DNA from: a virus
Direction: 5' to 3' (one strand)
Virus record (IMG/VR): IMGVR_UViG_3300044970_000539
Location: 41,136 to 105,135 of that record
DNA: 64,000 bases
The notes under the pieces are model-generated. The model was not told the DNA's origin, did no database searches, and saw only the letters and a program-made list of their open reading frames with translations. Below, one piece after another: positions 1 through 64,000 of this stretch (positions within the stretch are counted from its first letter, which is position 1; each line of letters begins with the position of its first letter). The position numbers were made by a program, and so were the translations under genes.

Positions 1-2
1 AA

Positions 3-80
3 AAGGTTCAGGAAGTCATAATTCCAGTAATTATAGTATCAAACATTATTAGTTCTGTTATGTCAACAAGGAGGTTATAA
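3..80 (+). CDS. C-terminal fragment of an upstream gene
   Basis: An open frame enters from the left edge and stops with TAA at 78-80. Its last 25 residues include a hydrophobic IIPVIIVSNII stretch. The stop overlaps the Shine-Dalgarno of the next gene, a spacing typical of this window. Too short to identify; it could be chance. Confidence 0.35.
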   Translation, partial: KVQEVIIPVIIVSNIISSVMSTRRL

Positions 81-84
81 TAGG

Positions 85-555
85 ATGGTTATGAATAAAG
101 TTAAAGAAAGTATAAGGGTGATTTTAGGCAAAATAAAGATGCCTAAAATTGCAATCCCTAAAATAAAAATACCAAGCATTAAAATCCCAAGCATCAAAAT
201 GCCAAAGTTTAAGATGCCAAAAATGTATATGCCAAAGGTAAATATTCCAAAAATATCTATTCCAAAGATTAAAATGCCAAAAATAGATATGGAAAAACTA
301 AAAGCATATGCTGCAAAGTATTTTCCCATTATTAAAAAAGTATTTGAAATTTTGGTAAAGATCGTTAAAGGATTTATCTCATGGCTTTGGAAAGCAGTTA
401 AAGAAAGTATTGCTCAGGTTTGGACACTGCTTGGATTCTTTATTGCATGGCTTACGCTTACGGGAACAGCACAACAGGTAGTTGGAGTGGCAACATTAAT
501 TGCTACTGCTATCTGGCTTATAACAATTCCATTGCGTGAAGAAAAAGAAGACTAA
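85..555 (+). CDS. cationic pentapeptide-repeat membrane protein, unknown function
   Basis: Not recognised. Residues about 18-68 consist of roughly ten tandem 5-residue units of the form x-(I/M)-P-(K/S)-(I/M/F), strongly basic, superficially like AHNAK-type KMPKF repeats. The C-terminal half is a helical region with Trp- and hydrophobic-rich segments (about 100-150) that look membrane-associated, ending in an acidic tail. The start is supported by AAGGAGG at 68-74, 10 nt upstream; a second ATG two codons later is possible. It precedes a lipoprotein and a small membrane protein, so an envelope or lysis-related role is possible, but that is inference. Confidence 0.75.
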   Translation: MVMNKVKESIRVILGKIKMPKIAIPKIKIPSIKIPSIKMPKFKMPKMYMPKVNIPKISIPKIKMPKIDMEKLKAYAAKYFPIIKKVFEILVKIVKGFISWLWKAVKESIAQVWTLLGFFIAWLTLTGTAQQVVGVATLIATAIWLITIPLREEKED

Positions 556-568
556 GATAGTTACTGAT

Positions 569-778
569 ATGAAAAAAATAGCAGCCCTTTTATCAGCAAC
601 AGTATTATCATTAATGTTAACATCTTGTGGTTTACTAGAAAATAGATATCGTTATGATTGCCATGACCCTGAAAACTGGTATAATAAAGAGTGTAATCCA
701 CCAATCTGCCAAGCAGATGGATTATGCACTAAAGACATACTTGGTTTTGATCCTACGGAGGGTAGCGTAAATGAGTAA
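569..778 (+). CDS. small Cys-rich lipoprotein
   Basis: 69 residues beginning MKKIAALLS, with a lipoprotein signal: basic N-region, hydrophobic core and a lipobox LTSC, so Cys would be lipidated and the protein anchored on the outer face of the membrane. The mature part is short and rich in Cys and aromatic residues (CHDPENW, CNPPICQADGLC). I chose the ATG at 569 because it starts the signal peptide directly; an in-frame ATG at 536 would add an unlikely lysine run. It overlaps the next gene by 8 bp, so the two are probably translationally coupled. Confidence 0.7.
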   Translation: MKKIAALLSATVLSLMLTSCGLLENRYRYDCHDPENWYNKECNPPICQADGLCTKDILGFDPTEGSVNE

Positions 779-1103
779 AAAAAGATATACATCAGATGAA
801 CTAGATGCACGACTAAAGTTTTTTCTTGGTATGACACTAGGAACAATCTTGTTGTTTACAACAATGGGTATCTTGTATGCCCTTGTTTTTGTAACACAGC
901 CAATTGGAGAGCAGTCAGAAAATGACAAGATGTTCTTCAATGTATTATCATCTGTTGCAACATTTATTACTGGCACACTTGCTGGTATTTTAATTGGCAA
1001 AAATGGCGGGGGTTCAGATAACTCACAGCCTAATCAAGTATCTGAGCCTATGACTAATAGTGTTGTAGATGATCTTGATGACATTGATGATTTTATTGAA
1101 TAA
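771..1103 (+). CDS. two-helix membrane protein, holin-like
   Basis: 110 residues with two predicted membrane segments (about 17-42 and 56-75), a basic N-terminus and a very acidic C-terminal tail (DDLDDIDDFIE). Size and topology fit a holin or other small phage membrane protein, but there is no diagnostic motif. It overlaps the lipoprotein gene by 8 bp, so the pair may act together at the membrane. Confidence 0.7.
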   Translation: MSKKRYTSDELDARLKFFLGMTLGTILLFTTMGILYALVFVTQPIGEQSENDKMFFNVLSSVATFITGTLAGILIGKNGGGSDNSQPNQVSEPMTNSVVDDLDDIDDFIE

Positions 1104-1115
1104 ATAATACATTAC

Positions 1116-1145
1116 TTGACGGCCCTCTTTGGGCAATGGTATACT
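1116..1145 (+). promoter_or_regulatory. sigma70-type promoter for the methyltransferase-like gene
   Basis: TTGACG at 1116-1121, an 18-bp spacer and TATACT at 1140-1145. The predicted start near 1152 leaves a short leader with the Shine-Dalgarno GGAGAGGG before the TTG start at 1179. Confidence 0.6.
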
Positions 1146-1178
1146 TGATTATAACCTATCTGGAGAGGGCCTACAATT

Positions 1179-1895
1179 TTGTATAATCCGAATTCTGTTC
1201 CAAGTTTTTTTATTAAAGAAGCATCTTCTGGAACTGTAAAAATTGAAAAATATATGAATAGTTTTGGTCTTTATAATAATAACAAGCAATGGATGTGTTA
1301 TCTTAACCATGACTCTGTTATTAAAGAAATGTATTCTTCTTATGATCTAGCACATGGAGACGTTATTGTTTCTGGTTTAGGGTTTGGAATACTTGCTTTA
1401 TGGCTTTGCAGTAAGGAAGAAGTAGATAGCGTTACAGTTATAGAATTTTCATCAGATGTTATAAAATTATTTAAAGATTCAAACATTGTTCCAGATAAAT
1501 TAAACATTGTTAATGCTGATATAAGAAGTTATAATACAGATATAAAGTATGACGTAATGTTGTTAGATCACCATGAACTGGAAGACTTTGATTTTAGGTT
1601 ATTTGACATTGAAGAAATTTCTAACAGAATTAAACATAAGTATATGTGGTCTTGGTCTTTAGAATTAATGTACATATTTAAAATGTATGCAAATGAAGAT
1701 CATAAAGTCCAAGAGAGCCTATGGTACGATCTAACAATTAAATGCGAAAAAGACTTTAGTACACTCTGGAATGATTTTGTAGATAATTTTTTTCCTAAAG
1801 AAGAAATGCTAAAAAATATAAGCAATCAAAAAATAAATGAGTATGTGTATACATACTATAGCCCGAAATTTACCAAGTTTGACTTTTTAAAGTGA
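1179..1895 (+). CDS. spermidine-synthase-like SAM methyltransferase-fold protein
   Basis: 238 residues. The central part has a Rossmann-type methyltransferase core: DVIVSGLGFGILALWL (motif I-like, about 61-76), then VTVIEFSSDV with an acidic residue at the end of strand 2, then DVMLLDHHE as the motif II/III region. This resembles spermidine-synthase-like class I folds; substrate and activity are unknown. The start is TTG at 1179, supported by GGAGAGGG about 10 nt upstream. It has its own promoter. The divergent motif I could mean it binds no cofactor. Confidence 0.6.
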   Translation: MYNPNSVPSFFIKEASSGTVKIEKYMNSFGLYNNNKQWMCYLNHDSVIKEMYSSYDLAHGDVIVSGLGFGILALWLCSKEEVDSVTVIEFSSDVIKLFKDSNIVPDKLNIVNADIRSYNTDIKYDVMLLDHHELEDFDFRLFDIEEISNRIKHKYMWSWSLELMYIFKMYANEDHKVQESLWYDLTIKCEKDFSTLWNDFVDNFFPKEEMLKNISNQKINEYVYTYYSPKFTKFDFLK

Positions 1896-1907
1896 GAACG
1901 GTATACT
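1879..1907 (+). promoter_or_regulatory. consensus promoter for the Ntn-hydrolase gene
   Basis: TTGACT at 1879-1884, a 17-bp spacer and TATACT at 1902-1907, overlapping the 3' end of the preceding gene. The predicted start near 1914 leaves about 25 nt of leader including GGGAGGGG before the ATG at 1939. Confidence 0.7.
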
Positions 1908-1938
1908 TAAATATACCTAATCTGGGAGGGGTTTTGTC

Positions 1939-2463
1939 ATGACTTGCATTGTCGCTCTGCGCCATGAAGAAAAAGTTTATATGGCAGGAGATCGTGGAGC
2001 ATCAGATGATGGAGTTATCCTTTCACTTGAATCGCCAAAGGTTTGGAAAGTTGGACCCTATCTAATTGGATATGCTGGCTCAATGGACGGGGATAGAATA
2101 AGACACAACTTCAGACCATCAGCACCTAACATTAAAGACACAGATAGGTTTATGCACACAAAGTTTATTAAAGAACTTCGTGAATTCTATAATGAGTTCT
2201 GGATTGACACATCTAAAGAAGGTGAACTTAGTTTAATTATTGGTATTCGTGGAGAAATCTATGAGCATAGTTCTGGAGATATGTCTTTATCTAAATACTC
2301 TTTGCCATATATGTCTATTGGTTCTGGAGCAGAGTACGCTTATGGGGTTTTGTATGCAACAGATAAACAAAAAAATGCAAGGAACAGAGTAATTCAAGCA
2401 GTATCAGCAGCAATTAAATTTAACCCATCATGCATGGGTCCAATTGACATCATAAGTGCCTAG
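1939..2463 (+). CDS. proteasome/HslV-type Ntn-hydrolase (threonine peptidase-like)
   Basis: 174 residues starting Met-Thr. After Met removal, Thr1 would be the N-terminal nucleophile, with Asp17 (in AGDRGAS) and Lys33 (in SPKVWKV) in exactly the canonical positions of proteasome beta subunits and HslV. Further family hallmarks are GYAGSMDGDR and SIGSGAEYAYGVL, matching the GSG segment that carries the catalytic Ser in the fold, and a late AVSAAIKF helix. These features are seen directly; protease activity is inferred. No AAA+ unfoldase partner lies nearby, so it may act alone, as an Anbu-like assembly, or in virion maturation. ATG 1939 is supported by the GGGAGGGG ribosome site and by the requirement for Thr at position 2. 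Confidence 0.85.
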   Translation: MTCIVALRHEEKVYMAGDRGASDDGVILSLESPKVWKVGPYLIGYAGSMDGDRIRHNFRPSAPNIKDTDRFMHTKFIKELREFYNEFWIDTSKEGELSLIIGIRGEIYEHSSGDMSLSKYSLPYMSIGSGAEYAYGVLYATDKQKNARNRVIQAVSAAIKFNPSCMGPIDIISA

Positions 2464-2472
2464 GAGTATACT
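2444..2472 (+). promoter_or_regulatory. consensus leaderless promoter
   Basis: TTGACA 2444-2449, a 17-bp spacer, TATACT 2467-2472, then exactly 6 nt to the ATG at 2479. Transcription would start at or next to the A of the start codon. Confidence 0.75.
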
Positions 2473-2478
2473 TAGTAT

Positions 2479-2700
2479 ATGAACGAAGAATTTGAAGAGA
2501 TCCTAAAGGACATTCAGAATATAGAGTCAAATTTTGATGAGTTTGAAATTTGGCTTGAAAACGGAATTGAACGGGGATGGGTAACTGAACCGTTCTGTAA
2601 TACTCATGAGGGTGATCCCTATATGAATGAAGAAGAACAGAAGGAATGGGAAGAGGGCGGAGACCCTTGCCAAGTAGTAATTAAAATCAAAGAAAACTAA
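2479..2700 (+). CDS. small acidic phage protein
   Basis: 73 residues, strongly acidic. The second half, GWVTEPFCNTHEGDPYM followed by EEEQKEWEEGGDPC, resembles a motif I associate with small uncharacterised actinophage proteins. No catalytic motif is visible. It has its own perfect promoter ending 6 nt before the ATG, so the message is probably leaderless; AGGAG at 2462-2466 could alternatively serve as a distant ribosome site. Confidence 0.75.
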   Translation: MNEEFEEILKDIQNIESNFDEFEIWLENGIERGWVTEPFCNTHEGDPYMNEEEQKEWEEGGDPCQVVIKIKEN

Positions 2701-2712
2701 CAAGGAGAAACA

Positions 2713-3591
2713 ATGAAGAAAATCGCAGTGGGAATTATTGCAGTACTTAGTTTAGTATTGCTACAACCAGTACAAGCACAACCAAATAAATCAATTGTTA
2801 TTATTGATACAGCAATTGATTCATCTATTCCACAACTAAAGGCAAAACTTGTACAGGAAGTTTGTATTCTTGGAAGCATGGTTTGTCCAAATGGTCAAAA
2901 ATTCCAAGAAGGTACTGGAGCAGCAACTCTTCCATCAGCACAAGCACTAAAGGGTGGATTTGAACATGGAACGATTATGGCACTTATTGCTAATAAGGTT
3001 AATCCAGATGTTGATCTTATCTTTATCAGAATTGCTGGTATGACAAAGCGTGGAACAATGGATACATATAGTATTACTGAAGTGGAAAAGGCTCTTACAT
3101 GGGTAGTCAACAACAAGCAAAAGTACAATATTGTTTCAGTTTCTGCTTCACAAGGAAACCATAATATAAGAACTGGACTAAATTATTGCCCAATTAGAGC
3201 AACTCATTCACAACTTATTGGAAACATTGATAAGTTGTCTTCCGTTGGAGTTGCAACCATGTTTGCTGCTGGAAACCAAAGAGACTATTCAAGAATTAAC
3301 TTTCCAGCATGTATTACACAGGCTGTAGCAGTAGGTGGAGCAACAGAAGATAATGCAATGGCTCCATACTCAAATGCTGCACCAGAGGTAGACTTTTACG
3401 CTCTTGGAGCATTTGACACACAGGTTGGTAGGTCAGTTGGAACATCTGCAGCAACTGCAGCATTTTCTGCACACTGGGCTAAAAATTACAAGGGTACATA
3501 TCAATCAACTTATGATTACTTTGTATCAGTATCTAAGTCAGCAGTAGGAAGATCAACTACAACTAATAGGCTTGTAAGTCTTTTAGGTTAA
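2713..3591 (+). CDS. secreted subtilisin-like serine protease (S8)
   Basis: 292 residues. Residues 1-22 form a Sec signal peptide (KK, hydrophobic core, VQA cleavage). The subtilase triad is visible: Asp32 in IVIIDTAID, His85 in FEHGTIMA and Ser245 in GTSAATAA, with the oxyanion Asn in FAAGNQ. There is no obvious propeptide, and the enzyme is compact compared with typical secreted subtilases. AAGGAGA sits just before the ATG. It is probably exported, or acts on cell-surface or virion proteins; the substrate is unknown. A phage subtilase next to a second protease-fold gene (1939-2463) is notable. Confidence 0.88.
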   Translation: MKKIAVGIIAVLSLVLLQPVQAQPNKSIVIIDTAIDSSIPQLKAKLVQEVCILGSMVCPNGQKFQEGTGAATLPSAQALKGGFEHGTIMALIANKVNPDVDLIFIRIAGMTKRGTMDTYSITEVEKALTWVVNNKQKYNIVSVSASQGNHNIRTGLNYCPIRATHSQLIGNIDKLSSVGVATMFAAGNQRDYSRINFPACITQAVAVGGATEDNAMAPYSNAAPEVDFYALGAFDTQVGRSVGTSAATAAFSAHWAKNYKGTYQSTYDYFVSVSKSAVGRSTTTNRLVSLLG

Positions 3592-3598
3592 TTGGTTT

Positions 3599-3671
3599 TG
3601 GTCTGTAACTCAGATGGTAGAGTGCCGAACTGTTAATTCGGATGTCGCAGGATCGATACCTGCCAGACCAG
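3599..3671 (+). tRNA. tRNA-Asn (GTT)
   Basis: Cloverleaf: acceptor TGGTCTG/CAGACCA, D stem ACTC/GAGT, anticodon stem CCGAA/TTCGG with loop anticodon GTT, T stem GCAGG/CCTGC. CCA is not encoded. Confidence 0.93.
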
Positions 3672-3676
3672 CAAAA

Positions 3677-3750
3677 GCGAGTGTTGCATAATGGTAGTGC
3701 TTCTGCCTTCCAAGCAGATGGTGCCAGTTCAATTCTGGTCACTCGCTCCA
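3677..3750 (+). tRNA. tRNA-Gly (TCC)
   Basis: Acceptor GCGAGTG/CACTCGC, D stem GCAT/GTGC, anticodon stem TCTGC/GCAGA with anticodon TCC. CCA is encoded at 3748-3750, unlike its neighbours. It reads GGA/GGG, fitting AT-rich codon use. Confidence 0.93.
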
Positions 3751-3751
3751 G

Positions 3752-3823
3752 GGCCCTATCTTCTAGTGGTTAGGATACCAGGCTTTCATCTTGGTGAGCA
3801 GAGTTCAATTCTCTGTAGGGCTA
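3752..3823 (+). tRNA. tRNA-Glu (TTC)
   Basis: Acceptor GGCCCTA/TAGGGCT (first pair G-U), anticodon stem CCAGG/CTTGG with anticodon TTC, T stem CAGAG/CTCTG with loop TTCAATT. It lies directly after tRNA-Gly, so the three tRNAs are probably cotranscribed. Confidence 0.92.
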
Positions 3824-3834
3824 CAAAAGTTTGA

Positions 3835-3868
3835 TATAATATATATGTACCTGCCAAATGGGGGTACA
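3835..3868 (+). promoter_or_regulatory. -10 element and leader hairpin upstream of hsp20
   Basis: TATAAT at 3835-3840 would start a leader containing a stem TGTACC (3846-3851)/GGTACA (3863-3868), followed by AAAGGGG as ribosome site. A temperature-sensitive or regulatory leader is possible for a heat-shock gene, but the ribosome site is not inside the stem, so this is speculative. Confidence 0.4.
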
Positions 3869-3897
3869 TTAACTTATTCGCTTGAAAGGGGAATAAA

Positions 3898-4326
3898 ATG
3901 GTAGTAACACATGCAATGGATCTATTCAATGATCCTTTTTTTATTGGGTTTAACAGAGAGTTAGCCCGTTTGAATACAGCACATAAAACAAATTCACAAT
4001 CATACCCTCCGTATGATCTTCTTAAACTAGATGAAGATACATATAGAATCTCTTTGGCTGTTGCTGGATTTTCCAGGGAAAATATTGATATCTCAGTAGA
4101 CAATGGAACTCTTATTATTAAGGGTGAGATTGTAGAGGTAGTAGACGCTGAAGTGGTTCATAAGGGCATTGCTGGTCGTAAATTTGTACGATCATTTGCT
4201 CTTGGAGAATATATGGAAGTAACTGGTGCAGAAATGAAGGATGGTATGCTGCATATTAATGTAGATCGTATTATTCCTGAAGATAAAAAGCCAAAAACTA
4301 TTGAAATCAAACTTGCTAAAAAGTAG
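3898..4326 (+). CDS. small heat-shock protein, Hsp20/IbpA type
   Basis: 142 residues. An alpha-crystallin domain follows an N-terminal arm: YPPYDLLKLDEDTYRISLAVAGF (about 41-63) is the classic IbpA-like entry strand, followed by NIDISVDNGTLIIKG, and RSFALGEYMEVTGAEMKDGMLHI closes the beta-sandwich. Hsp20 proteins are ATP-independent holdases that bind unfolding proteins in the cytoplasm. Phage copies probably help virion-protein folding; that role is inference. It is preceded by tRNA genes and its own -10 element, with AAAGGGG before the ATG. Confidence 0.93.
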   Translation: MVVTHAMDLFNDPFFIGFNRELARLNTAHKTNSQSYPPYDLLKLDEDTYRISLAVAGFSRENIDISVDNGTLIIKGEIVEVVDAEVVHKGIAGRKFVRSFALGEYMEVTGAEMKDGMLHINVDRIIPEDKKPKTIEIKLAKK

Positions 4327-4341
4327 TATATAGGCTATAAT
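4313..4341 (+). promoter_or_regulatory. probable promoter for the endolysin gene
   Basis: TTGCTA 4313-4318, a 17-bp spacer and TATAAT 4336-4341. A leader of about 50 nt ends in TTAGGAGAT before the ATG at 4400. Confidence 0.5.
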
Positions 4342-4399
4342 TGTATAAGAGACCTAGGCATGTCTTTATAAACTGCCCCTTAATATTAGGAGATAAAAA

Positions 4400-5203
4400 A
4401 TGGCAGCAAAGGGTAGTCTAGAAGCAATCATTGAGGTTGCAAAGAAAGAAGTAGGAACTATTGAAGGTCCTAAAGATAACGAGACAAAGTATGGTAAATG
4501 GACTGGAATGAACTTCCAACCGTGGTGCCAATCATTTGTTTCGTGGTGTGCATTCACATCTGGTTTAGATGCAAAGAAGTATCCAAAGTCTGCATCAACA
4601 GTAGCAGCATCAGATTGGTTTAAAAAGAATGATCGCTGGGCAGATGCTCGTAATGATGATCCAACTCCAGGAGACTGGATTTATTTTGATTTTCCAGAAG
4701 ATGGTGTAAACCGTATTTCACATGTTGGTATTTGTATTAAAAATAATGGAAACGGAACTATCCAAGTTATTGAAGGCAACACTTCAGGAACTGCAAAGGG
4801 AGACCAAAGAAATGGCGGAATGTGCGTAGAAAAGACTCGTGCATACGTTAAGGAAAATAAGTTAAAACTTATCAATGGAATTGTTGGTTGGGGTCGTCCA
4901 GTTTATGCTGGTGAAGAAAACCTTCCACTTCTTTCTAAGGTTGGATCATCTGATGCTCCAGTTAAAAAATCTGCTCCAGCCTCTTCAACACCTTCAGCAC
5001 CTGCAGTTAAGAAAGAGTTTAAGCAGTTTAAAGAAGGAGCAAAAGGTTCACCTGTTAAAAAGATTCAAGAAGCACTTGGCTTAAAGGCTGATGGAGTTTT
5101 TGGTCCAGGAACATCTAAAGCAGTTAAAGATTTTCAATCTAAGTCTAAACTTCCAGCAACTGGAATTGTAGATTTAAAAACATATAAGGCTATTTTGAAG
5201 TAA
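4400..5203 (+). CDS. endolysin: CHAP domain plus peptidoglycan-binding domain
   Basis: 267 residues. The N-terminal CHAP-type amidase/endopeptidase core has catalytic Cys43 (PWCQSFVSWC), His108 (RISHVGI) and a downstream acidic/Asn segment (VIEGNT, about 124-128). A Pro/Ala/Ser linker (about 180-205) leads to a PG_binding_1 domain (GSPVKKIQEALGLKADGVFG, then TSKAVKDFQ), about 206-267. It would cleave host peptidoglycan at lysis. There is no signal peptide, so it needs a holin; 771-1103 and 12233-12502 are candidates. The stop overlaps the next ATG (TAATG). Confidence 0.92.
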   Translation: MAAKGSLEAIIEVAKKEVGTIEGPKDNETKYGKWTGMNFQPWCQSFVSWCAFTSGLDAKKYPKSASTVAASDWFKKNDRWADARNDDPTPGDWIYFDFPEDGVNRISHVGICIKNNGNGTIQVIEGNTSGTAKGDQRNGGMCVEKTRAYVKENKLKLINGIVGWGRPVYAGEENLPLLSKVGSSDAPVKKSAPASSTPSAPAVKKEFKQFKEGAKGSPVKKIQEALGLKADGVFGPGTSKAVKDFQSKSKLPATGIVDLKTYKAILK

Positions 5204-5388
5204 TGCCAGTATATGAATACAAATGCACAGGACAATGTTCTGAAATTGTAATCAAACAAAGATCTATTAAGGATAGCGATCCAGGGTATGAGTGTGAAAC
5301 TTGCACTCTACCACTGGAACGTGTATACTCTAATGTAACAGCAGTATTCAACGGTAGTGGATTTTATTCCACTGATAACAGAAAGTAG
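5203..5388 (+). CDS. FmdB-like zinc-ribbon protein
   Basis: 61 residues starting MPVYEYKC, the typical FmdB-family opening (P-x-Y-E-Y-x-C). Zn ligands: Cys8/Cys12 and a CETC pair. The C-terminus GSGFYSTD matches the usual G-x-G-F-Y-x-T-D ending of this family. FmdB-like proteins are presumed nucleic-acid or metal binding; their function in phages is unknown. Its ATG overlaps the endolysin stop, indicating coupled translation. Confidence 0.85.
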   Translation: MPVYEYKCTGQCSEIVIKQRSIKDSDPGYECETCTLPLERVYSNVTAVFNGSGFYSTDNRK

Positions 5389-5403
5389 CGGTATACTATG
5401 AAC

Positions 5404-5652
5404 ATGACAATGACAAAAGAAGTTGTTCAAGAAGAGTGGATTTTAAATGCAACAGACAGATGTGATGCTTGTGCAGCAGAAGCCCTTGTAAAGGTAACTG
5501 GATTATCTGGAGACTTAATGTTTTGTGGACATCACTACAACAAGATTATGGATAATAAAGAAGGGTATAAGAAGATGATTTCTTTTGCACTTTCAGTTGT
5601 TGATGAACGACATAAACTTATTGAAAACAAGTCAAAGGGGCAAGATTACTAA
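5404..5652 (+). CDS. DUF7455-like small zinc protein
   Basis: 82 residues with RCDACAAEALVKV and LMFCGHHYNK, the CxxC and CGHH signature of a small actinobacterial/actinophage family (DUF7455-like) of unknown role. I place the start at ATG 5404 because TATACT at 5392-5397 lies exactly 6 nt upstream, the leaderless spacing seen elsewhere. ATG 5398 directly abuts the -10 and would fall upstream of the predicted transcript start. No Shine-Dalgarno is present. It overlaps the nuclease gene by 1 bp. Confidence 0.8.
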   Translation: MTMTKEVVQEEWILNATDRCDACAAEALVKVTGLSGDLMFCGHHYNKIMDNKEGYKKMISFALSVVDERHKLIENKSKGQDY

Positions 5653-6059
5653 TGTATGAATACTATGTAAGAAAAGTAGAGAACGTAGTAGATGGAGACA
5701 CTATTGACGTTATTATTGATTTAGGGTTTGATATCTTGTTTGCATCTCGTGTAAGGTTGGCTGGGATCGATACCCCAGAGTCTCGCACAAAAGATCTTGC
5801 TGAAAAGGCTCTTGGACTTGAAGCCAAGGAGTACTTAAAGAAGTCTTTAAAGGACGCTAAGTCTGTTGTTATTAAGACTGAGAAGATGGACTCATCTGAA
5901 AAGTATGGTCGTATTTTAGGTTGGGTATATGTAGATGACAACACTGTTTCACTTAACGACATGATGATTAATGATGGCTATGCCTGGGGATATCTTGGAG
6001 ATACAAAGGTTAAAGATTTTACAGCCCTTGCAAAAGCCAGAAAAAAGTCTGGAAAATGA
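5652..6059 (+). CDS. staphylococcal-nuclease-like (SNase/thermonuclease) protein
   Basis: 135 residues. The SNase fold is marked by VVDGDTIDVIIDLG, RVRLAGIDTPESR and the catalytic-type segment SSEKYGRILGWVY, with NDMMINDGYAWGY near the end. The Arg-Asp-Thr-Pro-Glu and Glu-Lys-Tyr-Gly-Arg elements match calcium-dependent nucleases acting on DNA or RNA. There is no signal peptide, so it would act in the cytoplasm, perhaps in host-DNA degradation. It overlaps the next gene (ATGA). Confidence 0.88.
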   Translation: MYEYYVRKVENVVDGDTIDVIIDLGFDILFASRVRLAGIDTPESRTKDLAEKALGLEAKEYLKKSLKDAKSVVIKTEKMDSSEKYGRILGWVYVDDNTVSLNDMMINDGYAWGYLGDTKVKDFTALAKARKKSGK

Positions 6060-6913
6060 AAAAAAATTTAACTTTGGCAAAAATAATAAAAGAAAATAGT
6101 TTTTCTAATTTTACAGAATTTGAAAAAATAATATCAATGAAATACACTAATTTTTTTAACGCCAAAATAAAAGAAAAAGAACTTAATAAAAATTTTATAG
6201 AACCAAATAATTTAATTTTTATGAATGATGGATATGCAGAAATAGACGAAAATGGTTATCCTTACGATTCACAAAAAATAAAAAATATTTTATTAAATCC
6301 AAAATTTATTCAATTTAAATATCAAATAAATTTATACAAAAGATTATTAAATTTTGCTGATATTCAAAACAATAAAAATGTAAAAGTTTTAATAGATGTA
6401 GGTTGCGGTAAAGGTGGAGGAATTTCTTTTTATAAACAGTTTTATAATTTTGATAAATGTATTGGAATTGATTTAACTAAAATAAATATAGAGTTAGCAA
6501 AACAACACGAAAAAAATGTTTCTTTTTATGTTGCTTCTGCAACTAATCTTCCTATAAATGATAAAACAGTAGATGTAATCACATCTGTTGAATCTTTGAT
6601 GTATTACGACCCACTTATCAAATTTATTGAAGAGGCTAGGCGAGTTCTAAAAAACAATGGGAAATTTTTAATATCAATGCCATTGACCGAACAAGAAGAA
6701 AATAACTTAGAAGAGTCATTTACTAACAATGGGTTTATATTAAGTAAAAAAGAAGATATAACAGAAAATGTAAGAATGGCTTGTGCAATATCAAAAAATA
6801 GGTTTAGAAATTCTTCATTTCAAGAATCAGAAATTATGAGAAATGATGAAGAGAGATATTTCAACAAAACCGTATTTTACAAAAATTTTGTATTTATTAA
6901 AAAGGGCGATTAA
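6056..6913 (+). CDS. class I SAM-dependent methyltransferase
   Basis: 285 residues. A methyltransferase core at about 115-220: VLIDVGCGKGGGISF (motif I), CIGIDLTKINIELA (motif II, Asp binding the ribose), VSFYVASATNLPI, DVITSVESLMYY, and ARRVLKNNGKFLISMP (motif VI-like). The acceptor substrate is unknown; small-molecule or sugar methylation is as likely as nucleic-acid methylation. The gene is visibly more AT-rich than its neighbours (AAA/AAT/TTT runs), which may mark recent acquisition. It starts inside the end of the nuclease gene. Confidence 0.85.
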   Translation: MKKNLTLAKIIKENSFSNFTEFEKIISMKYTNFFNAKIKEKELNKNFIEPNNLIFMNDGYAEIDENGYPYDSQKIKNILLNPKFIQFKYQINLYKRLLNFADIQNNKNVKVLIDVGCGKGGGISFYKQFYNFDKCIGIDLTKINIELAKQHEKNVSFYVASATNLPINDKTVDVITSVESLMYYDPLIKFIEEARRVLKNNGKFLISMPLTEQEENNLEESFTNNGFILSKKEDITENVRMACAISKNRFRNSSFQESEIMRNDEERYFNKTVFYKNFVFIKKGD

Positions 6914-6918
6914 AATTG

Positions 6919-7143
6919 ATGGATATAAAAAGTCAAGCCTTATTAGAGCATTTAATTATTCAAGGTGCAATTGAGATATCTGGTATTGATCAATCTGGTG
7001 AGATGACATACTCAATTACTGATAAGTTACAAGAGGTTCATCCAGAACTATACATGCAACTTAAAGATGAGTTTGAACATAACATGTTTGAAATGATAGA
7101 TCAAGGACCAAAGGTTATGACGTGGAAGATTAGGACAAGATAA
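6919..7143 (+). CDS. unknown small protein, paralogue of 7394-7723
   Basis: 74 residues. Not recognised, but LLEHLIIQGAIEISGID followed by MTYSITDKLQEVHPELYMQL aligns with the N-terminal half of the gene at 7394-7723. The two paralogues flank a thioredoxin gene. ATG 6919 is preferred over the adjacent TTG 6916; AAAGGGCG lies about 10 nt upstream. Confidence 0.75.
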   Translation: MDIKSQALLEHLIIQGAIEISGIDQSGEMTYSITDKLQEVHPELYMQLKDEFEHNMFEMIDQGPKVMTWKIRTR

Positions 7144-7401
7144 ATGAATATGATTCTTTATTTTACTGCTGATTGGTGTAACCCTTGTAAAAAAACAAAG
7201 CCAATTGTTGAAGAGTTAAATCGTGAACAAATTATGGCTAAATTCTTTATAGTTGACGTTGATTCAGAGATTGAGATGACTAAAGATTTTGAGATTAGAT
7301 CTGTTCCTACTTTTGTAGTAATGAAGGATAATACTGAGATTTATCGTGTAACTGGTGCACAAACAAGGCAACAGTTAGAGGAGTTAATTAGATATGAATA
7401 A
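7144..7401 (+). CDS. thioredoxin
   Basis: 85 residues, a short thioredoxin fold with active site Trp11-Cys12-Asn-Pro-Cys15 and cis-Pro loop SVPTFVV. It is a dithiol reductant and a natural candidate electron donor for the class II ribonucleotide reductase at 53803-55833, whose C-terminal Cys pair needs re-reduction. The pairing is inference. Translation is coupled: it starts right after the previous stop and overlaps the next gene by 8 bp. Confidence 0.93.
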   Translation: MNMILYFTADWCNPCKKTKPIVEELNREQIMAKFFIVDVDSEIEMTKDFEIRSVPTFVVMKDNTEIYRVTGAQTRQQLEELIRYE

Positions 7402-7723
7402 CAATGAAGATGAACTAATCAAAAATCTTATACTTGAAGGTGCCCTAGAAGTGGCTGGAGTAGATTCAGAAACAAATGAACTTTTGTATACTATTACTCC
7501 AAAAATGCAAGAGGTCATGCCAGATATGTATGAAGACCACCTAACTCAAGTAAATAGGGATCTTTTAAATTTATGGGAAAAGGGTTATGTTAATATTGAT
7601 TTTTTACTAGCAGATCCAGTAGTTACAATATCTGAAAAAGGTCTTGATAAGGCTGAGGTTGCTAAATTAACCAAGCCAGAAATCTGGGCACTAGAAGAGG
7701 TAAAGAGATTACTAAAAAGGTAA
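7394..7723 (+). CDS. unknown protein, longer paralogue of 6919-7143
   Basis: 109 residues. The N-terminal half (LIKNLILEGALEVAGVD, LLYTITPKMQEVMPDMY) matches the 74-residue neighbour; the C-terminal half adds a unique helical stretch with ISEKGLDKAEV. No known domain is recognised. The duplication around thioredoxin suggests a shared functional context. Confidence 0.75.
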   Translation: MNNNEDELIKNLILEGALEVAGVDSETNELLYTITPKMQEVMPDMYEDHLTQVNRDLLNLWEKGYVNIDFLLADPVVTISEKGLDKAEVAKLTKPEIWALEEVKRLLKR

Positions 7724-7761
7724 AGTCTGATATAATCAGTATATAAACTAGGAGGATTGTT

Positions 7762-8511
7762 ATGCCATACAGAGTTGGAGCCAAAGGTTCTTTTGGGTGT
7801 TCTGGATACCCTGCACTAAAAGAAGGCACAAATGAAGTTATGGGTTGCCACACAACCCGTGCTGAGGCTGCTGCACAGATTTATGCAATCAATCGCTCTG
7901 AAGGCAACATAGGGAAAAGTATGAATGAAATTAAAGAGGGTGATTTCGTTATGGGAATGACCTCTGAAGGAATGGTTCACGGAATTGTTGAGCACATTAT
8001 GATAGAAGGCGGAGTCTATGGGGTTCCTGGAACAGAATATGCAATTCAGTCTATGCCACCAGAAAATCCAGCAATGGCTGTTAGAATTTATGAAGAAGAA
8101 GATGGTAAGTGGGAGCCAACCGCATATAGTATTGGAATGATGTACAAGGATGCACAGGTTGTAGATATAAACAACCACACTATGGAAGATGATAAAGAAG
8201 AAATGGATTCAGAAGTTGCAATGGCAATGTATGATTCATCAATTGGAAAATCAGAAGAAAAGGAAGATGAAATGGAAAAAGCAAAAAAGCCTAACTATGG
8301 TGAAATGATTCAACCACGTCGTGGTGGATCAACACCTTCTAATCCAAGACTTTATGCAAGAGTTGTGCAGGCAGCAAAAGATAAATTTGATGTGTATCCA
8401 TCTGCAGTTGCAAACTCTTGGGTTGTTCAAGAATACAAGCGTCGTGGTGGAACATATAAGTCTGAAAAATCAGCAGAGTTGGATAATTTTTGGAATGGAT
8501 TTTTAAAATAA
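7762..8511 (+). CDS. unknown three-part protein with DUF5872-like C-terminus
   Basis: 249 residues. The N-terminus (GCSGYPALKEGTNEVMGCHTT, then AAAQIYAI) resembles a short module I know from the beginning of some phage proteins. The middle (about 50-140) carries GDFVMGMTSEGMVHGIVEHI, a small beta-barrel-like region. An acidic linker follows, and the C-terminus (LYARVVQAAKDKFDVYPSAVANSWVVQEYKRRGG) matches the DUF5872-type motif. A -10 TATAAT at 7731-7736 and TAGGAGGA before the ATG indicate its own promoter. Function unknown. Confidence 0.75.
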   Translation: MPYRVGAKGSFGCSGYPALKEGTNEVMGCHTTRAEAAAQIYAINRSEGNIGKSMNEIKEGDFVMGMTSEGMVHGIVEHIMIEGGVYGVPGTEYAIQSMPPENPAMAVRIYEEEDGKWEPTAYSIGMMYKDAQVVDINNHTMEDDKEEMDSEVAMAMYDSSIGKSEEKEDEMEKAKKPNYGEMIQPRRGGSTPSNPRLYARVVQAAKDKFDVYPSAVANSWVVQEYKRRGGTYKSEKSAELDNFWNGFLK

Positions 8512-8645
8512 TGCCAAAGAAAAAAGCACAATCATTTAATGCAACACAAATCAAAGATGGAAAGATTGTACGCATGAATAAAAACGGTACAGTTAAATCT
8601 ATTATTGGTCCTTATGAAGTGAAGCATCCAAAGAAGGGTAAGTAA
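8511..8645 (+). CDS. 44-residue basic protein
   Basis: Starts at ATG 8511, overlapping the previous stop (TAATG), and ends with TAA overlapping the next ATG at 8645. The product is lysine-rich at both ends (MPKKKAQSF, KHPKKGK). The double TAATG coupling strongly supports it as a real gene. Function unknown. Confidence 0.75.
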   Translation: MPKKKAQSFNATQIKDGKIVRMNKNGTVKSIIGPYEVKHPKKGK

Positions 8646-9016
8646 TGGCAGATACATATTCACCTAATGCAGGCATGAAGGCTGCTGCAAGACGTGCTTT
8701 GAAGTGGAAAGAAGATGGAAAGGCAACAGGGGCTGGAACTCCAGTAGGTTGGGGCAGAGCAACAGATATTGTTAGCGGTGCATCTATGTCTCTTGATACT
8801 GTCAAAAGAATGTACTCTTTCTTTTCACGTCATGAAGTAGATAAAAAAGGTAAAGGTTTCTTTGATGGACCAGAGTTTCCATCAAATGGAAGAATAATGT
8901 GGGACGCATGGGGCGGAGATGCAGGTTTTGCATGGAGTCGTGCTATCGTTGAACGTGAAAAAAATAAAACAGAAAAGGTTTGGCAAGGAAGTCCATTTAG
9001 TTTTAAGGGGGAATAA
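8645..9016 (+). CDS. phage protein with FFSRHEVDKKG / PSNGRIMWDAWGGDAG motifs
   Basis: 123 residues. The order ARRALKWKEDG, GWGRATDIVSGASMSLDTVKRMYSFFSRHEVDKKG, then FPSNGRIMWDAWGGDAGFAWSRA matches a motif set I associate with uncharacterised phage proteins, sometimes fused to head-maturation proteases. It is small, soluble and of unknown activity. It is coupled to the 44-residue gene upstream. Confidence 0.8.
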   Translation: MADTYSPNAGMKAAARRALKWKEDGKATGAGTPVGWGRATDIVSGASMSLDTVKRMYSFFSRHEVDKKGKGFFDGPEFPSNGRIMWDAWGGDAGFAWSRAIVEREKNKTEKVWQGSPFSFKGE

Positions 9017-9018
9017 AT

Positions 9019-9198
9019 ATGGAAGATTTAACGATTGATGAATTAAGACAACTTCTGACATTCTACAAGCAAAGAGCGTCAGACGTAGAGTTTACATTCT
9101 TACAGACACAGATAAAACTAAATAAGTTTATATCTGATCAATTAATTTCAGATCAAAATGTTTCAAAAAAAGAAACACCAGAAAAAACAACTAAATAA
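9019..9198 (+). CDS. 59-residue helical protein
   Basis: ATG 9019 follows AAGGGGGAATAAAT and runs to TAA 9196-9198. The product (MEDLTIDELRQLLTFYKQRA...) is a probable single coiled-coil helix with a Lys/Glu/Thr-rich tail. Function unknown. Confidence 0.7.
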   Translation: MEDLTIDELRQLLTFYKQRASDVEFTFLQTQIKLNKFISDQLISDQNVSKKETPEKTTK

Positions 9199-9210
9199 TT
9201 AGGAGAAAAG

Positions 9211-9627
9211 ATGCAGGCTATTTTGATTATCGGCTTGACATTGATCTCTTTTTCGTCTATAATTATAGTAATGAACAAAAAAAGAAAAAACTCTTTTAAT
9301 AAAATACTATATCGTCAAAGCGATATGCATAATATATTAAAGGATTTTTTCTTTAAAGATATTTTTGATGACAAGGTTGTTACATCTCAGTCTAAAATTT
9401 GGAAAGAGAAACAGACAACCAAGGTAGTCATAATAGATCAAAAGGCATATTGGGTATCAAATAACATGTTCTATGTTGGAGATACAGTAGATGGAAAGGT
9501 CAGACCAGAAACTGGAAGACCTTTAGATACAACCAAGATGTCAAAAAAAGAAGTAGATAAGATGTTATTCATCCTGGATAACTTAAAGAATGGGAAACTA
9601 AATGATAGTGGCAGTGCAGGGAACTAA
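9211..9627 (+). CDS. membrane-anchored protein of unknown function
   Basis: 138 residues: one N-terminal transmembrane segment (about 3-22), then a basic stop-transfer sequence (NKKRKN) and a soluble domain (about 30-138). TTAGGAGAAAAG precedes the ATG. It overlaps the next gene by 26 bp. Confidence 0.75.
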   Translation: MQAILIIGLTLISFSSIIIVMNKKRKNSFNKILYRQSDMHNILKDFFFKDIFDDKVVTSQSKIWKEKQTTKVVIIDQKAYWVSNNMFYVGDTVDGKVRPETGRPLDTTKMSKKEVDKMLFILDNLKNGKLNDSGSAGN

Positions 9628-9952
9628 TGAGTTTGATGACTATAATCTATTCCTTCGTGCTATAAGCGTTGCTTTATCTGGAATGAAAGAAGAAGAAAAA
9701 GATTTTATAATTTATTCTGTTGGTCCAACAAGGGTCAACTCTTTTGTTTCAGAGTTTTCAAACCTTTCAGAAAGAGGAATGAAAGCAAGGGGTCGTAAGA
9801 TAAAGTTTTATAAAGTTCCAGAAAGTTGGGTACATGACAACATGGACAGCGTAAACTATTTTGCATTTCTTAGCAAACCAAAAGAGCCAGTATCCAAACT
9901 AACTACTTTTGCAGAATCAAAAAATGTAGAAGTAGGAATATTCCGTTACTAA
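9602..9952 (+). CDS. SLOG/DUF2493-like Rossmann protein (tentative)
   Basis: 116 residues. The start IVAVQGTNEFDDYNLFLRAI resembles the nucleotide-binding opening of DUF2493/SLOG-type proteins (VGSRxFxDY). The remainder alternates beta and alpha (DFIIYSVGPTRVNSFVSEFSNL). It may bind a nucleotide-like ligand; no activity is established. It begins inside the preceding gene. Confidence 0.6.
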   Translation: MIVAVQGTNEFDDYNLFLRAISVALSGMKEEEKDFIIYSVGPTRVNSFVSEFSNLSERGMKARGRKIKFYKVPESWVHDNMDSVNYFAFLSKPKEPVSKLTTFAESKNVEVGIFRY

Positions 9953-9965
9953 AAGAAAGAATACA

Positions 9966-10175
9966 ATGATAATTAATTCGTTAGCACAAATGGAAAAGAT
10001 TGTTTCAAAGAACAAAGAACTTGAATGGGTTGGCTGGGATGTTGTTGAACGCAAGCGATCAGACCTTGCAAGAACATCACCAAGCGGAGTTCGTGTAAAA
10101 AATGCATGGTACCTACAAAAAACTTTTAACCTTAATCGTAATGGTTGGGATATTCCAAACAAATACGGTCAGTAA
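9966..10175 (+). CDS. small unknown protein with GWD motifs
   Basis: 69 residues with WVGWDVVERKRSD and NRNGWDIPNKYGQ. Not recognised. It directly abuts the WhiB gene, whose ATG follows its stop without a gap, so it is probably cotranscribed with that regulator. Confidence 0.7.
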   Translation: MIINSLAQMEKIVSKNKELEWVGWDVVERKRSDLARTSPSGVRVKNAWYLQKTFNLNRNGWDIPNKYGQ

Positions 10176-10460
10176 ATGAAGCAACATTTATGGAAAGATC
10201 AAGCAGCGTGTCTTGGTCTTGATACTAATATCTTTTTTGATAAGTATGAAGACAATGTAGATGTGCGCCCAATTGTAGATTCAATGTGCCAAAGGTGTCC
10301 AGTATCAAAGGTTTGCTTTGCTAACGGTGTTTCTGGTAAAGAGTACGGTGTATGGGGTGGGGTGTTCCTTGAACTTGGAAATATATCTAGAGAGTTTAAT
10401 AAACACAAAACCAAACAAGACTGGGCTAATACTTGGCAAGCATTGACAATGGAGAAATAA
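10176..10460 (+). CDS. WhiB-family Fe-S transcription regulator
   Basis: 94 residues with the four Cys ligands of a 4Fe-4S cluster at 12, 38, 41 and 47 (C-x25-C-x2-C-x5-C), followed by the family turn KEYGVWGGV (about 54-62). WhiB proteins are confined to actinobacteria and their phages; they bind the primary sigma factor and redirect promoters. Phage copies such as mycobacteriophage TM4 WhiBTM4 can act as dominant inhibitors of host WhiB2. Here it could act on the unusual promoters at 24-33 kb; that link is inference. Confidence 0.95.
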   Translation: MKQHLWKDQAACLGLDTNIFFDKYEDNVDVRPIVDSMCQRCPVSKVCFANGVSGKEYGVWGGVFLELGNISREFNKHKTKQDWANTWQALTMEK

Positions 10461-10691
10461 TTGTACACTGATCAAATGCGTAGAGCCTTTCACTCTGTAG
10501 TACCTCCAAAGGGTTTTGCTATAGAGTTAATTGATAATGAACACTTTTTAACTATTAAGTTAAATGAACTTAAGTTTGCAAACATGGTTCATGACGATAA
10601 AATACAGGCTCTTCAATATGTTTTAAATTTAAAGAAAGCATTGGAAATGGAAGGGGCTATCGTCCTAGTAACAAGAGAGGCAATAAAGTGA
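10461..10691 (+). CDS. small unknown protein, TTG start
   Basis: 76 residues. TTG 10461 is placed by GGAGA at 10451-10455, inside the end of the WhiB gene; ATG at codon 6 is an alternative. The sequence ends in a helix, QALQYVLNLKKALEMEGAIVLVTREAIK. It overlaps the glycosyltransferase start (GTGA). Confidence 0.65.
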   Translation: MYTDQMRRAFHSVVPPKGFAIELIDNEHFLTIKLNELKFANMVHDDKIQALQYVLNLKKALEMEGAIVLVTREAIK

Positions 10692-11602
10692 AAATCTTTG
10701 TATCTATTGCATCTTATCGTGATCCAGAACTTCAATGGACAATTAAAAGTGCTATTACAAATGCAAATAATCCAGACAATCTATATTTTGGTGTTGTTCA
10801 TCAGGGAGTTGATTCAGAACTGTTTGATATTCAGGAAATTAAAAACATATCTATAACTAAAATGCATCCAAAAGAAGCAAGAGGTGCAGGATATGCAAGA
10901 GCAAAAGCAATGGAGTTATACTCTGGACAAGAGTATTTTCTTCAAATTGATTCACATACTAGATTTGTTCCTGGTTGGGACTCTATATCTATTGATCAGT
11001 TGAATAGGGCTAAGAATATATCTGGCCATAGTCGTGTATTGTTATCATACTTTCCTGCCCCGTTTGAGCCAGAAAGAAATGGCGGTATGTATTTAATTAC
11101 AAACAACCCAAAAGTAAAGCCATATCCAACTAGACAAAAGATATCATTAAATAAAAGAAAACAGTGGACAGCAGAAAGACTTGAGTTTAATAACAAACTA
11201 AAAGAAGATCCAGAACTTTCTGAAACAGTTCTTGGTGGCTTTATGTTTTCAGATGGTTCAATAGTTAGTGAAGTTCCTTATGATTCAGAAATTAGTTTCT
11301 TTGGTGAAGAGATTTGTTTTGCTATGAGATCATGGACAAGAGGATGGGATATATATTCTCCTTCAAAAAATATTGTATACCACTTTTATTCTCGTGGAGG
11401 ATACAGTAAGATATGGAAAGATAGAAATCTACGTGGAATATCTTGGAAAGAGTTAGAAGAAATATCATACAACAAACAAAAAAGAATTCTTTGTGGTGAA
11501 GAAGAAGGTGTGTTTGGTGCTGGAAACGTTAGAACCCTTGCCGAGTATGAGATCTTTACTAATACTAACTTTAAAGATTTTTATAGTTTGACAAAACCTT
11601 AG
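10688..11602 (+). CDS. GlcNAc-transferase family glycosyltransferase (GT60-like)
   Basis: 304 residues. The family pattern is clear: IFVSIASYRDPELQWTI at the start, NPDNLYFGVVHQG, EARGAGYARAKAMELYSGQ, and LQIDSHTRFVPGWD, with the DSH in the place of the metal-binding DxD. GFMFSDGSI and FFGEEICFAMRSWTRGWDIY follow. This matches the PF11397-type GlcNAc-transferases that modify hydroxyproline or serine. The acceptor here may be a tail or capsid protein, or a cell-surface glycan. GTG start overlapping the previous stop. Confidence 0.85.
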   Translation: MKIFVSIASYRDPELQWTIKSAITNANNPDNLYFGVVHQGVDSELFDIQEIKNISITKMHPKEARGAGYARAKAMELYSGQEYFLQIDSHTRFVPGWDSISIDQLNRAKNISGHSRVLLSYFPAPFEPERNGGMYLITNNPKVKPYPTRQKISLNKRKQWTAERLEFNNKLKEDPELSETVLGGFMFSDGSIVSEVPYDSEISFFGEEICFAMRSWTRGWDIYSPSKNIVYHFYSRGGYSKIWKDRNLRGISWKELEEISYNKQKRILCGEEEGVFGAGNVRTLAEYEIFTNTNFKDFYSLTKP

Positions 11603-11616
11603 TGTTAGGATATAAT
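11588..11616 (+). promoter_or_regulatory. perfect consensus promoter inside the glycosyltransferase 3' end
   Basis: TTGACA 11588-11593, 17-bp spacer, TATAAT 11611-11616, then 6 nt to ATG 11623. Both hexamers match the sigma70 consensus at all positions, and the spacing predicts a leaderless message. Confidence 0.8.
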
Positions 11617-11622
11617 TAAAAC

Positions 11623-12069
11623 ATGTGGAGTGGTGATATGAAAGATATTTTTATTGTTGTTTTTGCAACATTGTCAGTTTGCTTTGCAGCATCATATATT
11701 TTAGTCTTAGGACAGTCCATTAAACTTAAAAGAGATGTTTCAAAACTTTTTATTGAAAAGACTTTGCTTCAAGAATATGTTGATATAACTAAGTCTACAA
11801 AAATAAAAGAAGATTCAGATGACTCAATACACAAAGAAAACTTTATTAAGTTTCTTTCTGATTCTAGACTATGGGCATTTGAATATATTGAGAATGTACA
11901 AAAAGGTTTAACTAAATTTGTTAATGATGTTGATGCAGACATATCATACTTTGATGAATATGGAGAAGCCTTATCTATGTCAAGACCAGACTATCCATCT
12001 ATGAAGAATATTTCAAAAGCATATAAAGAATTAAAAACACTATTACCAGAAGATGAAATAAAACAATGA
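11623..12069 (+). CDS. membrane-anchored coiled-coil protein
   Basis: 148 residues: one N-terminal transmembrane helix (about 8-30), then a long soluble helical domain. Two starts compete: ATG 11623, 6 nt after a perfect -10 (leaderless), and ATG 11638, preceded by GGAG at 11627-11630 with 7-nt spacing. Both give the same membrane segment. It overlaps the XapX-like gene by 4 bp and belongs to a small membrane-protein group that may include the lysis holin. Confidence 0.7.
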   Translation: MWSGDMKDIFIVVFATLSVCFAASYILVLGQSIKLKRDVSKLFIEKTLLQEYVDITKSTKIKEDSDDSIHKENFIKFLSDSRLWAFEYIENVQKGLTKFVNDVDADISYFDEYGEALSMSRPDYPSMKNISKAYKELKTLLPEDEIKQ

Positions 12070-12224
12070 GAGATATATTGTTGTCAACACTAACAGGTTT
12101 TGGATGTGGTGTAGTATTTGCTGCATTCAAATTGCCAGTTCCAGCACCGCCAGTTTTTGCGGGAGTCGCAGGAATTGTAGGGCTGTGGGCTGGATATGCT
12201 ATACTAATAAAGGTTCTATCCTAG
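12066..12224 (+). CDS. XapX-domain-like two-helix membrane protein
   Basis: 52 residues, coupled to the previous gene by ATGA. The sequence (STLTGFGCGVVFAAF, KLPVPAPPVFAGVAGIVGLWAG) has the helix-turn-helix layout with a P-x-PPV-like turn and GxxGLxxG second helix typical of the XapX/DUF1427 family of tiny membrane proteins. Function unknown; by position, a lysis-accessory role is possible. Confidence 0.7.
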   Translation: MRDILLSTLTGFGCGVVFAAFKLPVPAPPVFAGVAGIVGLWAGYAILIKVLS

Positions 12225-12232
12225 GAGGAAAA

Positions 12233-12502
12233 ATGAACACAGAACAACTAAAGGCAGTACTTGCATCATACGGACGTTCAGTCCTTGCATCAGGCCTTGC
12301 ACTATACATGGCAGGCGTAACAGATCCAAAGGATCTATGGACTGCACTTGTTGCTGCAGTTGCGCCAGTTGCAATTAGAGCAATCAACCCTAATGACAAG
12401 GCGTTTGGCGTATTGCCAGATGCTAAGGAAGTAGAGAAGGCTCTTAAGGGTGCAAAGGCACCCGTAAAGAAGGCTGCTAAGAAGGCTGCTCCAAAGAAGT
12501 AA
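12233..12502 (+). CDS. small membrane protein, holin candidate
   Basis: 89 residues from ATG 12233, set by CTAGGAGG. Two amphipathic/hydrophobic helices (SVLASGLALYMAGV, and LWTALVAAVAPVAIRAINP), then a Lys/Ala-rich basic tail (KKAAKKAAPKK). Small size, two helices and a positive C-terminus fit class II holins. It is the last gene of the left operon, followed at once by a strong terminator. Longer upstream frames lack a ribosome site. Confidence 0.75.
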   Translation: MNTEQLKAVLASYGRSVLASGLALYMAGVTDPKDLWTALVAAVAPVAIRAINPNDKAFGVLPDAKEVEKALKGAKAPVKKAAKKAAPKK

Positions 12503-12519
12503 TATTTACTTACAGAATT

Positions 12520-12551
12520 GCCAGTCTAGAAATAGGCTGGCTTTTTTGTTT
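12520..12551 (+). terminator. rho-independent terminator
   Basis: A 9-bp stem GCCAGTCTA/TAGGCTGGC with a GAAA tetraloop (12529-12532), followed by CTTTTTTG. It separates the + strand operon from the convergent sugar cassette, whose last gene ends at 12551. Confidence 0.9.
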
Positions 12552-13585
12552 TATGAATTAATTAAATCAATATACTTTTGTTTTAGTGAGTCTATTGAAA
12601 AGTTATTGTTGCCAAGATCAAATGCTTTATCTTTTAACTTGGGAATATCTAAGCCATAATAATCATCAACTAATTTACCAAGCATTTTAGCATTTCCATC
12701 ATAAACATCAAGCATTGTTCTTGTCTGTAGTTCGTCAATCTTATTAGATTCAAATAACCACTCCTCTGGTAAAACCTTATTGTTTGGAGATATGTTAGTC
12801 ATAAAAACAGGCAGGGAACTGATTAAAGCCTCATTCATAGGAAGACATAGGCCAGCATACCTTCTAGGCAATATCATAGCGTCAAAGCCCTCATACAGGC
12901 TCTGATGGCTATCTGGGTTTGATTTGTCAATGGTTAATCTTGGATCATTGCATTTTATGTCTAAATTGCTCTGGGTTCTTATTACTAACTCATAATCACC
13001 GATAGAATAATTAAGCATTTCAATTACTGTGTCAGTACCGTTTCTATCTTTGGCTGCAGCCTTCCCAGCAATGTGTAATAATCTTTTATGTGTTTTGCTT
13101 GTATTTATTTCTCTTGCATTAGAAAATAAGTTAATGTCAGTCGGCGGCGGTATATGAACAACCCTTGTTTTATCTCCAAATTTACTAACAACATCTTCAA
13201 AGTTCCATAGACTAGGAGCAACAAGAACATCAGGCAATGTTTGATTAGGGTTTGCTAAATAATCTAAAAACTCATAGTTATACTGCAATATTGTTTTTAT
13301 TCCACGACTTTTTGCAAGATCAACAAACTTTGGATTATAAAATAATTCACAACTAAGAACTACGTCAATGTCTTTTAAAAATTCTAAGATTTCATTTGTA
13401 TTTGGAAAACCTTTGATTGTGGTTTGACAGTTGTATCCTTCGTACCATTCAGGATGCTGCTTGTTTTGATTAAAAAATCTTGAGTTAATAAGCATAATCT
13501 TATCAGGATTAAGCATGTTTACTAACTCTCTTGTTTGATTACCAAGACCTGTGTTGTCTGATCTTGCAATTATTCCTAGTCTCAT
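12551..13585 (-). CDS. GT-B glycosyltransferase (GT1/GT4-like)
   Basis: 344 residues. The N-terminal Rossmann half begins MRLGIIARSDNTGLGNQTREL, a typical GT-B glycine loop. The C-terminal half has RLLHIAGKAAAKDRNG, then SLYEGFDAMILPRRYAGLCLPMNEALISSLPV, the E-x7-E-like sugar-nucleotide site of GT4 enzymes. Donor and acceptor are unknown. It overlaps the nucleotidyltransferase by 4 bp and ends the five-gene sugar cassette. Confidence 0.85.
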   Translation of the reverse strand: MRLGIIARSDNTGLGNQTRELVNMLNPDKIMLINSRFFNQNKQHPEWYEGYNCQTTIKGFPNTNEILEFLKDIDVVLSCELFYNPKFVDLAKSRGIKTILQYNYEFLDYLANPNQTLPDVLVAPSLWNFEDVVSKFGDKTRVVHIPPPTDINLFSNAREINTSKTHKRLLHIAGKAAAKDRNGTDTVIEMLNYSIGDYELVIRTQSNLDIKCNDPRLTIDKSNPDSHQSLYEGFDAMILPRRYAGLCLPMNEALISSLPVFMTNISPNNKVLPEEWLFESNKIDELQTRTMLDVYDGNAKMLGKLVDDYYGLDIPKLKDKAFDLGNNNFSIDSLKQKYIDLINS

Positions 13586-14244
13586 GAGTCCATATCTTTA
13601 TATAGTTGTTTTAATCCATTAAGCGTTCCTATGTCCATATACTTACCGCCAGGACTTACAGATCTAATATTAAGACTCATATCTATCCAATCCTGTATTT
13701 GTTTTCCTGGATGCTCTAGTAATGGATCAATATATCTAATAAGGTTTTTACGAAACAACATTGTCCCCCACATATCTGGGTAATCACAGTCAGATACTTT
13801 GTCTCTAGATGACATAACCTTGCCTTCAGATATTGATACTTGTCCAACTCTACCCTTAAGTTCTGGATCACAACTCCAGGTTCCAAGAACCAGATCTCCA
13901 GAAGTATCCATCATATCTTTATAAATATTGGTTTTGCATCCAAGAATATATGTGTCTGGCATTCCAATTAAAACGGTATCGTTATAATCTCCAACCATAA
14001 ACTTAACAGCATCAGACATAGTTGAAGGTTCACGAACAACTAACTTTATATCCATATTCATATTTTGAATAATAGGAACCCATTCAGCCCTTGTTGAAAC
14101 TCTAACTTCATCACATACCTCTAGCATTTGATTAACGTGCCATTGAAGTATAGATTCTTTTTCTGAAACTGGAAGACAAAACTTTGGAATACCACCTATT
14201 CTAGATGCTTTTCCTGATGCTGGTAGGATTCCTATTGTAGCCAT
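13582..14244 (-). CDS. sugar-1-phosphate nucleotidyltransferase-like protein
   Basis: 220 residues. IGILPASGKASRIGGIPKFCLPV is the G-x-x-x-R...PK NTP-binding signature of the nucleotidyltransferase superfamily, with VLIGMPDTYI supplying the metal-binding Asp and PGGKYMDIGTLNGLKQLY a typical C-terminal end. It probably makes a nucleotide sugar for the neighbouring glycosyltransferases. It is shorter than RmlA (about 290 residues), so the substrate should not be assumed. Confidence 0.85.
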   Translation of the reverse strand: MATIGILPASGKASRIGGIPKFCLPVSEKESILQWHVNQMLEVCDEVRVSTRAEWVPIIQNMNMDIKLVVREPSTMSDAVKFMVGDYNDTVLIGMPDTYILGCKTNIYKDMMDTSGDLVLGTWSCDPELKGRVGQVSISEGKVMSSRDKVSDCDYPDMWGTMLFRKNLIRYIDPLLEHPGKQIQDWIDMSLNIRSVSPGGKYMDIGTLNGLKQLYKDMDS

Positions 14245-15032
14245 TACCTTAACCCATATTTTTTCTTTAATGTTGCTATATCATTTACTGGCCAATAGTC
14301 TAAAGATTTTGTTGGATCATTAAATGGGTTCTTATATTCTCCCCAACCTTCCCTTGTTCTATCCCCGCCCCACTTGGCCTTAAAGTAATCGTGAAGAGGT
14401 TCAATGTTAATTCTTAGTCCGTCTATTGTTGCGCCTCCGTCTATTTGACATGTTACATCAACTTCTGCAGCAGGTGCGTTTATTCTCATTACATAACTTA
14501 TAGGTGCATTAGGATGTACAAACTGACTACGCCAAGAAACTGCAACATCTGAATCAGGATTATTTATAACTTGTTCTTCAAGTATTCTGCACCTTTGATC
14601 CCAGTCACAATCATCAAAATTATATGGATAAAAATTTTCATCAAAATATCCAATTGCTTCAACCAATTTTTTGTTTATTCCAGCCAAATGCCATCCATGC
14701 TGTGTTCTAAACATTAAACCATTAAAGCCATTAAGCATATCAACTATATGAGAAAAGGGTTGATTAAACAACATTGAAGACGAAACAAAAAAGGTCCAGT
14801 CGTGATTCTTTTTTAATCCTATGTTCCATGCTCTGGCTAAACCAATATTTTCTGATTGATACTCTACCTGAAAGCCATACTTCTTCTCAAATACTTCACA
14901 CTCTCTGTTGCCACTATTGTCTATAAGTAAAACATTTTTATCTTTTATAGACTCCATGCATTTGTAGATTCTTTCTGTTACCCTGTAAACAGGTATACAA
15001 ATTAAATAATCAATCTCAGTATCTATTTGCAT
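14244..15032 (-). CDS. GT2-type glycosyltransferase
   Basis: 262 residues from ATG 15032, supported by GAGGAGG 8 nt upstream (complement of 15041-15047). The upstream 22 codons of the open frame overlap the previous gene and are unlikely to be translated. YLICIPVYRVTERIYKCMES, VLLIDNSGNREC, YQSENIGLARAWNIG and FVSSSMLF match GT-A family 2 enzymes, though a classic DxD is not obvious. FDDCDWDQRCRIL resembles the downstream ED-x-D motif. It overlaps FkbM by 17 bp. Confidence 0.8.
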   Translation of the reverse strand: MQIDTEIDYLICIPVYRVTERIYKCMESIKDKNVLLIDNSGNRECEVFEKKYGFQVEYQSENIGLARAWNIGLKKNHDWTFFVSSSMLFNQPFSHIVDMLNGFNGLMFRTQHGWHLAGINKKLVEAIGYFDENFYPYNFDDCDWDQRCRILEEQVINNPDSDVAVSWRSQFVHPNAPISYVMRINAPAAEVDVTCQIDGGATIDGLRINIEPLHDYFKAKWGGDRTREGWGEYKNPFNDPTKSLDYWPVNDIATLKKKYGLR

Positions 15033-15711
15033 AAATATATCCTCCTCTTTCAGGGCTACCCAAAATATCAATTCCAAACTGTTTTGAAAGTTTTTCAATC
15101 ATTTGGCCAAATCTTCCATCAAAAGATTTATCAAATTCAAGAACTAATCTGTTTATCTTTGCTAAAGTTTCTGCGGGGGTATTTATAATAAGATCAAACT
15201 CTGCACCCTCTATATCAATCTTCATGACATCAACCTCTTTGATATCATAAGTTGAAAATAAGGTTTCTAAAGTTATTGCTAAGACTTCTGAATTATCTTC
15301 TTCTATGTCTACAATACTACTGTTGCCACCACGATTACTGATTGAAACCATCTTTTCTTCATACCAGATAGCATTATTTACTATAGTAATGTTTTCAGTA
15401 GGGTTATTTTCTATATTTTGACTAAGTAGATATAGGTTATTTGGCTCTGGTTCTACAGCGTATACTTTGATTTTACTATCATCTGGTCTATCTTTATTAA
15501 AACTATCTACAAAAAGGCTAACTGCTCCAATATTTGCACCAACATCAACAAAAACACCACCACCAAAGAATTGGCCTTGATGTATTCTATATACATTTTC
15601 TATCCATGTTTCGTTAACTACTTTAAAGTCAAGGTTATGATCATAACTAGGATCTTCTGTATACTCTCTTATTTGAAAATTATAGTTTTCGTGGTTTAAG
15701 ATAGATGTCAT
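15016..15711 (-). CDS. FkbM-family SAM methyltransferase
   Basis: 231 residues. FVDVGANIGAVSLFV (motif I), VYAVEPEPNNLYLLSQNI (acidic ribose ligand) and VDVMKIDIEGAEFDLI (the FkbM hallmark) are all present. FkbM enzymes O-methylate sugars or polyketides; within this cassette, sugar methylation is the natural reading. ATG 15711 is chosen because it overlaps the upstream stop (ATGA); an ATG ten codons further up lacks a ribosome site. Confidence 0.88.
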   Translation of the reverse strand: MTSILNHENYNFQIREYTEDPSYDHNLDFKVVNETWIENVYRIHQGQFFGGGVFVDVGANIGAVSLFVDSFNKDRPDDSKIKVYAVEPEPNNLYLLSQNIENNPTENITIVNNAIWYEEKMVSISNRGGNSSIVDIEEDNSEVLAITLETLFSTYDIKEVDVMKIDIEGAEFDLIINTPAETLAKINRLVLEFDKSFDGRFGQMIEKLSKQFGIDILGSPERGGYIYANRY

Positions 15712-16649
15712 AGGTTTAATTCTTTCAATATGTTTTGCCATCTATTTTTATAAGTATAATTAGACTTAACTAATTCATGACCTGCTTTTCTAATTGCTTC
15801 ACGCTCTTCATCATGTTCTATATAGTAATCAATTAGTTCTTTTAGTTGATTGAAGTTGCCGTACTCATAAAATACCAAATGTTTTTTGTCTTCAAACTCT
15901 CTTTCCATACCTTGGACATATGGGTGAATCATAAAGCCACCACGACCCAAGGTTTCATAAACACGATCAGACCAGTAATCTGGGTAATCAAAGTTTATAC
16001 AAAGAGTATCACCAACAACAACTTTTGTAGACCAATAAAGTTTATTAAGTTTTAGTCCACGAATTGATGGCAATCCACCACTTCCATAATGCTTAAAGTT
16101 ATTTCTATATTTATCTTCAAGCCAATTAATAAGTTCAGTTCTGTAGTTCCACTCTGGATGATACTTCTTGCTACCGACAAATATAACTTGGTTGTTTAAT
16201 TCTGACTCTTTATATATACACTCTTGATCATAAACTCCAGCAGGTACATAATGACCAATTACATTTGTTTTTGCATTAAACCATTCAGACATTTTTTTGT
16301 CTACCGTAAAGAAGTGCCCAATGTGTTTATATACTGGGTGAGTATCTAGATCTTTTTGTCTTTGTAGTCCAAACCAAAGATCAAGGTGATATGTCATTGT
16401 TGGGATATTATAATCTCTAAGTGTTAGCAACACCTTGTCCATTTCAAACTTTCCAGGAGTCTTCCAACCGTGTGTGTGAATCCATATGAAAAGATCTGAG
16501 TCAACAGAAGACTTTAATATGTCTTCGCTCTTAGCCTCTGTTTCTTGTAATCTTATTACTTTGTGTCCCAAAGATTCCAGGGTATTGGCATGGTGACTTT
16601 CACTAGTATAATCAACACGAAAGTTACCAAGAAAAACTATTTTTGCCAC
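15708..16649 (-). CDS. GT-B glycosyltransferase (CgeB/GT1-like)
   Basis: 313 residues. The N-terminus KIVFLGNFRVDYTSESHHANTLESLGH is typical of the first GT-B domain. The C-terminal SDRVYETLGRGGFMIHPYVQGMEREFEDKKHLVFY, followed by a trailing helix (YIEHDEEREAIRKAGHELV), matches Glyco_trans_1_2. GTG start with AAAGGGG upstream; a -10 TATAAT on the - strand near 16673 would serve the cassette. First gene of the operon. Confidence 0.85.
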   Translation of the reverse strand: MAKIVFLGNFRVDYTSESHHANTLESLGHKVIRLQETEAKSEDILKSSVDSDLFIWIHTHGWKTPGKFEMDKVLLTLRDYNIPTMTYHLDLWFGLQRQKDLDTHPVYKHIGHFFTVDKKMSEWFNAKTNVIGHYVPAGVYDQECIYKESELNNQVIFVGSKKYHPEWNYRTELINWLEDKYRNNFKHYGSGGLPSIRGLKLNKLYWSTKVVVGDTLCINFDYPDYWSDRVYETLGRGGFMIHPYVQGMEREFEDKKHLVFYEYGNFNQLKELIDYYIEHDEEREAIRKAGHELVKSNYTYKNRWQNILKELNL

Positions 16650-16678
16650 AAATACCCCTTTGTTTTCATCTATTATAG

Positions 16679-16750
16679 CATCTCTGGTAGGATTTGAACC
16701 TACGACCTACACCTTAGAAGGGTGTCACTCTTCCGCTGAGTTACAGAGAT
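16679..16750 (-). tRNA. tRNA-Arg (TCT)
   Basis: Acceptor ATCTCTG/CAGAGAT, anticodon stem ACACC/GGTGT with anticodon TCT, T stem GTAGG/CCTAC with loop TTCAAAT. It reads AGA/AGG, favoured in AT-rich genes. Confidence 0.93.
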
Positions 16751-16754
16751 TTAG

Positions 16755-16825
16755 TAGACCTAGAAGGTAATGCTCCTTCTTCTCAGGATTAAAAGTCCTG
16801 AGCATCACTTTAATGCTTTAGGTCC
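16755..16825 (-). tRNA. tRNA-Lys (TTT), non-canonical loops
   Basis: Acceptor GGACCTA/TAGGTCT, D stem GCAT/ATGC, anticodon stem CAGGA/TCCTG with anticodon TTT, T stem GAAGG/CCTTC. The T loop reads AGCATTA instead of the usual TTCRANY, and the D loop lacks GG, so the elbow may be unusual. Identity is clear from the anticodon arm; functionality is less certain. Confidence 0.8.
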
Positions 16826-16829
16826 ATAG

Positions 16830-16903
16830 TACATCTGGAAGGACTTGAACCTTCGGCTCTCTGCATATAAGGCAGGTACTCTAACCAACTGAGTTACAGA
16901 TGC
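16830..16903 (-). tRNA. tRNA-Ile (TAT)
   Basis: Acceptor GCATCTG/CAGATGT, D stem ACTC/GAGT, anticodon loop CTTATAT giving TAT, T stem GAAGG/CCTTC. The outer anticodon-stem pair is a C-A mismatch. It would read AUA codons directly. Confidence 0.87.
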
Positions 16904-16907
16904 TTAG

Positions 16908-16982
16908 TACACCAGGTAGGACTTGAACCTACGAATAGCCGAATTATGAGTTCGGTGCCTTAACCAACTTGGCTACTGGTGC
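16908..16982 (-). tRNA. tRNA-Met (CAT)
   Basis: Acceptor GCACCAG/CTGGTGT, D stem GCC/GGC, anticodon stem CCGAA/TTCGG with loop CTCATAA, T stem GTAGG/CCTAC. A CAT anticodon could also be a lysidine-modified Ile tRNA, but a TAT-Ile tRNA sits next door. Confidence 0.9.
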
Positions 16983-16998
16983 TTGCTTTATAAGTATA

Positions 16999-17439
16999 TT
17001 AAAATTCTTTATCAAAGTCAAGCCAGTACTGTTTAAAGTTATCTCTTGGTTCAAGATATCTAACCTCATCAATAATTTTATGTTTTAATGCAGTCTTAAT
17101 CATGTTATCAGAATAACTTCCTGGTTCTGGTTTGGCAGAAAAATAAACAACATAGTATAAAACATTAGAAGTTTTTATTAATGCACCATTAGCAATTGCT
17201 TTTTTAACATTGTCAGTTCTTTGTGCTCCTGGTCTTTTACCCTCACCAGAAAGGCCACCCTTTGCTTCAATATACTCAAAGGTTGTTTTAGAGTGTGCAC
17301 GAAAGTCTACTTCACAACCAACATTCTCAAAGCAATAATTTCTATCAATAGGACCAAAACCCCTACTAACCAAATCTGCGTATACAAGTTCTTCAAAAGC
17401 GTCTCCTGACTTTTTAGATTGTGATTGAAAGTTTTCCAT
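16999..17439 (-). CDS. PD-(D/E)XK-type nuclease
   Basis: 146 residues. GDAFEELVYADLVSRGF gives the leading helix with Glu, then VGCEVDFRAHSKTTFEYIEAKGG supplies the E-x-D and E-A-K catalytic pattern of restriction-endonuclease-fold nucleases. Probably a DNA nuclease for recombination, repair or host-DNA attack. TACAAT on the - strand (17446-17451) lies exactly 6 nt from the ATG, so the message may be leaderless. Confidence 0.75.
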   Translation of the reverse strand: MENFQSQSKKSGDAFEELVYADLVSRGFGPIDRNYCFENVGCEVDFRAHSKTTFEYIEAKGGLSGEGKRPGAQRTDNVKKAIANGALIKTSNVLYYVVYFSAKPEPGSYSDNMIKTALKHKIIDEVRYLEPRDNFKQYWLDFDKEF

Positions 17440-17451
17440 ATGTTTATTGTA

Positions 17452-17673
17452 TCAGTTTACTGTTTCTTTAGACCAACGTAAAAATGACTTAATGTAAACG
17501 GCAGTGTATGCAAGAGCAGCAAATATAAATCCGTACTGCTCAGTGGCAAGTGCAAAAATGATCCATAGACACTCATTAAATATAAGCCATAGCCAGGCCC
17601 ATTTCTTTTTACGACCAACAAAGTAAATTCCAGACACACCTATCACTGCAAGAACCCATGAGTACCACTCCAT
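17452..17673 (-). CDS. three-helix membrane protein
   Basis: 73 residues with three hydrophobic segments: WYSWVLAVIGVSGIYFVG, WAWLWLIFNECLWIIFALA, and FIFAALAYTAVYI. The layout recalls a fragment of PnuC-like vitamin transporters, but that is weak. AGGAC lies 6 nt before the ATG. Confidence 0.7.
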   Translation of the reverse strand: MEWYSWVLAVIGVSGIYFVGRKKKWAWLWLIFNECLWIIFALATEQYGFIFAALAYTAVYIKSFLRWSKETVN

Positions 17674-17674
17674 A

Positions 17675-17764
17675 TTAGTCCTGCTTAACTTTATATGTCA
17701 TAACAAGATAGCAAATTGAATACCCAGCAACAAATGTAGGGATCAAAAATAAAATATTAATCAT
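17675..17764 (-). CDS. 29-residue single-helix membrane peptide
   Basis: MINILFLIPTFVAGYSICYL then a short basic tail. GAGGAAG is positioned upstream within the zinc-ribbon gene, and the two overlap by 8 bp. Tiny but well placed. Function unknown. Confidence 0.5.
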   Translation of the reverse strand: MINILFLIPTFVAGYSICYLVMTYKVKQD

Positions 17765-17858
17765 CTTCTTCCTCAAATTCTCTAAGGGCGTTGCTATTAT
17801 CATTACAATAATTACAATCGCCATATTCTACTCTATTACCACAGTAGTTACAAAACAT
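17757..17858 (-). CDS. 33-residue zinc-ribbon micro-protein
   Basis: MFCNYCGNRV and DCNYC give two CxxC knuckles, followed by an acidic tail (REFEEEDD). A TAGAAT hexamer lies 5 nt upstream of the ATG. One of many zinc micro-proteins in this region. Confidence 0.6.
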   Translation of the reverse strand: MFCNYCGNRVEYGDCNYCNDNSNALREFEEEDD

Positions 17859-17861
17859 TTA

Positions 17862-18014
17862 TTATTCTACCAAATTTTCTTTTATTTCTTTTAAAACATT
17901 ATTTTTAATTTTAAACATGTTGTAATACTCATCAAGACTTCTTATTTTAACCCTTCTATTAGATTTTGAATTAATAACTAAGTCTTTATAATAATATAAT
18001 TTATCATTATTCAT
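17862..18014 (-). CDS. 50-residue protein matching the C-terminal tail of the 35225/37463 family
   Basis: Starts at ATG 18014 inside the 3' end of the neighbour and ends at 17862. Its last 25 residues (RSLDEYYNMFKIKNN, VLKEIKENLVE) match the C-terminal ends of the 246- and 257-residue proteins at 35225-35965 and 37463-38236 (VLKEIKKNVISD, VLFEIKNNLLD). It could be a stand-alone module or the remnant of a larger gene. A longer frame up to 18062 exists but only overlaps the neighbour. Confidence 0.65.
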   Translation of the reverse strand: MNNDKLYYYKDLVINSKSNRRVKIRSLDEYYNMFKIKNNVLKEIKENLVE

Positions 18015-18699
18015 ATGTTTTTTTAAACCACTTATTATTCTTATAGTTTCCATAAAAAACATTCATAGATCTTGCTCTTTCATCATTATCCTCTTGTTGC
18101 ATACTTAAATCTTTTTCTGCTTTCCAGTTTTCTCTTTTAAATGGAAGAATTTGTAAAATTGGAGTTCCCTTTTCTATTAAACCAGAAAACCCAGTTTTTA
18201 AGAAAAATGGAACTTGACCACCAAACATAATTTTTTCTGCATCAACAATTCCAGTGGAACTTAAAAATGGAAGTTCATATCTATTAAATGGATGAGAAAT
18301 AAGCAAGGAGTATCCTGGAGGAGTTTTCATTGCATATGGCAATCTCCACATATAATGCATTGTTTCATCATATCCAGCAGGTGTTGGAACGTTTGTTGTT
18401 TCAGATTTTCTTTGTTGAAATGGTGGAACATTTCCAGCCCACTTAATTGACTTATCTTTTTCATCAAAAAATATATCACACCAAAGTTCAATTGTGTATC
18501 CAGATAGAAGAGTATCAAAAAATGGAATACAAGATTTTAGATTTTTTGCTGCATTATTATTTTTATCAAAAACCATGTTTGATTTATTATATGCTTTTAT
18601 GGATTTAAACCAGTCTGGAATATAATTTTTTGATGGACCTATATCATCAATTCCAGTATCTAATGGTGTATATTTAAAAATATTTTTGTTTTTCCACAT
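18007..18699 (-). CDS. unknown phage protein family A, copy 1
   Basis: 230 residues from ATG 18699 (GAAGGG upstream; this start aligns with the paralogue). Shared blocks with 34248-35000: NYIPDWFKSI, CIPFFDTLLSGYTIELW, PPGYSLLISHPFNRYELPFLSSTGIVDAE, and KGTPILQILPFKREN. No catalytic residues are recognised; the conserved Pro/Gly/Trp pattern suggests a beta-rich fold of unknown role. A - strand promoter TTGCAA (18770-18775), 17 bp, TACAAT (18747-18752) is plausible. Confidence 0.75.
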   Translation of the reverse strand: MWKNKNIFKYTPLDTGIDDIGPSKNYIPDWFKSIKAYNKSNMVFDKNNNAAKNLKSCIPFFDTLLSGYTIELWCDIFFDEKDKSIKWAGNVPPFQQRKSETTNVPTPAGYDETMHYMWRLPYAMKTPPGYSLLISHPFNRYELPFLSSTGIVDAEKIMFGGQVPFFLKTGFSGLIEKGTPILQILPFKRENWKAEKDLSMQQEDNDERARSMNVFYGNYKNNKWFKKTYE

Positions 18700-18793
18700 A
18701 GTTAAACCCTTCTTTATTGTTGACATTTTGTTTAGAATACCTTTTAATTGTATCATATTGAAAAAATTTTTGCAAGTATGGTAGAATTATAAT

Positions 18794-19000
18794 ATGTGCA
18801 CATTTTGCAAGGGTATATTAACCCCAATTGTATATTCACGGGTAGTTGACGATGTGCTTCTTGGTATGCATAAAACGGGACAAATAATCTTATCAGGTCC
18901 ATCAGAAAGATATTCAGACCACCCTAGATCATATTGTAGAGCCTGTCAAGAGCCAAGCACTATAGAAGTTTCCATTGATAACGCATTAGTTCTAGACTAA
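18794..19000 (+). CDS. 68-residue zinc protein, leaderless
   Basis: MCTFCKG at the start and YCRACQEPS near residue 50 give two CxxC pairs. It is the only + strand gene among - strand neighbours and has its own promoter: TTGAAA 18758-18763, 18 bp, TAGAAT 18782-18787, then 6 nt to the ATG. There is no Shine-Dalgarno. Its stop overlaps the convergent gene end at 18997. Confidence 0.75.
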   Translation: MCTFCKGILTPIVYSRVVDDVLLGMHKTGQIILSGPSERYSDHPRSYCRACQEPSTIEVSIDNALVLD

Positions 19001-19116
19001 TCTTTATCTGGTATCTCATCAAACCTACGATAGCCTTTTCTAACCAGAACCTTTGCTATTTGAAATGTAGCAAGTAGATATCCAAATAGCATTCCGTATA
19101 ATATATGTAAAAGCAT
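18997..19116 (-). CDS. 39-residue membrane peptide
   Basis: MLLHILYGMLFGYLLATFQIAKVLV forms one transmembrane helix with a basic tail (RKGYRR). ATAGGAT lies 8 nt upstream. The start overlaps the previous stop (TGATG). Function unknown. Confidence 0.6.
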   Translation of the reverse strand: MLLHILYGMLFGYLLATFQIAKVLVRKGYRRFDEIPDKD

Positions 19117-19226
19117 CAATCAATCCTATCTAAATCTTCAAGACTATATACTCCATATAGATTTATCATTTCTTCAACACTAAACTCTAAATCAAACTCT
19201 TCTTCAGTATCCACCTGTGCACTCAT
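19116..19226 (-). CDS. 36-residue acidic peptide
   Basis: MSAQVDTEEEFDLEFSVEEM then YSLEDLDRID. Highly acidic, probably helical. Coupled to the membrane peptide downstream by TGATG. The ribosome site is weak (AAGAA). Confidence 0.5.
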   Translation of the reverse strand: MSAQVDTEEEFDLEFSVEEMINLYGVYSLEDLDRID

Positions 19227-19443
19227 TTCTTGTATGATATAGTCTAATCTTTGTCATAATTTTGCGGGATGGAGCATAAAGATCTTCCTTACAAGTTAAA
19301 CACTTATAAGACCATTCCCCAGTAAAGAAGTCATGAACATAACCTTTGGCATTAGCATACTTCTTGGCTACAAAGGTTTGAAAGGGATCAGGAATCTCTA
19401 GTGACTGGATCAAGTCTATCCCAAAACCCCATAGAATTCCCAA
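19204..19443 (-). CDS. 79-residue zinc-binding-like protein
   Basis: Not recognised. YKCLTCKEDLYAPSRKIMTKIRLYHTRNEC carries a CxxC followed by His and Cys, a likely zinc site. The N-terminus overlaps the upstream gene by 56 bp; ATG 19443 with GGGA upstream is the only good start. Confidence 0.6.
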   Translation of the reverse strand: MGILWGFGIDLIQSLEIPDPFQTFVAKKYANAKGYVHDFFTGEWSYKCLTCKEDLYAPSRKIMTKIRLYHTRNECTGGY

Positions 19444-19555
19444 CGAATACCTGACCAGTTTCTCTATCTACAAGAAGATATTTTTCTGGACATCTAGTTT
19501 TAACTGTAAGACCAATTGGTTGTTCTAATTTTTCAAACTTTTTTGACTGTATCAT
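19388..19555 (-). CDS. 55-residue unknown protein
   Basis: From ATG 19555 with AAGGAAG just upstream. TRCPEKYLLVDRETGQVFVGN resembles a small beta-rich protein with a single CP. The open frame extends further upstream but without a ribosome site. Confidence 0.6.
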   Translation of the reverse strand: MIQSKKFEKLEQPIGLTVKTRCPEKYLLVDRETGQVFVGNSMGFWDRLDPVTRDS

Positions 19556-19652
19556 TTTCTTCCTTTTCCCATATTTTTTTACCATCTTTGTAGACTGGCC
19601 AATAGCCCAAGGCTCTCCAGTCCATCTTCGTAATCTTAGGTTCTTTTGGCAT
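19533..19652 (-). CDS. 39-residue unknown protein
   Basis: MPKEPKITKMDWRALGYWPVY and a basic/acidic tail. It overlaps both neighbours by 16-23 bp. The ribosome site is weak, so it is supported mainly by the tight gene packing. Confidence 0.45.
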   Translation of the reverse strand: MPKEPKITKMDWRALGYWPVYKDGKKIWEKEENDTVKKV

Positions 19653-19752
19653 ACGCACACCAAATTCTACCATCTGTCATTGTTTGATGTGTTTCCCAAA
19701 ACAATGGATCTTTGTGTGACATCTTACACTTTACGCATTCATTCTTATTCAA
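19636..19752 (-). CDS. 38-residue zinc micro-protein, TTG start
   Basis: CVKCKMSHKDPLFWETH, then IWCAYAKRT: one CxxC plus His/Cys candidates. TTG 19752 lies inside the end of the upstream gene with AGGTAG before it. Confidence 0.45.
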   Translation of the reverse strand: MNKNECVKCKMSHKDPLFWETHQTMTDGRIWCAYAKRT

Positions 19753-19906
19753 AGTCTACCTGGCTTTCAAAGATGCTGTTCTCTCCTCTTGCTATTTTTG
19801 CAGCAGCAATACGCATACCAAGTGCATTTGTTACTCCTGTTTCAATTGGAATCAACTCAATAGCCTTGGCAATTTCTTCTCGCAAAATCATATCATCTAT
19901 GCTCAT
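19745..19906 (-). CDS. 53-residue helical protein
   Basis: ATG 19906 overlaps the HAD-gene stop (ATGA), indicating coupling. EEIAKAIELIPIETGVTNALGMRIAAAKIARGE suggests a compact helical protein. Function unknown. Confidence 0.65.
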   Translation of the reverse strand: MSIDDMILREEIAKAIELIPIETGVTNALGMRIAAAKIARGENSIFESQVDFE

Positions 19907-20349
19907 TTAACACCGTCCCAAGTTCCTATCTTTGTTGTAGGAATCTTATTGTCTTCCCACAATCTTATCACATTTGGGTTATCATCTACTGCATGTGTTA
20001 CATCCCAGAGTTTAGTAATCTTATCAAGCATATCTTTCTTTGCTTCATAGTCTGGTCGGTTATCATCGTCTGCTCTCATAAACAAGCCATGCGATCTAAT
20101 ATTGTTCTTTGCAAGCCACATGGATGTAAGACCACGGTATTTTTCTTTGCGTGATGTAACAACTAAAATAGAGTGTCCATCGCTAACAGAATTATTAAGC
20201 ATTTCTAATACCTCAATATTTGGCAGGGCATCAATAGAGGCAGAATGAAAGGCATCGTAATCCCTATCAGAGCCACGGACAAAATGTAAGTATGGGTCAA
20301 CATTGGCAAGAGTGCCGTCTACGTCATATATATGTGCTGTTGGTTTCAT
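19903..20349 (-). CDS. HAD-family phosphatase, polynucleotide kinase 3'-phosphatase-like
   Basis: 148 residues. HIYDVDGTLANVD (HAD motif I, nucleophilic Asp), ILVVTSRKEKYR (motif II Thr/Ser), a Lys in the EAKKDML segment (motif III) and HAVDDNPNVI (motif IV). The arrangement matches the phosphatase half of T4-type Pnk, which removes 3'-phosphates during RNA or DNA repair; no kinase domain is present. The promoter is a perfect leaderless unit (TTGACA, 17 bp, TATACT, 6 nt, ATG). Confidence 0.85.
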   Translation of the reverse strand: MKPTAHIYDVDGTLANVDPYLHFVRGSDRDYDAFHSASIDALPNIEVLEMLNNSVSDGHSILVVTSRKEKYRGLTSMWLAKNNIRSHGLFMRADDDNRPDYEAKKDMLDKITKLWDVTHAVDDNPNVIRLWEDNKIPTTKIGTWDGVK

Positions 20350-20355
20350 ATATCA

Positions 20356-20384
20356 AGTATACAGTTCGGCGAAAAGTATGTCAA
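20356..20384 (-). promoter_or_regulatory. consensus leaderless promoter for the HAD gene
   Basis: On the - strand TTGACA (20384-20379), 17-bp spacer, TATACT (20361-20356), then 6 nt to the ATG at 20349. A direct GTTCGGCG repeat lies on either side of the -35, a possible operator. Confidence 0.8.
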
Positions 20385-20433
20385 GTTCGGCGCAAAAATA
20401 GGAGTTAACAAACCTTCCCTTGAGTCTAACGAC

Positions 20434-21006
20434 TCACCCTTGGTTAGCAGGCTTCAACTTGCTCAAATAGTATTTATACTCTGAGACTAATCTAGATTTC
20501 TTACTGGAGTTACATTTCCTACAAAGAGGCTGAAGGTTTCCAATTGAATGGTTTCCCGACCTAGATATGGGAATAATATGATCCATCGTAATCTTTTCTG
20601 TTGCCCCGCAGAAGGCACAGGGAGAGTTATAGAGACGTTTATACTCTTTATCTAATATCTTATAACTCTTGGCATCTTTGGCTATCTTACGCTTGATATG
20701 GGAGTTGGCTACATGAAGGGTAAATCTTTCACGGTTTGCTTGATTCCAAGCCTTAGCAGTTGCTACACGCCTTGCACTATTTTCTTGACGATAGATAGCC
20801 TTCTTAGTCATATAAACTTGATCTTGCTTTTGTTTTACCCAACGCTCTTTATTTTTCTTTTGCCATTGCTTTTTATATTTCTCTGGATTAGCCTTTTGCC
20901 AAGCCTTAGAATACTCTTTGGCACATGGCTTACATTGTGACTGACCTTTATAAAAGTCTGTGACAAGGCAGGTCTTTTGACATTTTCTGCAAACCTTTGT
21001 ATCCAT
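20434..21006 (-). CDS. HNH endonuclease with N-terminal zinc ribbon
   Basis: 190 residues. The N-terminus has CRKCQK and QCKPC (zinc ribbon), then a long basic, Trp-rich helical region (SKAWQKANPEKYKKQWQKK). The C-terminal HNH module reads CAFCGATEKITMDHIIPIS, then NLQPLCRKCNSSK, with DH as the metal-binding pair. Possibly a homing-type or packaging-associated endonuclease. Leaderless promoter: TTGACA (21041-21036), 17 bp, TAGAAT (21018-21013), 6 nt to the ATG. Confidence 0.9.
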   Translation of the reverse strand: MDTKVCRKCQKTCLVTDFYKGQSQCKPCAKEYSKAWQKANPEKYKKQWQKKNKERWVKQKQDQVYMTKKAIYRQENSARRVATAKAWNQANRERFTLHVANSHIKRKIAKDAKSYKILDKEYKRLYNSPCAFCGATEKITMDHIIPISRSGNHSIGNLQPLCRKCNSSKKSRLVSEYKYYLSKLKPANQG

Positions 21007-21037
21007 ATACCTATTCTACCAATTTTGCCAGGGTATG

Positions 21038-21205
21038 TCAAGAATGCTCTTTACACACAGGCATAGGAATATCTTCTACTGGTATAAACATATGTCTAGG
21101 TTTGCGACATATATAGCATAGGCTCCAGGGGACTATGTTCTTGAATTTAATGTCATTAAAGTACTTTTGCTGTAGAGACTTTCGTTCATCATTAGATAGT
21201 CCCAT
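21038..21205 (-). CDS. 55-residue zinc protein, leaderless
   Basis: From ATG 21205, which lies 6 nt after a - strand TATAAT (21217-21212). LCYICRKPRHMF and MPVCKEH provide a C-x2-C...C-x2-H zinc site. A longer frame starting at 21241 would begin upstream of the predicted transcript start. Function unknown. Confidence 0.75.
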   Translation of the reverse strand: MGLSNDERKSLQQKYFNDIKFKNIVPWSLCYICRKPRHMFIPVEDIPMPVCKEHS

Positions 21206-21211
21206 ATGCTG

Positions 21212-21226
21212 ATTATAGCCTATAAT
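21212..21226. promoter_or_regulatory. palindromic divergent leaderless promoter pair
   Basis: A 15-bp perfect inverted repeat (ATTATAG-C-CTATAAT) contains a -10 hexamer on each strand: 21212-21217 for the - strand gene and 21221-21226 for the + strand gene. Each is exactly 6 nt from its ATG (21205 and 21233). Confidence 0.75.
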
Positions 21227-21232
21227 GTATGC

Positions 21233-21550
21233 ATGGAGCAAGCCATACTATACCTACTATACAGTCCAGAGCATAAGGCTATTAAGATAGGCATATCAGA
21301 TATCTCAGGTAAAAGGTTTGCAAGCCACAGGACCAAAGGTTGGATCTTGATTAAGTATTGGCATTTTTTTGAACGGTATAGGGCAAAAGAAGTAGAAACT
21401 ACAGTACTAAGAACACTAAGGGATAGATACGGACACTATCTAACTAAAGAACAAATGCCTCATGGGGGATATACGGAGACATTTGATGCAAATAAAGTAA
21501 CCAGGAGGATGTTGATCCGTATGGTTAATAAGGCGATTAAAGAGGTTTGA
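21233..21550 (+). CDS. GIY-YIG / T5orf172-like protein
   Basis: 105 residues from ATG 21233, 6 nt after TATAAT. AILYLLYSPEHKAIKIGISD has the Y-L...K-I-G-I-S core of GIY-YIG/T5orf172 domains, followed by RFASHRTKGWILIKYWHF (with the expected Arg) and EVETTVLRTLRDRYG (catalytic-type Glu). Possibly a nuclease. The frame extends upstream to 21206 but that ATG precedes the transcript start. Confidence 0.7.
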   Translation: MEQAILYLLYSPEHKAIKIGISDISGKRFASHRTKGWILIKYWHFFERYRAKEVETTVLRTLRDRYGHYLTKEQMPHGGYTETFDANKVTRRMLIRMVNKAIKEV

Positions 21551-21552
21551 GA

Positions 21553-21672
21553 CTATTGCTTTAATGGCATAACAGCATCACATATACAGATGATTGACTC
21601 TGGCAATGTATGGACTTTAGTATTGATTGCAATAGTTGTTGCACACTCTGGACACTTGTATGTATTCTTCAT
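21553..21672 (-). CDS. 39-residue zinc-ribbon micro-protein
   Basis: MKNTYKCPECATTIAINTK then IICICDA: two CxxC knuckles. TATGAT on the - strand (21684-21679) is 6 nt from the ATG, in the leaderless register. Convergent with the GIY-YIG-like gene. Confidence 0.6.
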   Translation of the reverse strand: MKNTYKCPECATTIAINTKVHTLPESIICICDAVMPLKQ

Positions 21673-22419
21673 ATACCCATCATATCATAGAGTTATCCAC
21701 AGGTTTTATGTTAGAAATGTCATAGTTATCCACAAGTTATCCACAATTAAATGTTACTGATATTTTTTAGATTTATCCCAAAGTGGAGGAAAGTGGAGGA
21801 TAGTGGTTTATGGAGCACTTTTATAGAGGGCGTTCGTAATGTCGCAGAGCGCCAAACCTCCTACCATAAAACCTTTACATTGTCAAACCTTCATATTTGG
21901 ATAGCGGATTATACTCCCAAACCTCTATATTGTCAAGTATATTTGATAACAATTTGATAACAAACCCCTATATAAAACCTCTCAAAATGTGAGAAAAATG
22001 TAGAAAAACCTCTATAAAAATATATAAAGGTTTGATAAATATTCTAAAATCCAGGGAAAAATATATGTCCTTCGTAATGTCTTTTATACTATAGGGTTTG
22101 GTATATCTTTTGATCCCCCGCTGCAGAATGTCTGATAATCCTGGGTTTCATTGCAGGGCGGGGGATAAATAAAGAGAGTTCGTAATACCCCTATAGTAAT
22201 AACAAACCATACATTCTGGTTTTTGGATATAGAGGTTTGAAAGATATGAGTTTATATGATATAAGGTTTGACAAACAAGGTTTGATATGCTAGAATCCTG
22301 GGAAATTTATAGGTCGTTCGTAATCTTTTTTATTGGGATATAAGGTTTGATCGAAAACCCTGCGAATTTTTTAGAAGGTTCGTAATAAGGTTTGGTGTGT
22401 AAAAGGTTTTTCGAAAATC
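21673..22419. other. non-coding repeat region with DnaA boxes: replication-origin candidate
   Basis: No convincing gene in about 750 bp. Three exact TTATCCACA boxes lie at 21693, 21726 and 21737. CAAACCT-type repeats occupy 21853-22011 (about six) and the inverted form AGGTTTG fills 22028-22400 (about eight), switching orientation around an AT-rich inverted repeat near 22006-22033. GTTCGTAAT or TTCGTAAT occurs five times, all in one orientation (21832, 22071, 22178, 22316, 22378). This is iteron-like architecture; an origin function is inference. Confidence 0.6.
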
Positions 22420-22698
22420 TCAGTCTTCAGCAGCAGAGATTTCCAAAACCTCATCAAGGGTCATGCCTTCAATGATGTCATCTTCAGTAAGTTTAATAGA
22501 CTCAAGAAACATTTCAAATGTGTCAGCAATGTATCTGCGACCATCATCTGAAACCTCAACAACCAAACCCTGTGATGTTAGATATGCCAATGGCAATCCG
22601 AGATCGTTGTATTCTATAAAGGCTCTGAAGTCTTTCTCTTCTTTATAGTTTTCATACAACTCCCCCAGGATTACACACTGTGTTACAAAATCTGTCAC
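22420..22698 (-). CDS. unknown acidic protein
   Basis: 92 residues. GLPLAYLTSQGLVVEVSDDGRRYIADTFEMFLESIK suggests a small winged-helix-like or beta-hairpin fold, but nothing is diagnostic. Third gene of a three-gene operon; the start overlaps the upstream stop by 4 bp. Confidence 0.7.
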   Translation of the reverse strand: MTDFVTQCVILGELYENYKEEKDFRAFIEYNDLGLPLAYLTSQGLVVEVSDDGRRYIADTFEMFLESIKLTEDDIIEGMTLDEVLEISAAED

Positions 22699-22973
22699 TC
22701 TTTAACTTCCTGTGCCCTGAAAAAGTCTAGAGCCGTGTCATACATAACTTCTGGGTCAAGGTCACGCATCTCGCAAAGTTCTCTCCATGCATACTCTAAC
22801 TCAAACTCACCAAGAGATGTAAGTGTTACCCACTCTGCTGCGACATACTCTGCTAACTTTAGTTCATCTACAAGCCCTGCCCAAAAATCAATTGGTAGGT
22901 AAGACACCTCTACAAGGCTTTCAGCCTCAATACTAATGTAAGCCAAAATGTCTGCTATCTTGTTATAATCCAT
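22695..22973 (-). CDS. unknown acidic protein
   Basis: 92 residues, helical and acidic. WVTLTSLGEFELEYAWREL resembles the hairpin seen in its downstream neighbour, so the two may be distant paralogues of equal length. It overlaps both neighbours. Confidence 0.7.
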   Translation of the reverse strand: MDYNKIADILAYISIEAESLVEVSYLPIDFWAGLVDELKLAEYVAAEWVTLTSLGEFELEYAWRELCEMRDLDPEVMYDTALDFFRAQEVKE

Positions 22974-23190
22974 GTCTCCACCGTTCCATTTGTAGTTTAG
23001 GGTCTAGAATACCTTCTTTTTCATACTCTGCACTTTCAATTATAGCAATTAAACGAGTGTATGTCAAGTGTGGCAATACCCTAGCAAGCATTATGCCTGT
23101 CTGTTCAAGGTCTAGATTTAAGTCCTCAATAATAGGTTTAATTCGCATAGCCACACGCTCTTCTGGCGTGATACCTCTACTAATTCTCAA
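22963..23190 (-). CDS. unknown helical protein, TTG start
   Basis: 75 residues. TTG 23190 is placed by GGGGGA a few nt upstream and by an upstream - strand TATAAT. MRISRGITPEERVAMRIKPIIEDLNLDLEQTGIMLARVL looks like a small all-helical DNA-binding-size protein. First gene of the operon. Confidence 0.65.
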   Translation of the reverse strand: MRISRGITPEERVAMRIKPIIEDLNLDLEQTGIMLARVLPHLTYTRLIAIIESAEYEKEGILDPKLQMERWRHGL

Positions 23191-23303
23191 AGCGTCCCCC
23201 TTCTATCCATTATACCAAAAGTATAGGGGGAGGGCAACCCACCACAGATGCCCTCCACCCTTTGGCATAGTCTGACCCTAGATCTATGCCTGCTCATTGT
23301 AAA

Positions 23304-23660
23304 CTAAACTAATGCTGGCAGATAGGCATTAATAAATAACTGCCAGTCAACCTGTAGGTCTTTGCCTGCTTCATAGATAGTTTCTTTAGCAATATCAATA
23401 ACGACGGTGGTCTCGCCTAGTTCAAAGTTGGTACCCTTGATAGCATAAATGCCAAACCCTGTTTCTTCTAGCACGGAGTCTTGAATAAGATAACTAATCA
23501 TCATACGGGTAAAGTAAGCATAGTCTTTCCACCTAGGCTTTGAATGCTGCAGAGCCATTGCTAGGTCCCGCTGCCATTCTGTCTCACCCCAGTGGCTATA
23601 GAGCACTACGTGTGCTTCATCCTCAACGTCTTTAAATACAAAATTAATACGGGCTCCCAT
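23304..23660 (-). CDS. unknown protein, 118 residues
   Basis: MGARINFVFKDVEDEAHVVLYSHWGETEWQRDLAMAL at the start; INFVF...VVLYSHWG recurs in uncharacterised phage proteins as far as I recall. ATG 23660 overlaps the previous stop (TAATG) and is preferred over an ATG six codons upstream. No catalytic motif. Confidence 0.7.
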   Translation of the reverse strand: MGARINFVFKDVEDEAHVVLYSHWGETEWQRDLAMALQHSKPRWKDYAYFTRMMISYLIQDSVLEETGFGIYAIKGTNFELGETTVVIDIAKETIYEAGKDLQVDWQLFINAYLPALV

Positions 23661-23806
23661 TACTCTTCTTCCTTCCAAGATACAATTGATAGTTGGTTTA
23701 ATATTTCATTGACAAGGTCTGCTTCATTATCTGATTCAGCCTCGTATCTAAATGTCATGTAATCACCTGTGGGTTCAAAGATGATTTCTACTTTATATTC
23801 GTTCAT
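23660..23806 (-). CDS. 48-residue unknown protein
   Basis: ATG 23806 overlaps the stop of the upstream gene (ATGA), and its own TAA overlaps the next ATG. VEIIFEPTGDYMTFRYEAES suggests a small beta-sheet protein. Confidence 0.65.
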   Translation of the reverse strand: MNEYKVEIIFEPTGDYMTFRYEAESDNEADLVNEILNQLSIVSWKEEE

Positions 23807-24165
23807 AGGTCTATTCCTTCGCAGTCGTGGGTTTCTTCTTCAAGTGTATCACCGCAGAAATCACATGTCAAGTCTGGTTCTCCTACCATGATTTGAATAA
23901 TAGTATTATCAGGCACAGGCTTCTCACTAAGGAAATAGCCAATGCGATTAACAAATCCCCAGCCGCTCCAGATATAGGTACCGCCATCGTCTCCGTCGCC
24001 ATACATCCAGATGCGGTTTTGTGGCTGGGACTTAATAAACTCTACCTCATCACCATAGGTCTCATACATCAAACCATCAAAGGAGGCATCTATGTCATAT
24101 GAGTTAAGTATAAACTTAAACTGCTCATCTGCTTCTTCAAAGGTCATTTCAATAAGTTTATCCAT
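23803..24165 (-). CDS. unknown protein with C-terminal zinc knuckle
   Basis: 120 residues. The body contains YGDGDDGGTYIWSGWGFVNRIGYFLSE, and the C-terminus CDFCGDTLEEETHDC carries a CxxC...H-x-C zinc site. Part of the 25406 to 23304 operon; overlaps its neighbours by 4-8 bp. Confidence 0.7.
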   Translation of the reverse strand: MDKLIEMTFEEADEQFKFILNSYDIDASFDGLMYETYGDEVEFIKSQPQNRIWMYGDGDDGGTYIWSGWGFVNRIGYFLSEKPVPDNTIIQIMVGEPDLTCDFCGDTLEEETHDCEGIDL

Positions 24166-24403
24166 TGGCCTTGGTCCTATCTGCTATAGCAAATGCTAGT
24201 TGGTATGTTAGTTGGTATACATTAGCATATGCGTCAAGTACACCTTCTAAGTAATCTCTTGCAGGTCCGTCCTCAATACCAGAAAGACGTGTCTGTGTGT
24301 CATACATAAGGTTTTTAAGTTCACCGTGTAGGATATCAGTTCCTGACTCTCCCATATCAATTAGTTTCTGTAGGTTTGGTGCTAGTTTGTCTCCATTTGT
24401 CAT
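24158..24403 (-). CDS. 81-residue helical protein
   Basis: All-helical sequence without a known motif. ATG 24403 overlaps the upstream stop (ATGA). An internal promoter is possible: on the - strand TGTCAG (24431-24426), 10 nt, TATACT (24415-24410), then 6 nt to this ATG. Confidence 0.7.
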   Translation of the reverse strand: MTNGDKLAPNLQKLIDMGESGTDILHGELKNLMYDTQTRLSGIEDGPARDYLEGVLDAYANVYQLTYQLAFAIADRTKANG

Positions 24404-24573
24404 TTATTAAGTATATCCTCTGCTACTGACAAAAGGTGGCGGGTAGCCTCAATTGCTCCAACATTATAATGCCAGTCAATTGAATCCTCTCCTAACGATG
24501 ACTGTTCAATTAGTTCCTTGTCTTGTTCAAGACTGATTAAATGAATCTTCATATACTCAATAAACTGGGTCAT
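24400..24573 (-). CDS. 57-residue helical protein
   Basis: MTQFIEYMKIHLISLEQDKELIEQ and a C-terminal helix RHLLSVAEDILNK. AAAGGAT upstream. Coupled to both neighbours by ATGA and TAATG. Function unknown. Confidence 0.65.
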   Translation of the reverse strand: MTQFIEYMKIHLISLEQDKELIEQSSLGEDSIDWHYNVGAIEATRHLLSVAEDILNK

Positions 24574-24743
24574 TATCTATCCTTTCGTAAAGAGGTTTCT
24601 CGCAGGGCAGGGTCAAAGATTTCGCAGTAGCAGACATGGCATAGCATGAAGTTATCAGCCTCATCAACATTAAGTTTATTCTTGCATACTGTGCAGTCGT
24701 ATTCAGTAAAGGTGGCAAATCGGGTGTAAATTACATTGGTCAT
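24573..24743 (-). CDS. 56-residue zinc-ribbon protein
   Basis: YDCTVCKNKL and MLCHVCYCEIF give two CxxC pairs. A - strand TATAAT (24756-24751) lies 7 nt before the ATG, close to the leaderless register; no ribosome site is visible. Confidence 0.65.
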   Translation of the reverse strand: MTNVIYTRFATFTEYDCTVCKNKLNVDEADNFMLCHVCYCEIFDPALRETSLRKDR

Positions 24744-24747
24744 AATA

Positions 24748-24963
24748 CTAATTATACGGGTTGGTGTTGATTTTCACAAGCCCACGGGGTGTGACCTTGC
24801 TCACATCTGTAATGATAGGGGCATTTCCATCTTCTTCTGATATTAGGACAACTATTCCATACCCTCCACAAATACAGGCAGGATCAAGAACCTTATCAGC
24901 ACAAGCAGTGATTTGAATCAGCGCATCACAATCAGTACATAGATAATCATACTTAGTCCACAT
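24748..24963 (-). CDS. 71-residue zinc protein
   Basis: YLCTDCDALIQITACADKVLDPACICGG carries two CxxC/CxC elements. It overlaps the upstream gene by 11 bp. A TGTGA-N6-TCACA palindrome (24790-24805) lies inside the coding sequence. Confidence 0.65.
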   Translation of the reverse strand: MWTKYDYLCTDCDALIQITACADKVLDPACICGGYGIVVLISEEDGNAPIITDVSKVTPRGLVKINTNPYN

Positions 24964-25096
24964 TGATTACTCCCCAGCACTTATCGCAGGTAAAGCCATT
25001 AGGTAGGGAAACATCATCAACTCTATCTCCTTCTACCCCATCCCAGCAGGGTACACAAATAACACAATCATCTAAGTAAACACCAATAGTATTCAT
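24953..25096 (-). CDS. 47-residue zinc-binding micro-protein
   Basis: DCVICVPCWDG and GFTCDKCWGV provide two pairs of Cys (CxxCxxC and CxxC). It overlaps the previous stop. Function unknown. Confidence 0.6.
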   Translation of the reverse strand: MNTIGVYLDDCVICVPCWDGVEGDRVDDVSLPNGFTCDKCWGVINVD

Positions 25097-25245
25097 TAGT
25101 CAAAATACCCTTCTGCCCATAAGCCCTGGAGAAACTGTTGTGCCATTAAGATACCCTCTTTATCATCAGGGTCAGTTATATACTTATATGAATTGTGTAC
25201 AGCATTGCTCATCTTATCTAAATCATCAATGGTATAACCTAACAT
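25096..25245 (-). CDS. 49-residue unknown protein
   Basis: MLGYTIDDLDKMSNAVHNSY... helical and acidic. GGGGAG lies 5 nt before ATG 25245, inside the upstream gene's end. Coupled. Confidence 0.65.
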   Translation of the reverse strand: MLGYTIDDLDKMSNAVHNSYKYITDPDDKEGILMAQQFLQGLWAEGYFD

Positions 25246-25406
25246 TATTCTCCCCAATATTCTACTATAAGGTTTAATGCACTACAGATACGGCAATCAC
25301 AAGGGTCTCCCCCCATGTTTTCCATAAATTCAATGTGAGAGAAATTATCCTCACAGATTTGTTCAACAAGGTCTTTTACTGTGTAAGGTTTGAATGTGGT
25401 AGTCAT
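25245..25406 (-). CDS. 53-residue Cys-containing protein, operon leader
   Basis: Helical N-terminus, then MGGDPCDCRICSALN with C-x-C-x2-C. The first gene of the 25406 to 23304 operon: - strand TATAAT (25418-25413) is exactly 6 nt before the ATG, with TTGTAT as a partial -35 at 17 bp. Leaderless. Confidence 0.65.
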   Translation of the reverse strand: MTTTFKPYTVKDLVEQICEDNFSHIEFMENMGGDPCDCRICSALNLIVEYWGE

Positions 25407-25495
25407 ATATTAATTATAGCCGAAATCCTAGAAAAATACAAATCCTTACGTAATCGTAAAGTGTGTTTAATATCACATTGTCGAAAAATTTCTTG

Positions 25496-25569
25496 CGATC
25501 CGTACGGGACTTGAACCCGTGACCTCCACCGTGACAGGGTGGCGAACTAACCAACTATTCTAACGGACC
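25496..25569 (-). tRNA. tRNA-Asp (GTC)
   Basis: Acceptor GGTCCGT/ACGGATC, D stem GAAT/GTTC, anticodon stem CCACC/GGTGG with anticodon GTC, T stem ACGGG/CCCGT with loop TTCAAGT. It lies downstream of the DUF932 gene on the same strand and may be processed from its transcript. Confidence 0.93.
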
Positions 25570-25573
25570 GTGT

Positions 25574-25597
25574 GAGCAGTTTTAATTCTTACTCAGG
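25574..25597 (-). ncRNA. 24-nt conserved hairpin element, copy 1
   Basis: On the - strand: CCT, stem GAGTA, 11-nt loop ending AAAC, stem TGCTC (one G-U pair). It sits between the DUF932 stop and tRNA-Asp. One of five copies, all exactly 24 nt. Confidence 0.7.
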
Positions 25598-25608
25598 AAT
25601 TTTTTTAA

Positions 25609-26625
25609 TTATGCAATTTGCAAAGTGCTTTGCACAATCTTTAGCAAACGATTTTTTTCTGCATTAATAGCAGGGTCAAAACCACTTGCAGATGCAAGGA
25701 TAGATTCGTTAGAACCACCACGAGCAGAACGGTACCAATCAAGGCGTTCAGTTAGTGCATTGAAAGCACCCCAAGCATTACCAGCAATCATGCCGTTAAA
25801 CTCGCCTGTGTAGATGTCATTGATAACATCAACCTTGTTTTCCCACTTCTTGAAAGCACCCTTAGAATCTTTTTCTGGCTTAGGGTATGCAGCAAGAATG
25901 ATGTCGTTAAATTGCTTAGCAGAAACTTCCTTCTCAATCATAGCCTTAGCCATGAGGTCAAAAGAATCCATGTACTTGTGAGCCATGCCAAGAGTCTCAC
26001 GAGCAACGGCAACCTTACCAGAAGCGGTCTGAGTGTGGCGAATCTTGAAAGATTGCTTGACACCATTCTTTTTCTTAGTAGTGTTTAGTGCAAGATTAAG
26101 AGTGTTAGCGCACACAACACGAACAGGTGTAATGCTTGCTTGAATAGCGATTGAGCCGTCATGTGATGTGTTGATAAGTAAATAAGTCTTTACCTTATCT
26201 GCAACACCGTTAGGGTCTAGGACAGTTTCACGCTCTAGTGCTAATGCACCGAATACGACACGACCACCCTTGATTGAGCCAGCCGTTTCCCAACGACCTC
26301 CACCGTCAAGAATGTTGTCACCGAATGAGAATAAATCTTCATTCTGCATAACATGATAACGCTCACCAACGACACCAAGAATGTCGGTCTGTGAGTTATC
26401 AGTAGGGTTAGTACGCAAAACATACTGGTATGCCTTGTCGCTTGTTAAGTGTGATGGGGTTTCCAAATCTTCCAGACGAACATTCCAATTATTTAGATTG
26501 GCAGCAGCAAGCATTTCGCTTGTTGTTTTTTCTTCTGTAAATACGGTACCCAATCCATGCCAAGCAGGTTCACGAAATGATGCAAAACTTGCTACGCCAT
26601 TTTGTGATTCTAGTTCATGTGCCAT
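25609..26625 (-). CDS. DUF932 phage/plasmid-like protein
   Basis: 338 residues from ATG 26625 (AAAAGGAGA upstream; the open frame extends 55 codons further without support). MAHELESQNGVASFASFREPAWHGLGTVF is the standard DUF932/TIGR03299 opening, followed by YHVMQNEDLFSFGDNIL, LLINTSHDGSIAIQASITPVRVVCANTLNLAL and FKIRHTQTA. These proteins occur widely in phages and plasmids; function is not established, though they are often abundant early proteins. The promoter has the TGTCAG-N10 architecture with a CRP-like half-degenerate site upstream. Confidence 0.9.
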   Translation of the reverse strand: MAHELESQNGVASFASFREPAWHGLGTVFTEEKTTSEMLAAANLNNWNVRLEDLETPSHLTSDKAYQYVLRTNPTDNSQTDILGVVGERYHVMQNEDLFSFGDNILDGGGRWETAGSIKGGRVVFGALALERETVLDPNGVADKVKTYLLINTSHDGSIAIQASITPVRVVCANTLNLALNTTKKKNGVKQSFKIRHTQTASGKVAVARETLGMAHKYMDSFDLMAKAMIEKEVSAKQFNDIILAAYPKPEKDSKGAFKKWENKVDVINDIYTGEFNGMIAGNAWGAFNALTERLDWYRSARGGSNESILASASGFDPAINAEKNRLLKIVQSTLQIA

Positions 26626-26656
26626 GAGTTTTCTCCTTTTTGTTGTTGTTAATTTA

Positions 26657-26678
26657 AGTATACACGGACGGTCTGACA
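26657..26678 (-). promoter_or_regulatory. TGTCAG-N10 promoter (a), upstream of DUF932
   Basis: On the - strand TGTCAG (26678-26673), exactly 10 nt, then TATACT (26662-26657). A TTGCAT is 17 bp upstream of the -10. The leader contains the ribosome site AAGGAG. Confidence 0.75.
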
Positions 26679-26725
26679 AATGCAAATCGGGATAGTTAAA
26701 CATAGGGCAATTCGGACATTTTTCT

Positions 26726-26741
26726 TGTGATCTTAAACACA
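26726..26741. promoter_or_regulatory. near-consensus CRP-type palindrome
   Basis: TGTGA-N6-ACACA, one mismatch from TGTGA-N6-TCACA. Centred about 83 bp upstream of the predicted start of promoter (a). Confidence 0.45.
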
Positions 26742-26801
26742 TGCTCGTAACTTGACATTGACTGGTCAGCCGTGTCGAAAAATTTTTCAAGGGATTGAGC
26801 G

Positions 26802-26825
26802 GAGCAGTTTTAAAACATGCTCAGG
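26802..26825 (-). ncRNA. 24-nt conserved hairpin element, copy 2
   Basis: On the - strand: CCT, GAGCA, loop TGTTTTAAAAC, TGCTC. Lies about 20 nt 3' of the stop of 26845-27261. Confidence 0.75.
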
Positions 26826-26844
26826 TTTTGTTAGTAGCCCCCTA

Positions 26845-27261
26845 CTAAATATCTACTCTGTCAACACTGGATGACAAATAAGTTACCTCTTCACCATATG
26901 AAACAGAATCAAAATCAATTTCATGAATTGCATTAATTGCTTCTTCTTCATTACGTGCATTGACTGTAATTGAATACTGAACTGAAACTTCCAATTCAAA
27001 TTCTTTTGCTAATTCAAAACCACAGATGTCTGCAATTTCTTGTGCAGTGCTCTCATCAATGGTACCGTTTTCCATTGTTTCCAAGGTCCACTCTTGCATT
27101 TCATTACGCATACGGGAGCGCTCTGCAGCCTCGCCGTATGAGCGCTGAGTTACTTCTTGAATGTGCTTTTCTAATTGCTCAATGCGTGTTTTGTTTTGTA
27201 CTAGTTGTGACTCAAGAAACTCTCGTGTCATGTAGTGATTGTCTATTACTGGTTGGTCCAT
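26845..27261 (-). CDS. coiled-coil plus beta-domain protein of unknown function
   Basis: 138 residues. About 12-60 is a strong coiled coil (FLESQLVQNKTRIEQLEKHI), then a linker and a beta-rich C-terminal domain (ELEVSVQYSITVNARNEEEAINAIHEIDFDSVSY) like the small sensor modules with duplicated strands seen in phage early proteins. Own promoter (b) and 3' hairpin, so probably monocistronic. Confidence 0.75.
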   Translation of the reverse strand: MDQPVIDNHYMTREFLESQLVQNKTRIEQLEKHIQEVTQRSYGEAAERSRMRNEMQEWTLETMENGTIDESTAQEIADICGFELAKEFELEVSVQYSITVNARNEEEAINAIHEIDFDSVSYGEEVTYLSSSVDRVDI

Positions 27262-27293
27262 GGGGGCCCTCTTTCTGTTAGTTGTTTAATTTA

Positions 27294-27323
27294 ATTATAC
27301 TGGGCACCACTGACAAATGTCAA
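27294..27323 (-). promoter_or_regulatory. TGTCAG-N10 promoter (b)
   Basis: On the - strand TTGACA (27323-27318), then TGTCAG (27315-27310), exactly 10 nt, TATAAT (27299-27294). Here the box lies inside an 18-bp spacer between otherwise consensus -35 and -10 elements. Confidence 0.8.
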
Positions 27324-27337
27324 GATCCCCTTACGGG

Positions 27338-27361
27338 GAGTAGTTTATACACATACTCAGG
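27338..27361 (-). ncRNA. 24-nt conserved hairpin element, copy 3
   Basis: On the - strand: CCT, GAGTA, loop TGTGTATAAAC, TACTC. Base pair 4 is U-A instead of C-G, a compensatory change. A short CCCC/GGGG hairpin follows. Confidence 0.75.
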
Positions 27362-27419
27362 TGTCTCATCTCAGGCATACCTACGCATCATGGCATAGGG
27401 CTTAGCAGAGATAAATTAT

Positions 27420-27845
27420 TTAGAGATAACGAGCAATAGCGTTGTATGTAGAAGTATTAACTACTTCCTCATCTGTCATCTTGAGAATACGAATAGCGTT
27501 CTCAATTTCCTGCTTTTGCTCTAGGTATGAGTGACGACCCATTTGCTCAAACTCACGCTCAGGCTCTACTGGCAGACCTTCTTTAGATACTGTCAGGTCA
27601 AAGTCAATGTTGAGTTGGTTGTTCCATGAGCGATAGTTAGTGCGGAAGTTTTCTGCCTTCTTGATGTTTGCTACTGCATACTCAACAAGTTCCTTCTGCC
27701 ACTTCTCATAAGCCTTCTTATACTTTGCTTCGTTTGCTTCTTGTGAGGTGTAAGACTTTTCTAGTTCTGCTAAACGAGTTTCTAGTGCCTTAATTACCTT
27801 TGGTGTTGCGATTTTTACTGAGATTGATTTTCCGTTTCTTGCCAT
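27420..27845 (-). CDS. coiled-coil protein of unknown function
   Basis: 141 residues, mainly helical: IKALETRLAELEKSYTSQEANEAKYKKAYEKWQKELVEY, then QKQEIENAIRILKMTDEEVVNTSTYNAIARYL. Basic N-terminus (MARNGKSISVKI). Possibly nucleic-acid associated. GAGA-type ribosome site; followed by hairpin copy 3. Confidence 0.75.
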   Translation of the reverse strand: MARNGKSISVKIATPKVIKALETRLAELEKSYTSQEANEAKYKKAYEKWQKELVEYAVANIKKAENFRTNYRSWNNQLNIDFDLTVSKEGLPVEPEREFEQMGRHSYLEQKQEIENAIRILKMTDEEVVNTSTYNAIARYL

Positions 27846-27891
27846 GTGTTTTCTCTTTTCTTTGGTGGTTTAATTGTTAGGGGGTTGTGTT

Positions 27892-27915
27892 GAGCAGTTT
27901 GTATTCATGCTCAGG
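27892..27915 (-). ncRNA. 24-nt conserved hairpin element, copy 4
   Basis: On the - strand: CCT, GAGCA, loop TGAATACAAAC, TGCTC. Lies 15 nt 3' of the stop of 27930-28094. Confidence 0.75.
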
Positions 27916-27929
27916 AATAAGCAATTAGA

Positions 27930-28094
27930 TTACTTAGCCGTCCAAGTTGTGTATCGGTGTGAGCCATTGACATCTAACTTTACACGAACATTACCATTTG
28001 GTTGTGGGTTAATCTCTACGATTGTTCCTGTTACCTTTGACTTCTGTGTTGTGTATGTGTCGCCTACCTTGTAGGTTGCTGTTGCTACTGACAT
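27930..28094 (-). CDS. 54-residue beta-rich small protein
   Basis: From ATG 28094 (AAAAGGAG upstream). YKVGDTYTTQKSKVTGTIVEINPQPNGNVRVKLDVNGSHRYTTW looks like a small SH3/OB-like beta barrel, a shape common in regulatory phage proteins. Function unknown. Promoter (c) upstream, hairpin copy 4 downstream. Confidence 0.75.
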   Translation of the reverse strand: MSVATATYKVGDTYTTQKSKVTGTIVEINPQPNGNVRVKLDVNGSHRYTTWTAK

Positions 28095-28135
28095 TGTGTT
28101 TCTCCTTTTGTTTAGTGTGTTTTGCTTATGTATTA

Positions 28136-28157
28136 AGTGTAACATTTCCTACTGACA
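28136..28157 (-). promoter_or_regulatory. TGTCAG-N10 promoter (c)
   Basis: On the - strand TGTCAG (28157-28152), exactly 10 nt ending in TGT (extended -10), TACACT (28141-28136). TTGATA is 17 bp upstream of the -10. Confidence 0.75.
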
Positions 28158-28205
28158 TTATCAACATTTTTCTGAGATTTCTCACTATTTGAGACGCTCA
28201 GGGGG

Positions 28206-28221
28206 TGTGAGTTGAGTCACA
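28206..28221. promoter_or_regulatory. CRP/GlxR-type palindrome TGTGA-N6-TCACA
   Basis: Perfect half-sites with spacer GTTGAG, in intergenic DNA, centred about 84 bp upstream of the predicted start of promoter (c). Confidence 0.65.
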
Positions 28222-28237
28222 TTAGACAGATTGAGGG

Positions 28238-28303
28238 CTATTGTCCACCTGCCACGATTAGCATGATTAGTAGCCCTATTCCTGTTGCTATTACTATTTC
28301 CAT
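28238..28303 (-). CDS. 21-residue membrane peptide
   Basis: MEIVIATGIGLLIMLIVAGGQ, a single hydrophobic helix, with GAGGAAAA 4 nt upstream. Another 21-residue peptide of similar design lies at 29531-29596. Confidence 0.45.
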   Translation of the reverse strand: MEIVIATGIGLLIMLIVAGGQ

Positions 28304-28309
28304 TTTTCC

Positions 28310-29032
28310 TCATTTCTTTGTTGCTGAGAATACTATGTCACTCTTTGAGTATACACAAAGTGAGCAAGAAACGCAAGCCGAACCCTTAGTGCTAATTAGT
28401 GGTATCTGCTTATTATTCTCAGGACACTTAGCGCCAGGTTTATTTGTTAGGGCTTTCATGTCTGCTTGTCCAATTAGAAAGTTTTTAGCAAGGTATGCTA
28501 ATTTAACTCCATGATCTGTTTTTAATTCCACACCTGTATCTTTATTCTCGCTATCTGTGGAATAGTATAGTGAGAGATTATCAATACCCTTCAACATTAG
28601 GGCGGCACTTTTAACTCTAGTGTAAACCCAGAATTGAATATCAGGATTATTAAGGATGACATGCTTCCATGCGAATGTATAAGTATCGTTAAAGAAGTCT
28701 CCGTCCCAATGGATACGGAATAGCATAGGGGCTTCACGCTTTACACAATCAGCCTTGAAGTCTTTTATCATATCTTCAAGCAATGCTTCAATAGTATCGT
28801 GATCAGCGTCTTTAACTAATTCCCAATTGTGCAATAGGTTTTTCTTTACTGTTGGGAATACTTTTTCCAATTTGCCAGCATAACAAACACTCTCGCATAC
28901 GCTAGTCGCTCCAGGGCATGAATAAGCCTTTCCTGCGGGTAATCCGAAAGTGTTGGCGATACTTGCTTGTTTTCCATTTGGTGTAACTGCATTTGCTACT
29001 TTCCTATCTTTGCTTCTTAGTAGTTTAGTCAT
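28310..29032 (-). CDS. GP88-like Cys-rich phage protein
   Basis: 240 residues from ATG 29032. KAYSCPGATSVCESVCYAGKLE holds a C-x6-C-x3-C cluster, and the C-terminus AKCPENNKQIPL followed by ACVSCSLC a second set, matching the actinophage GP88 family. FRIHWDGDFFNDTYTFAWKHVI and VYTRVKSAALML are also family-like. A metal or Fe-S cluster is likely; some recall radical-SAM-like layouts, but no CxxxCxxC is present. Promoter (d) upstream. Confidence 0.8.
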   Translation of the reverse strand: MTKLLRSKDRKVANAVTPNGKQASIANTFGLPAGKAYSCPGATSVCESVCYAGKLEKVFPTVKKNLLHNWELVKDADHDTIEALLEDMIKDFKADCVKREAPMLFRIHWDGDFFNDTYTFAWKHVILNNPDIQFWVYTRVKSAALMLKGIDNLSLYYSTDSENKDTGVELKTDHGVKLAYLAKNFLIGQADMKALTNKPGAKCPENNKQIPLISTKGSACVSCSLCVYSKSDIVFSATKK

Positions 29033-29037
29033 GGTGG

Positions 29038-29178
29038 CTACTCTCTTTCTTTCTTTAATTCTAACATAAGGGACTGACATTTTTTTCTATCGTATTTTTT
29101 CTTATTGGGTACGGCAGAGGCAGCGTTAGACCTACGTAATTCCATAAGCCTACGTAATTCCTCTTTGCTTTTCTTCAT
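29038..29178 (-). CDS. 46-residue basic helical protein, leaderless
   Basis: MKKSKEELRRLMELRRSNAA with a duplicated E-L-R-R. The promoter is strong: - strand TTGACA (29212-29207), 17 bp, TAAGAT (29189-29184), 5 nt to ATG. Its 3' end overlaps promoter (d) of the next gene, so the two are probably expressed sequentially. Confidence 0.6.
   Translation of the reverse strand: MKKSKEELRRLMELRRSNAASAVPNKKKYDRKKCQSLMLELKKERE
29058..29079 (-). promoter_or_regulatory. TGTCAG-N10 promoter (d)
   Basis: On the - strand TGTCAG (29079-29074), exactly 10 nt ending TGT (extended -10), TAGAAT (29063-29058). It drives the GP88-like gene and lies inside the 46-residue reading frame. Confidence 0.65.
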
Positions 29179-29246
29179 ACTTAATCTTAGCAGAATCGTG
29201 GAAAAATGTCAAATCTTACGTAAACACGACACGCCCGACTGCGTTC

Positions 29247-29284
29247 GAAAATTTTGTGCGGGGAAGCACACAAAATCTTTTTTT
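29247..29284. terminator. hairpin with T-runs on both sides
   Basis: Stem ATTTTGTG (29251-29258)/CACAAAAT (29269-29276), followed on the + strand by CTTTTTTT and on the - strand by TTTC. It lies 3' of the - strand gene 29287-29529, so termination on that strand is the likely role. Confidence 0.6.
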
Positions 29285-29286
29285 AA

Positions 29287-29529
29287 TTATTCGTCAGCGT
29301 CTACGTAAACGTAAAGAGAAACTGATTCATCATACTTAAATTGCACAATGTCTTTGTCACCAAAATCGGTTTTATAAGCAACCGCATAGACATCGCCTGT
29401 TTCATCGGATGCAATTCCAAGTACTTCAACAACCTCACCATCAACCATGATTAGATCTTCAATCATTAGTTGATCTGGTGTTAGGCTATCTGCAAATTTT
29501 AATTCCATATTAGATATTGTAACAGTCAT
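29287..29529 (-). CDS. 80-residue beta-rich unknown protein
   Basis: From ATG 29529. ADSLTPDQLMIEDLIMVDGEVVEVLGIASDETGDVYAVAYKTDFGDKDIVQF looks like a small beta-barrel. Last gene of the 30523 to 29287 operon, followed by a terminator hairpin. Confidence 0.65.
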   Translation of the reverse strand: MTVTISNMELKFADSLTPDQLMIEDLIMVDGEVVEVLGIASDETGDVYAVAYKTDFGDKDIVQFKYDESVSLYVYVDADE

Positions 29530-29530
29530 T

Positions 29531-29596
29531 TTAACGAGCCCCCGCAATCATTAGTAGGAATAAAAAGCAGCCTGCAACAAATAAGAATTCTATCAC
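29531..29596 (-). CDS. 21-residue membrane peptide, GTG start
   Basis: MIEFLFVAGCFLFLLMIAGAR. GTG 29596 overlaps the upstream stop (GTGA), which favours a real gene. Similar in size and hydrophobicity to 28238-28303. Confidence 0.45.
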   Translation of the reverse strand: MIEFLFVAGCFLFLLMIAGAR

Positions 29597-29913
29597 TCAA
29601 GCCCCAATCCTAACTCATAGCCTGCATCCTCTTCGCCATAGTATTCATCTTGTGGCAACCAAAAATCCAAGTGGTGTTGTTCAATGATAGCCCACGCTGG
29701 TGCATGACTCATGCCTTTATAGAATACGCCTTCTGGCATAGCAATAAATCGCATAGCGTCATTCTCATAGTATGCATCAATAGCATCAATGCAAGGTTGC
29801 ACCATGCTTAGCGGTACTGGTGGATAGTGATTACCTTGCAAGTGATAACCAATAGCCTGTTCAAGTGGTAGATCTAAGTTTGTTGCTAGGTCAATTCCTG
29901 TCATGCTTCCCAT
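29593..29913 (-). CDS. unknown phage protein with HLQGNHYPPVP motif
   Basis: 106 residues. LPLEQAIGYHLQGNHYPPVPLSMVQPCIDAIDAYYENDA is a motif I associate with small uncharacterised actinophage proteins. Coupled to its neighbours by 1-4 bp overlaps. Function unknown. Confidence 0.8.
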   Translation of the reverse strand: MGSMTGIDLATNLDLPLEQAIGYHLQGNHYPPVPLSMVQPCIDAIDAYYENDAMRFIAMPEGVFYKGMSHAPAWAIIEQHHLDFWLPQDEYYGEEDAGYELGLGLE

Positions 29914-30134
29914 TATCGTGTTGTTACCTTTCCCATGCGGTCAATAATTTTTGTGTGCATTTTGCCTGACGGCTCTGATAAATTAATTGTTGAGTACTCA
30001 TTAGCAAACCCGACATCAACAAAGCGTTGGTATGCTTCCACGGCAGTTAAAGCATCTGAGTAACGACCAACCCAATTAGGCTTAGTGCCTGAGTCATAGG
30101 TTACTGTTATTGAGTATAGGTATTCATTATTCAT
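29913..30134 (-). CDS. 73-residue unknown protein
   Basis: YSITVTYDSGTKPNWVGRYSDALTAVEAYQRFVDVGFANEYSTINLS: a beta-alpha-beta layout resembling small phage proteins with a similar central helix. Coupled translation on both sides. Confidence 0.7.
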   Translation of the reverse strand: MNNEYLYSITVTYDSGTKPNWVGRYSDALTAVEAYQRFVDVGFANEYSTINLSEPSGKMHTKIIDRMGKVTTR

Positions 30135-30310
30135 TATGCATTCTCCAATGTGTATTCGTTTAATTCATTACTAGCGTACCATTCGCAATACTCATTTTCA
30201 AGTGTCATGCCTTTAACGCACTCACAAAACTCTGAGTCAAACTCCTCATGACCATTACCAAAAAAGAGGACACCCTCATCATAGCAATCATAGCAATCCC
30301 AATTATTCAT
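30134..30310 (-). CDS. 58-residue Cys-containing protein
   Basis: NNWDCYDCYDEGVLFFGNGHEEFDSEFCECVKG has C-x2-C and C-x-C with a His between, a probable zinc site. GGAG precedes ATG 30310. Its stop overlaps the next ATG. Confidence 0.65.
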   Translation of the reverse strand: MNNWDCYDCYDEGVLFFGNGHEEFDSEFCECVKGMTLENEYCEWYASNELNEYTLENA

Positions 30311-30313
30311 TTA

Positions 30314-30523
30314 TTAGTCTCCAATCTTTACTGCAAGTATGCGGTATGTATCTTTTAAGTTAAGTGGTGCTGAGTAGTGGGGGCGTACCTGAACACGATA
30401 AGACTCGCAATCTTGATACCATACATCAGACTTTTCTGCTGAGATAATTTCTCCCGTAAGTGTGCGGGACTTATAAGTTTTTCCTACAAGTAGGTTTTCT
30501 ATTGTATAGACATTTGCTGACAT
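30314..30523 (-). CDS. 69-residue beta-rich protein
   Basis: MSANVYTIENLLVGKTYKSRTLTGEIISAEKSDVWYQDCESYRVQVRP: an SH3-like small barrel pattern similar in style to 27930-28094. First gene of a five- to six-gene operon under promoter (e). Confidence 0.7.
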   Translation of the reverse strand: MSANVYTIENLLVGKTYKSRTLTGEIISAEKSDVWYQDCESYRVQVRPHYSAPLNLKDTYRILAVKIGD

Positions 30524-30555
30524 TTGCCAACCTCTTTCTTTTTGTTGATAATTCT

Positions 30556-30577
30556 ATCCTACCATAGGGGTCTGACA
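30556..30577 (-). promoter_or_regulatory. TGTCAG-N10 promoter (e)
   Basis: On the - strand TGTCAG (30577-30572), exactly 10 nt ending TGG (extended -10), TAGGAT (30561-30556). A second hexamer TAGAAT overlaps 5 nt downstream. Confidence 0.7.
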
Positions 30578-30587
30578 TTTTCTGTTA

Positions 30588-30762
30588 GACACGCCCAAAG
30601 GTAATAGACTTTCTTTTATTTATTTTTTCTTACTATGTAAGTCTAGCCTATTAGACAAAAAATCTCAAGTTACTTATGAGTAATCTTAAATAGTGAGACG
30701 CTCAAGCCATGTGACAAATCTCACAAATCTAGCCTGTGGATAACTCTGTGGAAGACACGCCC
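30588..30762. promoter_or_regulatory. regulatory cluster: GACACGCCC repeats, CRP-type site, DnaA box
   Basis: GACACGCCC at 30588 and 30754; TGTGA-N6-TCACA at 30710-30725 (spacer CAAATC); TGTGGATAA (DnaA box, - orientation) at 30735-30743. No gene is seen in 30524-30814. The CRP-type site is about 168 bp from promoter (e), further than for the other sites. Confidence 0.55.
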
Positions 30763-30781
30763 GAACGGGTCGAAAAAATTT

Positions 30782-30805
30782 AAGCAGTTTGAAATCATGC
30801 TTAGG
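30782..30805 (-). ncRNA. 24-nt conserved hairpin element, copy 5
   Basis: On the - strand: CCT, AAGCA, loop TGATTTCAAAC, TGCTT, followed by AAATTTTTTCG. Base pair 1 is A-U instead of G-C, a second compensatory change. The T-run makes this copy terminator-like. Confidence 0.75.
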
Positions 30806-30814
30806 ATTTTGATT

Positions 30815-30967
30815 TTACTTTTTAAGTCGCTCAGTTCGCAACGCAACCTGCAATCTGCGAATTTCTTTATGTTGCTCAACGTTTTGTTTCCAAAACGCAA
30901 TCATCATTCCAACAGATCCAGCAAGTGCAATTACAATTGCGATAAGTGTTCCAGTGTCTAGAATCAT
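30815..30967 (-). CDS. 50-residue membrane protein with coiled-coil tail
   Basis: One transmembrane helix (TLIAIVIALAGSVGMMIAFW) followed by a charged helix (EQHKEIRRLQVALRTERLKK). GAGGTGA before the ATG, which overlaps the upstream stop (ATGA). The layout resembles small spanin- or holin-like proteins, but the role is unknown. Confidence 0.65.
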   Translation of the reverse strand: MILDTGTLIAIVIALAGSVGMMIAFWKQNVEQHKEIRRLQVALRTERLKK

Positions 30968-31149
30968 GCTTTCACCTCAACACCATCAACGCAAGCATCA
31001 TAGAATTTATTTTCATCAAATCTAGGATTATCAGAAGCAAACCATTCGCTAAATTCAAAAACTAATTGGTCAAAATCATTTGAGTCAATGTCATCAACGA
31101 ATTTGTTTAGAATTTTTGCAGTTTCTACATAGTCTTTACGAGTCATCAT
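30964..31149 (-). CDS. 61-residue unknown protein
   Basis: MTRKDYVETAKILNKFVDDIDSNDFDQLVFEFSEWF, a motif I recognise only as recurrent in small actinophage proteins. Starts at one of two adjacent ATGs. Part of the 31572 to 30815 operon. Confidence 0.75.
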   Translation of the reverse strand: MMTRKDYVETAKILNKFVDDIDSNDFDQLVFEFSEWFASDNPRFDENKFYDACVDGVEVKA

Positions 31150-31355
31150 TATTCGGCCACCTTTAGAATTGCATAAGAGCCACCTTCATTGATGTGGTCC
31201 AAGATTGGTTGAAGTTTAGAACCGACTAGGTCCTTGAGCATTGACTCAAGCATTGCAATTTGCATTTCTTTTTCTAGTGCAAGAAGTTGCATTCCTACTG
31301 GATGAGTCTCGTCTACCTCTGTGACGAACTTTAGATTGTGTTCAATTTTTACCAT
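31149..31355 (-). CDS. 68-residue helical protein
   Basis: From ATG 31355 with AGGAAAA upstream; the upstream extension of the frame overlaps the previous gene and lacks support. VGMQLLALEKEMQIAMLESMLKDLV is one long helix. Function unknown. Confidence 0.7.
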   Translation of the reverse strand: MVKIEHNLKFVTEVDETHPVGMQLLALEKEMQIAMLESMLKDLVGSKLQPILDHINEGGSYAILKVAE

Positions 31356-31374
31356 GTTTAGTTTTCCTATTCTT

Positions 31375-31572
31375 TTAGTTTGAGTTAGTAAGTGTACGAG
31401 TGCCACGAAGTACGCCACGAACGCCAAGGGCATCACATGACATTTTTACGGATACGCCAACAGGTAATTGTGTTGGGTAAGTTGATACGAATTGAGCAAC
31501 CGCACCACGAGAGGCAAGGTTGATTTTTTTAGTTGAACCTGAAAAGGTTTCTAGTGTAACAGTGTAAGTCAT
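31375..31572 (-). CDS. 65-residue unknown protein
   Basis: YTVTLETFSGSTKKINLASRGAVAQFVSTYP suggests a beta-alpha fold; C-terminal LGVRGVLRGTRTLTNSN is basic. First gene after promoter (f), with GGAAG upstream. Confidence 0.7.
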   Translation of the reverse strand: MTYTVTLETFSGSTKKINLASRGAVAQFVSTYPTQLPVGVSVKMSCDALGVRGVLRGTRTLTNSN

Positions 31573-31604
31573 TGAGTGACTTCCTTTCTTTAAGTGATAA
31601 GACT

Positions 31605-31626
31605 ATCCTATCATGGGGCACTGACA
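31605..31626 (-). promoter_or_regulatory. TGTCAG-N10 promoter (f)
   Basis: On the - strand TGTCAG (31626-31621), exactly 10 nt ending TGA (extended -10), TAGGAT (31610-31605). Confidence 0.7.
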
Positions 31627-31654
31627 AATTGGGGCACTTATTCGCTAGGCTCAC

Positions 31655-31670
31655 TGTGATACTGGTCACA
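31655..31670. promoter_or_regulatory. CRP/GlxR-type palindrome TGTGA-N6-TCACA
   Basis: Perfect half-sites with spacer TACTGG, centred about 64 bp upstream of the predicted start of promoter (f). Flanked by a direct GCTAGGCTCA repeat. Confidence 0.7.
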
Positions 31671-31817
31671 TTTATTTGCTAGGCTCATTGCCTTGTCTGT
31701 CCTTATTTAATTGTTATACTAGAAGTATAGCAAGGAAATGTCAAAAAGTCAAGTCCTGCATGGGCGTGTCGTGTGTGATTTACACCACACCTACCCTGTG
31801 GATAAGCCTGTGGATAA
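31671..31817. promoter_or_regulatory. intergenic control region with - strand promoter and two DnaA boxes
   Basis: On the - strand TTGACT, 17 bp, TATACT (the -10 lies around 31731-31736). GGGCGTGTC (inverse of the GACACGCCC repeat) at 31762-31770, and two TGTGGATAA boxes at 31797-31805 and 31809-31817. No gene is visible between 31573 and 31864. Confidence 0.55.
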
Positions 31818-31825
31818 CTTTTGTC

Positions 31826-31856
31826 GAAAATTTTTCAGGGGATCAATCCTGAAAAA
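31826..31856 (-). terminator. rho-independent terminator
   Basis: Stem TTTTTCAGG (31831-31839)/CCTGAAAAA (31848-31856); on the - strand it is followed by TTTTCG. It closes the micro-gene operon ending at 31865. Confidence 0.8.
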
Positions 31857-31864
31857 CTTTTCTA

Positions 31865-31924
31865 TTAACTATGAATTGCAATAACAAAAGCAAAACAAGT
31901 AATTGCGATTAGAATAACTAACAT
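31865..31924 (-). CDS. 19-residue membrane peptide
   Basis: MLVILIAITCFAFVIAIHS, with GAGGAAAA upstream inside the previous gene, whose stop overlaps this start (TAATG). Very short but with good translation signals. Confidence 0.45.
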   Translation of the reverse strand: MLVILIAITCFAFVIAIHS

Positions 31925-32013
31925 TAGTTTTCCTCAATTTCATTTAGTAGTTCCCATAGCACGGGTTCTAGTGCAAGGGCTGCTTCATCTAACTTTTCTT
32001 GTAAGGTTTTCAT
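31924..32013 (-). CDS. 29-residue acidic helix
   Basis: MKTLQEKLDEAALALEPVLW and an acidic tail. GAAGGTAAG upstream. Coupled to the next peptide by TAATG. Confidence 0.5.
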   Translation of the reverse strand: MKTLQEKLDEAALALEPVLWELLNEIEEN

Positions 32014-32130
32014 TTACTTACCTTCATTCTTTCTAATTATTGCAATGCATTCTCTAATTGCAGTAACGCCATTCTGGTCGCCACGATACTCAATGATTAG
32101 GTTTTCTAATTCACGAATTGTTTTTTCCAT
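32014..32130 (-). CDS. 38-residue helical peptide
   Basis: MEKTIRELENLIIEYRGDQN then a basic C-terminus. GGAGATTG about 10 nt upstream. Function unknown. Confidence 0.5.
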   Translation of the reverse strand: MEKTIRELENLIIEYRGDQNGVTAIRECIAIIRKNEGK

Positions 32131-32268
32131 TTATGCAATCTCCAATTCGTTATAGTCAATAACCTGAAAGTCATGTCTTTCTAGTGGCATAGCCTTTAGC
32201 CATGATAGTGCAGACTCAAAGTCCTCAGCCTCAATAGTAACCATTAGGTCAAAGTTAAATAGTGTCAT
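32131..32268 (-). CDS. 45-residue beta-alpha protein
   Basis: MTLFNFDLMVTIEAEDFESALSWLKAM, a pattern seen in small phage proteins with one strand and one helix repeated. Strong AAGGAGG ribosome site. Confidence 0.6.
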   Translation of the reverse strand: MTLFNFDLMVTIEAEDFESALSWLKAMPLERHDFQVIDYNELEIA

Positions 32269-32432
32269 TACTTTACCTCCTTGTATAAAAAGTCCCAAGC
32301 CTTACGGCATAACACAATTGATTTGCAATTGTCACAACAGATAACCCCATGAGGGTTAAGGTCTAGGTCATAGACATCTACGCTGGCAGATGTCGCCCCA
32401 CATACTGAGGGGAGATTAACAAAGGTACTCAT
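32268..32432 (-). CDS. 54-residue Cys-rich protein
   Basis: Contains SVCGATSAS and ICCDNCKSIVLCRKAW: a CxxC plus neighbours, probably zinc binding. Its start overlaps the upstream stop (ATGA). Confidence 0.6.
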   Translation of the reverse strand: MSTFVNLPSVCGATSASVDVYDLDLNPHGVICCDNCKSIVLCRKAWDFLYKEVK

Positions 32433-32629
32433 CTTGTAAGTCCTTCCTTTCCATAAGTGTTAATAAAATCAGGGAGAGCCATTACGCCCTTGTAGTCTTT
32501 ACATCTAGGGCAAAATCTATTCCACCCGTCAAATAGTGTTATGCAAAAAGCGCAAATGTTATCCATAGCGCATAAGCCTTGCTCATCTATAAATTGCATA
32601 GTGTCTAAGAATTGATTAGTCTGGTTCAT
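32429..32629 (-). CDS. 66-residue zinc-finger protein
   Basis: LCAMDNICAFCITLFDGWNRFCPRCKDYKG contains two CxxC knuckles about 15 residues apart. Coupled to its neighbours by ATGA overlaps. Confidence 0.7.
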   Translation of the reverse strand: MNQTNQFLDTMQFIDEQGLCAMDNICAFCITLFDGWNRFCPRCKDYKGVMALPDFINTYGKEGLTR

Positions 32630-32799
32630 TTAGTCACATACCAATCTGTCCACATAGGGAATTGCTCAGGGTCACTATCATAGTAGTAACGCTCAATGTT
32701 TTGTTCACAATCTACGCAGAAAGTGAATTGGTTATCCCCTACCTCGGAGATAGCGGAATACTGAGGATTATGCTCAGTGCATTTTGTTAGTGTAGTCAT
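32626..32799 (-). CDS. 57-residue zinc protein
   Basis: TKCTEHNPQYS and FTFCVDCEQNIERYYY: Cys/His plus CxxC, with a Trp-rich C-terminus. AGGTAGG upstream. First gene of the micro-operon under promoter (g). Confidence 0.65.
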   Translation of the reverse strand: MTTLTKCTEHNPQYSAISEVGDNQFTFCVDCEQNIERYYYDSDPEQFPMWTDWYVTK

Positions 32800-32854
32800 T
32801 TTGACCTACCTTTCGTTAAGGGATTTCTTTACCCTTGTTTTTCTTTATACTGTA

Positions 32855-32876
32855 AGTGTAGCATGGGGGTCTGACA
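32855..32876 (-). promoter_or_regulatory. TGTCAG-N10 promoter (g)
   Basis: On the - strand TGTCAG (32876-32871), exactly 10 nt ending TGC (extended -10), TACACT (32860-32855). TTGCAA is 18 bp upstream of the -10. Confidence 0.75.
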
Positions 32877-32910
32877 AATTGCAAACCCAAAATGGTATCA
32901 AAACGGACAT

Positions 32911-33057
32911 TGTGAGGCGTATCACATGAGACATAGGTCACATTTGAATGGTCAAAGATAAAAATGACCATTTTCTACGGCGTGTCGCCTTGACAAAATC
33001 GGGTCGAAAAAAAGTTATCCACAACCCCTGTGTATAAACTATGTGACGGGTATCACA
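32911..33057. promoter_or_regulatory. divergent control region: two CRP-type palindromes and a DnaA box
   Basis: TGTGA-N6-TCACA at 32911-32926 (spacer GGCGTA) and 33042-33057 (spacer CGGGTA); TTATCCACA at 33015-33023. The first is centred about 70 bp upstream of the predicted start of promoter (g), the second about 74 bp upstream of promoter (h). No gene is visible between 32800 and 33153. Confidence 0.7.
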
Positions 33058-33095
33058 AAAATACTTTCCCGACACGCCCGAAAAACAGGCTAATT

Positions 33096-33117
33096 TGTCA
33101 GTGGTAGGTGCTAGAAT
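33096..33117 (+). promoter_or_regulatory. TGTCAG-N10 promoter (h), + strand
   Basis: TGTCAG 33096-33101, exactly 10 nt ending TGC (extended -10), TAGAAT 33112-33117. It drives three small + strand genes, showing the motif is functional in either orientation. GACACGCCC at 33071-33079 lies just upstream. Confidence 0.75.
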
Positions 33118-33153
33118 ACTATGTATAAAGATTAACAAAGAAAGGTGTTCCCA

Positions 33154-33300
33154 ATGAATACACTAGAAAGACTAAGAGCAGAACAACAGGCTCGTTACGC
33201 TATTGAGCGTGAAAAGAATAAGGCTAAGATTGAGGCTATGTTTGCCAATAACTCTCGCCCCCTAAACAATGCCCACCTATTAGAAAAGGAGGAAAACTAA
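33154..33300 (+). CDS. 48-residue basic helical protein
   Basis: MNTLERLRAEQQARYAIERE, then KNKAKIEAMFANNSRPLNN; a helical, charged peptide. AAAGGTG upstream. First gene of a three-gene + strand operon linked by TAATG overlaps. Confidence 0.65.
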   Translation: MNTLERLRAEQQARYAIEREKNKAKIEAMFANNSRPLNNAHLLEKEEN

Positions 33301-33461
33301 TGAAAACCAATTTTGAGATTACACAAGAGATTAACACTCTTGCTAAGAAACACTATGGTGAGCAAGACCTTGCCTATGTATGGGGTTGCGCTCAAGCGTT
33401 GCTTTCAGTAAGTCAATTAGATTTGATTTTAGGAATACTAAAAGAAAAGGAAACTAATTAA
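33300..33461 (+). CDS. 53-residue helical protein
   Basis: MKTNFEITQEINTLAKKHYG then LAYVWGCAQALLSVSQLDLILGIL. AAGGAGG in the 3' end of the previous gene; start and stop overlap neighbours. Function unknown. Confidence 0.65.
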   Translation: MKTNFEITQEINTLAKKHYGEQDLAYVWGCAQALLSVSQLDLILGILKEKETN

Positions 33462-33559
33462 TGAACGCTATGTATGCACACACTTGCGAATTCTGCGGTG
33501 ATACGGGTATCATCATTTTCTCTGAAAAAGAGACACGCATAGACCCTTGCAAATGTTAG
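33461..33559 (+). CDS. 32-residue zinc micro-protein
   Basis: HTCEFCGDTGIIIFSEKE, then DPCKC: C-x2-C...C-x-C. Start overlaps the upstream stop (TAATG). Confidence 0.6.
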   Translation: MNAMYAHTCEFCGDTGIIIFSEKETRIDPCKC

Positions 33560-33572
33560 GATAAATCGGTGG

Positions 33573-33635
33573 CACTAGTGTTAGAATTATTGACGGCACT
33601 AGTGCTAAGATCTTTGCACCCACCACACTAGTGTG
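33573..33635. repeat. three CACTAGTG palindromes overlapping -10-like hexamers
   Basis: CACTAGTG at 33573, 33597 and 33626 (the last within a 12-bp perfect palindrome). The first two are followed at once by TAGAAT (33582-33587) and TAAGAT (33606-33611) with TGn before them, like extended -10 promoters covered by an operator. TTGACG lies at 33590-33595. Confidence 0.55.
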
Positions 33636-33704
33636 CTCACTAATTAAATTATTTATTCTACACAAATGTATGTATCATACACTTATAAAAAATATTCAGA
33701 TTTT

Positions 33705-33720
33705 GGGGGAAACCCCTTTT
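33705..33720 (+). terminator. short GNRA hairpin with T-run (weak)
   Basis: GGGG-GAAA-CCCC followed by TTTT. The 4-bp stem is short; it may end the upstream + strand operon. Confidence 0.35.
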
Positions 33721-33753
33721 ATAAAATTTTTCAGATTATGCTATAATTAAAAT

Positions 33754-34083
33754 ATGATTCTTACAGAAAAAGCAAAACAAAAAGTTTCGGAACTCATAGG
33801 AGACTCTCGCATATCTATCCCAGATAGAGAGATCTTCCTAAGAATCTCTGTTCAGCCTGGTGGATGTTCTGGACTTAGATATCAAACCTTCTTTGACTAT
33901 GAAAAGTTAGACGGAGATACGGATTATAACTTTGAAGACTTTACATTAAAGTTAGATAGAATGTCTGTTCCTTATTTACAAGGGGCTACGCTTGATTTCG
34001 TTGACACAATTGAAAAACAAGGTTTTGTACTTGACAATCCCAATGCTCAAGGATCTTGTGCATGCGGAGACAGTTTTAACTAA
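33754..34083 (+). CDS. A-type iron-sulfur carrier (IscA/ErpA/HesB family)
   Basis: 109 residues. MILTEKAKQKVSELI, then LRISVQPGGCSGLRYQTFFD (Cys38), and the C-terminal GSCACGDSF (Cys102, Cys104) reproduce the three conserved Cys of A-type carriers. These bind Fe-S clusters and pass them to apoproteins; here candidates include WhiB and the Cys-rich GP88-like protein. Leaderless: TATAAT 33742-33747 is 6 nt before the ATG. Confidence 0.93.
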   Translation: MILTEKAKQKVSELIGDSRISIPDREIFLRISVQPGGCSGLRYQTFFDYEKLDGDTDYNFEDFTLKLDRMSVPYLQGATLDFVDTIEKQGFVLDNPNAQGSCACGDSFN

Positions 34084-34099
34084 TTTCGAGGGGAATCAA

Positions 34100-34240
34100 A
34101 TGGCCATACTAGATAACGTAGACAACAATACATATCCTTTATTTGAGACAGAATCCACATCTCTGGCTGTAAAAATATTTTCAGAAACCTGTTGCAATGG
34201 ATGTTCTTGCAAATCAGAGTCTGATCATATAAAAGAATAA
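34100..34240 (+). CDS. 46-residue Cys-rich protein
   Basis: From ATG 34100 with GAGGGG upstream. The C-terminal third reads FSETCCNGCSCKSES, four Cys in six residues, suggesting metal or Fe-S binding. Directly follows the A-type carrier and may be its partner or client. Confidence 0.7.
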   Translation: MAILDNVDNNTYPLFETESTSLAVKIFSETCCNGCSCKSESDHIKE

Positions 34241-34247
34241 CGTTTTG

Positions 34248-35000
34248 TTACTCTTCTAACCTATCTCTAAGGTTTTCTAAAAATCCTTTTTTAGGTTTAT
34301 CACGATCTCTTTGGTTTTTTCTGTAAATTCCAGTTGGTGTAAATCTTGCAAATGTATCGAGCATCTGTAAGTTAAACTTTTTTAATTCTTTTTCATTAGC
34401 ATCTCCTACTTCTAGTTTATGCTTTTCTCTTTTAAACGGGATGTATAAAACAAAAGCCTCTCCAGCCTTTATAACAACCCTTTCTTTGTCGCTATGGAAT
34501 AGTAGTTGCTGATTTAATTCGTGGTGTATATCTGTATCAACAATTCCAGGTAGCACTGTCCAATTTTTATTAAAGTTATAAAATATAGGCAACTGCAATA
34601 CAGACCAACCAGGTTCAGTAATTGCATACCAAGGACATACAGACTTAAATATAAACTCAGATTTAACTCCAAGGTTTGAAGCATCTGTATAATCTAAGAA
34701 TTGTGAGTTTGGATGAATTGACCATTTATCAAAACCAGGAGATGATTTTGCAGAAAAAGAACGAGTCTCTTTATCATAAGCAAGATCTGAGTCCATCCAC
34801 ATGGGCAGAATATATCCTTGTGAAAAATAATCTGGCAATGCAGGACATACCCTAGCAGTACTAACTGGACCGTCCTCTGTATTTACACTTGCAGGCATAG
34901 ATTTAAACCATTCAGGTATAAACGCCTTTGCAGGTTTTGGCCTTGCCCATTCAAGTTCTGATAAACCTGGAACCCTGCTAACAAATCTTATTTTACTCAT
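34248..35000 (-). CDS. unknown phage protein family A, copy 2
   Basis: 250 residues. FIPEWFKSMPA, CPALPDYFSQGYILPMWMD, EPGWSVLQLPIFYNFNKNWTVLPGIVDTD and AFVLYIPFKREKHKLEV align with the 18007-18699 product. The recurring IVD and PFKRE blocks may be functional, but no known catalytic motif is visible. Located within a three-gene - strand group with family B and a zinc protein. Confidence 0.8.
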   Translation of the reverse strand: MSKIRFVSRVPGLSELEWARPKPAKAFIPEWFKSMPASVNTEDGPVSTARVCPALPDYFSQGYILPMWMDSDLAYDKETRSFSAKSSPGFDKWSIHPNSQFLDYTDASNLGVKSEFIFKSVCPWYAITEPGWSVLQLPIFYNFNKNWTVLPGIVDTDIHHELNQQLLFHSDKERVVIKAGEAFVLYIPFKREKHKLEVGDANEKELKKFNLQMLDTFARFTPTGIYRKNQRDRDKPKKGFLENLRDRLEE

Positions 35001-35001
35001 C

Positions 35002-35199
35002 TTACCACTTTCCTATAGGACACCTAGCATTAGCCAACATTGATTTAGCAGCCATAAAACAACCACACTTCTTGCATGTTTGGGTTTTTGGTCTAAAGAA
35101 ATCACAACCTTTGCAAATCTCTAATCTATGTGCTGCTACCTCTTCAGGACTTCTAGGAGATCCATTGAATAGATCCCAAGGCTTTACATCATCACTCAT
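35002..35199 (-). CDS. zinc-ribbon protein with CKKCGCFM motif, copy 1
   Basis: 65 residues. PWDLFNGS, then RLEICKGCDFF, TCKKCGCFMAAKSML and ARCPIGKW. The same order is found in 53119-53361. Two zinc knuckles are likely. Function unknown; the two copies lie near structural or fibre genes. Confidence 0.8.
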   Translation of the reverse strand: MSDDVKPWDLFNGSPRSPEEVAAHRLEICKGCDFFRPKTQTCKKCGCFMAAKSMLANARCPIGKW

Positions 35200-35224
35200 A
35201 TATCTAGTATATCCTATCTTGCAA

Positions 35225-35965
35225 CTAATCTAGAAGGTTATTTTTTATTTCAAACAAGACTTTTTTATCTAAATCAACATCTTTAAATCGGTTGTACCTA
35301 GAAAACAAAGACTGCCCTCTGCCAAAAAGATGGGTTGAATCAACGCACTTTCTTGAATACTCATACAGTTGCTCATTAATTTTAAACCTTTTTAATACAA
35401 CCTTTTTGTTTGTTTTAAACTCAACATAGAATAAAGGCTCATTATCTTCAAACTTTATCTCTCCCTTATTTTTCCATGTTTGAATTTCAAAAAGATAGGG
35501 TCTAAACCACTTTCCAATATTGAACTCTCCTGGAATTACAGATCCATAGTTTGTATATGTTGGTTTATGAAAATATGGCGGAGTAAAAAATGCATCAACA
35601 GACTCTTCTGAAAAAAAATGATATTGCAGATCAAACAAAAATGTAGGGCCATAAGATAACATCGGGCTCCTATCATTTTTAAAATTATAATAGTTGCCAT
35701 TAACGCTAGAAATAAGTCTTTTTCCATCTGAGAAATCATACCTATATTCGCAATCCATTGTTCCTTTAAATACAAATGTATTTTTTGCTTTGTTAGATAT
35801 TGCAGGGCATGTAAAATAAGAGCCTGTATTTTCTCTTTGTACCTTATTTTCACGCATGTCATCAAATAATGATTTTGGTTTTGGATAGAACAAAGGATTG
35901 TCATTTATTCCTTTACTTGTTGAACTATCGGACCAGTATATGACTATTTCATCTTTTTTTGACAT
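35225..35965 (-). CDS. unknown phage protein family B, copy 1
   Basis: 246 residues. EIVIYWSDSS, FVFKGTMDCEYRYDF, FFTPPYFHKPTYTNYGSVIPGEFNIGKWFRPYLFEIQTWKN and a tail VLFEIKNNLLD align with 37463-38236. The conserved P-x-x-x-x-K-x-x-x and WFRP blocks suggest one fold, possibly a virion or sensing protein. AAAGGG precedes the ATG. Confidence 0.8.
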   Translation of the reverse strand: MSKKDEIVIYWSDSSTSKGINDNPLFYPKPKSLFDDMRENKVQRENTGSYFTCPAISNKAKNTFVFKGTMDCEYRYDFSDGKRLISSVNGNYYNFKNDRSPMLSYGPTFLFDLQYHFFSEESVDAFFTPPYFHKPTYTNYGSVIPGEFNIGKWFRPYLFEIQTWKNKGEIKFEDNEPLFYVEFKTNKKVVLKRFKINEQLYEYSRKCVDSTHLFGRGQSLFSRYNRFKDVDLDKKVLFEIKNNLLD

Positions 35966-36127
35966 TTTACCCTTTCTTTATTTTTAAAGCATACTACAAT
36001 CCATTATAGCCCATATCCAGATATAAGTCCAATGTTTGACACTGTTAGGCATTGTATGCCTTATGTTGTCAAAGAGAGGTTTGTATACTCTATTTTCGGC
36101 TTAACTCGTATCCCGCCGAAATAATGC

Positions 36128-36133
36128 TATAAT
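36128..36133 (+). promoter_or_regulatory. -10 element of leaderless promoter, start of the structural region
   Basis: TATAAT exactly 6 nt before ATG 36140; no clear -35. It opens the long rightward structural region. Confidence 0.55.
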
Positions 36134-36139
36134 GACTAT

Positions 36140-36424
36140 ATGGCTGAACATTCATTAATAGCAGTTAGCAACTCCGCTGCGACTCGTTTAACACCTGGTG
36201 GAATCCATTCTGGTATGGATGTTACTATTCAAAATGTAAACGCATCTGGGTATATATATCTTGGCGTTGACGACACTGTTACCAGTTCAAATTACGGCTT
36301 TAGAATTATGCCAAACCACGCTATTTCTTTTGAACTTGCTGGCGGAGATATACTTTACGCAATTGCATCTGCCTCAGACATGAATGCTGCCGTTATTAAA
36401 ATTAATTTAGAATCTGGATCATAA
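36140..36424 (+). CDS. small structural protein (tail-associated, tentative)
   Basis: 94 residues, beta-rich, with VTIQNVNASGYIYLGVDDTVTSSNYGFRIMPNHAISFEL, a pattern seen in small virion decoration or fibre-base proteins. Leaderless start. Coupled to the next gene. Confidence 0.65.
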   Translation: MAEHSLIAVSNSAATRLTPGGIHSGMDVTIQNVNASGYIYLGVDDTVTSSNYGFRIMPNHAISFELAGGDILYAIASASDMNAAVIKINLESGS

Positions 36425-36882
36425 TGGCACGGTTTACACACCCAGGAACAGATATATACGGAAACACTGTTGGATCAGTTGTTGACTTTACTGTTCAAGG
36501 TGGAGTAGTAAGCGGAACACAGCCAACATTTAACGGTGCACCACTATTTACAGGATCATACTCTAGAATTGGTGATTTAGTACACTTTCAAATTCAGGTA
36601 GACTTTGATAATATTACAAATTTTGGAGACGGTCAATATTATATAAACCTCCCATTCCCAGCAAGATATGGCTATCAAATAAGAGAAGGCTGTGTTCACG
36701 ACATTTCCACATCAAGACAATACTCTATTGGTGGACATGTTTTTGCTGGACAATCACAACTTGCATTAAATTTTATAGACACAAATGGAAGAGATTCAGC
36801 ATTTACACATAACACTCCATTTGCTTTAGCGGTACAAGATAATTTTCATACTTCAGGAACATACATAGCACAGCCAATTTAA
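36424..36882 (+). CDS. beta-sandwich fibre/receptor-binding-type protein
   Basis: 152 residues: VDFTVQGGVVSGTQPTFNGAPLFTGSYSRIGDLVHFQIQVDF and FGDGQYYINLPFPARYGYQIREGCVHD. This layout matches a domain I associate with phage fibre tips. Probably a virion surface protein. Confidence 0.75.
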   Translation: MARFTHPGTDIYGNTVGSVVDFTVQGGVVSGTQPTFNGAPLFTGSYSRIGDLVHFQIQVDFDNITNFGDGQYYINLPFPARYGYQIREGCVHDISTSRQYSIGGHVFAGQSQLALNFIDTNGRDSAFTHNTPFALAVQDNFHTSGTYIAQPI

Positions 36883-36910
36883 TCTTAAATAATGATATAA
36901 TAATCTCATT

Positions 36911-37165
36911 ATGACAATTCAAGACTGGGCTTCACTAATCGTAGCAATTCTCACAATTGTGTCTTCAATAGCATTTGGAATCAAGTGGCTCGTAAAGCAT
37001 TATCTCATTGAACTTAAACCAAATTCTGGCTCGTCGCTAAAAGACCAAGTTTCAAGATTAGAAAGTCGCCTTAACGAAGCAGATGTAAAAAGAAAAGATA
37101 TGGATCGCAAACTAGATCATATGTATGATATTCTATTACAGTATATTTCTAAAAATACTAAATAA
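36911..37165 (+). CDS. membrane protein with coiled-coil tail
   Basis: 84 residues: one transmembrane helix (ASLIVAILTIVSSIAFGIKWLV), then a coiled coil (SSLKDQVSRLESRLNEADVKRKDMDRKLDHMYDILLQY). Resembles small membrane proteins near actinophage lysis or tail genes. A TATAAT at 36896-36901 lies 9 nt upstream of the ATG. Confidence 0.7.
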   Translation: MTIQDWASLIVAILTIVSSIAFGIKWLVKHYLIELKPNSGSSLKDQVSRLESRLNEADVKRKDMDRKLDHMYDILLQYISKNTK

Positions 37166-37390
37166 CTACTATATATAATATATAAGATATCTTTTAAAAA
37201 CTTAACTATAGTATATTCTTTTCTTATATATATTTAAGTATACACCAAAAGTTCTTTGTTTTAACCTTTAATACCCTGGCTGATTGTAACTCTTTGATAA
37301 CAATTTAATATATAACTTTTTGTTACCATATATGTAACGTTTTGTTATACTTCTATGTATGCTGGTATAAATTAATGTTATAATGTGAGT

Positions 37391-37447
37391 GCTGACACCC
37401 TAAGTTCTACCCCCACCCCACTGCGCTTAGGGTGTCCAGCCTTTTTA
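37391..37447 (+). ncRNA. strong hairpin: candidate tiny RNA and/or terminator
   Basis: Stem GACACCCTAAG (37394-37404)/CTTAGGGTGTC, extended by GCT/AGC, closing a C-rich loop, then CTTTTT. Directly upstream, an extended -10 (TG-T-TATAAT, 37379-37384) places a start at about 37391, the first base of the stem. Either a 57-nt stable RNA or simply the terminator for 36140-37165; the rest of the intergenic region (37166-37390) is AT-rich without a gene. Confidence 0.6.
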
Positions 37448-37462
37448 TGATACAATCATTAG

Positions 37463-38236
37463 GTGAAAATAAAAAATAAAAAAGAATCTAAAGACTATGT
37501 TGACATTTATTGGTCTTCATATGGGGAAAAAAATCAAAACTTTCACAGAATGTTGATGGATGTTGCTCCAGAAAAAATGACAGCCGATCTAATAAAAAAC
37601 AAGGCTATCTCTCCAAAAATACCAAAAGTTGAAACATTTCAGGCAAACGGATATCAACAATGTTCTGCTCTACATACACTTTCAAAAAATATGTTTGTTA
37701 TAAAGTCTCCAATTTCTGCAAAAATACAATTTAATGAAAATGGAGAAATAATAAAAAACACTAAAGACTCTATCTTCTTTAATGAAAGAGCATCTTCACT
37801 AAAAGATTCTTTTTCATTTGATTTTAATTTTGGATATTTATTTTTTACAGATGAAGAAAATGTCAATATTACACTAACGCCAGCATATATACATAAAACT
37901 TCATACAGAAATGATGCCTTTCTTGCCCCTGCAAAATTTAGCATATCTTCATGGTTAAGGCCAGTTACTTTTATTTTTCAGATGTGGGAAGAATCAAAAA
38001 CGTTTGAGTTAAATCAAGGAGATGCCATAGGATATATTTCTTTTGATACAGAAAAACCTATCAGATTTCATCAATTTATGGTAACTGACGATATTGTAGA
38101 TCAGGTGTCTGCCTGTATAAACTATAAATATTTTAAAAAGTTTGTTCCAATGAAGGACCTATATGATTTATTTAAAAGAACATCTTTAAAAAATGTAGTT
38201 TTAAAGGAAATAAAGAAAAATGTTATATCTGATTAA
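37463..38236 (+). CDS. unknown phage protein family B, copy 2
   Basis: 257 residues, GTG start 6 nt after TACAAT (37451-37456), so probably leaderless. DIYWSSYG, FVIKSPISAKIQF, LTPAYIHKTSYRNDAFLAPAKFSISSWLRPVTFIFQMW and a C-terminal VLKEIKKNV align with 35225-35965. The conserved tail recurs as a 50-residue stand-alone gene at 17862-18014. Confidence 0.8.
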   Translation: MKIKNKKESKDYVDIYWSSYGEKNQNFHRMLMDVAPEKMTADLIKNKAISPKIPKVETFQANGYQQCSALHTLSKNMFVIKSPISAKIQFNENGEIIKNTKDSIFFNERASSLKDSFSFDFNFGYLFFTDEENVNITLTPAYIHKTSYRNDAFLAPAKFSISSWLRPVTFIFQMWEESKTFELNQGDAIGYISFDTEKPIRFHQFMVTDDIVDQVSACINYKYFKKFVPMKDLYDLFKRTSLKNVVLKEIKKNVISD

Positions 38237-38261
38237 AGACTTTGTGGTATAATCTAGTATT

Positions 38262-38678
38262 ATGTGCTCTCCTTTAATTGAAAAACTCGGTGCCTCACCA
38301 GCCAATATCCAATGGACAGTGGTCCGTGGAGACACTGCAAACCTTAGAGTAGATTTTCTTGAAGATGATGAAGTAACAGCCTACGATACAAGTGGATGGA
38401 CATTTTCTGCTTCAGCCTATGATCCAGCAGGAGATTTTGTAGATGAACTAGTCGTTGAATCATATGACGATGGAACAGTTTTTATTATTGCTAGTCAAGA
38501 TATAACTGCTAACTGGGGTATTGCTAAGTATAAGCCTATTGTTGCAGAGTTGAGATTTGACCTTACCGCCACAATTCCTGGAGATGGAGTATCTGGCGGT
38601 GGAGGAGATCTTGAAACAGTTTGGACTCCAGTTGTTGGAACAATCTGTGTTCTTGGAGATGTTAGTGGCACATTATGA
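38262..38678 (+). CDS. tail-associated protein with RGDTA domain, copy 1
   Basis: 138 residues. IQWTVVRGDTANLRVDFLEDDE, then WTFSASAYDP. The W-T-V-x-R/K-G-D-T-A pattern recurs at 39527-39880 and 46653-47066 and resembles the N-terminal domain of BppU-type baseplate proteins. Probably a fibre-attachment component. Confidence 0.7.
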   Translation: MCSPLIEKLGASPANIQWTVVRGDTANLRVDFLEDDEVTAYDTSGWTFSASAYDPAGDFVDELVVESYDDGTVFIIASQDITANWGIAKYKPIVAELRFDLTATIPGDGVSGGGGDLETVWTPVVGTICVLGDVSGTL

Positions 38679-38755
38679 TTGTTAAAGTAACTTCAAATAA
38701 AGTAAACCTTCCACCTGCAATTAAAGTTGGAACAAAGATCTATAAAGTAAAGTAA
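38675..38755 (+). CDS. 26-residue basic peptide
   Basis: ATG 38675 overlaps the previous stop (ATGA). The product, beginning MIVKVTSNKVNLPPAIKVG, is a lysine-rich short strand pair. Its size makes this tentative. Confidence 0.45.
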   Translation: MIVKVTSNKVNLPPAIKVGTKIYKVK

Positions 38756-38764
38756 AATAGATCC

Positions 38765-39502
38765 ATGGCAACTAGCATGGAACCACCTCAACCTTTAAAG
38801 AAAAAAAACTATTTAGACGCAGTTAAATCTTCAAACCCACAAGAACTAGATAAACAATATATTGCAGTTCCTGGACTACAAGGAGAAACTGGATTAACAG
38901 GTCCCAAAGGAGATAAGGGTGATAAGGGTGATACAGGCCCTCAAGGACCACAAGGAGAACGTGGTAGGCCTGGACCGCAGGGAGAGCGTGGCGAGCCTGG
39001 TAGAGGAGGAGAAGGATATGATTCACTTTCAGGACAATATCCAGGTTGGGTATATTATAAAAATAAACTAGACACTGCCAGCCTTTTAGGACCACAAAGA
39101 GGAGATGACGGATGGGTATCTCTTAATTTTTATCCAAACCTTGAATTATCAAATAAAGACTACAATGTAAAAAATAATCCAGAACTTTGGTTATCAGATA
39201 ACAACATGTTTAATTTTAAATCATTAAAACTAGGTGCTAAAGTTGACATAAGGTATGACTTTACAATAACTACTGAATCAAACTACACAGAGTTATGGAT
39301 TAGAACCTTTAATGAAAAATATTTAAATTCTCCTACCTCTTATGTAGCAAACCTTAAATACCAGTATTCTTACGATATGTCATTTTTTCAAACCCTGTAT
39401 ATTGACGATCAAAGAATTAAGGGGTATGGGGCAAAAGCACAAGCAAGAACTGATTCAGAAAGTGCCTTATTATTAAATGGCATCTATATATCAGTCTGTT
39501 AA
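38765..39502 (+). CDS. tail fibre with collagen-like Gly-X-Y repeats
   Basis: 245 residues. About 42-90 is an uninterrupted collagen-like triplet run (TGPKGDKGDKGDTGPQG... GERGEPGRGG) that should form a triple helix, followed by a C-terminal globular domain (about 100-245) that may bind a receptor or cap the trimer. TAAAAT at 38753-38758 is 6 nt before the ATG; no Shine-Dalgarno. Collagen-like runs are common in trimeric phage fibres. Confidence 0.85.
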   Translation: MATSMEPPQPLKKKNYLDAVKSSNPQELDKQYIAVPGLQGETGLTGPKGDKGDKGDTGPQGPQGERGRPGPQGERGEPGRGGEGYDSLSGQYPGWVYYKNKLDTASLLGPQRGDDGWVSLNFYPNLELSNKDYNVKNNPELWLSDNNMFNFKSLKLGAKVDIRYDFTITTESNYTELWIRTFNEKYLNSPTSYVANLKYQYSYDMSFFQTLYIDDQRIKGYGAKAQARTDSESALLLNGIYISVC

Positions 39503-39526
39503 TGGTATAATAAAGCAGGAGGAATA

Positions 39527-39880
39527 ATGGCATTTCCAGGTACATATAATTTTAGTTACTATCGTGGGGACACGTATCAATTTGTAATCCGTCCAAAAAA
39601 TGCAAATGGAACAACCTTTGCACTTGATGCTTATGCAGGCAATGCAGACTTTACTATAGCAAATGTCCGTGGAAGCACTGGAACTCAGATTGCTGCAACT
39701 GCAACGGTAGATACAGCAAATGACATTATTACATGCACTATTACGGGCAGTCAAGGAAGACAACTAGTTGGCGGAACTACATATGTTTATGACGTTCAAA
39801 TTGATAACGGTGCAGGTATTATTTATACACTTCTAACTGGTTCTATTTCAGTAACAAACGATATCACTGGAGCCGTATAG
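39527..39880 (+). CDS. tail-associated protein with RGDT domain, copy 2
   Basis: 117 residues. YNFSYYRGDTYQFVIRPKNANG, and an immunoglobulin-like strand set ending IYTLLTGSISVTNDI, matching BppU-like domains. AGGAGGA before the ATG; a TATAAT lies about 20 nt upstream. Overlaps the next gene by 1 bp. Confidence 0.7.
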   Translation: MAFPGTYNFSYYRGDTYQFVIRPKNANGTTFALDAYAGNADFTIANVRGSTGTQIAATATVDTANDIITCTITGSQGRQLVGGTTYVYDVQIDNGAGIIYTLLTGSISVTNDITGAV

Positions 39881-40443
39881 TGGCAGATGTTGTTTTATCA
39901 AATGATGATTTAACTGTTTTATCTGGACCATCAACAGTAGAATTGCTTGTGGACATTGGTCCAACAGGAACTCGTGGCAGTAAGTTTTTTGTGGGTATTG
40001 GAAATCCAAATTTAATTTCTGGACTAGGCCAAATACTAAATGACATGTATATTAATACAGCACCTGGAGAAGACTATGGATACCTATATCAATATGTATC
40101 TGAGCCTGGAGGAAACTCTTGGGTTGAGGTTTTAAAGATTAATCCAACAATTTATTCTAAACTTCATACAGTAACTTTTGCTTCAGGAACAAGTGCATAT
40201 GCTGGAAATGGATCTATACTTATTCCAATAACAGATATATCAACTGCTGCAGGACTTACGGCTGAAAACTTTAATGTGCAATATTCAATTCAAAATGCAA
40301 ACCCATTAGCATCTTCTATTTCATCTATTCAGATATCTGGAACAGATTTAATTATAAATCTTGAGGCTTCTGAATATGATGGAACTTGGGGTCCACTTGA
40401 TGCAGAGGTTTCTGTTAATATTTTTGTATCGGTCATGATATAA
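39880..40443 (+). CDS. fibre/baseplate-associated structural protein
   Basis: 187 residues, GTG start overlapping the previous stop (TAGTG). LVDIGPTGTRGSKFFVGIGNPN and a collagen-like G-P-T-G-T-R-G element near the start; the C-terminal half is a beta-sandwich with repeating hydrophobic strands. Probably part of the fibre network. Confidence 0.65.
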   Translation: MADVVLSNDDLTVLSGPSTVELLVDIGPTGTRGSKFFVGIGNPNLISGLGQILNDMYINTAPGEDYGYLYQYVSEPGGNSWVEVLKINPTIYSKLHTVTFASGTSAYAGNGSILIPITDISTAAGLTAENFNVQYSIQNANPLASSISSIQISGTDLIINLEASEYDGTWGPLDAEVSVNIFVSVMI

Positions 40444-40461
40444 TGAATGAGGTGAAATGAC

Positions 40462-41490
40462 ATGGCAGCAGAATCAATAGGAGCAATATACTCCACAAAA
40501 ATTCCAGGGTATGCAGACAATGCTGATATTCAGGCTGCCTTTAAATTATATCATTACGGATCAGCAGAATACAATAGTGCTAATGCTAATACCGCAAACC
40601 TAGTAAACCCATCTATTGCATATACCTTAAATGACATTCAATCACAAATTACAGCACTTGATCCAGCAGGTGGAATATCAAAATCTATAATTGATGCCAA
40701 GGGTGATTTGTTAGTAGGCTCTGCAAATGATACAGTAGATAATCTTACAGTAGGAAGTAATAACTTTATATTAACTGCAGACTCTTCACAAACACTTGGA
40801 ATTAAGTGGGCTGCGCCAGAAATTACTGCTACCAATACGGTTACTTTTACAAATAAGTCAGTTTCTCTTGCAACTAACACATTGACAGGTACAATTGCAC
40901 AATTTAACACAGCAGTATCTGATGCTGACTTTGCAACACTAGCAGGTACTGAGACCCTCACAAACAAGTCAATTTCTCTTACAAATAACACATTAACAGG
41001 AACTAAGGCACAATTTAATACTGCAATGTCAGATGCAGATTTTGCAACAATTGCAGGAGCAGAAACTTTAACAAACAAGACTTTAACTAGCCCAATAATC
41101 AATACAGCAACAATAAGTTTAGGAGCACAGATAGATGGTGGTGGATATACTTACAAGAATCTTCATCCATCTACAACTGTTGCCACAGCATCTGCAACTC
41201 CATCAATTGCAGTAAATACAGATTCATATTATGTTTTAAATAACTCTGCAAACACTGTCTCAGCAATGACAATTACCTTTACGGGTTTTGCAACAAGCGG
41301 AACAGCACATGCTTGGCAAGTAGAAGTAGACCGTGGATCTGGAACTTTGGCATTAACATGGCCAGCAGCAGTGGTTTGGGATGGTGGAACTGCACCATCA
41401 ACAACGGCAAGCAAAAAAACAGTCTTTACATTTTTAACTCGTGACGGTGGAACAACTATTTATGGTGGAACAGCATTTGGAGCAATCTAA
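40462..41490 (+). CDS. tail fibre protein with AQFNTAxSDADFAT repeats
   Basis: 342 residues. Two or more repeats of TGTxAQFNTAxSDADFAT(L/I)AG with ETLTNK(S/T) between them (about 143-212), then a C-terminal beta domain (SGTLALTWPAAVVWDGGTAPS, TVFTFLTRDGGTTIYGG). This resembles the shaft-and-tip design of cyanophage and actinophage fibres; the final domain also appears in 50410-51861. GAGGTGA before the start. Confidence 0.8.
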   Translation: MAAESIGAIYSTKIPGYADNADIQAAFKLYHYGSAEYNSANANTANLVNPSIAYTLNDIQSQITALDPAGGISKSIIDAKGDLLVGSANDTVDNLTVGSNNFILTADSSQTLGIKWAAPEITATNTVTFTNKSVSLATNTLTGTIAQFNTAVSDADFATLAGTETLTNKSISLTNNTLTGTKAQFNTAMSDADFATIAGAETLTNKTLTSPIINTATISLGAQIDGGGYTYKNLHPSTTVATASATPSIAVNTDSYYVLNNSANTVSAMTITFTGFATSGTAHAWQVEVDRGSGTLALTWPAAVVWDGGTAPSTTASKKTVFTFLTRDGGTTIYGGTAFGAI

Positions 41491-42401
41491 TGCTTCCACA
41501 CATTATTCTATTAACTAGAAAACAAAAATCACTACCACTGAGTGCAACATGGTCTACTGGATTTGTAGGTGGATCAAGCCAGTATTGGACAAACGCATAT
41601 GGAGTAGTTTCTGTTACAGATGGAACAAATCTACTTTCTGGATTAGACTATAATGGTTCAACATTAAGTGGAACCAATATGTTTTATTTATCACCATCGA
41701 CTGGCTATGCTTGGACCGCTGGTACAACCTATCCATTAGCAGCAGATGTTCAAGTCGCTGAATTTTTAACTCCATATTTTTATTTTATTGGAGGGGGAAC
41801 TGCTTCAGCAACTTCATATATAACAAATGGAACTGCAAGTAGTTGGACAGCAATTGCAAGCACAAATAAAGGAAGAAGGCAAGGTGGATTAGCAAAAATT
41901 GGATCAACTTTATATGCTTTTGGTGGCCTTGGTAATGGCTCCAATGAAGGGGGTACTAACTGGGAATCATATAACGGATCTTCATGGATAAATGGAGGAA
42001 ATACTCCAGCATTCATTGCAAATACATCAAATGCGGCAAAAACAATTGGAAGCAATATTTATTTATTGAGTTTTCTTGCATTTTATAAATTTGATGGAGT
42101 CAATTTTACTGCATTAACAAGTCCTCCAGTAACTGCTAGATATTCAGCAAATACTGTTCTTAATGGTAGGTTTTATATTATGGGCGGACAAGGTGTTTCA
42201 GATTTTTTTCCACACGCTTTAGTTCATTCAACAGATGCAAATGGAGCAACTTGGCAAGTAGAAACACCTCTTCCATACGGAAGATATTTTGGATCTGCAG
42301 TAACATATCTTAATCAAATTTTTAATTTTGCAGGACAAGGTACTGGTCCAGATACAGGAGTAAGTTACCAAAGAACAATTTATAGAAACAACCAAACATA
42401 A
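41490..42401 (+). CDS. Kelch-like beta-propeller fibre protein
   Basis: 303 residues. Repeated blade signatures: YFYFIGGGTAS, LYAFGGLGNGS, FYIMGGQGVSD and IFNFAGQGTG, each a strand with GG and downstream W/Y, typical of Kelch repeats. Probably a surface-exposed propeller on the tail, perhaps carbohydrate binding. ATG overlaps the previous stop (TAATG). Confidence 0.75.
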   Translation: MLPHIILLTRKQKSLPLSATWSTGFVGGSSQYWTNAYGVVSVTDGTNLLSGLDYNGSTLSGTNMFYLSPSTGYAWTAGTTYPLAADVQVAEFLTPYFYFIGGGTASATSYITNGTASSWTAIASTNKGRRQGGLAKIGSTLYAFGGLGNGSNEGGTNWESYNGSSWINGGNTPAFIANTSNAAKTIGSNIYLLSFLAFYKFDGVNFTALTSPPVTARYSANTVLNGRFYIMGGQGVSDFFPHALVHSTDANGATWQVETPLPYGRYFGSAVTYLNQIFNFAGQGTGPDTGVSYQRTIYRNNQT

Positions 42402-42410
42402 GGAGAAAAA

Positions 42411-42710
42411 ATGAGAGAATATACAGTAAGAGTAACTCAAGAAGAAGGAAAGCATGTAGCCTGGATTGACATTGATGGAAGTCCAGTTATCAAACAACTT
42501 TCTAGACCTGGGTCACAAGAAGGTGAATTCTTTGAAAGTTCTGCAGATGCTAATTCATGGGCAGATTCACATGTGCTAGAAATTCAGGCATCAGAACAAG
42601 CACAACTAGAAGAAGTTGCTAGACAAGAAGCCTTAGTTGCACAAGCACAGGCAGATTCAGAGAGACTTTTAAGAATTGAAGAAAAGTTAGATCAGTTATT
42701 AAATCCTTAA
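42411..42710 (+). CDS. small protein with C-terminal coiled coil
   Basis: 99 residues: REYTVRVTQEEGKHVAWIDIDGS at the start, then a long helix (SEQAQLEEVARQEALVAQAQADSERLLRIEEKLDQLL) that would trimerise or dimerise. AAGGAGA before the ATG. Likely a tail assembly or structural accessory. Confidence 0.7.
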   Translation: MREYTVRVTQEEGKHVAWIDIDGSPVIKQLSRPGSQEGEFFESSADANSWADSHVLEIQASEQAQLEEVARQEALVAQAQADSERLLRIEEKLDQLLNP

Positions 42711-42722
42711 ACAAAATAATGT

Positions 42723-42754
42723 TATAATGAAAACAACATAAGGAGTTTTATAAA
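42723..42754 (+). repeat. conserved promoter/leader, copy 1
   Basis: TATAAT (42723-42728) followed by a leader with AACAACATAAGGAG and an A/T-rich run to the ATG. The same block precedes 44110 and 52184. Confidence 0.75.
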
Positions 42755-43663
42755 ATGCCATTGCTGGGTGCTCGTGGAGGTGGATCTGTAAGAGGGTTTG
42801 GTCGTTTTGGCAAAGCCTTGCTTTTATCCTTTATAGACAACCTTAATAGATCAACCTCTGGAACTTTGGGAACATCAAGTGATGGCAAGGGAATATGGTC
42901 AAATATAAGAGGAGCCTGGATTGGAAATGGCTCTTCTGCAATTAACGCAGATGCAGCATCTAATAATAGTATTACAACAATAACTCTTGATGGATCAACA
43001 ATTACAAATGCACAAGTTGATGTTAATGCAAGCGGAGGAGTAGGGTTATCTTTCTGGGTAACAGATGCTAATAACTACTATGCTATTTTTCCATCTTATA
43101 ATTTAACAACTTCTTCATCTACAACATGCTCTTTAGCATCAACAAATTCTGGACAGAATAATTATTCTGGATTTTGTGCAAATGGAAATTCTTACAGTGT
43201 TCCAGAGTGGGAATGCTACGGACCAGGCTTTGGTCAATATGCATATTGCTCGGGCAATAACTGTTGTTATAATTTTGGATCAGGCTGGAATCCAGGAGTA
43301 CAATGGAGCACCTCCTTTTACACAAATGGTACTAGAAATCAAACAATTGTTACATCAAACTATACATCAAGAGTAAATTTAAAAAAAGTTGAATCTGGAT
43401 CAGAAACTGAATTAATAAGTTCAAACTATAACTCTAGCAGTTCAGCCTATTCTAAGACTAACTCAATTGCAATTAGTACATCAGGTGACACAATATCTTA
43501 TAGTTTTTACAGCGGTACAGGAAAAAGTGGATCCCTACTCGCATCTGGATCAAATACTCCATCTAGTCCAATAAAAGGAAATAAGATAGGTCTATTTAAA
43601 GGAACATCTATAACAGAACAAGGCAGCACATTAAATAATATTGAAGTAACCGTAACCGCATAA
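42755..43663 (+). CDS. lectin-like fibre protein, variable family copy 1
   Basis: 302 residues. The N-terminus (MPLLGARGGGSVRGFGRFGK) and the concanavalin/LamG-like domain (SGTLGTSSDGKGIWSNIRGAW...WVTDANNYYA) are shared with 44110-45048 and 52184-53107. The middle (about 115-210) is Cys-rich and dissimilar between copies (SGNNCCYN here); the C-terminal SIAISTSGDTISYS and FKGTSITEQGSTL are again conserved. Probably a receptor-binding protein with a swappable centre. Confidence 0.75.
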   Translation: MPLLGARGGGSVRGFGRFGKALLLSFIDNLNRSTSGTLGTSSDGKGIWSNIRGAWIGNGSSAINADAASNNSITTITLDGSTITNAQVDVNASGGVGLSFWVTDANNYYAIFPSYNLTTSSSTTCSLASTNSGQNNYSGFCANGNSYSVPEWECYGPGFGQYAYCSGNNCCYNFGSGWNPGVQWSTSFYTNGTRNQTIVTSNYTSRVNLKKVESGSETELISSNYNSSSSAYSKTNSIAISTSGDTISYSFYSGTGKSGSLLASGSNTPSSPIKGNKIGLFKGTSITEQGSTLNNIEVTVTA

Positions 43664-43711
43664 AACTTTAATGATAGAACTTAACTACTAGGAAATATAG
43701 GGAGAATACAT

Positions 43712-44056
43712 ATGAGTGAGATGACAGAAGAAGAAATAAATCAACTAACACCAAAAAAGGTAGCATTTATAATTGATGGTGAGGTTGTTGACATTGTAGG
43801 TACAGATGAAAGGCTTGCTGCAATATTTTTAAGCCAACCAACTATGGTTGATGTTACTGGACCAGATGGAAGTTCAACAACGGACATAGGTTACAGTTAT
43901 GATCAAATAACTGGAGAATTTAGAGAACCAAAACCATATGAGTCTTGGATTTTTGATCAAGAAAGAAGTCGCTGGAGAGCACCAGTAGAGTTTCCAATAG
44001 ATGGAAGAAGTTATACTTGGGATGAGGAAACAATTTCTTGGAATTTACAGTCCTAG
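43712..44056 (+). CDS. small fibre-linked protein, HTDERLA family copy 1
   Basis: 114 residues: VAFIIDGEVVDIVGTDERLAAIFLSQPTMVDVT, then IGYSYDQITGEF and a unique C-terminus (SYTWDEETISW). Shared with 45061, 51913 and 53354. The trailing W-x-Y/F blocks resemble fibre-assembly chaperone N-termini; role inferred from neighbourhood. Confidence 0.75.
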   Translation: MSEMTEEEINQLTPKKVAFIIDGEVVDIVGTDERLAAIFLSQPTMVDVTGPDGSSTTDIGYSYDQITGEFREPKPYESWIFDQERSRWRAPVEFPIDGRSYTWDEETISWNLQS

Positions 44057-44078
44057 TTTATTTTAAAATAAATTATGA

Positions 44079-44109
44079 TATAATAAAAACAACATAAGGA
44101 GATTTATAA
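44079..44109 (+). repeat. conserved promoter/leader, copy 2
   Basis: TATAAT at 44079-44084 and the same AACAACATAAGGAG leader as upstream of 42755 and 52184. Confidence 0.75.
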
Positions 44110-45048
44110 ATGCCAATGATGGGTTCTCGTGGTGGGGGTTCCATAAGAGGTTTTGGCCGTTTTGGCAAGAACATATTACTTGCTTTTCTTGATTCTTTAA
44201 ATAGAACAACCTCTGGCTCCCTTGGAACATCAAGCGATGGTAAGGCTGTGTGGAAAAATGTTAGAGGAACCTGGCAAGGAAATGGAAGTGCTGGTTCTTC
44301 AAACGCCGCAGCATCAGGAAACAATATTGCTGTTGTAGACTTAGATGCAACAGTTATTTCAAATCTTCAGGTTGATACAGGAAACACTTCAGGAGTTGGA
44401 CTAGCATTTTGGGTAACAGATGCTAACAACTGGTGGGCATCAACAACATCAAACTCAACTAGTTCTTATAACTATTCAACTTGCACTGGAGGAGGATCTG
44501 GCCTACAGGCAGGTGGTTGTCCAGGAAGTTGTTTTGGAGCATGTGGTGGTTGTAACCAATCATCAAGTTACTACGTTTGGTATGTTTATTGCAATTATGG
44601 TCGTGGCTATCAGACATGGACTACAACATCAAATACATTTCAGGTTGCTGAAATTGGACAGGGTGCTTGCCAATACTATGGTGGGCAGCCTAATTACAGA
44701 GACTCAGTTACTGCATATGGATGTTCGTCAACTACCCAGTCATTTTCAGGAACTAACTACCTTTCTAACTTTAAGTTACTAAATAATTCAGGAACGGTAG
44801 TAAATACAGAGTACAATACAAACACATCTGCATTTGCTTCTGCAGGATCAATAGCAATTTCAACTGTAGGAAACGTAATTACATACTCAGTATATTCTGC
44901 AGCAAATAAAGGTGGCAGTTTATTACATACTGGAGCATATACAGCAACAACCCCAACTAAGGGTCCTGGAGTTGGAATCTTTCATAGTGATGGTGGATCA
45001 AACCAAGGCTCTTCTGTAAGTAATTTTAGTGTAACGACAGTACTATAG
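44110..45048 (+). CDS. lectin-like fibre protein, variable family copy 2
   Basis: 312 residues. N-terminal GSRGGGSIRGFGRFGK and LGTSSDGKAVWKNVRGTW...WVTDANNWWAS are conserved with the other copies. The centre (about 115-220) differs and contains a Cys/Gly-rich block (CPGSCFGACGGC). The C-terminus (SIAISTVGNVITYSVYSAANKGGS, GVGIFHSDGGSNQGSSVSNF) returns to the family pattern. Confidence 0.75.
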   Translation: MPMMGSRGGGSIRGFGRFGKNILLAFLDSLNRTTSGSLGTSSDGKAVWKNVRGTWQGNGSAGSSNAAASGNNIAVVDLDATVISNLQVDTGNTSGVGLAFWVTDANNWWASTTSNSTSSYNYSTCTGGGSGLQAGGCPGSCFGACGGCNQSSSYYVWYVYCNYGRGYQTWTTTSNTFQVAEIGQGACQYYGGQPNYRDSVTAYGCSSTTQSFSGTNYLSNFKLLNNSGTVVNTEYNTNTSAFASAGSIAISTVGNVITYSVYSAANKGGSLLHTGAYTATTPTKGPGVGIFHSDGGSNQGSSVSNFSVTTVL

Positions 45049-45060
45049 GAGATAAAACAA

Positions 45061-45348
45061 GTGTCAGAAAATAATAATAATCTTACACCAAACAAGTTAG
45101 CAGTTATTACAGATAACGTTGTAATGGATGTTTTACATACAGATGAAAGATTGGCTGCAATATTGTTAAGTCAGCCCACAGTCCTAGAGTTAACAGAAGA
45201 ATATGAAGAAGTAAATTCAAGAATTGGAAATGTTTATGATGAATCTACTCAAAAATTTATGCCACCATCTCCAGGGCCATCACATGTTTGGAATGAAGAC
45301 ATTAAAGGTTGGGTTATCCGAGAAATTTTTGATACTCTTGAGCCTTAA
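45061..45348 (+). CDS. small fibre-linked protein, HTDERLA family copy 2
   Basis: 95 residues, GTG start (AGGAGA upstream). LAVITDNVVMDVLHTDERLAAILLSQPTVLELT, then IGNVYDESTQKFMPPSPGPSHVWNEDIKGW, closest to copy 4 (53354). Follows lectin-like copy 2. Confidence 0.75.
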   Translation: MSENNNNLTPNKLAVITDNVVMDVLHTDERLAAILLSQPTVLELTEEYEEVNSRIGNVYDESTQKFMPPSPGPSHVWNEDIKGWVIREIFDTLEP

Positions 45349-45390
45349 GTAAATTTCAATAAAAAATAAAACAAAATATAAATAATAAAA

Positions 45391-45416
45391 ACCCCCAAGG
45401 ATTTCTCCAAGGGGGT
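45391..45416. terminator. bidirectional terminator between convergent genes
   Basis: ACCCCC/GGGGGT stem with an inner GGA/TCC pair, A-rich on the left and T-rich on the right, so it can terminate both 45061-45348 and the opposing 45434-45979. Confidence 0.8.
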
Positions 45417-45433
45417 ATTTTATTTGTATAAAA

Positions 45434-45979
45434 CTATTTAGGAAATTTATTCATCCACATTCTAGTTTTAGGTGTTATGCCTTTCCAAGAAGACCAATCT
45501 TCTCCACCCCTAGACATATAGTATGCAATCTCAGCATTTTTTACTGGATTAAATAATTCAGCGTTAGAGTCAAGATCAAACTTATCTCGTCTGTCTGGAC
45601 CCAAGTTATCAATCATATTAATTTGAAACACCCCGTAGGATGAGTCCCCAGTCTTATGGTTTCCGTTAAATGCTAAAGGACGACCATTAGATTCTTTCTT
45701 GGCAATAGCCCAAGCCACTACTAAATCATTACCTCTAAACCCAACAAGGTGAAGAAGGTCTTTTAATTCAACATCTGTAAGATGTGTTTTGTTTTCATAA
45801 CGTTCTAACATTTTTGCTTTAGAAACAACAAAAGCCACCTTGTGGGTGGCAGCAGGGTTTTCAGCCTGTTTAATTAGTAAGTTATTTTCCGTACTTGACG
45901 CATTGGCAAAGTTGCTAAATGGTGCAACAACCCCTACCAATGCTAGGATTCCAATCCAAGCCTTTAAATCTCTTCTCAT
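45434..45979 (-). CDS. secreted transglycosylase/lysozyme-like protein
   Basis: 181 residues with an N-terminal signal (hydrophobic LKAWIGILALVGVVAPF, cut near NASS). VVAWAIAKKESNGRPLAFNGNHKTGDSSYGVFQINM carries the catalytic-type Glu and the SYGVFQIN block of SLT/lysozyme-like enzymes, followed by NPVKNAEIAYYMSRGGEDWSSW. It should cut peptidoglycan outside the membrane. The only - strand gene within the structural region; AGGAGG before the ATG, with its own promoter. Confidence 0.85.
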   Translation of the reverse strand: MRRDLKAWIGILALVGVVAPFSNFANASSTENNLLIKQAENPAATHKVAFVVSKAKMLERYENKTHLTDVELKDLLHLVGFRGNDLVVAWAIAKKESNGRPLAFNGNHKTGDSSYGVFQINMIDNLGPDRRDKFDLDSNAELFNPVKNAEIAYYMSRGGEDWSSWKGITPKTRMWMNKFPK

Positions 45980-46006
45980 AATAAAAACCTCCTAGAGACT
46001 AAAAAT

Positions 46007-46060
46007 GCTACTTGTTAGTAGCATGTATTAATTATAACATGAATTTGGCTTTAAAGTCAA
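46007..46060 (-). promoter_or_regulatory. promoter and 5' leader hairpin of the transglycosylase gene
   Basis: On the - strand TTGACT (46060-46055), 18 bp, TATAAT (46036-46031). The predicted leader starts immediately before the hairpin GCTACT/AGTAGC (46007-46022), which is followed by ATTTTTAG, reminiscent of an attenuator or stabilising 5' stem. Confidence 0.55.
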
Positions 46061-46125
46061 ACTTTGGATAACATTTTAATAACTTTTTAATTTTTATGCG
46101 GGGAAGTGGTATAATAATAAGTACT

Positions 46126-46653
46126 ATGGCTACTGGTGCAACTACAACTTATGATCTTCCTTACCCCCTTTTAACTGACCCTGTAAATGTCCATGAGGAT
46201 ATTCAGTCATTAGCAGAAAAAATAGAAGATGTTATTTCAAACGTTGGTCTTCCTTTTATTTCACTTGAAGTTAGAAATACAACAGGTGCAACAATTGCAA
46301 AAGGAACTCCTGTATATATTTCAGGGTATTCAACAAAACCATTAATTGCAAAATCTGACTCAGATGATCTAGCAACATTTCCAGTGGTAGGAATAACACA
46401 AGCATCAATTGCAAATAACGCAAATGGAGTAATTATTATCTCTGGAGTGTTTGAGGACATTGACACTTCTTCTTATACCGCTGGAGAAATATTATATGTT
46501 GCAAATGGTGGAGGACTTACAGATACGATCCCAGCAGGTGGATCAGGTGCGGTAGCAGTAGTTGCTAAATCAAATGCATCAACTGGAATAATTATTGTTG
46601 GACAACCAAAAGGCAATGGAACGTGGGGATCAATGAAAGCAGGTTTGGCATAA
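46126..46653 (+). CDS. fibre protein with TYDLPYP N-terminal tag
   Basis: 175 residues from ATG 46126, 10 nt after TATAAT (46110-46115); an upstream ATG at 46096 precedes the promoter. TTYDLPYPLLTDPVNVHEDIQSLAEKIE is a phage fibre N-terminal motif I associate with virion attachment; the rest (TGATIAKGTPVYISG, VIIISGVFEDIDTSSYTAGEILYV) is a beta-barrel domain of the DUF2190-like type. Confidence 0.75.
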   Translation: MATGATTTYDLPYPLLTDPVNVHEDIQSLAEKIEDVISNVGLPFISLEVRNTTGATIAKGTPVYISGYSTKPLIAKSDSDDLATFPVVGITQASIANNANGVIIISGVFEDIDTSSYTAGEILYVANGGGLTDTIPAGGSGAVAVVAKSNASTGIIIVGQPKGNGTWGSMKAGLA

Positions 46654-47066
46654 TGGCAACTTTAAGAGGTCAAGGCGCATCTACATACGACATTGGTGAA
46701 AAGCCACCATTTGTTAACTGGACTATCGTAAAAGGCGATACAGCATCATTTAAGATCTACCTAACAGATGATACAAAGCAGCCTTTAACTATTTCTGATT
46801 GGACAATAGAGGCAGAGTTTAAGAGACCAACCACAATAGTTGATCCTCAAATAATTACGGACACTGCAACATTAATTTTTACAATTAATCCAGCACAAGA
46901 CCAAGATGATGAAGACGGAGAGTTTAAGGTTAATCTAACTGCAGCACAAACTGCACAGTTAAGAACAGATGACATATTTGACATTGAACTACGTCTTCCA
47001 CAAAATACCCTTGTATGGACAGTTGCTCAAGGCAAGATTACCCTGATTGAGGATGTTACAAACTAA
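46653..47066 (+). CDS. tail-associated protein with KGDTA domain, copy 3
   Basis: 137 residues from ATG 46653, overlapping the previous stop (TAATG). NWTIVKGDTASFKIYLTDDTKQPLTISDWTIEAEFKRP matches the pattern in 38262-38678 and 39527-39880. Probably the same attachment fold. Confidence 0.7.
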   Translation: MATLRGQGASTYDIGEKPPFVNWTIVKGDTASFKIYLTDDTKQPLTISDWTIEAEFKRPTTIVDPQIITDTATLIFTINPAQDQDDEDGEFKVNLTAAQTAQLRTDDIFDIELRLPQNTLVWTVAQGKITLIEDVTN

Positions 47067-47287
47067 TGGCAACGGTTACTATAAATAGTAACAATCCCGT
47101 TGCTACAAAAATTATTGAAAGAGTTTCTTTTCCAAAAGCAGAGATTGTTGATTTAAATCGTGGTATAAGTATAAACTCAGTATTGCCATTTAGAATAAGA
47201 TTCACGGCAATACAGATACCCAACAGTATTGGAAATGTACCAGCAATTCCTTTGCAGGTCATTGGTTTCTCTAACTATATACTTTAA
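47066..47287 (+). CDS. small structural protein
   Basis: 73 residues: TKIIERVSFPKAEIVDLNRGISINSVLPFRIRFTAIQ. Mostly beta. Function unknown; by position a fibre-base component. Coupled to the previous gene. Confidence 0.65.
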   Translation: MATVTINSNNPVATKIIERVSFPKAEIVDLNRGISINSVLPFRIRFTAIQIPNSIGNVPAIPLQVIGFSNYIL

Positions 47288-47308
47288 AATATATGATATA
47301 ATTCAGAC

Positions 47309-47749
47309 ATGGCGAAAATATCATTAGCAAACGTAAAGGCCCTGTTTCAGACAGGTGATAGACCAACCGAAGCAAACTATGTTGACTTAATTGACACCTC
47401 TGCAGCCCAGGCAACAGATCTGGGTACTGCTGGTAACAACGAAGTAACAATCACTGGTATTGAGAACAGCACAATCTTTGATAATTTTACTGCCTCAGAA
47501 TGGAGATCCGTTAAGTACGTGGTCACATTAAAGAAGAGCACTGGAGACAAGTTCTTCACAACAGAGTTAACCATAGTCCCTGATGGTACAAATGATAACG
47601 TCAGTGAATATGGAACAGTAGACAATGATGGGAATATTGGCACCATTAGCGTCTCTAGGGCAGGAGGCACAGTTAACCTAACTGTAGTTCCCGTGGTGGG
47701 TCAGACCCCGATTACCTTACGCTACATGCGTACTGGTTTGAAGGCTTAA
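47309..47749 (+). CDS. fibre protein, leaderless
   Basis: 146 residues. ATG is 6 nt after TATAAT (47297-47302). LFQTGDRPTEANYVDLIDTSA at the start resembles fibre-attachment tags, and the C-terminal beta-sandwich (WRSVKYVVTLKKSTGDKFFTTELTIVPDGTNDNVSEYGTV) is similar to the tip of 47765-49888. Confidence 0.75.
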   Translation: MAKISLANVKALFQTGDRPTEANYVDLIDTSAAQATDLGTAGNNEVTITGIENSTIFDNFTASEWRSVKYVVTLKKSTGDKFFTTELTIVPDGTNDNVSEYGTVDNDGNIGTISVSRAGGTVNLTVVPVVGQTPITLRYMRTGLKA

Positions 47750-47764
47750 CCAAGGAGATAATAA

Positions 47765-49888
47765 ATGGCAACAATAACAAAAGACTTTAGAGTAAAGGCT
47801 GGATTAGTAGTTGAGGGAGCAACCGCAACCGTTGAAGGCCACGATATTCTTACAAAGAAGATTGCAGATGCAAAAGGTGATTTGCTAGTTGGTACTGCAG
47901 ATAATGCAATATCTAAATTAAGCGTTGGAACAAACGGACACGTCCTTACAGCAGATTCTGCTGAAGCAAGCGGAGTCAAGTGGGCAGCCCCTGCAGCAGT
48001 TGGAGTATTTGATACATCAATTACTTTTGAAGGTGCAACAGCAGATGATTATGAGACAACTCTTACAGTAGTAGATCCAACAGCAGACCGCACAATTACA
48101 CTTCCTAACGTATCAGGTACTGTAGTTACATCTGGTGATACTGGTACAGTTACAGCAACAATGCTTGCTTCAGATTCAGTAACTACAGTAAAGATTGCAG
48201 ATGCAAACGTGACTGCAGCAAAACTTGCTACAGACTCTGTAGAAACAGCAAAGATTAAAGATGCTAACGTAACTGCTGCTAAACTTGCTGCAGATTCTGT
48301 AGAAACAGCAAAGATTGTTGACTCAAATGTTACAGCAGCAAAGTTGGCTGCAGACTCAGTTACAACTTCAAAAATTCTTGATGCAAATGTTACAGATGCA
48401 AAACTTGCTTCAAACTCAGTTACAAACGCTAAAATTGCAGATTCAGCAGTAAATACAGCCGAAATTGCAGACAATGCAGTTACAGCAGCAAAACTTGGTA
48501 CAGATGCAGTTGAAACATTAAAGATTAAAGATGCAAACGTAACTGCTGCTAAACTTGCTTCAGACTCTGTAGAAACAGTAAAGATTCTAAATGGAGCAGT
48601 AACAGAAGCAAAGATTGCAGACGGAGCAGTAACTTCAGCAAAGATTCTAGATGGAACCATTGTTAATGGGGACATTAATGCAGCAGCAGCAATTGATCAA
48701 TCAAAGATTTCAGGATTGACAACAGACCTTTCTAATAAACTAGCACTTGCTGGTGGAACAATGACTGGCGCAATTGCAATGGGTACAAACAAGATCACAG
48801 GTCTTGGAACACCAACTGATGGAACAGATGCAGCAACAAAGTCTTATGTAGACACAACAGTTCAAGGAATTGACTGGAAAGCGTCTGTAAAGGCAGCAAC
48901 AACTGCAAACCTAACACTAGCATCTGATCTTGAAAATGGAGACACACTTGACGGTGTAACTCTTGCTACTGGAGATCGTGTTCTTGTTAAGGATCAGTCA
49001 ACTGGTTCACAAAATGGTATCTATGTAGTTAAGGAATCTGGTGCTCCAGATCGTTCTACAGATGCAGATGAGGGTGCAGAAGTAACTGCAAACTTTGCGG
49101 TATTCGTAGAGCAAGGAACAGTAAACGCTGACTCAGGATTTACATTAACAAATAACGGTTCAGTTACAATTGGAACTACAGCACTTGCTTTCACACAGTT
49201 TACTGGCCTTGGACAAATTATTGCTGGTACAGGATTAGACAAGACTGGAAACACTCTTGATATTGATTCAACTGTAACAACAAACGATGGAGTTCAAACC
49301 CTTACTAACAAAACTATCAATGGTTCAAGTAATACTATTACAAATGTTTCTTTAACTACTGGAGTTACAGGAACACTTCCTGTTGCTAACGGAGGTACTG
49401 GAATAACATCACTTGGAACAGGTATTGCAACATTCCTTGAAACTCCATCTTCTGCAAATCTTGCAGCAGCATTAACCGATGAAGCAGGAACTGGAACAGT
49501 AGCATTTACTGATAGTCCAACCTTTACTACACCAACACTTGGTGCAGCAGCAGCGACAAGCATTGCTTTTGCAGATGCTCTTGTTGGTTCTGCTCTAGCA
49601 ACTGCTGGAACATCAGCAACTACAATTGATACATGGTCAGCAACAACATACTCTGCTGCTAAGTACATTGTTCAAATGAAAAAGGGCAATGACATTGAAG
49701 TAATTGAAGTTCTTGTTGCAGTCAACGGAAGCAATGATGTTTACTTAACAGAGTACGCAAATGTACAAAGTAATACAGAACTTGGAACAACAAATGCTGT
49801 CTACTCAGGTGGTAATGTTCTTCTACAGGTAACTGGAGCAGCAGCAGATACTGTTGTTAAGGTTCACAAGACTTATATCGAAGCATAA
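47765..49888 (+). CDS. large tail fibre with 20-residue shaft repeats
   Basis: 707 residues. N-terminal attachment part, then about eight imperfect 20-residue repeats (DANVTAAKLAADSVETAKI type, about 140-310) forming a shaft. The canonical fibre element ALAGGTMTGAIAMGTNKITGLGTPTDGTDAATKSYVD follows, then a domain with GDRVLVKDQSTGSQNGIYVVKE, and a C-terminal tip (SAAKYIVQMKKGNDIEVIEVLVAVNGSNDVYLTEYANV) shared with 47309-47749. AAGGAGA upstream. Probably the main receptor-binding fibre. Confidence 0.88.
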   Translation: MATITKDFRVKAGLVVEGATATVEGHDILTKKIADAKGDLLVGTADNAISKLSVGTNGHVLTADSAEASGVKWAAPAAVGVFDTSITFEGATADDYETTLTVVDPTADRTITLPNVSGTVVTSGDTGTVTATMLASDSVTTVKIADANVTAAKLATDSVETAKIKDANVTAAKLAADSVETAKIVDSNVTAAKLAADSVTTSKILDANVTDAKLASNSVTNAKIADSAVNTAEIADNAVTAAKLGTDAVETLKIKDANVTAAKLASDSVETVKILNGAVTEAKIADGAVTSAKILDGTIVNGDINAAAAIDQSKISGLTTDLSNKLALAGGTMTGAIAMGTNKITGLGTPTDGTDAATKSYVDTTVQGIDWKASVKAATTANLTLASDLENGDTLDGVTLATGDRVLVKDQSTGSQNGIYVVKESGAPDRSTDADEGAEVTANFAVFVEQGTVNADSGFTLTNNGSVTIGTTALAFTQFTGLGQIIAGTGLDKTGNTLDIDSTVTTNDGVQTLTNKTINGSSNTITNVSLTTGVTGTLPVANGGTGITSLGTGIATFLETPSSANLAAALTDEAGTGTVAFTDSPTFTTPTLGAAAATSIAFADALVGSALATAGTSATTIDTWSATTYSAAKYIVQMKKGNDIEVIEVLVAVNGSNDVYLTEYANVQSNTELGTTNAVYSGGNVLLQVTGAAADTVVKVHKTYIEA

Positions 49889-49908
49889 TTTAGGGACGGG
49901 AGTCAACT

Positions 49909-50367
49909 ATGGCAACAGTAAATAAAGACTTTAAGGTAAAACATGGGCTTAATGTAGCCGAAGGTGGTACTTTTGGTCAAGCAGTCGTAGTTGGCACCCC
50001 AACCGAAAATACACATGCCGCTACTAAGGCATATGTAGACGGTAGAGAACTTCTTGTAGCGCAAGGCTCTACACCACCAAGCGATCAAAATTCATCAAAT
50101 GGTGAACTTTTTATTGATACTGCTGAAAATAGACTTTTGTTTTATTACAATGGTCAGTGGAACACTCTTGCACTATTAAATGACACAATTGAAATAGCGC
50201 AACACATCCACGATACATCAATTGGTGGAACTGGTTTGATTGTTTCAACATTTAAAGATGCAGGATTCTATAACGAGGCTGGCGCAGAAGAAGATGCTGG
50301 TTTTTATAATACTAACAGTTGGTCTGCCACATATGATGGTGGAATTGCAACAGAAGTATATAATTAA
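49909..50367 (+). CDS. fibre protein
   Basis: 152 residues. DFKVKHGLNVAEGGTF and PTENTHAATKAYVDGRELLVAQGSTPPSD match fibre N-terminal and shaft-end motifs; NGELFIDTAENRLLFYYNGQW is a common fibre beta element. Repeated D-A-G-F-Y-N near the C-terminus. GGGA upstream. Confidence 0.75.
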   Translation: MATVNKDFKVKHGLNVAEGGTFGQAVVVGTPTENTHAATKAYVDGRELLVAQGSTPPSDQNSSNGELFIDTAENRLLFYYNGQWNTLALLNDTIEIAQHIHDTSIGGTGLIVSTFKDAGFYNEAGAEEDAGFYNTNSWSATYDGGIATEVYN

Positions 50368-50409
50368 AAACTGATATAATATGATCATACACCAATGGAG
50401 GAGTAAATA

Positions 50410-51861
50410 ATGGCAACAAGAATGCAACAGCGTAGAGGTACCGCATCACAGTGGACATCTTCTAACGATGGCGATGGTCCAATCCTAAATGCTGGAGAAA
50501 TCGGCTGGGAATCAGACACAAATAAATTTAAGATTGGCGATGGAGTAACTTATTGGGTTGACCTTAAGTATTTCGTAGACGCAGAAGATGTTATTGCAGC
50601 ATCTCTTGGATCATACCTCCAGGATTCAGACGTTGGAGCAATCTCTGGTGTAGCAGGACTTGATGCAAGCAAGAATCTAGTGGTTCCTGGAACATCTATC
50701 CACATAGAGGGCGCAACAGATAATGCAAACGAAACAACTTTAACTGTAGTAGACCCAACTGCTGACAGAACAATCACTTTCCCTGACGCAACAGGAACTG
50801 TTCAACTTAGAGTTACAGATGTTGATGATACAGAAATTGGATACCTAAATGGTGTTACTTCTGCAATCCAGACACAGATGGATGCAAAGGCTCCACTAGC
50901 AGGCCCAGCACTTACTGGAGATGCAACAGCAGTTAACTTGACAATTTCTGGCAACCTAACAGTTAATGGAACGACAACAAATATTAACTCAACCAACCTT
51001 GTAGTAGAAGATAAGAATATCGTTCTTGGAGATACAGCATCACCTACTGACACAACAGCAGATGGTGGCGGTATCACAATCAAGGGTGCAACAGATAAGA
51101 CTTTTAACTGGGTAGACGCTACAGATGCATTTACGTCTTCTGAGCATATCAACCTTGCTTCAGGTAAGTCTTATTATGTAAACGGAACACTTCTAAAGGA
51201 TGTTTCAGAGACTCTTACCAACAAAACTCTTACTAGCCCAACTTTGACAACACCAGCACTTGGTACTCCAGCATCTGGAACTCTTACAAATGCAACTGGG
51301 TTGCCAGTAGACACAGGTATATCAGGTCTTGGTACAGGAGTAGCAACATTCCTTGCAACTCCATCATCTTCAAACCTTGCCTCAGCAGTTACAGATGAAA
51401 CAGGTTCAGGAGCACTTGTATTTGGAACATCTCCAAGCATTGCCTCACCAACTGTTACAGGTACTACAAAGATTGCACAAATTCTTGAAACTACAACGGT
51501 ATCAGCAACTGCAGCAACAGGTACAATTAACTATAACGTACTAACAAACGGAGCAGTAACATACTACACATCAAATTCAAGCGGTAACTGGACATTAAAC
51601 CTACGTGGAGATGGTTCTACAACGCTTAACTCAATCATGGCAACTGGACAGTCTCTAACTATAGCATTTTTAGTTACAAACTCTACAGCCTACTATCAGA
51701 GTGGATTCCAGATTGACGGATCATCAGTTACTCCAAAGTGGCAAGGTGGAACAGCCCCTTCTGCAGGAAATGCTTCATCAATTGATATTTATACAATAAC
51801 TGTAATTAAAACAGGAGATGCAGCATTTACTGCATTTGCTGCTCAAACAAAGTTTGCATAA
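50410..51861 (+). CDS. tail fibre protein
   Basis: 483 residues. [18 protein letters not shown]...[21 protein letters not shown] is a typical fibre attachment domain. The shaft has [39 protein letters not shown], then [21 protein letters not shown]. The tip ([27 protein letters not shown]) resembles the end of 40462-41490. AATGGAGGAG upstream. Confidence 0.87.
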
Positions 51862-51912
51862 ATAGTATATAATGAAGTAGTAGTAAAACATTATATAGAA
51901 TAGAGGAGAAGC

Positions 51913-52128
51913 ATGACCACAGAACCAGAGACTATAGAGATGCCACCAATCAAGGTAGCATTTGTTATAGACAATACAATTGTTGATATCTTGCATACAG
52001 ATCGTCGCCTGGCTGATATATTTTTAAGTAATGGCGTTGTAGTAGATATAACCTCAAATACCGAAAGCATTCAGTTTGGCTGGATCTATAACCCAGAAAC
52101 TGGACAGTTTTCAGAACCAGCATTATAA
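51913..52128 (+). CDS. small fibre-linked protein, HTDxRLA family copy 3 (short)
   Basis: 71 residues: KVAFVIDNTIVDILHTDRRLADIFLSNGVVVDIT, then FGWIYNPETGQFSEPAL. It lacks the C-terminal W-x-x block of the other copies, so it is truncated relative to the family. AGAGGAG upstream. Confidence 0.75.
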   Translation: MTTEPETIEMPPIKVAFVIDNTIVDILHTDRRLADIFLSNGVVVDITSNTESIQFGWIYNPETGQFSEPAL

Positions 52129-52152
52129 GTAAATACTTATATCATTTCATGC

Positions 52153-52183
52153 TATAATGAAAACAACATAAGGAGATTTATAA
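52153..52183 (+). repeat. conserved promoter/leader, copy 3
   Basis: TATAAT at 52153-52158 and the AACAACATAAGGAG leader shared with the regions before 42755 and 44110. Confidence 0.75.
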
Positions 52184-53107
52184 ATGCCATTGCTAGGTGC
52201 TCGTGGAGGCGGATCTGTAAGAGGGTTTGGTCGTTTCGGCAAGAACTTGCTTTTAGCATTAATTGACTCATTTAACAGAACAACATCTGGAAATCTTGGA
52301 ACATCAAGTGATGGTAAGGGTCTTTGGAAAAACGTTGTAGGAACTTGGCAAGCAAATGGAAGTTCTAGTGTTTCTAACGCTCTAGCATCAGGAAATAACG
52401 TTGCTGTTGTTGATTTAGATGGAACAAACATCACCAATCTTCAGGTAGATACTGGCTCAAATGGTGGTTCTGGGCTATCCTTTTGGGTAACAGATGCTAA
52501 TAACTACTATGCTTTCTATCCATCATACACATCCTCTTCAGCAACAAACACAACATGTTCATTACAACAAACAAGACAGGGTGTTGGTTGTGCAGGCTTA
52601 GGGTTTTGTGGTGGATGTAGTAGCCCATTTACTATTACTTATTATGAGTGTATTGAAAATCGAAACTCACCTAATGATCCAGTTGTCGGCTATCAGGTGT
52701 GCTGCAGCCCTAACAACTGTGCACCTAGAGGGTATTCTTCAGGTGCCTCTGAGACTCTATATTATGTTACAGGAAATATAAATCAAACTATAACAACTAC
52801 CACTTATAATTCTATAGCCAATTTAAGAAAAGTTGAAAGTGGATCTGCTACCGATTTAGTTACCAATACATACAATACAAACAATTCTGGATTTTCAAAA
52901 GCCCAATCTATTGCAATCAGCACTTCAGGAAGTACAATTTCTTATACTCTTTACAGTGCTGCAAATAAGGGTGGATCTACTATAGGCAGTGGTTCAAATA
53001 CTCCATCTAGCCCAGTAAAGGGCCAAGGGGTTGGACTATTCCACGGTACATCAATTGTTGATCAAGGTTCAACATTATCAAACTTTAGTGTTACAGTTAC
53101 GCCTTAA
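52184..53107 (+). CDS. lectin-like fibre protein, variable family copy 3
   Basis: 307 residues. N-terminus as in copy 1 (LLGARGGGSVRGFGRFGK), LGTSSDGKGLWKNVVGTW, WVTDANNYYAFYPSY. The central 100 residues are different and Cys-rich (VGCAGLGFCGGCSS, CCSPNNCAP). C-terminal ANLRKVESGSATDLV, SIAISTSGSTISYTLYSAANKGGS and FHGTSIVDQGSTLSNF are conserved with the others. Confidence 0.75.
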   Translation: MPLLGARGGGSVRGFGRFGKNLLLALIDSFNRTTSGNLGTSSDGKGLWKNVVGTWQANGSSSVSNALASGNNVAVVDLDGTNITNLQVDTGSNGGSGLSFWVTDANNYYAFYPSYTSSSATNTTCSLQQTRQGVGCAGLGFCGGCSSPFTITYYECIENRNSPNDPVVGYQVCCSPNNCAPRGYSSGASETLYYVTGNINQTITTTTYNSIANLRKVESGSATDLVTNTYNTNNSGFSKAQSIAISTSGSTISYTLYSAANKGGSTIGSGSNTPSSPVKGQGVGLFHGTSIVDQGSTLSNFSVTVTP

Positions 53108-53118
53108 AGGGGGAAAGA

Positions 53119-53361
53119 GTGTCAGAAACAAAAAAAGCAAGACCTTGGGATATTTTTAATAAAAATATAAAAAAAGTAGAAGATGTTGTATCAGAAGAAA
53201 GAATGAAAATTTGCAAGTCCTGTCCAGAACTACTTCCTACAGGAAATTGCAAGAAGTGTGGATGTTTTATGTCTTTAAAAACAAAACTTCCACATGCATT
53301 TTGTCCTTTACATAAGTGGGGGGTTGTGGAAGTAGGATACAAGGAGGAAACTAATGAGTGA
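53119..53361 (+). CDS. zinc-ribbon protein with CKKCGCFM motif, copy 2
   Basis: 80 residues, GTG start with AGGGGGAAA upstream. ARPWDIFNKN, RMKICKSCPELL, NCKKCGCFMSLKTKL, AFCPLHKWG parallel the 35002-35199 product. Sits between a lectin-like fibre gene and a HTDERLA protein. Confidence 0.8.
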   Translation: MSETKKARPWDIFNKNIKKVEDVVSEERMKICKSCPELLPTGNCKKCGCFMSLKTKLPHAFCPLHKWGVVEVGYKEETNE

Positions 53362-53647
53362 AGATATACAAGAAGAGATGTTAAACTTAGTACCAAAAAA
53401 AATAGCATTTGTTGTTGATAATATGGTAGTAGACGTTTTACATACAGATGAAAGATTGGCTGTTATTTTTTTAAGCCAACCTTTAGTTCTGGACGTGACA
53501 GAAACATATGAAGAATCACAGCCAATGCCTGGGTATGTTTATTACGAAGATACTCAAACATTTTTACCACAATCTCCAGATCCATCCTATGTTTGGAATG
53601 AAGAGTATAAGTCTTGGCTTCCACCAATAGATGTTATTCCTGAATAA
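53354..53647 (+). CDS. small fibre-linked protein, HTDERLA family copy 4
   Basis: 97 residues: KKIAFVVDNMVVDVLHTDERLAVIFLSQPLVLDVT, then YVYYEDTQTFLPQSPDPSYVWNEEYKSWLPP. It overlaps the zinc-ribbon gene by 8 bp. The last gene before a strong terminator. Confidence 0.75.
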   Translation: MSEDIQEEMLNLVPKKIAFVVDNMVVDVLHTDERLAVIFLSQPLVLDVTETYEESQPMPGYVYYEDTQTFLPQSPDPSYVWNEEYKSWLPPIDVIPE

Positions 53648-53675
53648 AAATACATAACTTTATTAAACTTAAAGT

Positions 53676-53711
53676 GCTATACCTTAACATTAGGTATAGC
53701 CTTTTTGTTTT
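53676..53711 (+). terminator. rho-independent terminator
   Basis: Stem GCTATACC (53676-53683)/GGTATAGC (53693-53700), then CTTTTTGTTTT. It ends the fibre-gene block before the ribonucleotide reductase. Confidence 0.9.
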
Positions 53712-53738
53712 ACGCTTAAAATAGTTAAATATTTGTGA

Positions 53739-53744
53739 TATACT
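53739..53744 (+). promoter_or_regulatory. -10 element upstream of nrdJ
   Basis: TATACT preceded by GTGA; weak -35 (TTAAAA). A leader of about 50 nt follows, too short for a cobalamin riboswitch. Confidence 0.45.
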
Positions 53745-53802
53745 TAAGACCACTTTGGAAAACTCAAAGCACTCATCTAAATTTGCTTAGAAAGGTAAAT
53801 AA

Positions 53803-55833
53803 ATGTCAGAAGTTTTTTCATTTCGTCTATCAGAAGAATTTGTAAATAAATATAATAATGTTCCAGCGCCATTTGGATTTTCAGATGCTGGATCTAACTC
53901 ATTAGGAGAGATTACATTTATTCGTACATATTCTCGTGTTAAGGAAGACGGTACAAAAGAACGTTGGCATGAAGTTTGTCGTCGTGTAATTGAGGGCATG
54001 TATTCAGTTCAAAAAAACCATGCTAAGGATAATCGTTTACCATGGAATGATAACAAAGCACAAAAGTCTGCACAAGAAGCATTCCAAAGAATGTTTGAAT
54101 TAAAGTGGACACCACCAGGTCGTGGGCTATGGGCATTTGGAACTCCTATGACTATGGAAAAGCGTAACTCAGCATCTCTTCAAAATTGTGCAATGGTTTC
54201 AACAAGAGACATTGATCGTAATGATCCTGGTGCTTTATTTGCTTGGGTAATGGATGCATTAATGCTGGGTATTGGAGTTGGATTTGACACCCTTGGACAA
54301 GACAAGCAAATGTCTATTTATGCTCCTACTGAACCAGCATCTATTTATGAAATCCCAGATACCCGTGAAGGCTGGGTTGAATCAGTTCGTCTTTTGATCA
54401 ACTCTTTTCTTCGTCAAAACCAGTCTATTCAAGAGTTTAACTATGACCTTATCCGTCCTCTAGGGGCACCCATTAAGGGCTTTGGAGGGGTAGCAAGCGG
54501 TCCAGCACCACTTATTGATCTGCATACTCGTATCAAAAATGTAATTGGCTCTAGGGCTGGAGAAATACTAGATAGCCGTGCTATTGTTGATATTGTTAAT
54601 CTTATTGGCACCTGCGTAGTATCAGGAAATGTTCGTCGTTCTGCAACTCTTGCACTTGGAACACCAGAAGATGAAGGCTTTATTAATCTTAAAAATCCAG
54701 AAGTATTTCCAGATCGTAACTCATATGATCCAGAAAAACCAGGATGGGCTTGGATGTCAAACAACTCTATTTCAGCAACTGTTGGAACAAAATATGAAGA
54801 CTATGTAGATTTAATTGCAGATAATGGAGAGCCAGGTTTTATTTGGCTTGATGTTGCTCGTAATTATGGCCGTCTTGCGGATGCTCCTGATTATAAGGAC
54901 ACTCGCATTATGGGCTTCAATCCTTGTGCGGAGCAGCCATTAGAATCATACGAACTTTGTACACTTGTAGAAGTGCACTTAAACCGTCATGAATCTAAGG
55001 AGGACTTCCTCAAGACATTGAAGTTTGCATACCTTTATGGAAAGACTGTAACATTAATGCCAACACATTGGCAACAGACAAATGGAATTATGCAACGTAA
55101 TCGTCGCATTGGAACATCACTTACAGGTATTGCTTCTTTTGCTGACAACAGTGGACTTCCAGCATTGCGTGAGTGGATGGATGAAGGATATCAAAAGATT
55201 CGTCATTATGACCATAAATATTCTGAGTGGCTATGTGTTCGTGAATCAGTTCGTGTAACTACAGTTAAGCCTTCAGGATCTGTATCACTTCTTTCTGGAG
55301 CAACCCCTGGAGTTCACTGGGGTCCTGGTGGAGAGTTTTATCTTCGTGCTATTCGTTTTGGAAATACAGATCCAATGCTTCATTTATTTAAAGCAGCGGG
55401 GTATAAGATTGAAGACGACCTTGTATCAGCAAATACCTCAGTAGTATATTTCCCAGTAGCATCTGGACATAAACGTGCTGAAAAGCAGGTAAGTTTATTT
55501 GAGAAGATTGGTTTGGCAGCAACTGCTCAAAAATACTGGTCAGATAATGGTGTTTCTGTAACTCTATCATTTGACAAGGAAACAGAAAGGCAGTTTGTGG
55601 CTCCAGCATTAAATATGTATGAGGGTCAATTAAAGGCTGTTTCATTCTTGCCAATGGGCAATAAAACTTATCCACAGCAACCATATAGCGAGATTTCAAG
55701 AGAAGAATATAATGCCTATGTTGGAACAATTGGAAAAATTGATTGGTCTGCAATTTATGACGGTAAAGATAACTTAGATGCTGAGTCTGAGAAATACTGT
55801 TCAACTGATGCTTGCGAGATTAAATTATATTAA
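53803..55833 (+). CDS. nrdJ: class II (adenosylcobalamin-dependent) ribonucleotide reductase
   Basis: 676 residues, monomeric RTPR type (Lactobacillus leichmannii enzyme about 739). Active-site residues by family logic: thiyl Cys375 and Glu377 in NPCAEQPLESYELC, redox pair Cys129 (LQNCAMVS) and Cys386, with the same 11-residue spacing 375/386 as in RTPR. PSGSVSLLSGATPGVHW follows, and a C-terminal redox pair Cys666/Cys671 (YCSTDACEIK) that thioredoxin would reduce. It makes deoxyribonucleotides for phage DNA and depends on host B12. No intein is visible. Its place inside the virion-gene block, after a terminator and with its own promoter, is unusual. Confidence 0.95.
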   Translation: MSEVFSFRLSEEFVNKYNNVPAPFGFSDAGSNSLGEITFIRTYSRVKEDGTKERWHEVCRRVIEGMYSVQKNHAKDNRLPWNDNKAQKSAQEAFQRMFELKWTPPGRGLWAFGTPMTMEKRNSASLQNCAMVSTRDIDRNDPGALFAWVMDALMLGIGVGFDTLGQDKQMSIYAPTEPASIYEIPDTREGWVESVRLLINSFLRQNQSIQEFNYDLIRPLGAPIKGFGGVASGPAPLIDLHTRIKNVIGSRAGEILDSRAIVDIVNLIGTCVVSGNVRRSATLALGTPEDEGFINLKNPEVFPDRNSYDPEKPGWAWMSNNSISATVGTKYEDYVDLIADNGEPGFIWLDVARNYGRLADAPDYKDTRIMGFNPCAEQPLESYELCTLVEVHLNRHESKEDFLKTLKFAYLYGKTVTLMPTHWQQTNGIMQRNRRIGTSLTGIASFADNSGLPALREWMDEGYQKIRHYDHKYSEWLCVRESVRVTTVKPSGSVSLLSGATPGVHWGPGGEFYLRAIRFGNTDPMLHLFKAAGYKIEDDLVSANTSVVYFPVASGHKRAEKQVSLFEKIGLAATAQKYWSDNGVSVTLSFDKETERQFVAPALNMYEGQLKAVSFLPMGNKTYPQQPYSEISREEYNAYVGTIGKIDWSAIYDGKDNLDAESEKYCSTDACEIKLY

Positions 55834-55868
55834 CTCCTATCCTGCTATAATAAGGGTATAGGAGAATA

Positions 55869-58800
55869 ATGTCTAGCCCATCAAATCTATATGCAGAAAA
55901 GGTGTTTAGTGAACACCCAATGGCTCTTTGGGCACTAGACGATAAACTTGATTACGTTAGCCTTATTTCAGAAGCACAAAGAAATATATTGACTTTATGG
56001 GAAGCCACACGCTGTAGTTTTTCTGCTGGGACTGGAATAACTGGAGAACCATTTCCAGATAGTTACACTACAAAGGTTAGTTCTAGCATCCCAGTTGGGG
56101 CTACAAATGAGGCAATCTTAAAGAGTCCAGAGTTAACTAACTTTCAAGATCTAGACTTATCTCTTGGAACATTTTGTGTTGGAACACATTTTTATTCTGC
56201 AAGCGTTTATCTGGAGTCAGTATCTATTGGGTACGAATATACAGATACTACAACCTCTCAGGTAATACAAAAATTAAAAACATTTAATACATCAATATCA
56301 AATCAATGGTTGTTTATATCAGAAACATTTGAGATTCCAAATGAAAGTACAAACTTTAGGGTAGTTCTAAAGGTAGTCACAGCCACTGGTGGAGATAACA
56401 TAAACGACTATGAATTTTACTTTAATGGAATATCTGTAGGGCAATGGTCTGAAGAGTTTAACGTAGTTTCTTTAGGCGTATCTCCAGAAGTATTTCCAGT
56501 AGATATTGAACTAACTACAACTAGCAAAGTAATTCCAGCACCAGCATACGGAATATCTTCTGATACTGGATATTATCTTGTAAATAACAATTCTTTATCT
56601 GCAAAAAATACTGGAGTTCCATTGGTTTTTGGTGCATCAAATGTTACAAAACTGTCTCCAAACATTGGTGGAGATCCTTCCTTTATATTTCCTGGTAAAG
56701 GTTTCTTACATGAAAATGGAAGACATAGTGATTACACATTAGAATTTTGGGCAAGAATAAATTCTGATTCGTATGAGGCTAAAAGAATCTTTGGACCAAT
56801 AGGAAGTGAAGATGGTCTGTATGTAGAGGGTGGATTCTTAACTCTTTTGATCGGTGGCAAGTTTAGTTCTCACTTTGTTGGTGAGTGGTTTAGACCAATG
56901 CTAATTCACATTAGGTTAATTACCGATAATGCCACAGTGCTAATCAATGGAGAACAGGTTATTTCATTAGATTTTGTTACATCAAGCATACCTTTGCCAT
57001 CAATAACTGGAGAAGACTGGCTTGGGTTTTATGCTTATGCTGATGTAAATCCAGTAGAAATTGATTGTGTAGCAATATACTCTTACCAGGTTGCAAACGT
57101 TGTAGCAAAAAGAAGATATGTTTATGGACAGGGTGTTGGTTCATCAGAAAGCATTGACTCTGCATATAGTGGAACTTCTGCCTTTTTAGATTATTCTTTT
57201 GCAGACTATACAGCAAATTATAATTACCCAGATTTTGCACAATGGCAACAGGGAACATTTGATAATCTGTCAACAACTTCAACAGCATTAACAACACCTC
57301 AGTACTCACTGCCAACAATATTTACTGGAACAAAAACACTTCAAGAACTTTATGATGACTCAGATACCTTATATCAAAATCTTGCTAGTGGAGAATTAGG
57401 AACAGATGCTCACTTTATATCCTTGAATCCAGACTCAACTTGGAACAACGATGGTGCATATATTAACTTTGCTAACTTTAATATTTTAAATTCACAGGTT
57501 GCATCTTTGTATGGAGTATTTCAAGTAAATAACCAGGGTAGTGGGACAGACGAAGCAGAAGAGGTATTATTTAAGATATACAATCAAAGTACAGGAAACT
57601 ACTTTTCTATTAATGTAGATGGGTTAGAAATTGTGTACTCATTATATTACTCAGGAGTATCTCAAGAAATATATCGTACAGATGAGTTTGAAGTTGAAGA
57701 ACTTTTTGCAGCAGGAATTAATATCCAGACACTTGTAAATACCTTTGGTGGCAACGTTGCAACATTCTTTGGCAATCAAAACTCTCTAAGCCTTTATGTA
57801 GGTGGAGACAACTCTGGATCTAAAACATTTAAGGGATATATATTTTCTATAGGATTTTCAACAAGCCTAAATGCAAACTCTATCTCTAGTCATTTTGATG
57901 AAAATGGAATTGCGATTATTGACACATATACGGGTAGCGGAATTGAGTCATCAGAAAACGCAATAGCCCTACTAGCACATACAGCAAGTTATACGCTTTT
58001 ACCAACATACTCTTATGGAAGTCTATTCCTAGACATCGGTGTTTCTGGATACTGGGAAGACTATATGCCACTATCTTATTTTGCACAATATGTTCAAAAT
58101 GATGTTGGAAACTCATTCTATGATTTAGACTTCTTACAGTTTAATCTAGGATATCCATCACCCTCAAGTTTGCTTCAATCAGAAACTACTGGATCTTGGA
58201 CATATGAAGAATTGTCTAATTCTTATTCATTGCCAACACAAAGAACCTATCAGCAGTTAGACAACTCCTTGCTTACTGGTTGGAATAACTACCAAGATCT
58301 TAAAGAAAAGGCTTTAAAGTATTACGAATATAATACAGAAAATGCAGCAATTAGAAGTTATGTTACTTTTCAGTATGTTGCAGACGGCGCAAATCTTTCA
58401 CAAGACAATTTTACAACAACCCTATCTGCAAAAGAAAATTCCATAGTAGATGTATCTGAATACTCTTCTTGGGCAACTACAAAGTTTGAGGTTGTTGATA
58501 ATACTATAATATATCCAAGAAAAGATATTGACTTTAATGAAATTGCAATCGTCTATCATCTTGAGTTTAATGTTCGTGGAATATTAACAAAGCCTATACT
58601 TCTAAGAAAACTTGAAATTGCATCACAAGCATTTAACGACAACTCCTTTAATCCAGTAGGAACACGATTTGGAACAGATCTATTTCCTTACAAGCGCTCT
58701 GGACTATACTACGACTATAAGTCAAAAAATCCTTTTAGTATTTATAAGGGAAGCACTCCATACTTATACATGAATAGAACTTCTGGAATACAAGTTCGTG

Positions 58801-59513
58801 GAGACTTTGACTCAAACTTTGATCGTGGAATTTCAATGCCAATTAATCAGTCTCTTGCAGAAAATTATAGAGTAAGTGCTATGCAGTCTTGGATAAGATA
58901 TGATCAAGAATCATTTCCAGGAACACCAATTCCTTTGTTTGAGATAAGACATAAAGCAGATACAATTACTTTCTTTATTGTGGCAAATGACGAAACTGGT
59001 CAACGTGGTAAGATTTATGCTAAGAATAAGTCAGACAACTCTGATTTCCAAGGAATATCATATTATATTAATGGAATTCTTGTAAGAGATCCAGTCCTAA
59101 CCATCAAAGAGTGGTCAGCAGTAGGAGTTAACTTTGGAGAAGCGGTAAACTTTGACTTATTTATAGGATCAATTAACTTAAATAGTCCAGCATTGTTTAA
59201 TAATGTTGCGTATTACCAAGCAAATAACCTTCAGCAGTTACAGTCTAAGATTAATAGGCCATGGCTTAAGGTTAAGCAGGATGGGCTAACAGAAAGAGAT
59301 TGGTCATATTGGCTAAATAACTTTACTTGGGATGGCGTTCTTGTTATCTCTGCTTCAGCATTATATGGAGTAAACGCTCAAGATGTGTATAAGACCTATA
59401 TTGGAACTAATAAGATTATCATTGATGATCAAGAAGGTATGATTTTTGATGCAGATAAGATGAAAATATACAATGACACTACATGGTCAATATCTGTAGC
59501 CTCACCAGTGTAA
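55869..59513 (+). CDS. large structural protein with LamG-like lectin domains
   Basis: 1214 residues. The N-terminus NLYAEKVFSEHPMALWALDDKLDYVSLI recalls the start of large virion proteins. A clear LamG/concanavalin-like domain lies at about 275-410 (YTLEFWARINSDSYEAKRIFGPIGSEDGLYVEGGFLTLLIG, MLIHIRLITDNATVLINGEQV), with further beta-sandwich regions at about 520-660 and 960-1120. Probably a tail-surface or baseplate fibre protein with carbohydrate binding. AGGAGAA upstream. Confidence 0.75.
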   Translation: MSSPSNLYAEKVFSEHPMALWALDDKLDYVSLISEAQRNILTLWEATRCSFSAGTGITGEPFPDSYTTKVSSSIPVGATNEAILKSPELTNFQDLDLSLGTFCVGTHFYSASVYLESVSIGYEYTDTTTSQVIQKLKTFNTSISNQWLFISETFEIPNESTNFRVVLKVVTATGGDNINDYEFYFNGISVGQWSEEFNVVSLGVSPEVFPVDIELTTTSKVIPAPAYGISSDTGYYLVNNNSLSAKNTGVPLVFGASNVTKLSPNIGGDPSFIFPGKGFLHENGRHSDYTLEFWARINSDSYEAKRIFGPIGSEDGLYVEGGFLTLLIGGKFSSHFVGEWFRPMLIHIRLITDNATVLINGEQVISLDFVTSSIPLPSITGEDWLGFYAYADVNPVEIDCVAIYSYQVANVVAKRRYVYGQGVGSSESIDSAYSGTSAFLDYSFADYTANYNYPDFAQWQQGTFDNLSTTSTALTTPQYSLPTIFTGTKTLQELYDDSDTLYQNLASGELGTDAHFISLNPDSTWNNDGAYINFANFNILNSQVASLYGVFQVNNQGSGTDEAEEVLFKIYNQSTGNYFSINVDGLEIVYSLYYSGVSQEIYRTDEFEVEELFAAGINIQTLVNTFGGNVATFFGNQNSLSLYVGGDNSGSKTFKGYIFSIGFSTSLNANSISSHFDENGIAIIDTYTGSGIESSENAIALLAHTASYTLLPTYSYGSLFLDIGVSGYWEDYMPLSYFAQYVQNDVGNSFYDLDFLQFNLGYPSPSSLLQSETTGSWTYEELSNSYSLPTQRTYQQLDNSLLTGWNNYQDLKEKALKYYEYNTENAAIRSYVTFQYVADGANLSQDNFTTTLSAKENSIVDVSEYSSWATTKFEVVDNTIIYPRKDIDFNEIAIVYHLEFNVRGILTKPILLRKLEIASQAFNDNSFNPVGTRFGTDLFPYKRSGLYYDYKSKNPFSIYKGSTPYLYMNRTSGIQVRGDFDSNFDRGISMPINQSLAENYRVSAMQSWIRYDQESFPGTPIPLFEIRHKADTITFFIVANDETGQRGKIYAKNKSDNSDFQGISYYINGILVRDPVLTIKEWSAVGVNFGEAVNFDLFIGSINLNSPALFNNVAYYQANNLQQLQSKINRPWLKVKQDGLTERDWSYWLNNFTWDGVLVISASALYGVNAQDVYKTYIGTNKIIIDDQEGMIFDADKMKIYNDTTWSISVASPV

Positions 59514-59531
59514 TCTGGTATACTTATGGTT

Positions 59532-59930
59532 ATGGATTCTTTATTTAGCCCAAAAACTGGCAAACCAATTGTTGAAAATGTACGACGTAAGGTCATTGAT
59601 AAGCATTATGACTGGGGTCTATATGTATATAAGAAATCAAACGGAAAATGGTTTACTGACGGAACTGGTTCTGTATTAAACATTCCCTCTCAAAAAGGTG
59701 ACATATCAAAGATTGCAGAACTTAAGAGGGCTGCAATATTTAATGGTGACGATGGAGAAGGAACAGCCCACTTTGTTGCGGGACTAACAAGAGTATCTGA
59801 AGAAGAGTATTCAGAACAAAAAGATAGAATGAGACAAGGTTTAATTCCAAATGTTAATGACTTAGGCGCTATTGCTGATGCACAGAAAACATTAAAAACA
59901 CATGGAAGGGATGCATACGAAAATGAGTGA
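59532..59930 (+). CDS. small head-proximal protein of unknown function
   Basis: 132 residues. ATG 59532 is chosen: TATACT (59519-59524) is 7 nt upstream; ATG 59526 would precede the predicted start. DKHYDWGLYVYKKSNGKWFTDGTGSVLNIPSQKGDISKIAELKRAA is a compact beta-alpha pattern. It overlaps the portal gene by 8 bp; by position, a head-completion or portal accessory is likely. Confidence 0.7.
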   Translation: MDSLFSPKTGKPIVENVRRKVIDKHYDWGLYVYKKSNGKWFTDGTGSVLNIPSQKGDISKIAELKRAAIFNGDDGEGTAHFVAGLTRVSEEEYSEQKDRMRQGLIPNVNDLGAIADAQKTLKTHGRDAYENE

Positions 59931-61530
59931 TGATGATGATAACTTCCAGTATGTTAGAGCAAGTTTAAATACTCAAGAGCAAGAAGAAAATAAGTTTAAT
60001 TTAAGTGACCCATTTAATAAAAACTGGGAAGAGTTACAAAAATACTCTGGCCTAGATCAAAACTTCCGTCGTCGTGTAGCAAGACAAGTAAGCAAAGCAA
60101 TAACACCAAATGAGGCATATTTAGATTCTGCAAATGCAGTTCCATCTGGAGTAGATGCTGGATCAAAGGCTCTTAATCCTGGAACGGTATATAGAAATGG
60201 ATACGGTCTATTTGACGTAATCACACCACCATATAACATGTATGAACTTGCAAACTTCTACGATACCTCTTTTGCTAACCATGCAGCAATTGATGCAAAG
60301 GTAGAAAATATTGTAGGCCTTGGATATCGTTTTGATATTGCAGATAGAACTGCACTTAGACTAGAAATGTCAGAAGATGCGTTAGCAACCGACAGGGCAA
60401 GAAACAGAATTGAAAGAGCAAAAATTGAATTGCGTGACTGGCTAGAAAACCTTAACGATGATGATAGTTTTACAAAAATTATGGAAAAGGTTTATACAGA
60501 TGTTGAGGCAACTGGCAATGGGTTCATTGAAGTTGGTAGAACAATAAAAGGTGAGATTGGTTACATTGGCCATATTCCAGCAACCACTGTTCGTGTTCGT
60601 AGACTTAATGATGGTTTCCTTCAGATTATTGGTCAGGCAGTTGTTTACTTTAGAAACTTTGGGGCTAACAATCCAAACCCAGTAACAGCGGATAGTCGTG
60701 CAAATGAAATTATTCATATTAAGTCTTATTCTCCACTAAACACCTACTATGGTATTCCAGATATTGTTTCTGCAATGCCATCTCTAATCGGAGATCAACT
60801 AGCCTCAAGATATAACATTGACTACTTTGAAAACAAGGCAGTACCACGATACATTATTACTCTAAAGGGTGCAAAACTATCTGGCGATGCTGAAGATAAA
60901 ATGTTTAGATTCCTTCAGACTGGACTAAAGTCTCAGTCCCACAGAACTCTTTATATCCCACTTCCTGGAGATACAGATGGGAATAAAGTTGAGTTTAACA
61001 TGCAGCCTATTGAAAACGGTATTCAAGATGGATCATTTAAAGAGTATCGTAAACAAAATCGTGATGACATTCTAATTGCTCATCAAGTACCTATCTCAAA
61101 ACTAGGTGGATCAGAGTCTGGTCTTGCAGCAGCACTTTCTCAGGATAGAACATTTAAAGAGCAGGTTGCACGTCCTGCACAGCATCATCTTGAAAAGGTT
61201 GTTAATAAGATCATTAAGGAAAAGACAGATGTTCTTGAACTTAAGTTTAATGAACTAACCCTTACTGATGAGATCGCACAGTCTCAGATTATTGAAAGAT
61301 ACGTTAAGACTCAGGTTATGACTCCAAATGAGGCTCGTACAGCACTTGATTTGCCACAGAGAAAAGATGGAGATGTTCCATTTACAATGACTCCAAGACA
61401 AGCAACAGATGCTAGAGCAAACCTTGCTGGCAACCGTGAACGAGATTCACAAAGAACAAATAGTCAATCAGATGGGGCAGCAACCCTTGATGGACGTAAT
61501 CCACAAGGAGAGGGTAGAGCGTCTCAATAA
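59923..61530 (+). CDS. portal protein
   Basis: 535 residues from ATG 59923 (upstream in-frame ATGs lack support). Portal signatures: VITPPYNMYELANFYDTSFANHAAIDAKVENIVGLGYRF, then MEKVYTDVEATGNGFIEVGRTIKGEIGYIGHIPATTVRVRR, IHIKSYSPLNTYYGIPDIVSAMPSLIGDQLASRYNIDYFENKAVPRYIITL and ILIAHQVPISKLGGSESGLAAALSQDRTFKEQVARPAQ, matching HK97/PBSX-type portals. It forms the dodecameric DNA channel at the capsid vertex. The disordered C-terminus (RDSQRTNSQSDGA) is typical. Confidence 0.92.
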   Translation: MSDDDDNFQYVRASLNTQEQEENKFNLSDPFNKNWEELQKYSGLDQNFRRRVARQVSKAITPNEAYLDSANAVPSGVDAGSKALNPGTVYRNGYGLFDVITPPYNMYELANFYDTSFANHAAIDAKVENIVGLGYRFDIADRTALRLEMSEDALATDRARNRIERAKIELRDWLENLNDDDSFTKIMEKVYTDVEATGNGFIEVGRTIKGEIGYIGHIPATTVRVRRLNDGFLQIIGQAVVYFRNFGANNPNPVTADSRANEIIHIKSYSPLNTYYGIPDIVSAMPSLIGDQLASRYNIDYFENKAVPRYIITLKGAKLSGDAEDKMFRFLQTGLKSQSHRTLYIPLPGDTDGNKVEFNMQPIENGIQDGSFKEYRKQNRDDILIAHQVPISKLGGSESGLAAALSQDRTFKEQVARPAQHHLEKVVNKIIKEKTDVLELKFNELTLTDEIAQSQIIERYVKTQVMTPNEARTALDLPQRKDGDVPFTMTPRQATDARANLAGNRERDSQRTNSQSDGAATLDGRNPQGEGRASQ

Positions 61531-61571
61531 TTGAGAAATCTCTTAAAACATTTGGTATAATGGATAACGAT

Positions 61572-62870
61572 ATGTTAATCAATAAAGCACACTGGACAAC
61601 AGACAAGGATAGCGTCCGTCTGTCAATGCCTATTGGCAAGGTGGATATAGAACGCAGAATGGTTTCTGGATTTGCAACTCTTGACAATATTGATAAGCAA
61701 GATGATATTGTTACAACTGAGGCAAGTCTTTTGGCATTTAAAAATTTCCGTGGGAATCTAAGAGAAATGCACCAACCATCAGCGGTAGGAAAGATTGTCT
61801 CATTTAAAGAAGATAAGTATTTTGACCCTAATTCAAAGAAGTTTTATAGCGGAGTCTACGTATCTGCATACGTATCAAAGGGTGCACAAGATGCCTGGGA
61901 AAAAGTCCTAGATGGCACATATAGTGGTTTTTCTATTGGTGGAAACATTAAGTCTTGGGATGATGCATACAATGCAGAAATGGACAAGGCAATCCGTATT
62001 ATTAAGGACTACGACCTTTATGAACTATCTCTTGTAGATAGCCCAGCAAACCAGTTTGCAAGCATTATTTCTGTTGAAAAGGTCAATGGCCAGAATGTTA
62101 TTTCTGGAGCATCAGTAGATGCAGTAATTGAAAATGTTTTTTACGATTCTGAAAACGGTATCGTATTAGTATCTGACTCAGAAACAGCAGAAAGCCCAGT
62201 AAGTGGTAAGAACATGGAAAACATTGGTTTCGTAGAAAAAAGTGATAACGAAAAAGCAAACATGATAAAGTTCTTAGTTGATAGTGCTAAAGGCATTAGT
62301 ACAATTAAGATTACAAAGGAGGTAAGTCAAATGACAGAAACAACAGAAACAGCAGTAGATGCTGTAGTTGAGAATGTTGAGATTACTCCAGAGGCACAGC
62401 CAGCAGAAGTAGAAACTCCTGCAATCGCTGACGAAACACCAGCAGATACTGTTGTTGAAAAGTCAGATGATGGTGGTGCAGTTCCTTCTGCTCCAGTAGT
62501 AGAAGAAGAGAGCGTTGCTCCAGCAGTTGAAGCCGAACTTGCTGTAGCAAAGTCAGATGAATCAATTGTAGATGCAGTTGCTGAAATCAAGAACTCTCTT
62601 ACTAATGCCTTTGGCGATCTCGCTGCAACCATTAAGTCTCTTAATGAGCAGGTTGAAGCACTTAGCAAGTCCGTTGACACTGTGTCTACAGAAGTAACAC
62701 AAGTCAAGGGTCAGTTCAATGAGTTTGGAAAGAGAGTAGATGCCGTAGAGCAAGATACCGCTTTCCGCAAGTCTGGCGATCTAGGCGAGATCGTGCAGTT
62801 TGAGCCTGTAAAGGTTCAGAAATCCCTATGGGGCGGACGTTTCCTCAAAAATTCCGACCTATTTAATTAA
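61572..62870 (+). CDS. prohead protease fused to scaffold domain
   Basis: 432 residues from ATG 61572; ATG 61560 overlaps the -10 TATAAT (61556-61561). N-terminal protease (XkdF/HK97-like): VDIERRMVSGFATLDNIDKQDDIVTTEASLLAFKNFRGNLREMHQPSAVGKIVSF, then GTYSGFSIGGNIKSW and YDLYELSLVDSPANQFASI, containing the His and Ser typical of this fold. From about residue 253 an acidic low-complexity linker leads to a coiled coil (LAATIKSLNEQVEALSKSVDTVSTEVTQVKGQFNEF), a scaffold-like tail. Confidence 0.85.
   Translation: MLINKAHWTTDKDSVRLSMPIGKVDIERRMVSGFATLDNIDKQDDIVTTEASLLAFKNFRGNLREMHQPSAVGKIVSFKEDKYFDPNSKKFYSGVYVSAYVSKGAQDAWEKVLDGTYSGFSIGGNIKSWDDAYNAEMDKAIRIIKDYDLYELSLVDSPANQFASIISVEKVNGQNVISGASVDAVIENVFYDSENGIVLVSDSETAESPVSGKNMENIGFVEKSDNEKANMIKFLVDSAKGISTIKITKEVSQMTETTETAVDAVVENVEITPEAQPAEVETPAIADETPADTVVEKSDDGGAVPSAPVVEEESVAPAVEAELAVAKSDESIVDAVAEIKNSLTNAFGDLAATIKSLNEQVEALSKSVDTVSTEVTQVKGQFNEFGKRVDAVEQDTAFRKSGDLGEIVQFEPVKVQKSLWGGRFLKNSDLFN
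62331..62870 (+). CDS. nested in-frame scaffold protein (internal start)
   Basis: Within the protease gene, AAGGAGG at 62316-62322 sits 8 nt before an in-frame ATG at 62331, giving 179 residues: an acidic Thr/Glu/Val-rich region and the coiled-coil C-terminus. This mirrors lambda C/Nu3, where an internal start yields a separate scaffold. The ribosome site is stronger than most true starts in the window. Expression is inferred from the sequence only. Confidence 0.65.
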   Translation: MTETTETAVDAVVENVEITPEAQPAEVETPAIADETPADTVVEKSDDGGAVPSAPVVEEESVAPAVEAELAVAKSDESIVDAVAEIKNSLTNAFGDLAATIKSLNEQVEALSKSVDTVSTEVTQVKGQFNEFGKRVDAVEQDTAFRKSGDLGEIVQFEPVKVQKSLWGGRFLKNSDLFN

Positions 62871-62896
62871 CAATATATTCACTAGGAGGTGAAATA

Positions 62897-64000
62897 ATGT
62901 CAGAACAAGATAAAGATATAGCCAAGAACTATCCAGGTTCAGGTGGCTCAGGAGCAGAAATTAACTCCCAGGGATCACTCGTATCAGGTGGTGTTGGTGG
63001 TGCTACAGGTCTAGACTCAGCAGCAGCGTCTGTTGGATCACAACTTGGTAACACAGCAACAGCAAACTTCGGTGTAACATCTGGAGCAAACGCTGTTAAC
63101 CCAACTGGAACTGCAGGTGGTATTCTTGCACCAGAACAGGCTCGTCGCTTCATCGACTACGTGTGGGATGCAACAGTACTCGCCAAGGATGGTCGTAAAG
63201 TTACAATGAGAGCAAACACAATGGAAATCGAAAAGGTTAACGTTGGAGAGCGTGTCATTCGTGCAGCAGCACAGGGTAGCCCAAACTACACTAATGCTGG
63301 AGCAACATTTACAAAGGTAGAACTTACTACAAAGAAGATTCGTCTTGATTGGGAAGTTTCTACAGAATCACTAGAAGACAATATTGAAGGTGGAGCACTT
63401 GAAGATCATCTAGTTCGCTTGATGACAAATGCATTCGCAAACGATATTGAAGATCTTGCTATCAATGGTGATGGCGCAACAGGTGATTTCCTTTCAATCA
63501 TGAATGGTTTCGTAAACCAGACTCGCAATAGCGCAGTTGTTGGAAATACCGATGCACATGAGGCAGTTGTTGCTGTCACTAATGATGCTTGGACTCCAGC
63601 AGTTATGCAGGAGATCGTATTGGCAATGCCACGTAAGTATCGTGCAGTTAAGTCGAACCTAAAGTTCTACGCTGGTACAGATGCTTTCCAGGGTATTGTT
63701 TCAAACAACGGTACACTTGCAGATGCAATTGCATCAGCATTCTCAACATCAGCAGGTCTCAATGGTACAGATGCACGTCGTGAGACATACCTAGAGGGAA
63801 ATGCACAGACAATTGGTGGAGCACGTACAACTCGTGTTCTAGGAATTGATGTAATGGAAGTTCCTTACTACCCAGATGGTTTCGTCGACTTGACATTCCC
63901 ATCAAACCGTGTATGGGGATTCCAGCGTGATATTACTGTAAACCGTGAATACAAGCCAAAGAAGGATACAATTGAATACACAGTATTCGTCCGCTTTGGT
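62897..64000 (+). CDS. major capsid protein (3' end outside window)
   Basis: ATG 62897 with AGGAGGTGA upstream; open for 368 codons to the window edge. ILAPEQARRFIDYVWDATVLAKDGRKVTMRANTMEIEKVNVGERVI opens the HK97-like core, then LTTKKIRLDWEVSTESLEDNIEGGALEDHLVRLMTNAFANDIEDLAINGDGA is the typical major-capsid pattern, with VLGIDVMEVPYYPDGFVDLTFPSNRVWGFQRDITV near the end. It follows portal and protease-scaffold, the standard head-gene order. The Gly/Ser/Ala-rich N-terminus (about 1-75) may be the part removed by the protease. Confidence 0.92.
   Translation, partial: MSEQDKDIAKNYPGSGGSGAEINSQGSLVSGGVGGATGLDSAAASVGSQLGNTATANFGVTSGANAVNPTGTAGGILAPEQARRFIDYVWDATVLAKDGRKVTMRANTMEIEKVNVGERVIRAAAQGSPNYTNAGATFTKVELTTKKIRLDWEVSTESLEDNIEGGALEDHLVRLMTNAFANDIEDLAINGDGATGDFLSIMNGFVNQTRNSAVVGNTDAHEAVVAVTNDAWTPAVMQEIVLAMPRKYRAVKSNLKFYAGTDAFQGIVSNNGTLADAIASAFSTSAGLNGTDARRETYLEGNAQTIGGARTTRVLGIDVMEVPYYPDGFVDLTFPSNRVWGFQRDITVNREYKPKKDTIEYTVFVRFG

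Follow-up and report, generated by a model that had tools for sequence, protein, structure and literature searches.

Does the gene-free stretch at positions 21673-22419 serve as the replication origin of the phage that carries it and, if so, which of its repeats mark the origin? The stretch belongs to a window of 64,000 nucleotides, the whole DNA analysed, which spans bases 41136-105135 of a viral contig 105,135 bp long. The first 127 bases of the contig are identical to the last 127. Hence, the assembly is circular, and the genome is probably complete with a length of ~105.0 kb. The best named relatives of its DnaE-type polymerase (~55% identity) and portal protein (~45% identity) are Streptomyces phages of Stanwilliamsviridae. 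The literature searches made gave no description of an origin in this group of large actinobacterial phages.

Repeats in the gene-free stretch

The stretch lies between genes of the same direction and contains no conserved ORF; the plus-strand ORFs (56 and 68 aa) are broken by indels in relatives, in agreement with the initial annotation of the region as gene-free. A nucleotide search with positions 21000-23200 against the phage collection gave zero matches, and the product of the 92-aa gene on the right edge had no relative in genome contigs, in a search aimed at host assignment. The features of the stretch are listed in Table 1.

The three exact TTATCCACA DnaA boxes reported earlier at the left edge were confirmed. 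The reported orientation switch near 22020 is also real, with 3 exact CAAACCT copies on the left and 6 exact AGGTTTG copies on the right, and the switch point carries the AT-rich inverted repeat described there (22006-22033, AAACCTCTATAAAAATATATAAAGGTTT). The count of roughly 14 copies holds for the hexamer AGGTTT/AAACCT (AAACCT occurs six times to the left of 22020, and AGGTTT seven times to the right and once at 21701), while the exact heptamers number 9. Only 4 intergenic heptamers lie outside the array. Five same-strand TTCGTAAT modules, a leftward 12/12 promoter and the GTGGAG 10-bp repeats had been overlooked.

The chance expectation was estimated from 200 dinucleotide shuffles of the whole 64-kb window. 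None of the 200 contained three TTATCCACA in 60 bp (shuffle maximum 1), nine heptamers in 750 bp (maximum 4) or five same-strand TTCGTAAT in 600 bp (maximum 2).

Table 1. Features of the gene-free stretch and its right edge (window positions).
Feature	Position	Strand	Remarks
Three DnaA boxes, TTATCCACA	21693, 21726, 21737 (21693..21745)	+	spacings 33 and 11 bp; within 55 bp
Core, TTACTGAT...TCGTAAT	21754..21840	+	87 bp here; basis: 60 independent cores
AT-rich stretch after TTACTGAT	21760..21780	.	near-invariant in close relatives
Three 10-bp-phased repeats, AGTGGAGGAA / AGTGGAGGAT / AGTGGTTTAT	21782..21811	+	consensus GTGGAG.aaAGTGGAGga.AgTGG
Module 1, TCGTAAT ending the core	21834..21840	+	upstream half divergent
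Left heptamer arm, CAAACCT	21853, 21884, 21918 (21853..21924)	-	
Sigma-70 promoter, TTGACA-N17-TATAAT	21908..21936	-	12/12; leftwards across core and DnaA boxes; heptamer in spacer
Right heptamer arm, AGGTTTG	22028, 22233, 22264, 22278, 22343, 22388 (22028..22394)	+	
Module 2, GGG ... TTCGTAATGTC	22052..22081	+	32.7 bits; top match in 105-kb contig
GC-rich inverted repeat	arms 22110-22121 / 22158-22169		lineage-variable
Module 3, GGG ... TTCGTAATACC	22160..22189	+	25.4 bits
Promoter-like TTGACA-N17-TAGAAT	22268..22296	+	11/12; mostly close relatives
Module 4, GGG ... TTCGTAATCTT	22298..22327	+	32.6 bits
Module 5, GCG ... TTCGTAATAAG	22360..22389	+	20.7 bits
92-aa gene, function unassigned	22420..22698	-	right-edge marker in viral-contig relatives

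Conservation of the layout in related phages

Relatives were collected with the 92-aa right-edge protein (22420-22698), which gave 80 loci, and with a second query from a divergent relative, which gave further loci. The regions beyond the 92-aa gene were grouped by common 14-mers into 66 clusters. At least three TCGTAAT were present in 46 of the 66; the clusters without TCGTAAT are mostly other phages that have the 92-aa gene in a different context. An independent comparison did without the 92-aa gene and searched for a DNA pattern made up of two DnaA boxes and TTACTGAT; at least 120 stretches were found, each locus listed with one match. Removal of the known ones from the matches listed left 31 independent clusters. 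The pattern fixes the DnaA boxes by construction, so that only the modules and the core length are put to the test.

The constant element across relatives is a bipartite repeat in 2-9 copies: GGG at -18..-16, an A/T run, a variable spacer and then (G/C)(T/A)TCGTAATGTC, with TCGTAAT at 0..+6. In the 46 clusters, TCGTAAT counts on the two strands were 218:2 (~3 expected on each), with the excess on the DnaA-box strand; selecting clusters by at least three forward copies favours the forward count, though not to a 100-fold excess. The 31 further clusters among the pattern matches listed, which had not been chosen by their forward copies, gave 132:0. When the contig was scored with a PSSM built from relatives, the window being left out, its four best matches all fell inside the array, and the module is essentially confined there. 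No stoperator-type dispersal over many promoters or intergenic sites was seen for the module in the 105-kb contig. The modules show an iteron-type layout, with multiple direct copies oriented alike next to DnaA boxes and an AT-rich stretch. Two promoter readings of the module were rejected. The GGGAAA-to-CGTAAT spacer of 13 nt is shorter than the 16-18 nt usual in ECF-sigma promoters, and no single-subunit RNA polymerase was present among the scanned proteins, the 3198-aa ORF being the tape measure. In five loci (L144, L166, L168, L173 and L192), a far-left ATTACGA copy stands immediately after a TATACT -10-like box (TATACTAGGGATTACGA), as if the module overlapped a transcription start.

The first module ends a core of nearly fixed length. 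The distance between TTACTG and the first TCGTAAT stays at 84-88 bp in almost all 35 clusters that yielded a core, and at 84-89 bp in 26 new clusters among the pattern matches listed. The order in the core region is DnaA boxes, TTACTGAT, AT-rich stretch, 10-bp-phased GTGGAG repeats and TCGTAAT, and the consensus of 60 independent cores reads TTACTGAT..T.TT..Ta.aT....t..aaGTGGAG.aaAGTGGAGga.AgTGG...AT.GagC..tTTta.a...Gg..TCGTAAT. The AT-rich stretch is a candidate unwinding element. No conserved RNA fold was found in the 60 cores and no credible Rfam match in the region, so a structured RNA was rejected. A length kept despite sequence change, without an RNA fold, fits recognition of the DNA by protein at a fixed spacing. 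The GC-rich hairpin was discarded as a universal part, since it is present in just 11 of 46 clusters (null 3.6%).

Exact DnaA boxes in the 46 clusters number 86 forward and 5 reverse, and of the 74 boxes belonging to clusters with a core, 69 fall within 130 bp to the left of TTACTG. Their spacings in relatives (11-12, 20-23, 32-33, 43-45 and 55 bp) are multiples of one helical turn (~11 bp). This is the oriC-type arrangement of phased DnaA boxes beside AT-rich DNA, and about two-thirds of clusters have at least two exact boxes. The remaining third or so do not, which argues that DnaA is not strictly required everywhere; it may help without being indispensable. Further exact TTATCCACA copies at 30735, 31797, 31809 and 33015 are intergenic in the right-hand leftward gene block and adjoin GTCGAAAA sequences, with similar pairs in relatives; they are possible second DnaA-responsive sites.

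The heptamer switch is conserved in 25 clusters: the ratio of CAAACCW to WGGTTTG is 98:19 at 0-200 bp from the core and 9:96 at 500-800 bp. Spacings between heptamers of the same orientation in relatives (e.g., L045, L049) pile up at 8, 16, 24-25 and 32 bp, an 8-bp lattice and not the helical repeat. Several relatives that retain the core and modules lack the heptamers or have them replaced. A leftward promoter of at least 11/12 occurs in 21 of 35 clusters (null 0.4%), in many of them with a heptamer in the spacer. The heptamers differ from lineage to lineage, follow the 8-bp lattice and coincide in part with a perfect promoter. Their likely role is that of operators bound by a small cooperative protein, and not of main initiator sites.

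The cultured relatives carry a comparable gap. In seven annotated Stanwilliamsviridae records, DnaA boxes lie in non-coding DNA, which measures 1.0-1.8 kb in six of them and in BillNye consists of 354 bp and a further gap beside it; the gap carries no origin annotation in the records examined. All eight regions read contain DnaA boxes (on both strands), and in seven of the eight TCGTAA is also present, always on the same strand (19:0) and with a comparable upstream half; the TunaTartare region has zero TCGTAA. In BillNye, the boxes lie near the right end, with three TTCGTAA nearby on one strand and none on the other; the TTACTG-GTGGAG core and the AGGTTTG array were not found in this phage. 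Stanwilliamsviridae (Streptomyces cluster BE) resemble the window in DnaA boxes and, mostly, same-strand TCGTAA modules, and have DnaE and portal genes in common with its phage; unlike the window, they have a GC-content near 50%.

Sequence related to the BillNye non-coding stretch occurs in 35 Streptomyces phage records, two kinds of which are small unrelated phages. About 96 bp of it (L093:15671-15766) recurs at ~80% identity in Forthebois and RickRoss, two Streptomyces phages of 18 kb, and looks like an element passed between unrelated phages. A hammerhead motif seen by eye in BillNye had no Rfam support.

Several genes of the window were noted in passing. An HNH gene (20434-21006, -) and an endonuclease-like gene (phrog_681; 21206-21550, +) directly left of the array are absent from the compared relatives, and a TCGTAAT-module-like match of 18.6 bits lies at 20586 within the HNH gene. 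By eye, the GGCSG and CxC motifs of the ORF at 33754-34083 (+) recall iron-sulfur carriers of the A type. A tRNA at 16755-16825 (-) was reported by Rfam and not by ARAGORN.

Replication genes and the function of the stretch

The genome encodes a DnaB-type helicase, a DnaG-like primase, SSB, a DnaE-type polymerase III alpha subunit and RecA; the helicase, primase, SSB and DnaE genes are ~38 kb from the array. Upstream of the helicase are genes for a 180-aa HTH protein (phrog_9440), a 73-aa protein and, directly adjacent to the helicase, a 102-aa protein. Counterparts occur in BillNye, with one extra gene between; there, too, a conserved HTH protein is encoded beside the replication genes. The phrog_9440 protein of this helicase operon is a candidate initiator; its match to an HTH profile of Pfam is weak and misses the cut-off (E 0.0014), and its AlphaFold model is poor (pLDDT 56) and unfit for fold search. 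The 102-aa protein is a candidate helicase loader; its model is fair (pLDDT 83) and places the SPP1 G39P loader (1no1) at rank 2 in a Foldseek search of the PDB, with non-significant values (E 3.6, prob 0.33). The phrog_7084 protein (243 aa, between helicase and primase) was rejected as initiator, as it is missing there in relatives and has scattered paralogues; this copy looks as if it were mobile. Genes at 18007-18756 (-), 34248-35000 (-) and contig 24743-25474 (+) have common best matches in relatives, assigned to phrog_7084 for two of them.

Taken from sequence comparison, the stretch 21673-22419 is a strong candidate for a theta-type replication origin, and we judge this reading probable. 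An origin with DnaA boxes, as initially proposed, is the best-supported reading; the inverted iteron array of that proposal probably rests on the wrong repeats, since the inverted heptamers change or vanish between relatives, keep to an 8-bp lattice and overlap a promoter, and the constant repeat is the direct, one-strand TCGTAAT module. The origin reading is strengthened by the phased DnaA boxes, the fixed-length core, family-wide conservation and the gene-free gap in cultured relatives. The conservation proposed as a check was indeed found: dozens of divergent relatives show the same arrangement of host-initiator boxes and repeats that point one way. Confinement of the motif to the array and the phage's own full replication set were also counted in favour. 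The GC-skew inflection expected at the array was not observed, a point against an origin; the third-position skew differs across the site, but oppositely for genes of the two strands, and the GC skew of BillNye is flat through the gap. An inflection of strand composition is usual at origins, not universal, and often weak or absent in phages, so this result is not decisive.

Further points counted against the origin were the clusters with fewer than two exact DnaA boxes, the TunaTartare region devoid of TCGTAA and the weak HTH and G39P matches, and also the strong promoter and the operator-like heptamers, as these two equally fit a multi-operator transcription hub. There, phage regulators bound to the heptamers and TCGTAAT would regulate strong early promoters, either divergent or leftward, with the DnaA boxes serving as DnaA-responsive regulatory sites. 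The heptamer within the spacer of the 12/12 leftward promoter, recurring in many clusters, the 8-bp lattice expected of cooperative small repressors, the ATTACGA copies behind -10-like boxes in some relatives and the DnaA boxes at other intergenic places of the same genome all agree with such a hub. However, the modules occur in one region alone and are not spread over promoters, 2-9 one-strand copies with a fixed-length core are unusual among operators, the flanking genes of the same direction leave few genes controllable rightwards, and it is in this region that the tight, phased DnaA-box clusters sit. A hub in place of an origin seems unlikely. Phage origins can contain promoters, and a mixed function in replication and transcription is quite possible.

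A pac-like packaging initiation site for the small terminase could likewise use strand-polar repeats within one non-coding region, and the contig, circular with a 127-bp overlap, does not fix the physical ends. However, the BillNye record ends, with the terminal repeat implied by duplicated gene spacing, are ~5 kb from the gap, and DnaA boxes have no known packaging role, which makes this function very improbable. Least probable is a partition (centromere) site, an alternative named in the initial annotation, in which a small centromere-binding protein would bind two arms of short direct repeats: the opposed heptamer arms on their 8-bp lattice do recall the parS sites of the extrachromosomal mycobacteriophage RedRock, with eight 8-bp direct repeats (PMC7157519), but the ParA (PF13614), ParB (PF02195), RHH_1 (PF01402) and tyrosine integrase profiles had no match in the genome, and the heptamers are missing in some relatives that keep the core and modules.

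For the theta-type origin, the sequence features, their strand bias, fixed spacing and conservation are observed, while the protein-DNA contacts, unwinding and replication itself are inferred. Host DnaA would bind the helically phased TTATCCACA boxes, and the phage initiator the same-strand bipartite modules and perhaps also the GTGGAG repeats. Jointly, they would open the AT-rich stretch after TTACTGAT, on which the helicase of the phage would then load, together with its primase, SSB and DnaE polymerase. The leftward promoter, under heptamer control, could couple initiation to transcription. More tentatively, the stretch may represent a new origin class ancestral to the whole virus family, in which DnaA boxes are joined to polar TCGTAAT modules through the fixed-length core, an HTH initiator acts with its own loader, and fast-evolving heptamers on an 8-bp lattice gate a built-in promoter.

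The shared and precisely placed signature makes the candidate origin locatable in many uncultured phage genomes and testable in cultured Streptomyces phages, with phrog_9440 as a concrete initiator candidate. It also suggests that phages with much of a replisome (helicase, primase, SSB and polymerase) may still recruit host DnaA.

Comparison with known origins

The lambda origin combines repeats for a phage initiator, an AT-rich unwinding region and transcription across the origin (PMC5043065). Repeats, AT-rich DNA and a promoter reading across the core are present in the window as well. However, the lambda iterons are near-perfect 19-bp inverted repeats bound by O, DnaA is not the initiator there, and the window repeats are intergenic and adjoin DnaA boxes. 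Iteron plasmid origins (P1, RK2, F) place direct repeats close to DnaA boxes and AT-rich DNA (PMC5043065), as does the window; unlike these plasmids, it belongs to a phage without detected lysogeny genes, has no Rep gene adjoining the repeats, and spaces its modules irregularly (down to ~35 bp) and not in regular tandem arrays.

Phage SPP1 has direct repeats and an AT-rich unwinding region in oriL and oriR, the latter in a large intergenic region, and its initiator gp38 and loader gp39 genes lie beside that of the DnaB-type helicase gp40 (PMC6316719). Unlike SPP1, the phage analysed here has DnaA boxes as part of the candidate origin, a polar bipartite module of ~25 bp as its repeat, and genes for primase, SSB and DnaE within the same operon. 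As in SPP1, a small protein, here the 102-aa one, is encoded directly upstream of the helicase, and its predicted structure bears a weak, non-significant resemblance to gp39; the candidate initiator phrog_9440 is comparable to gp38 in gene position.
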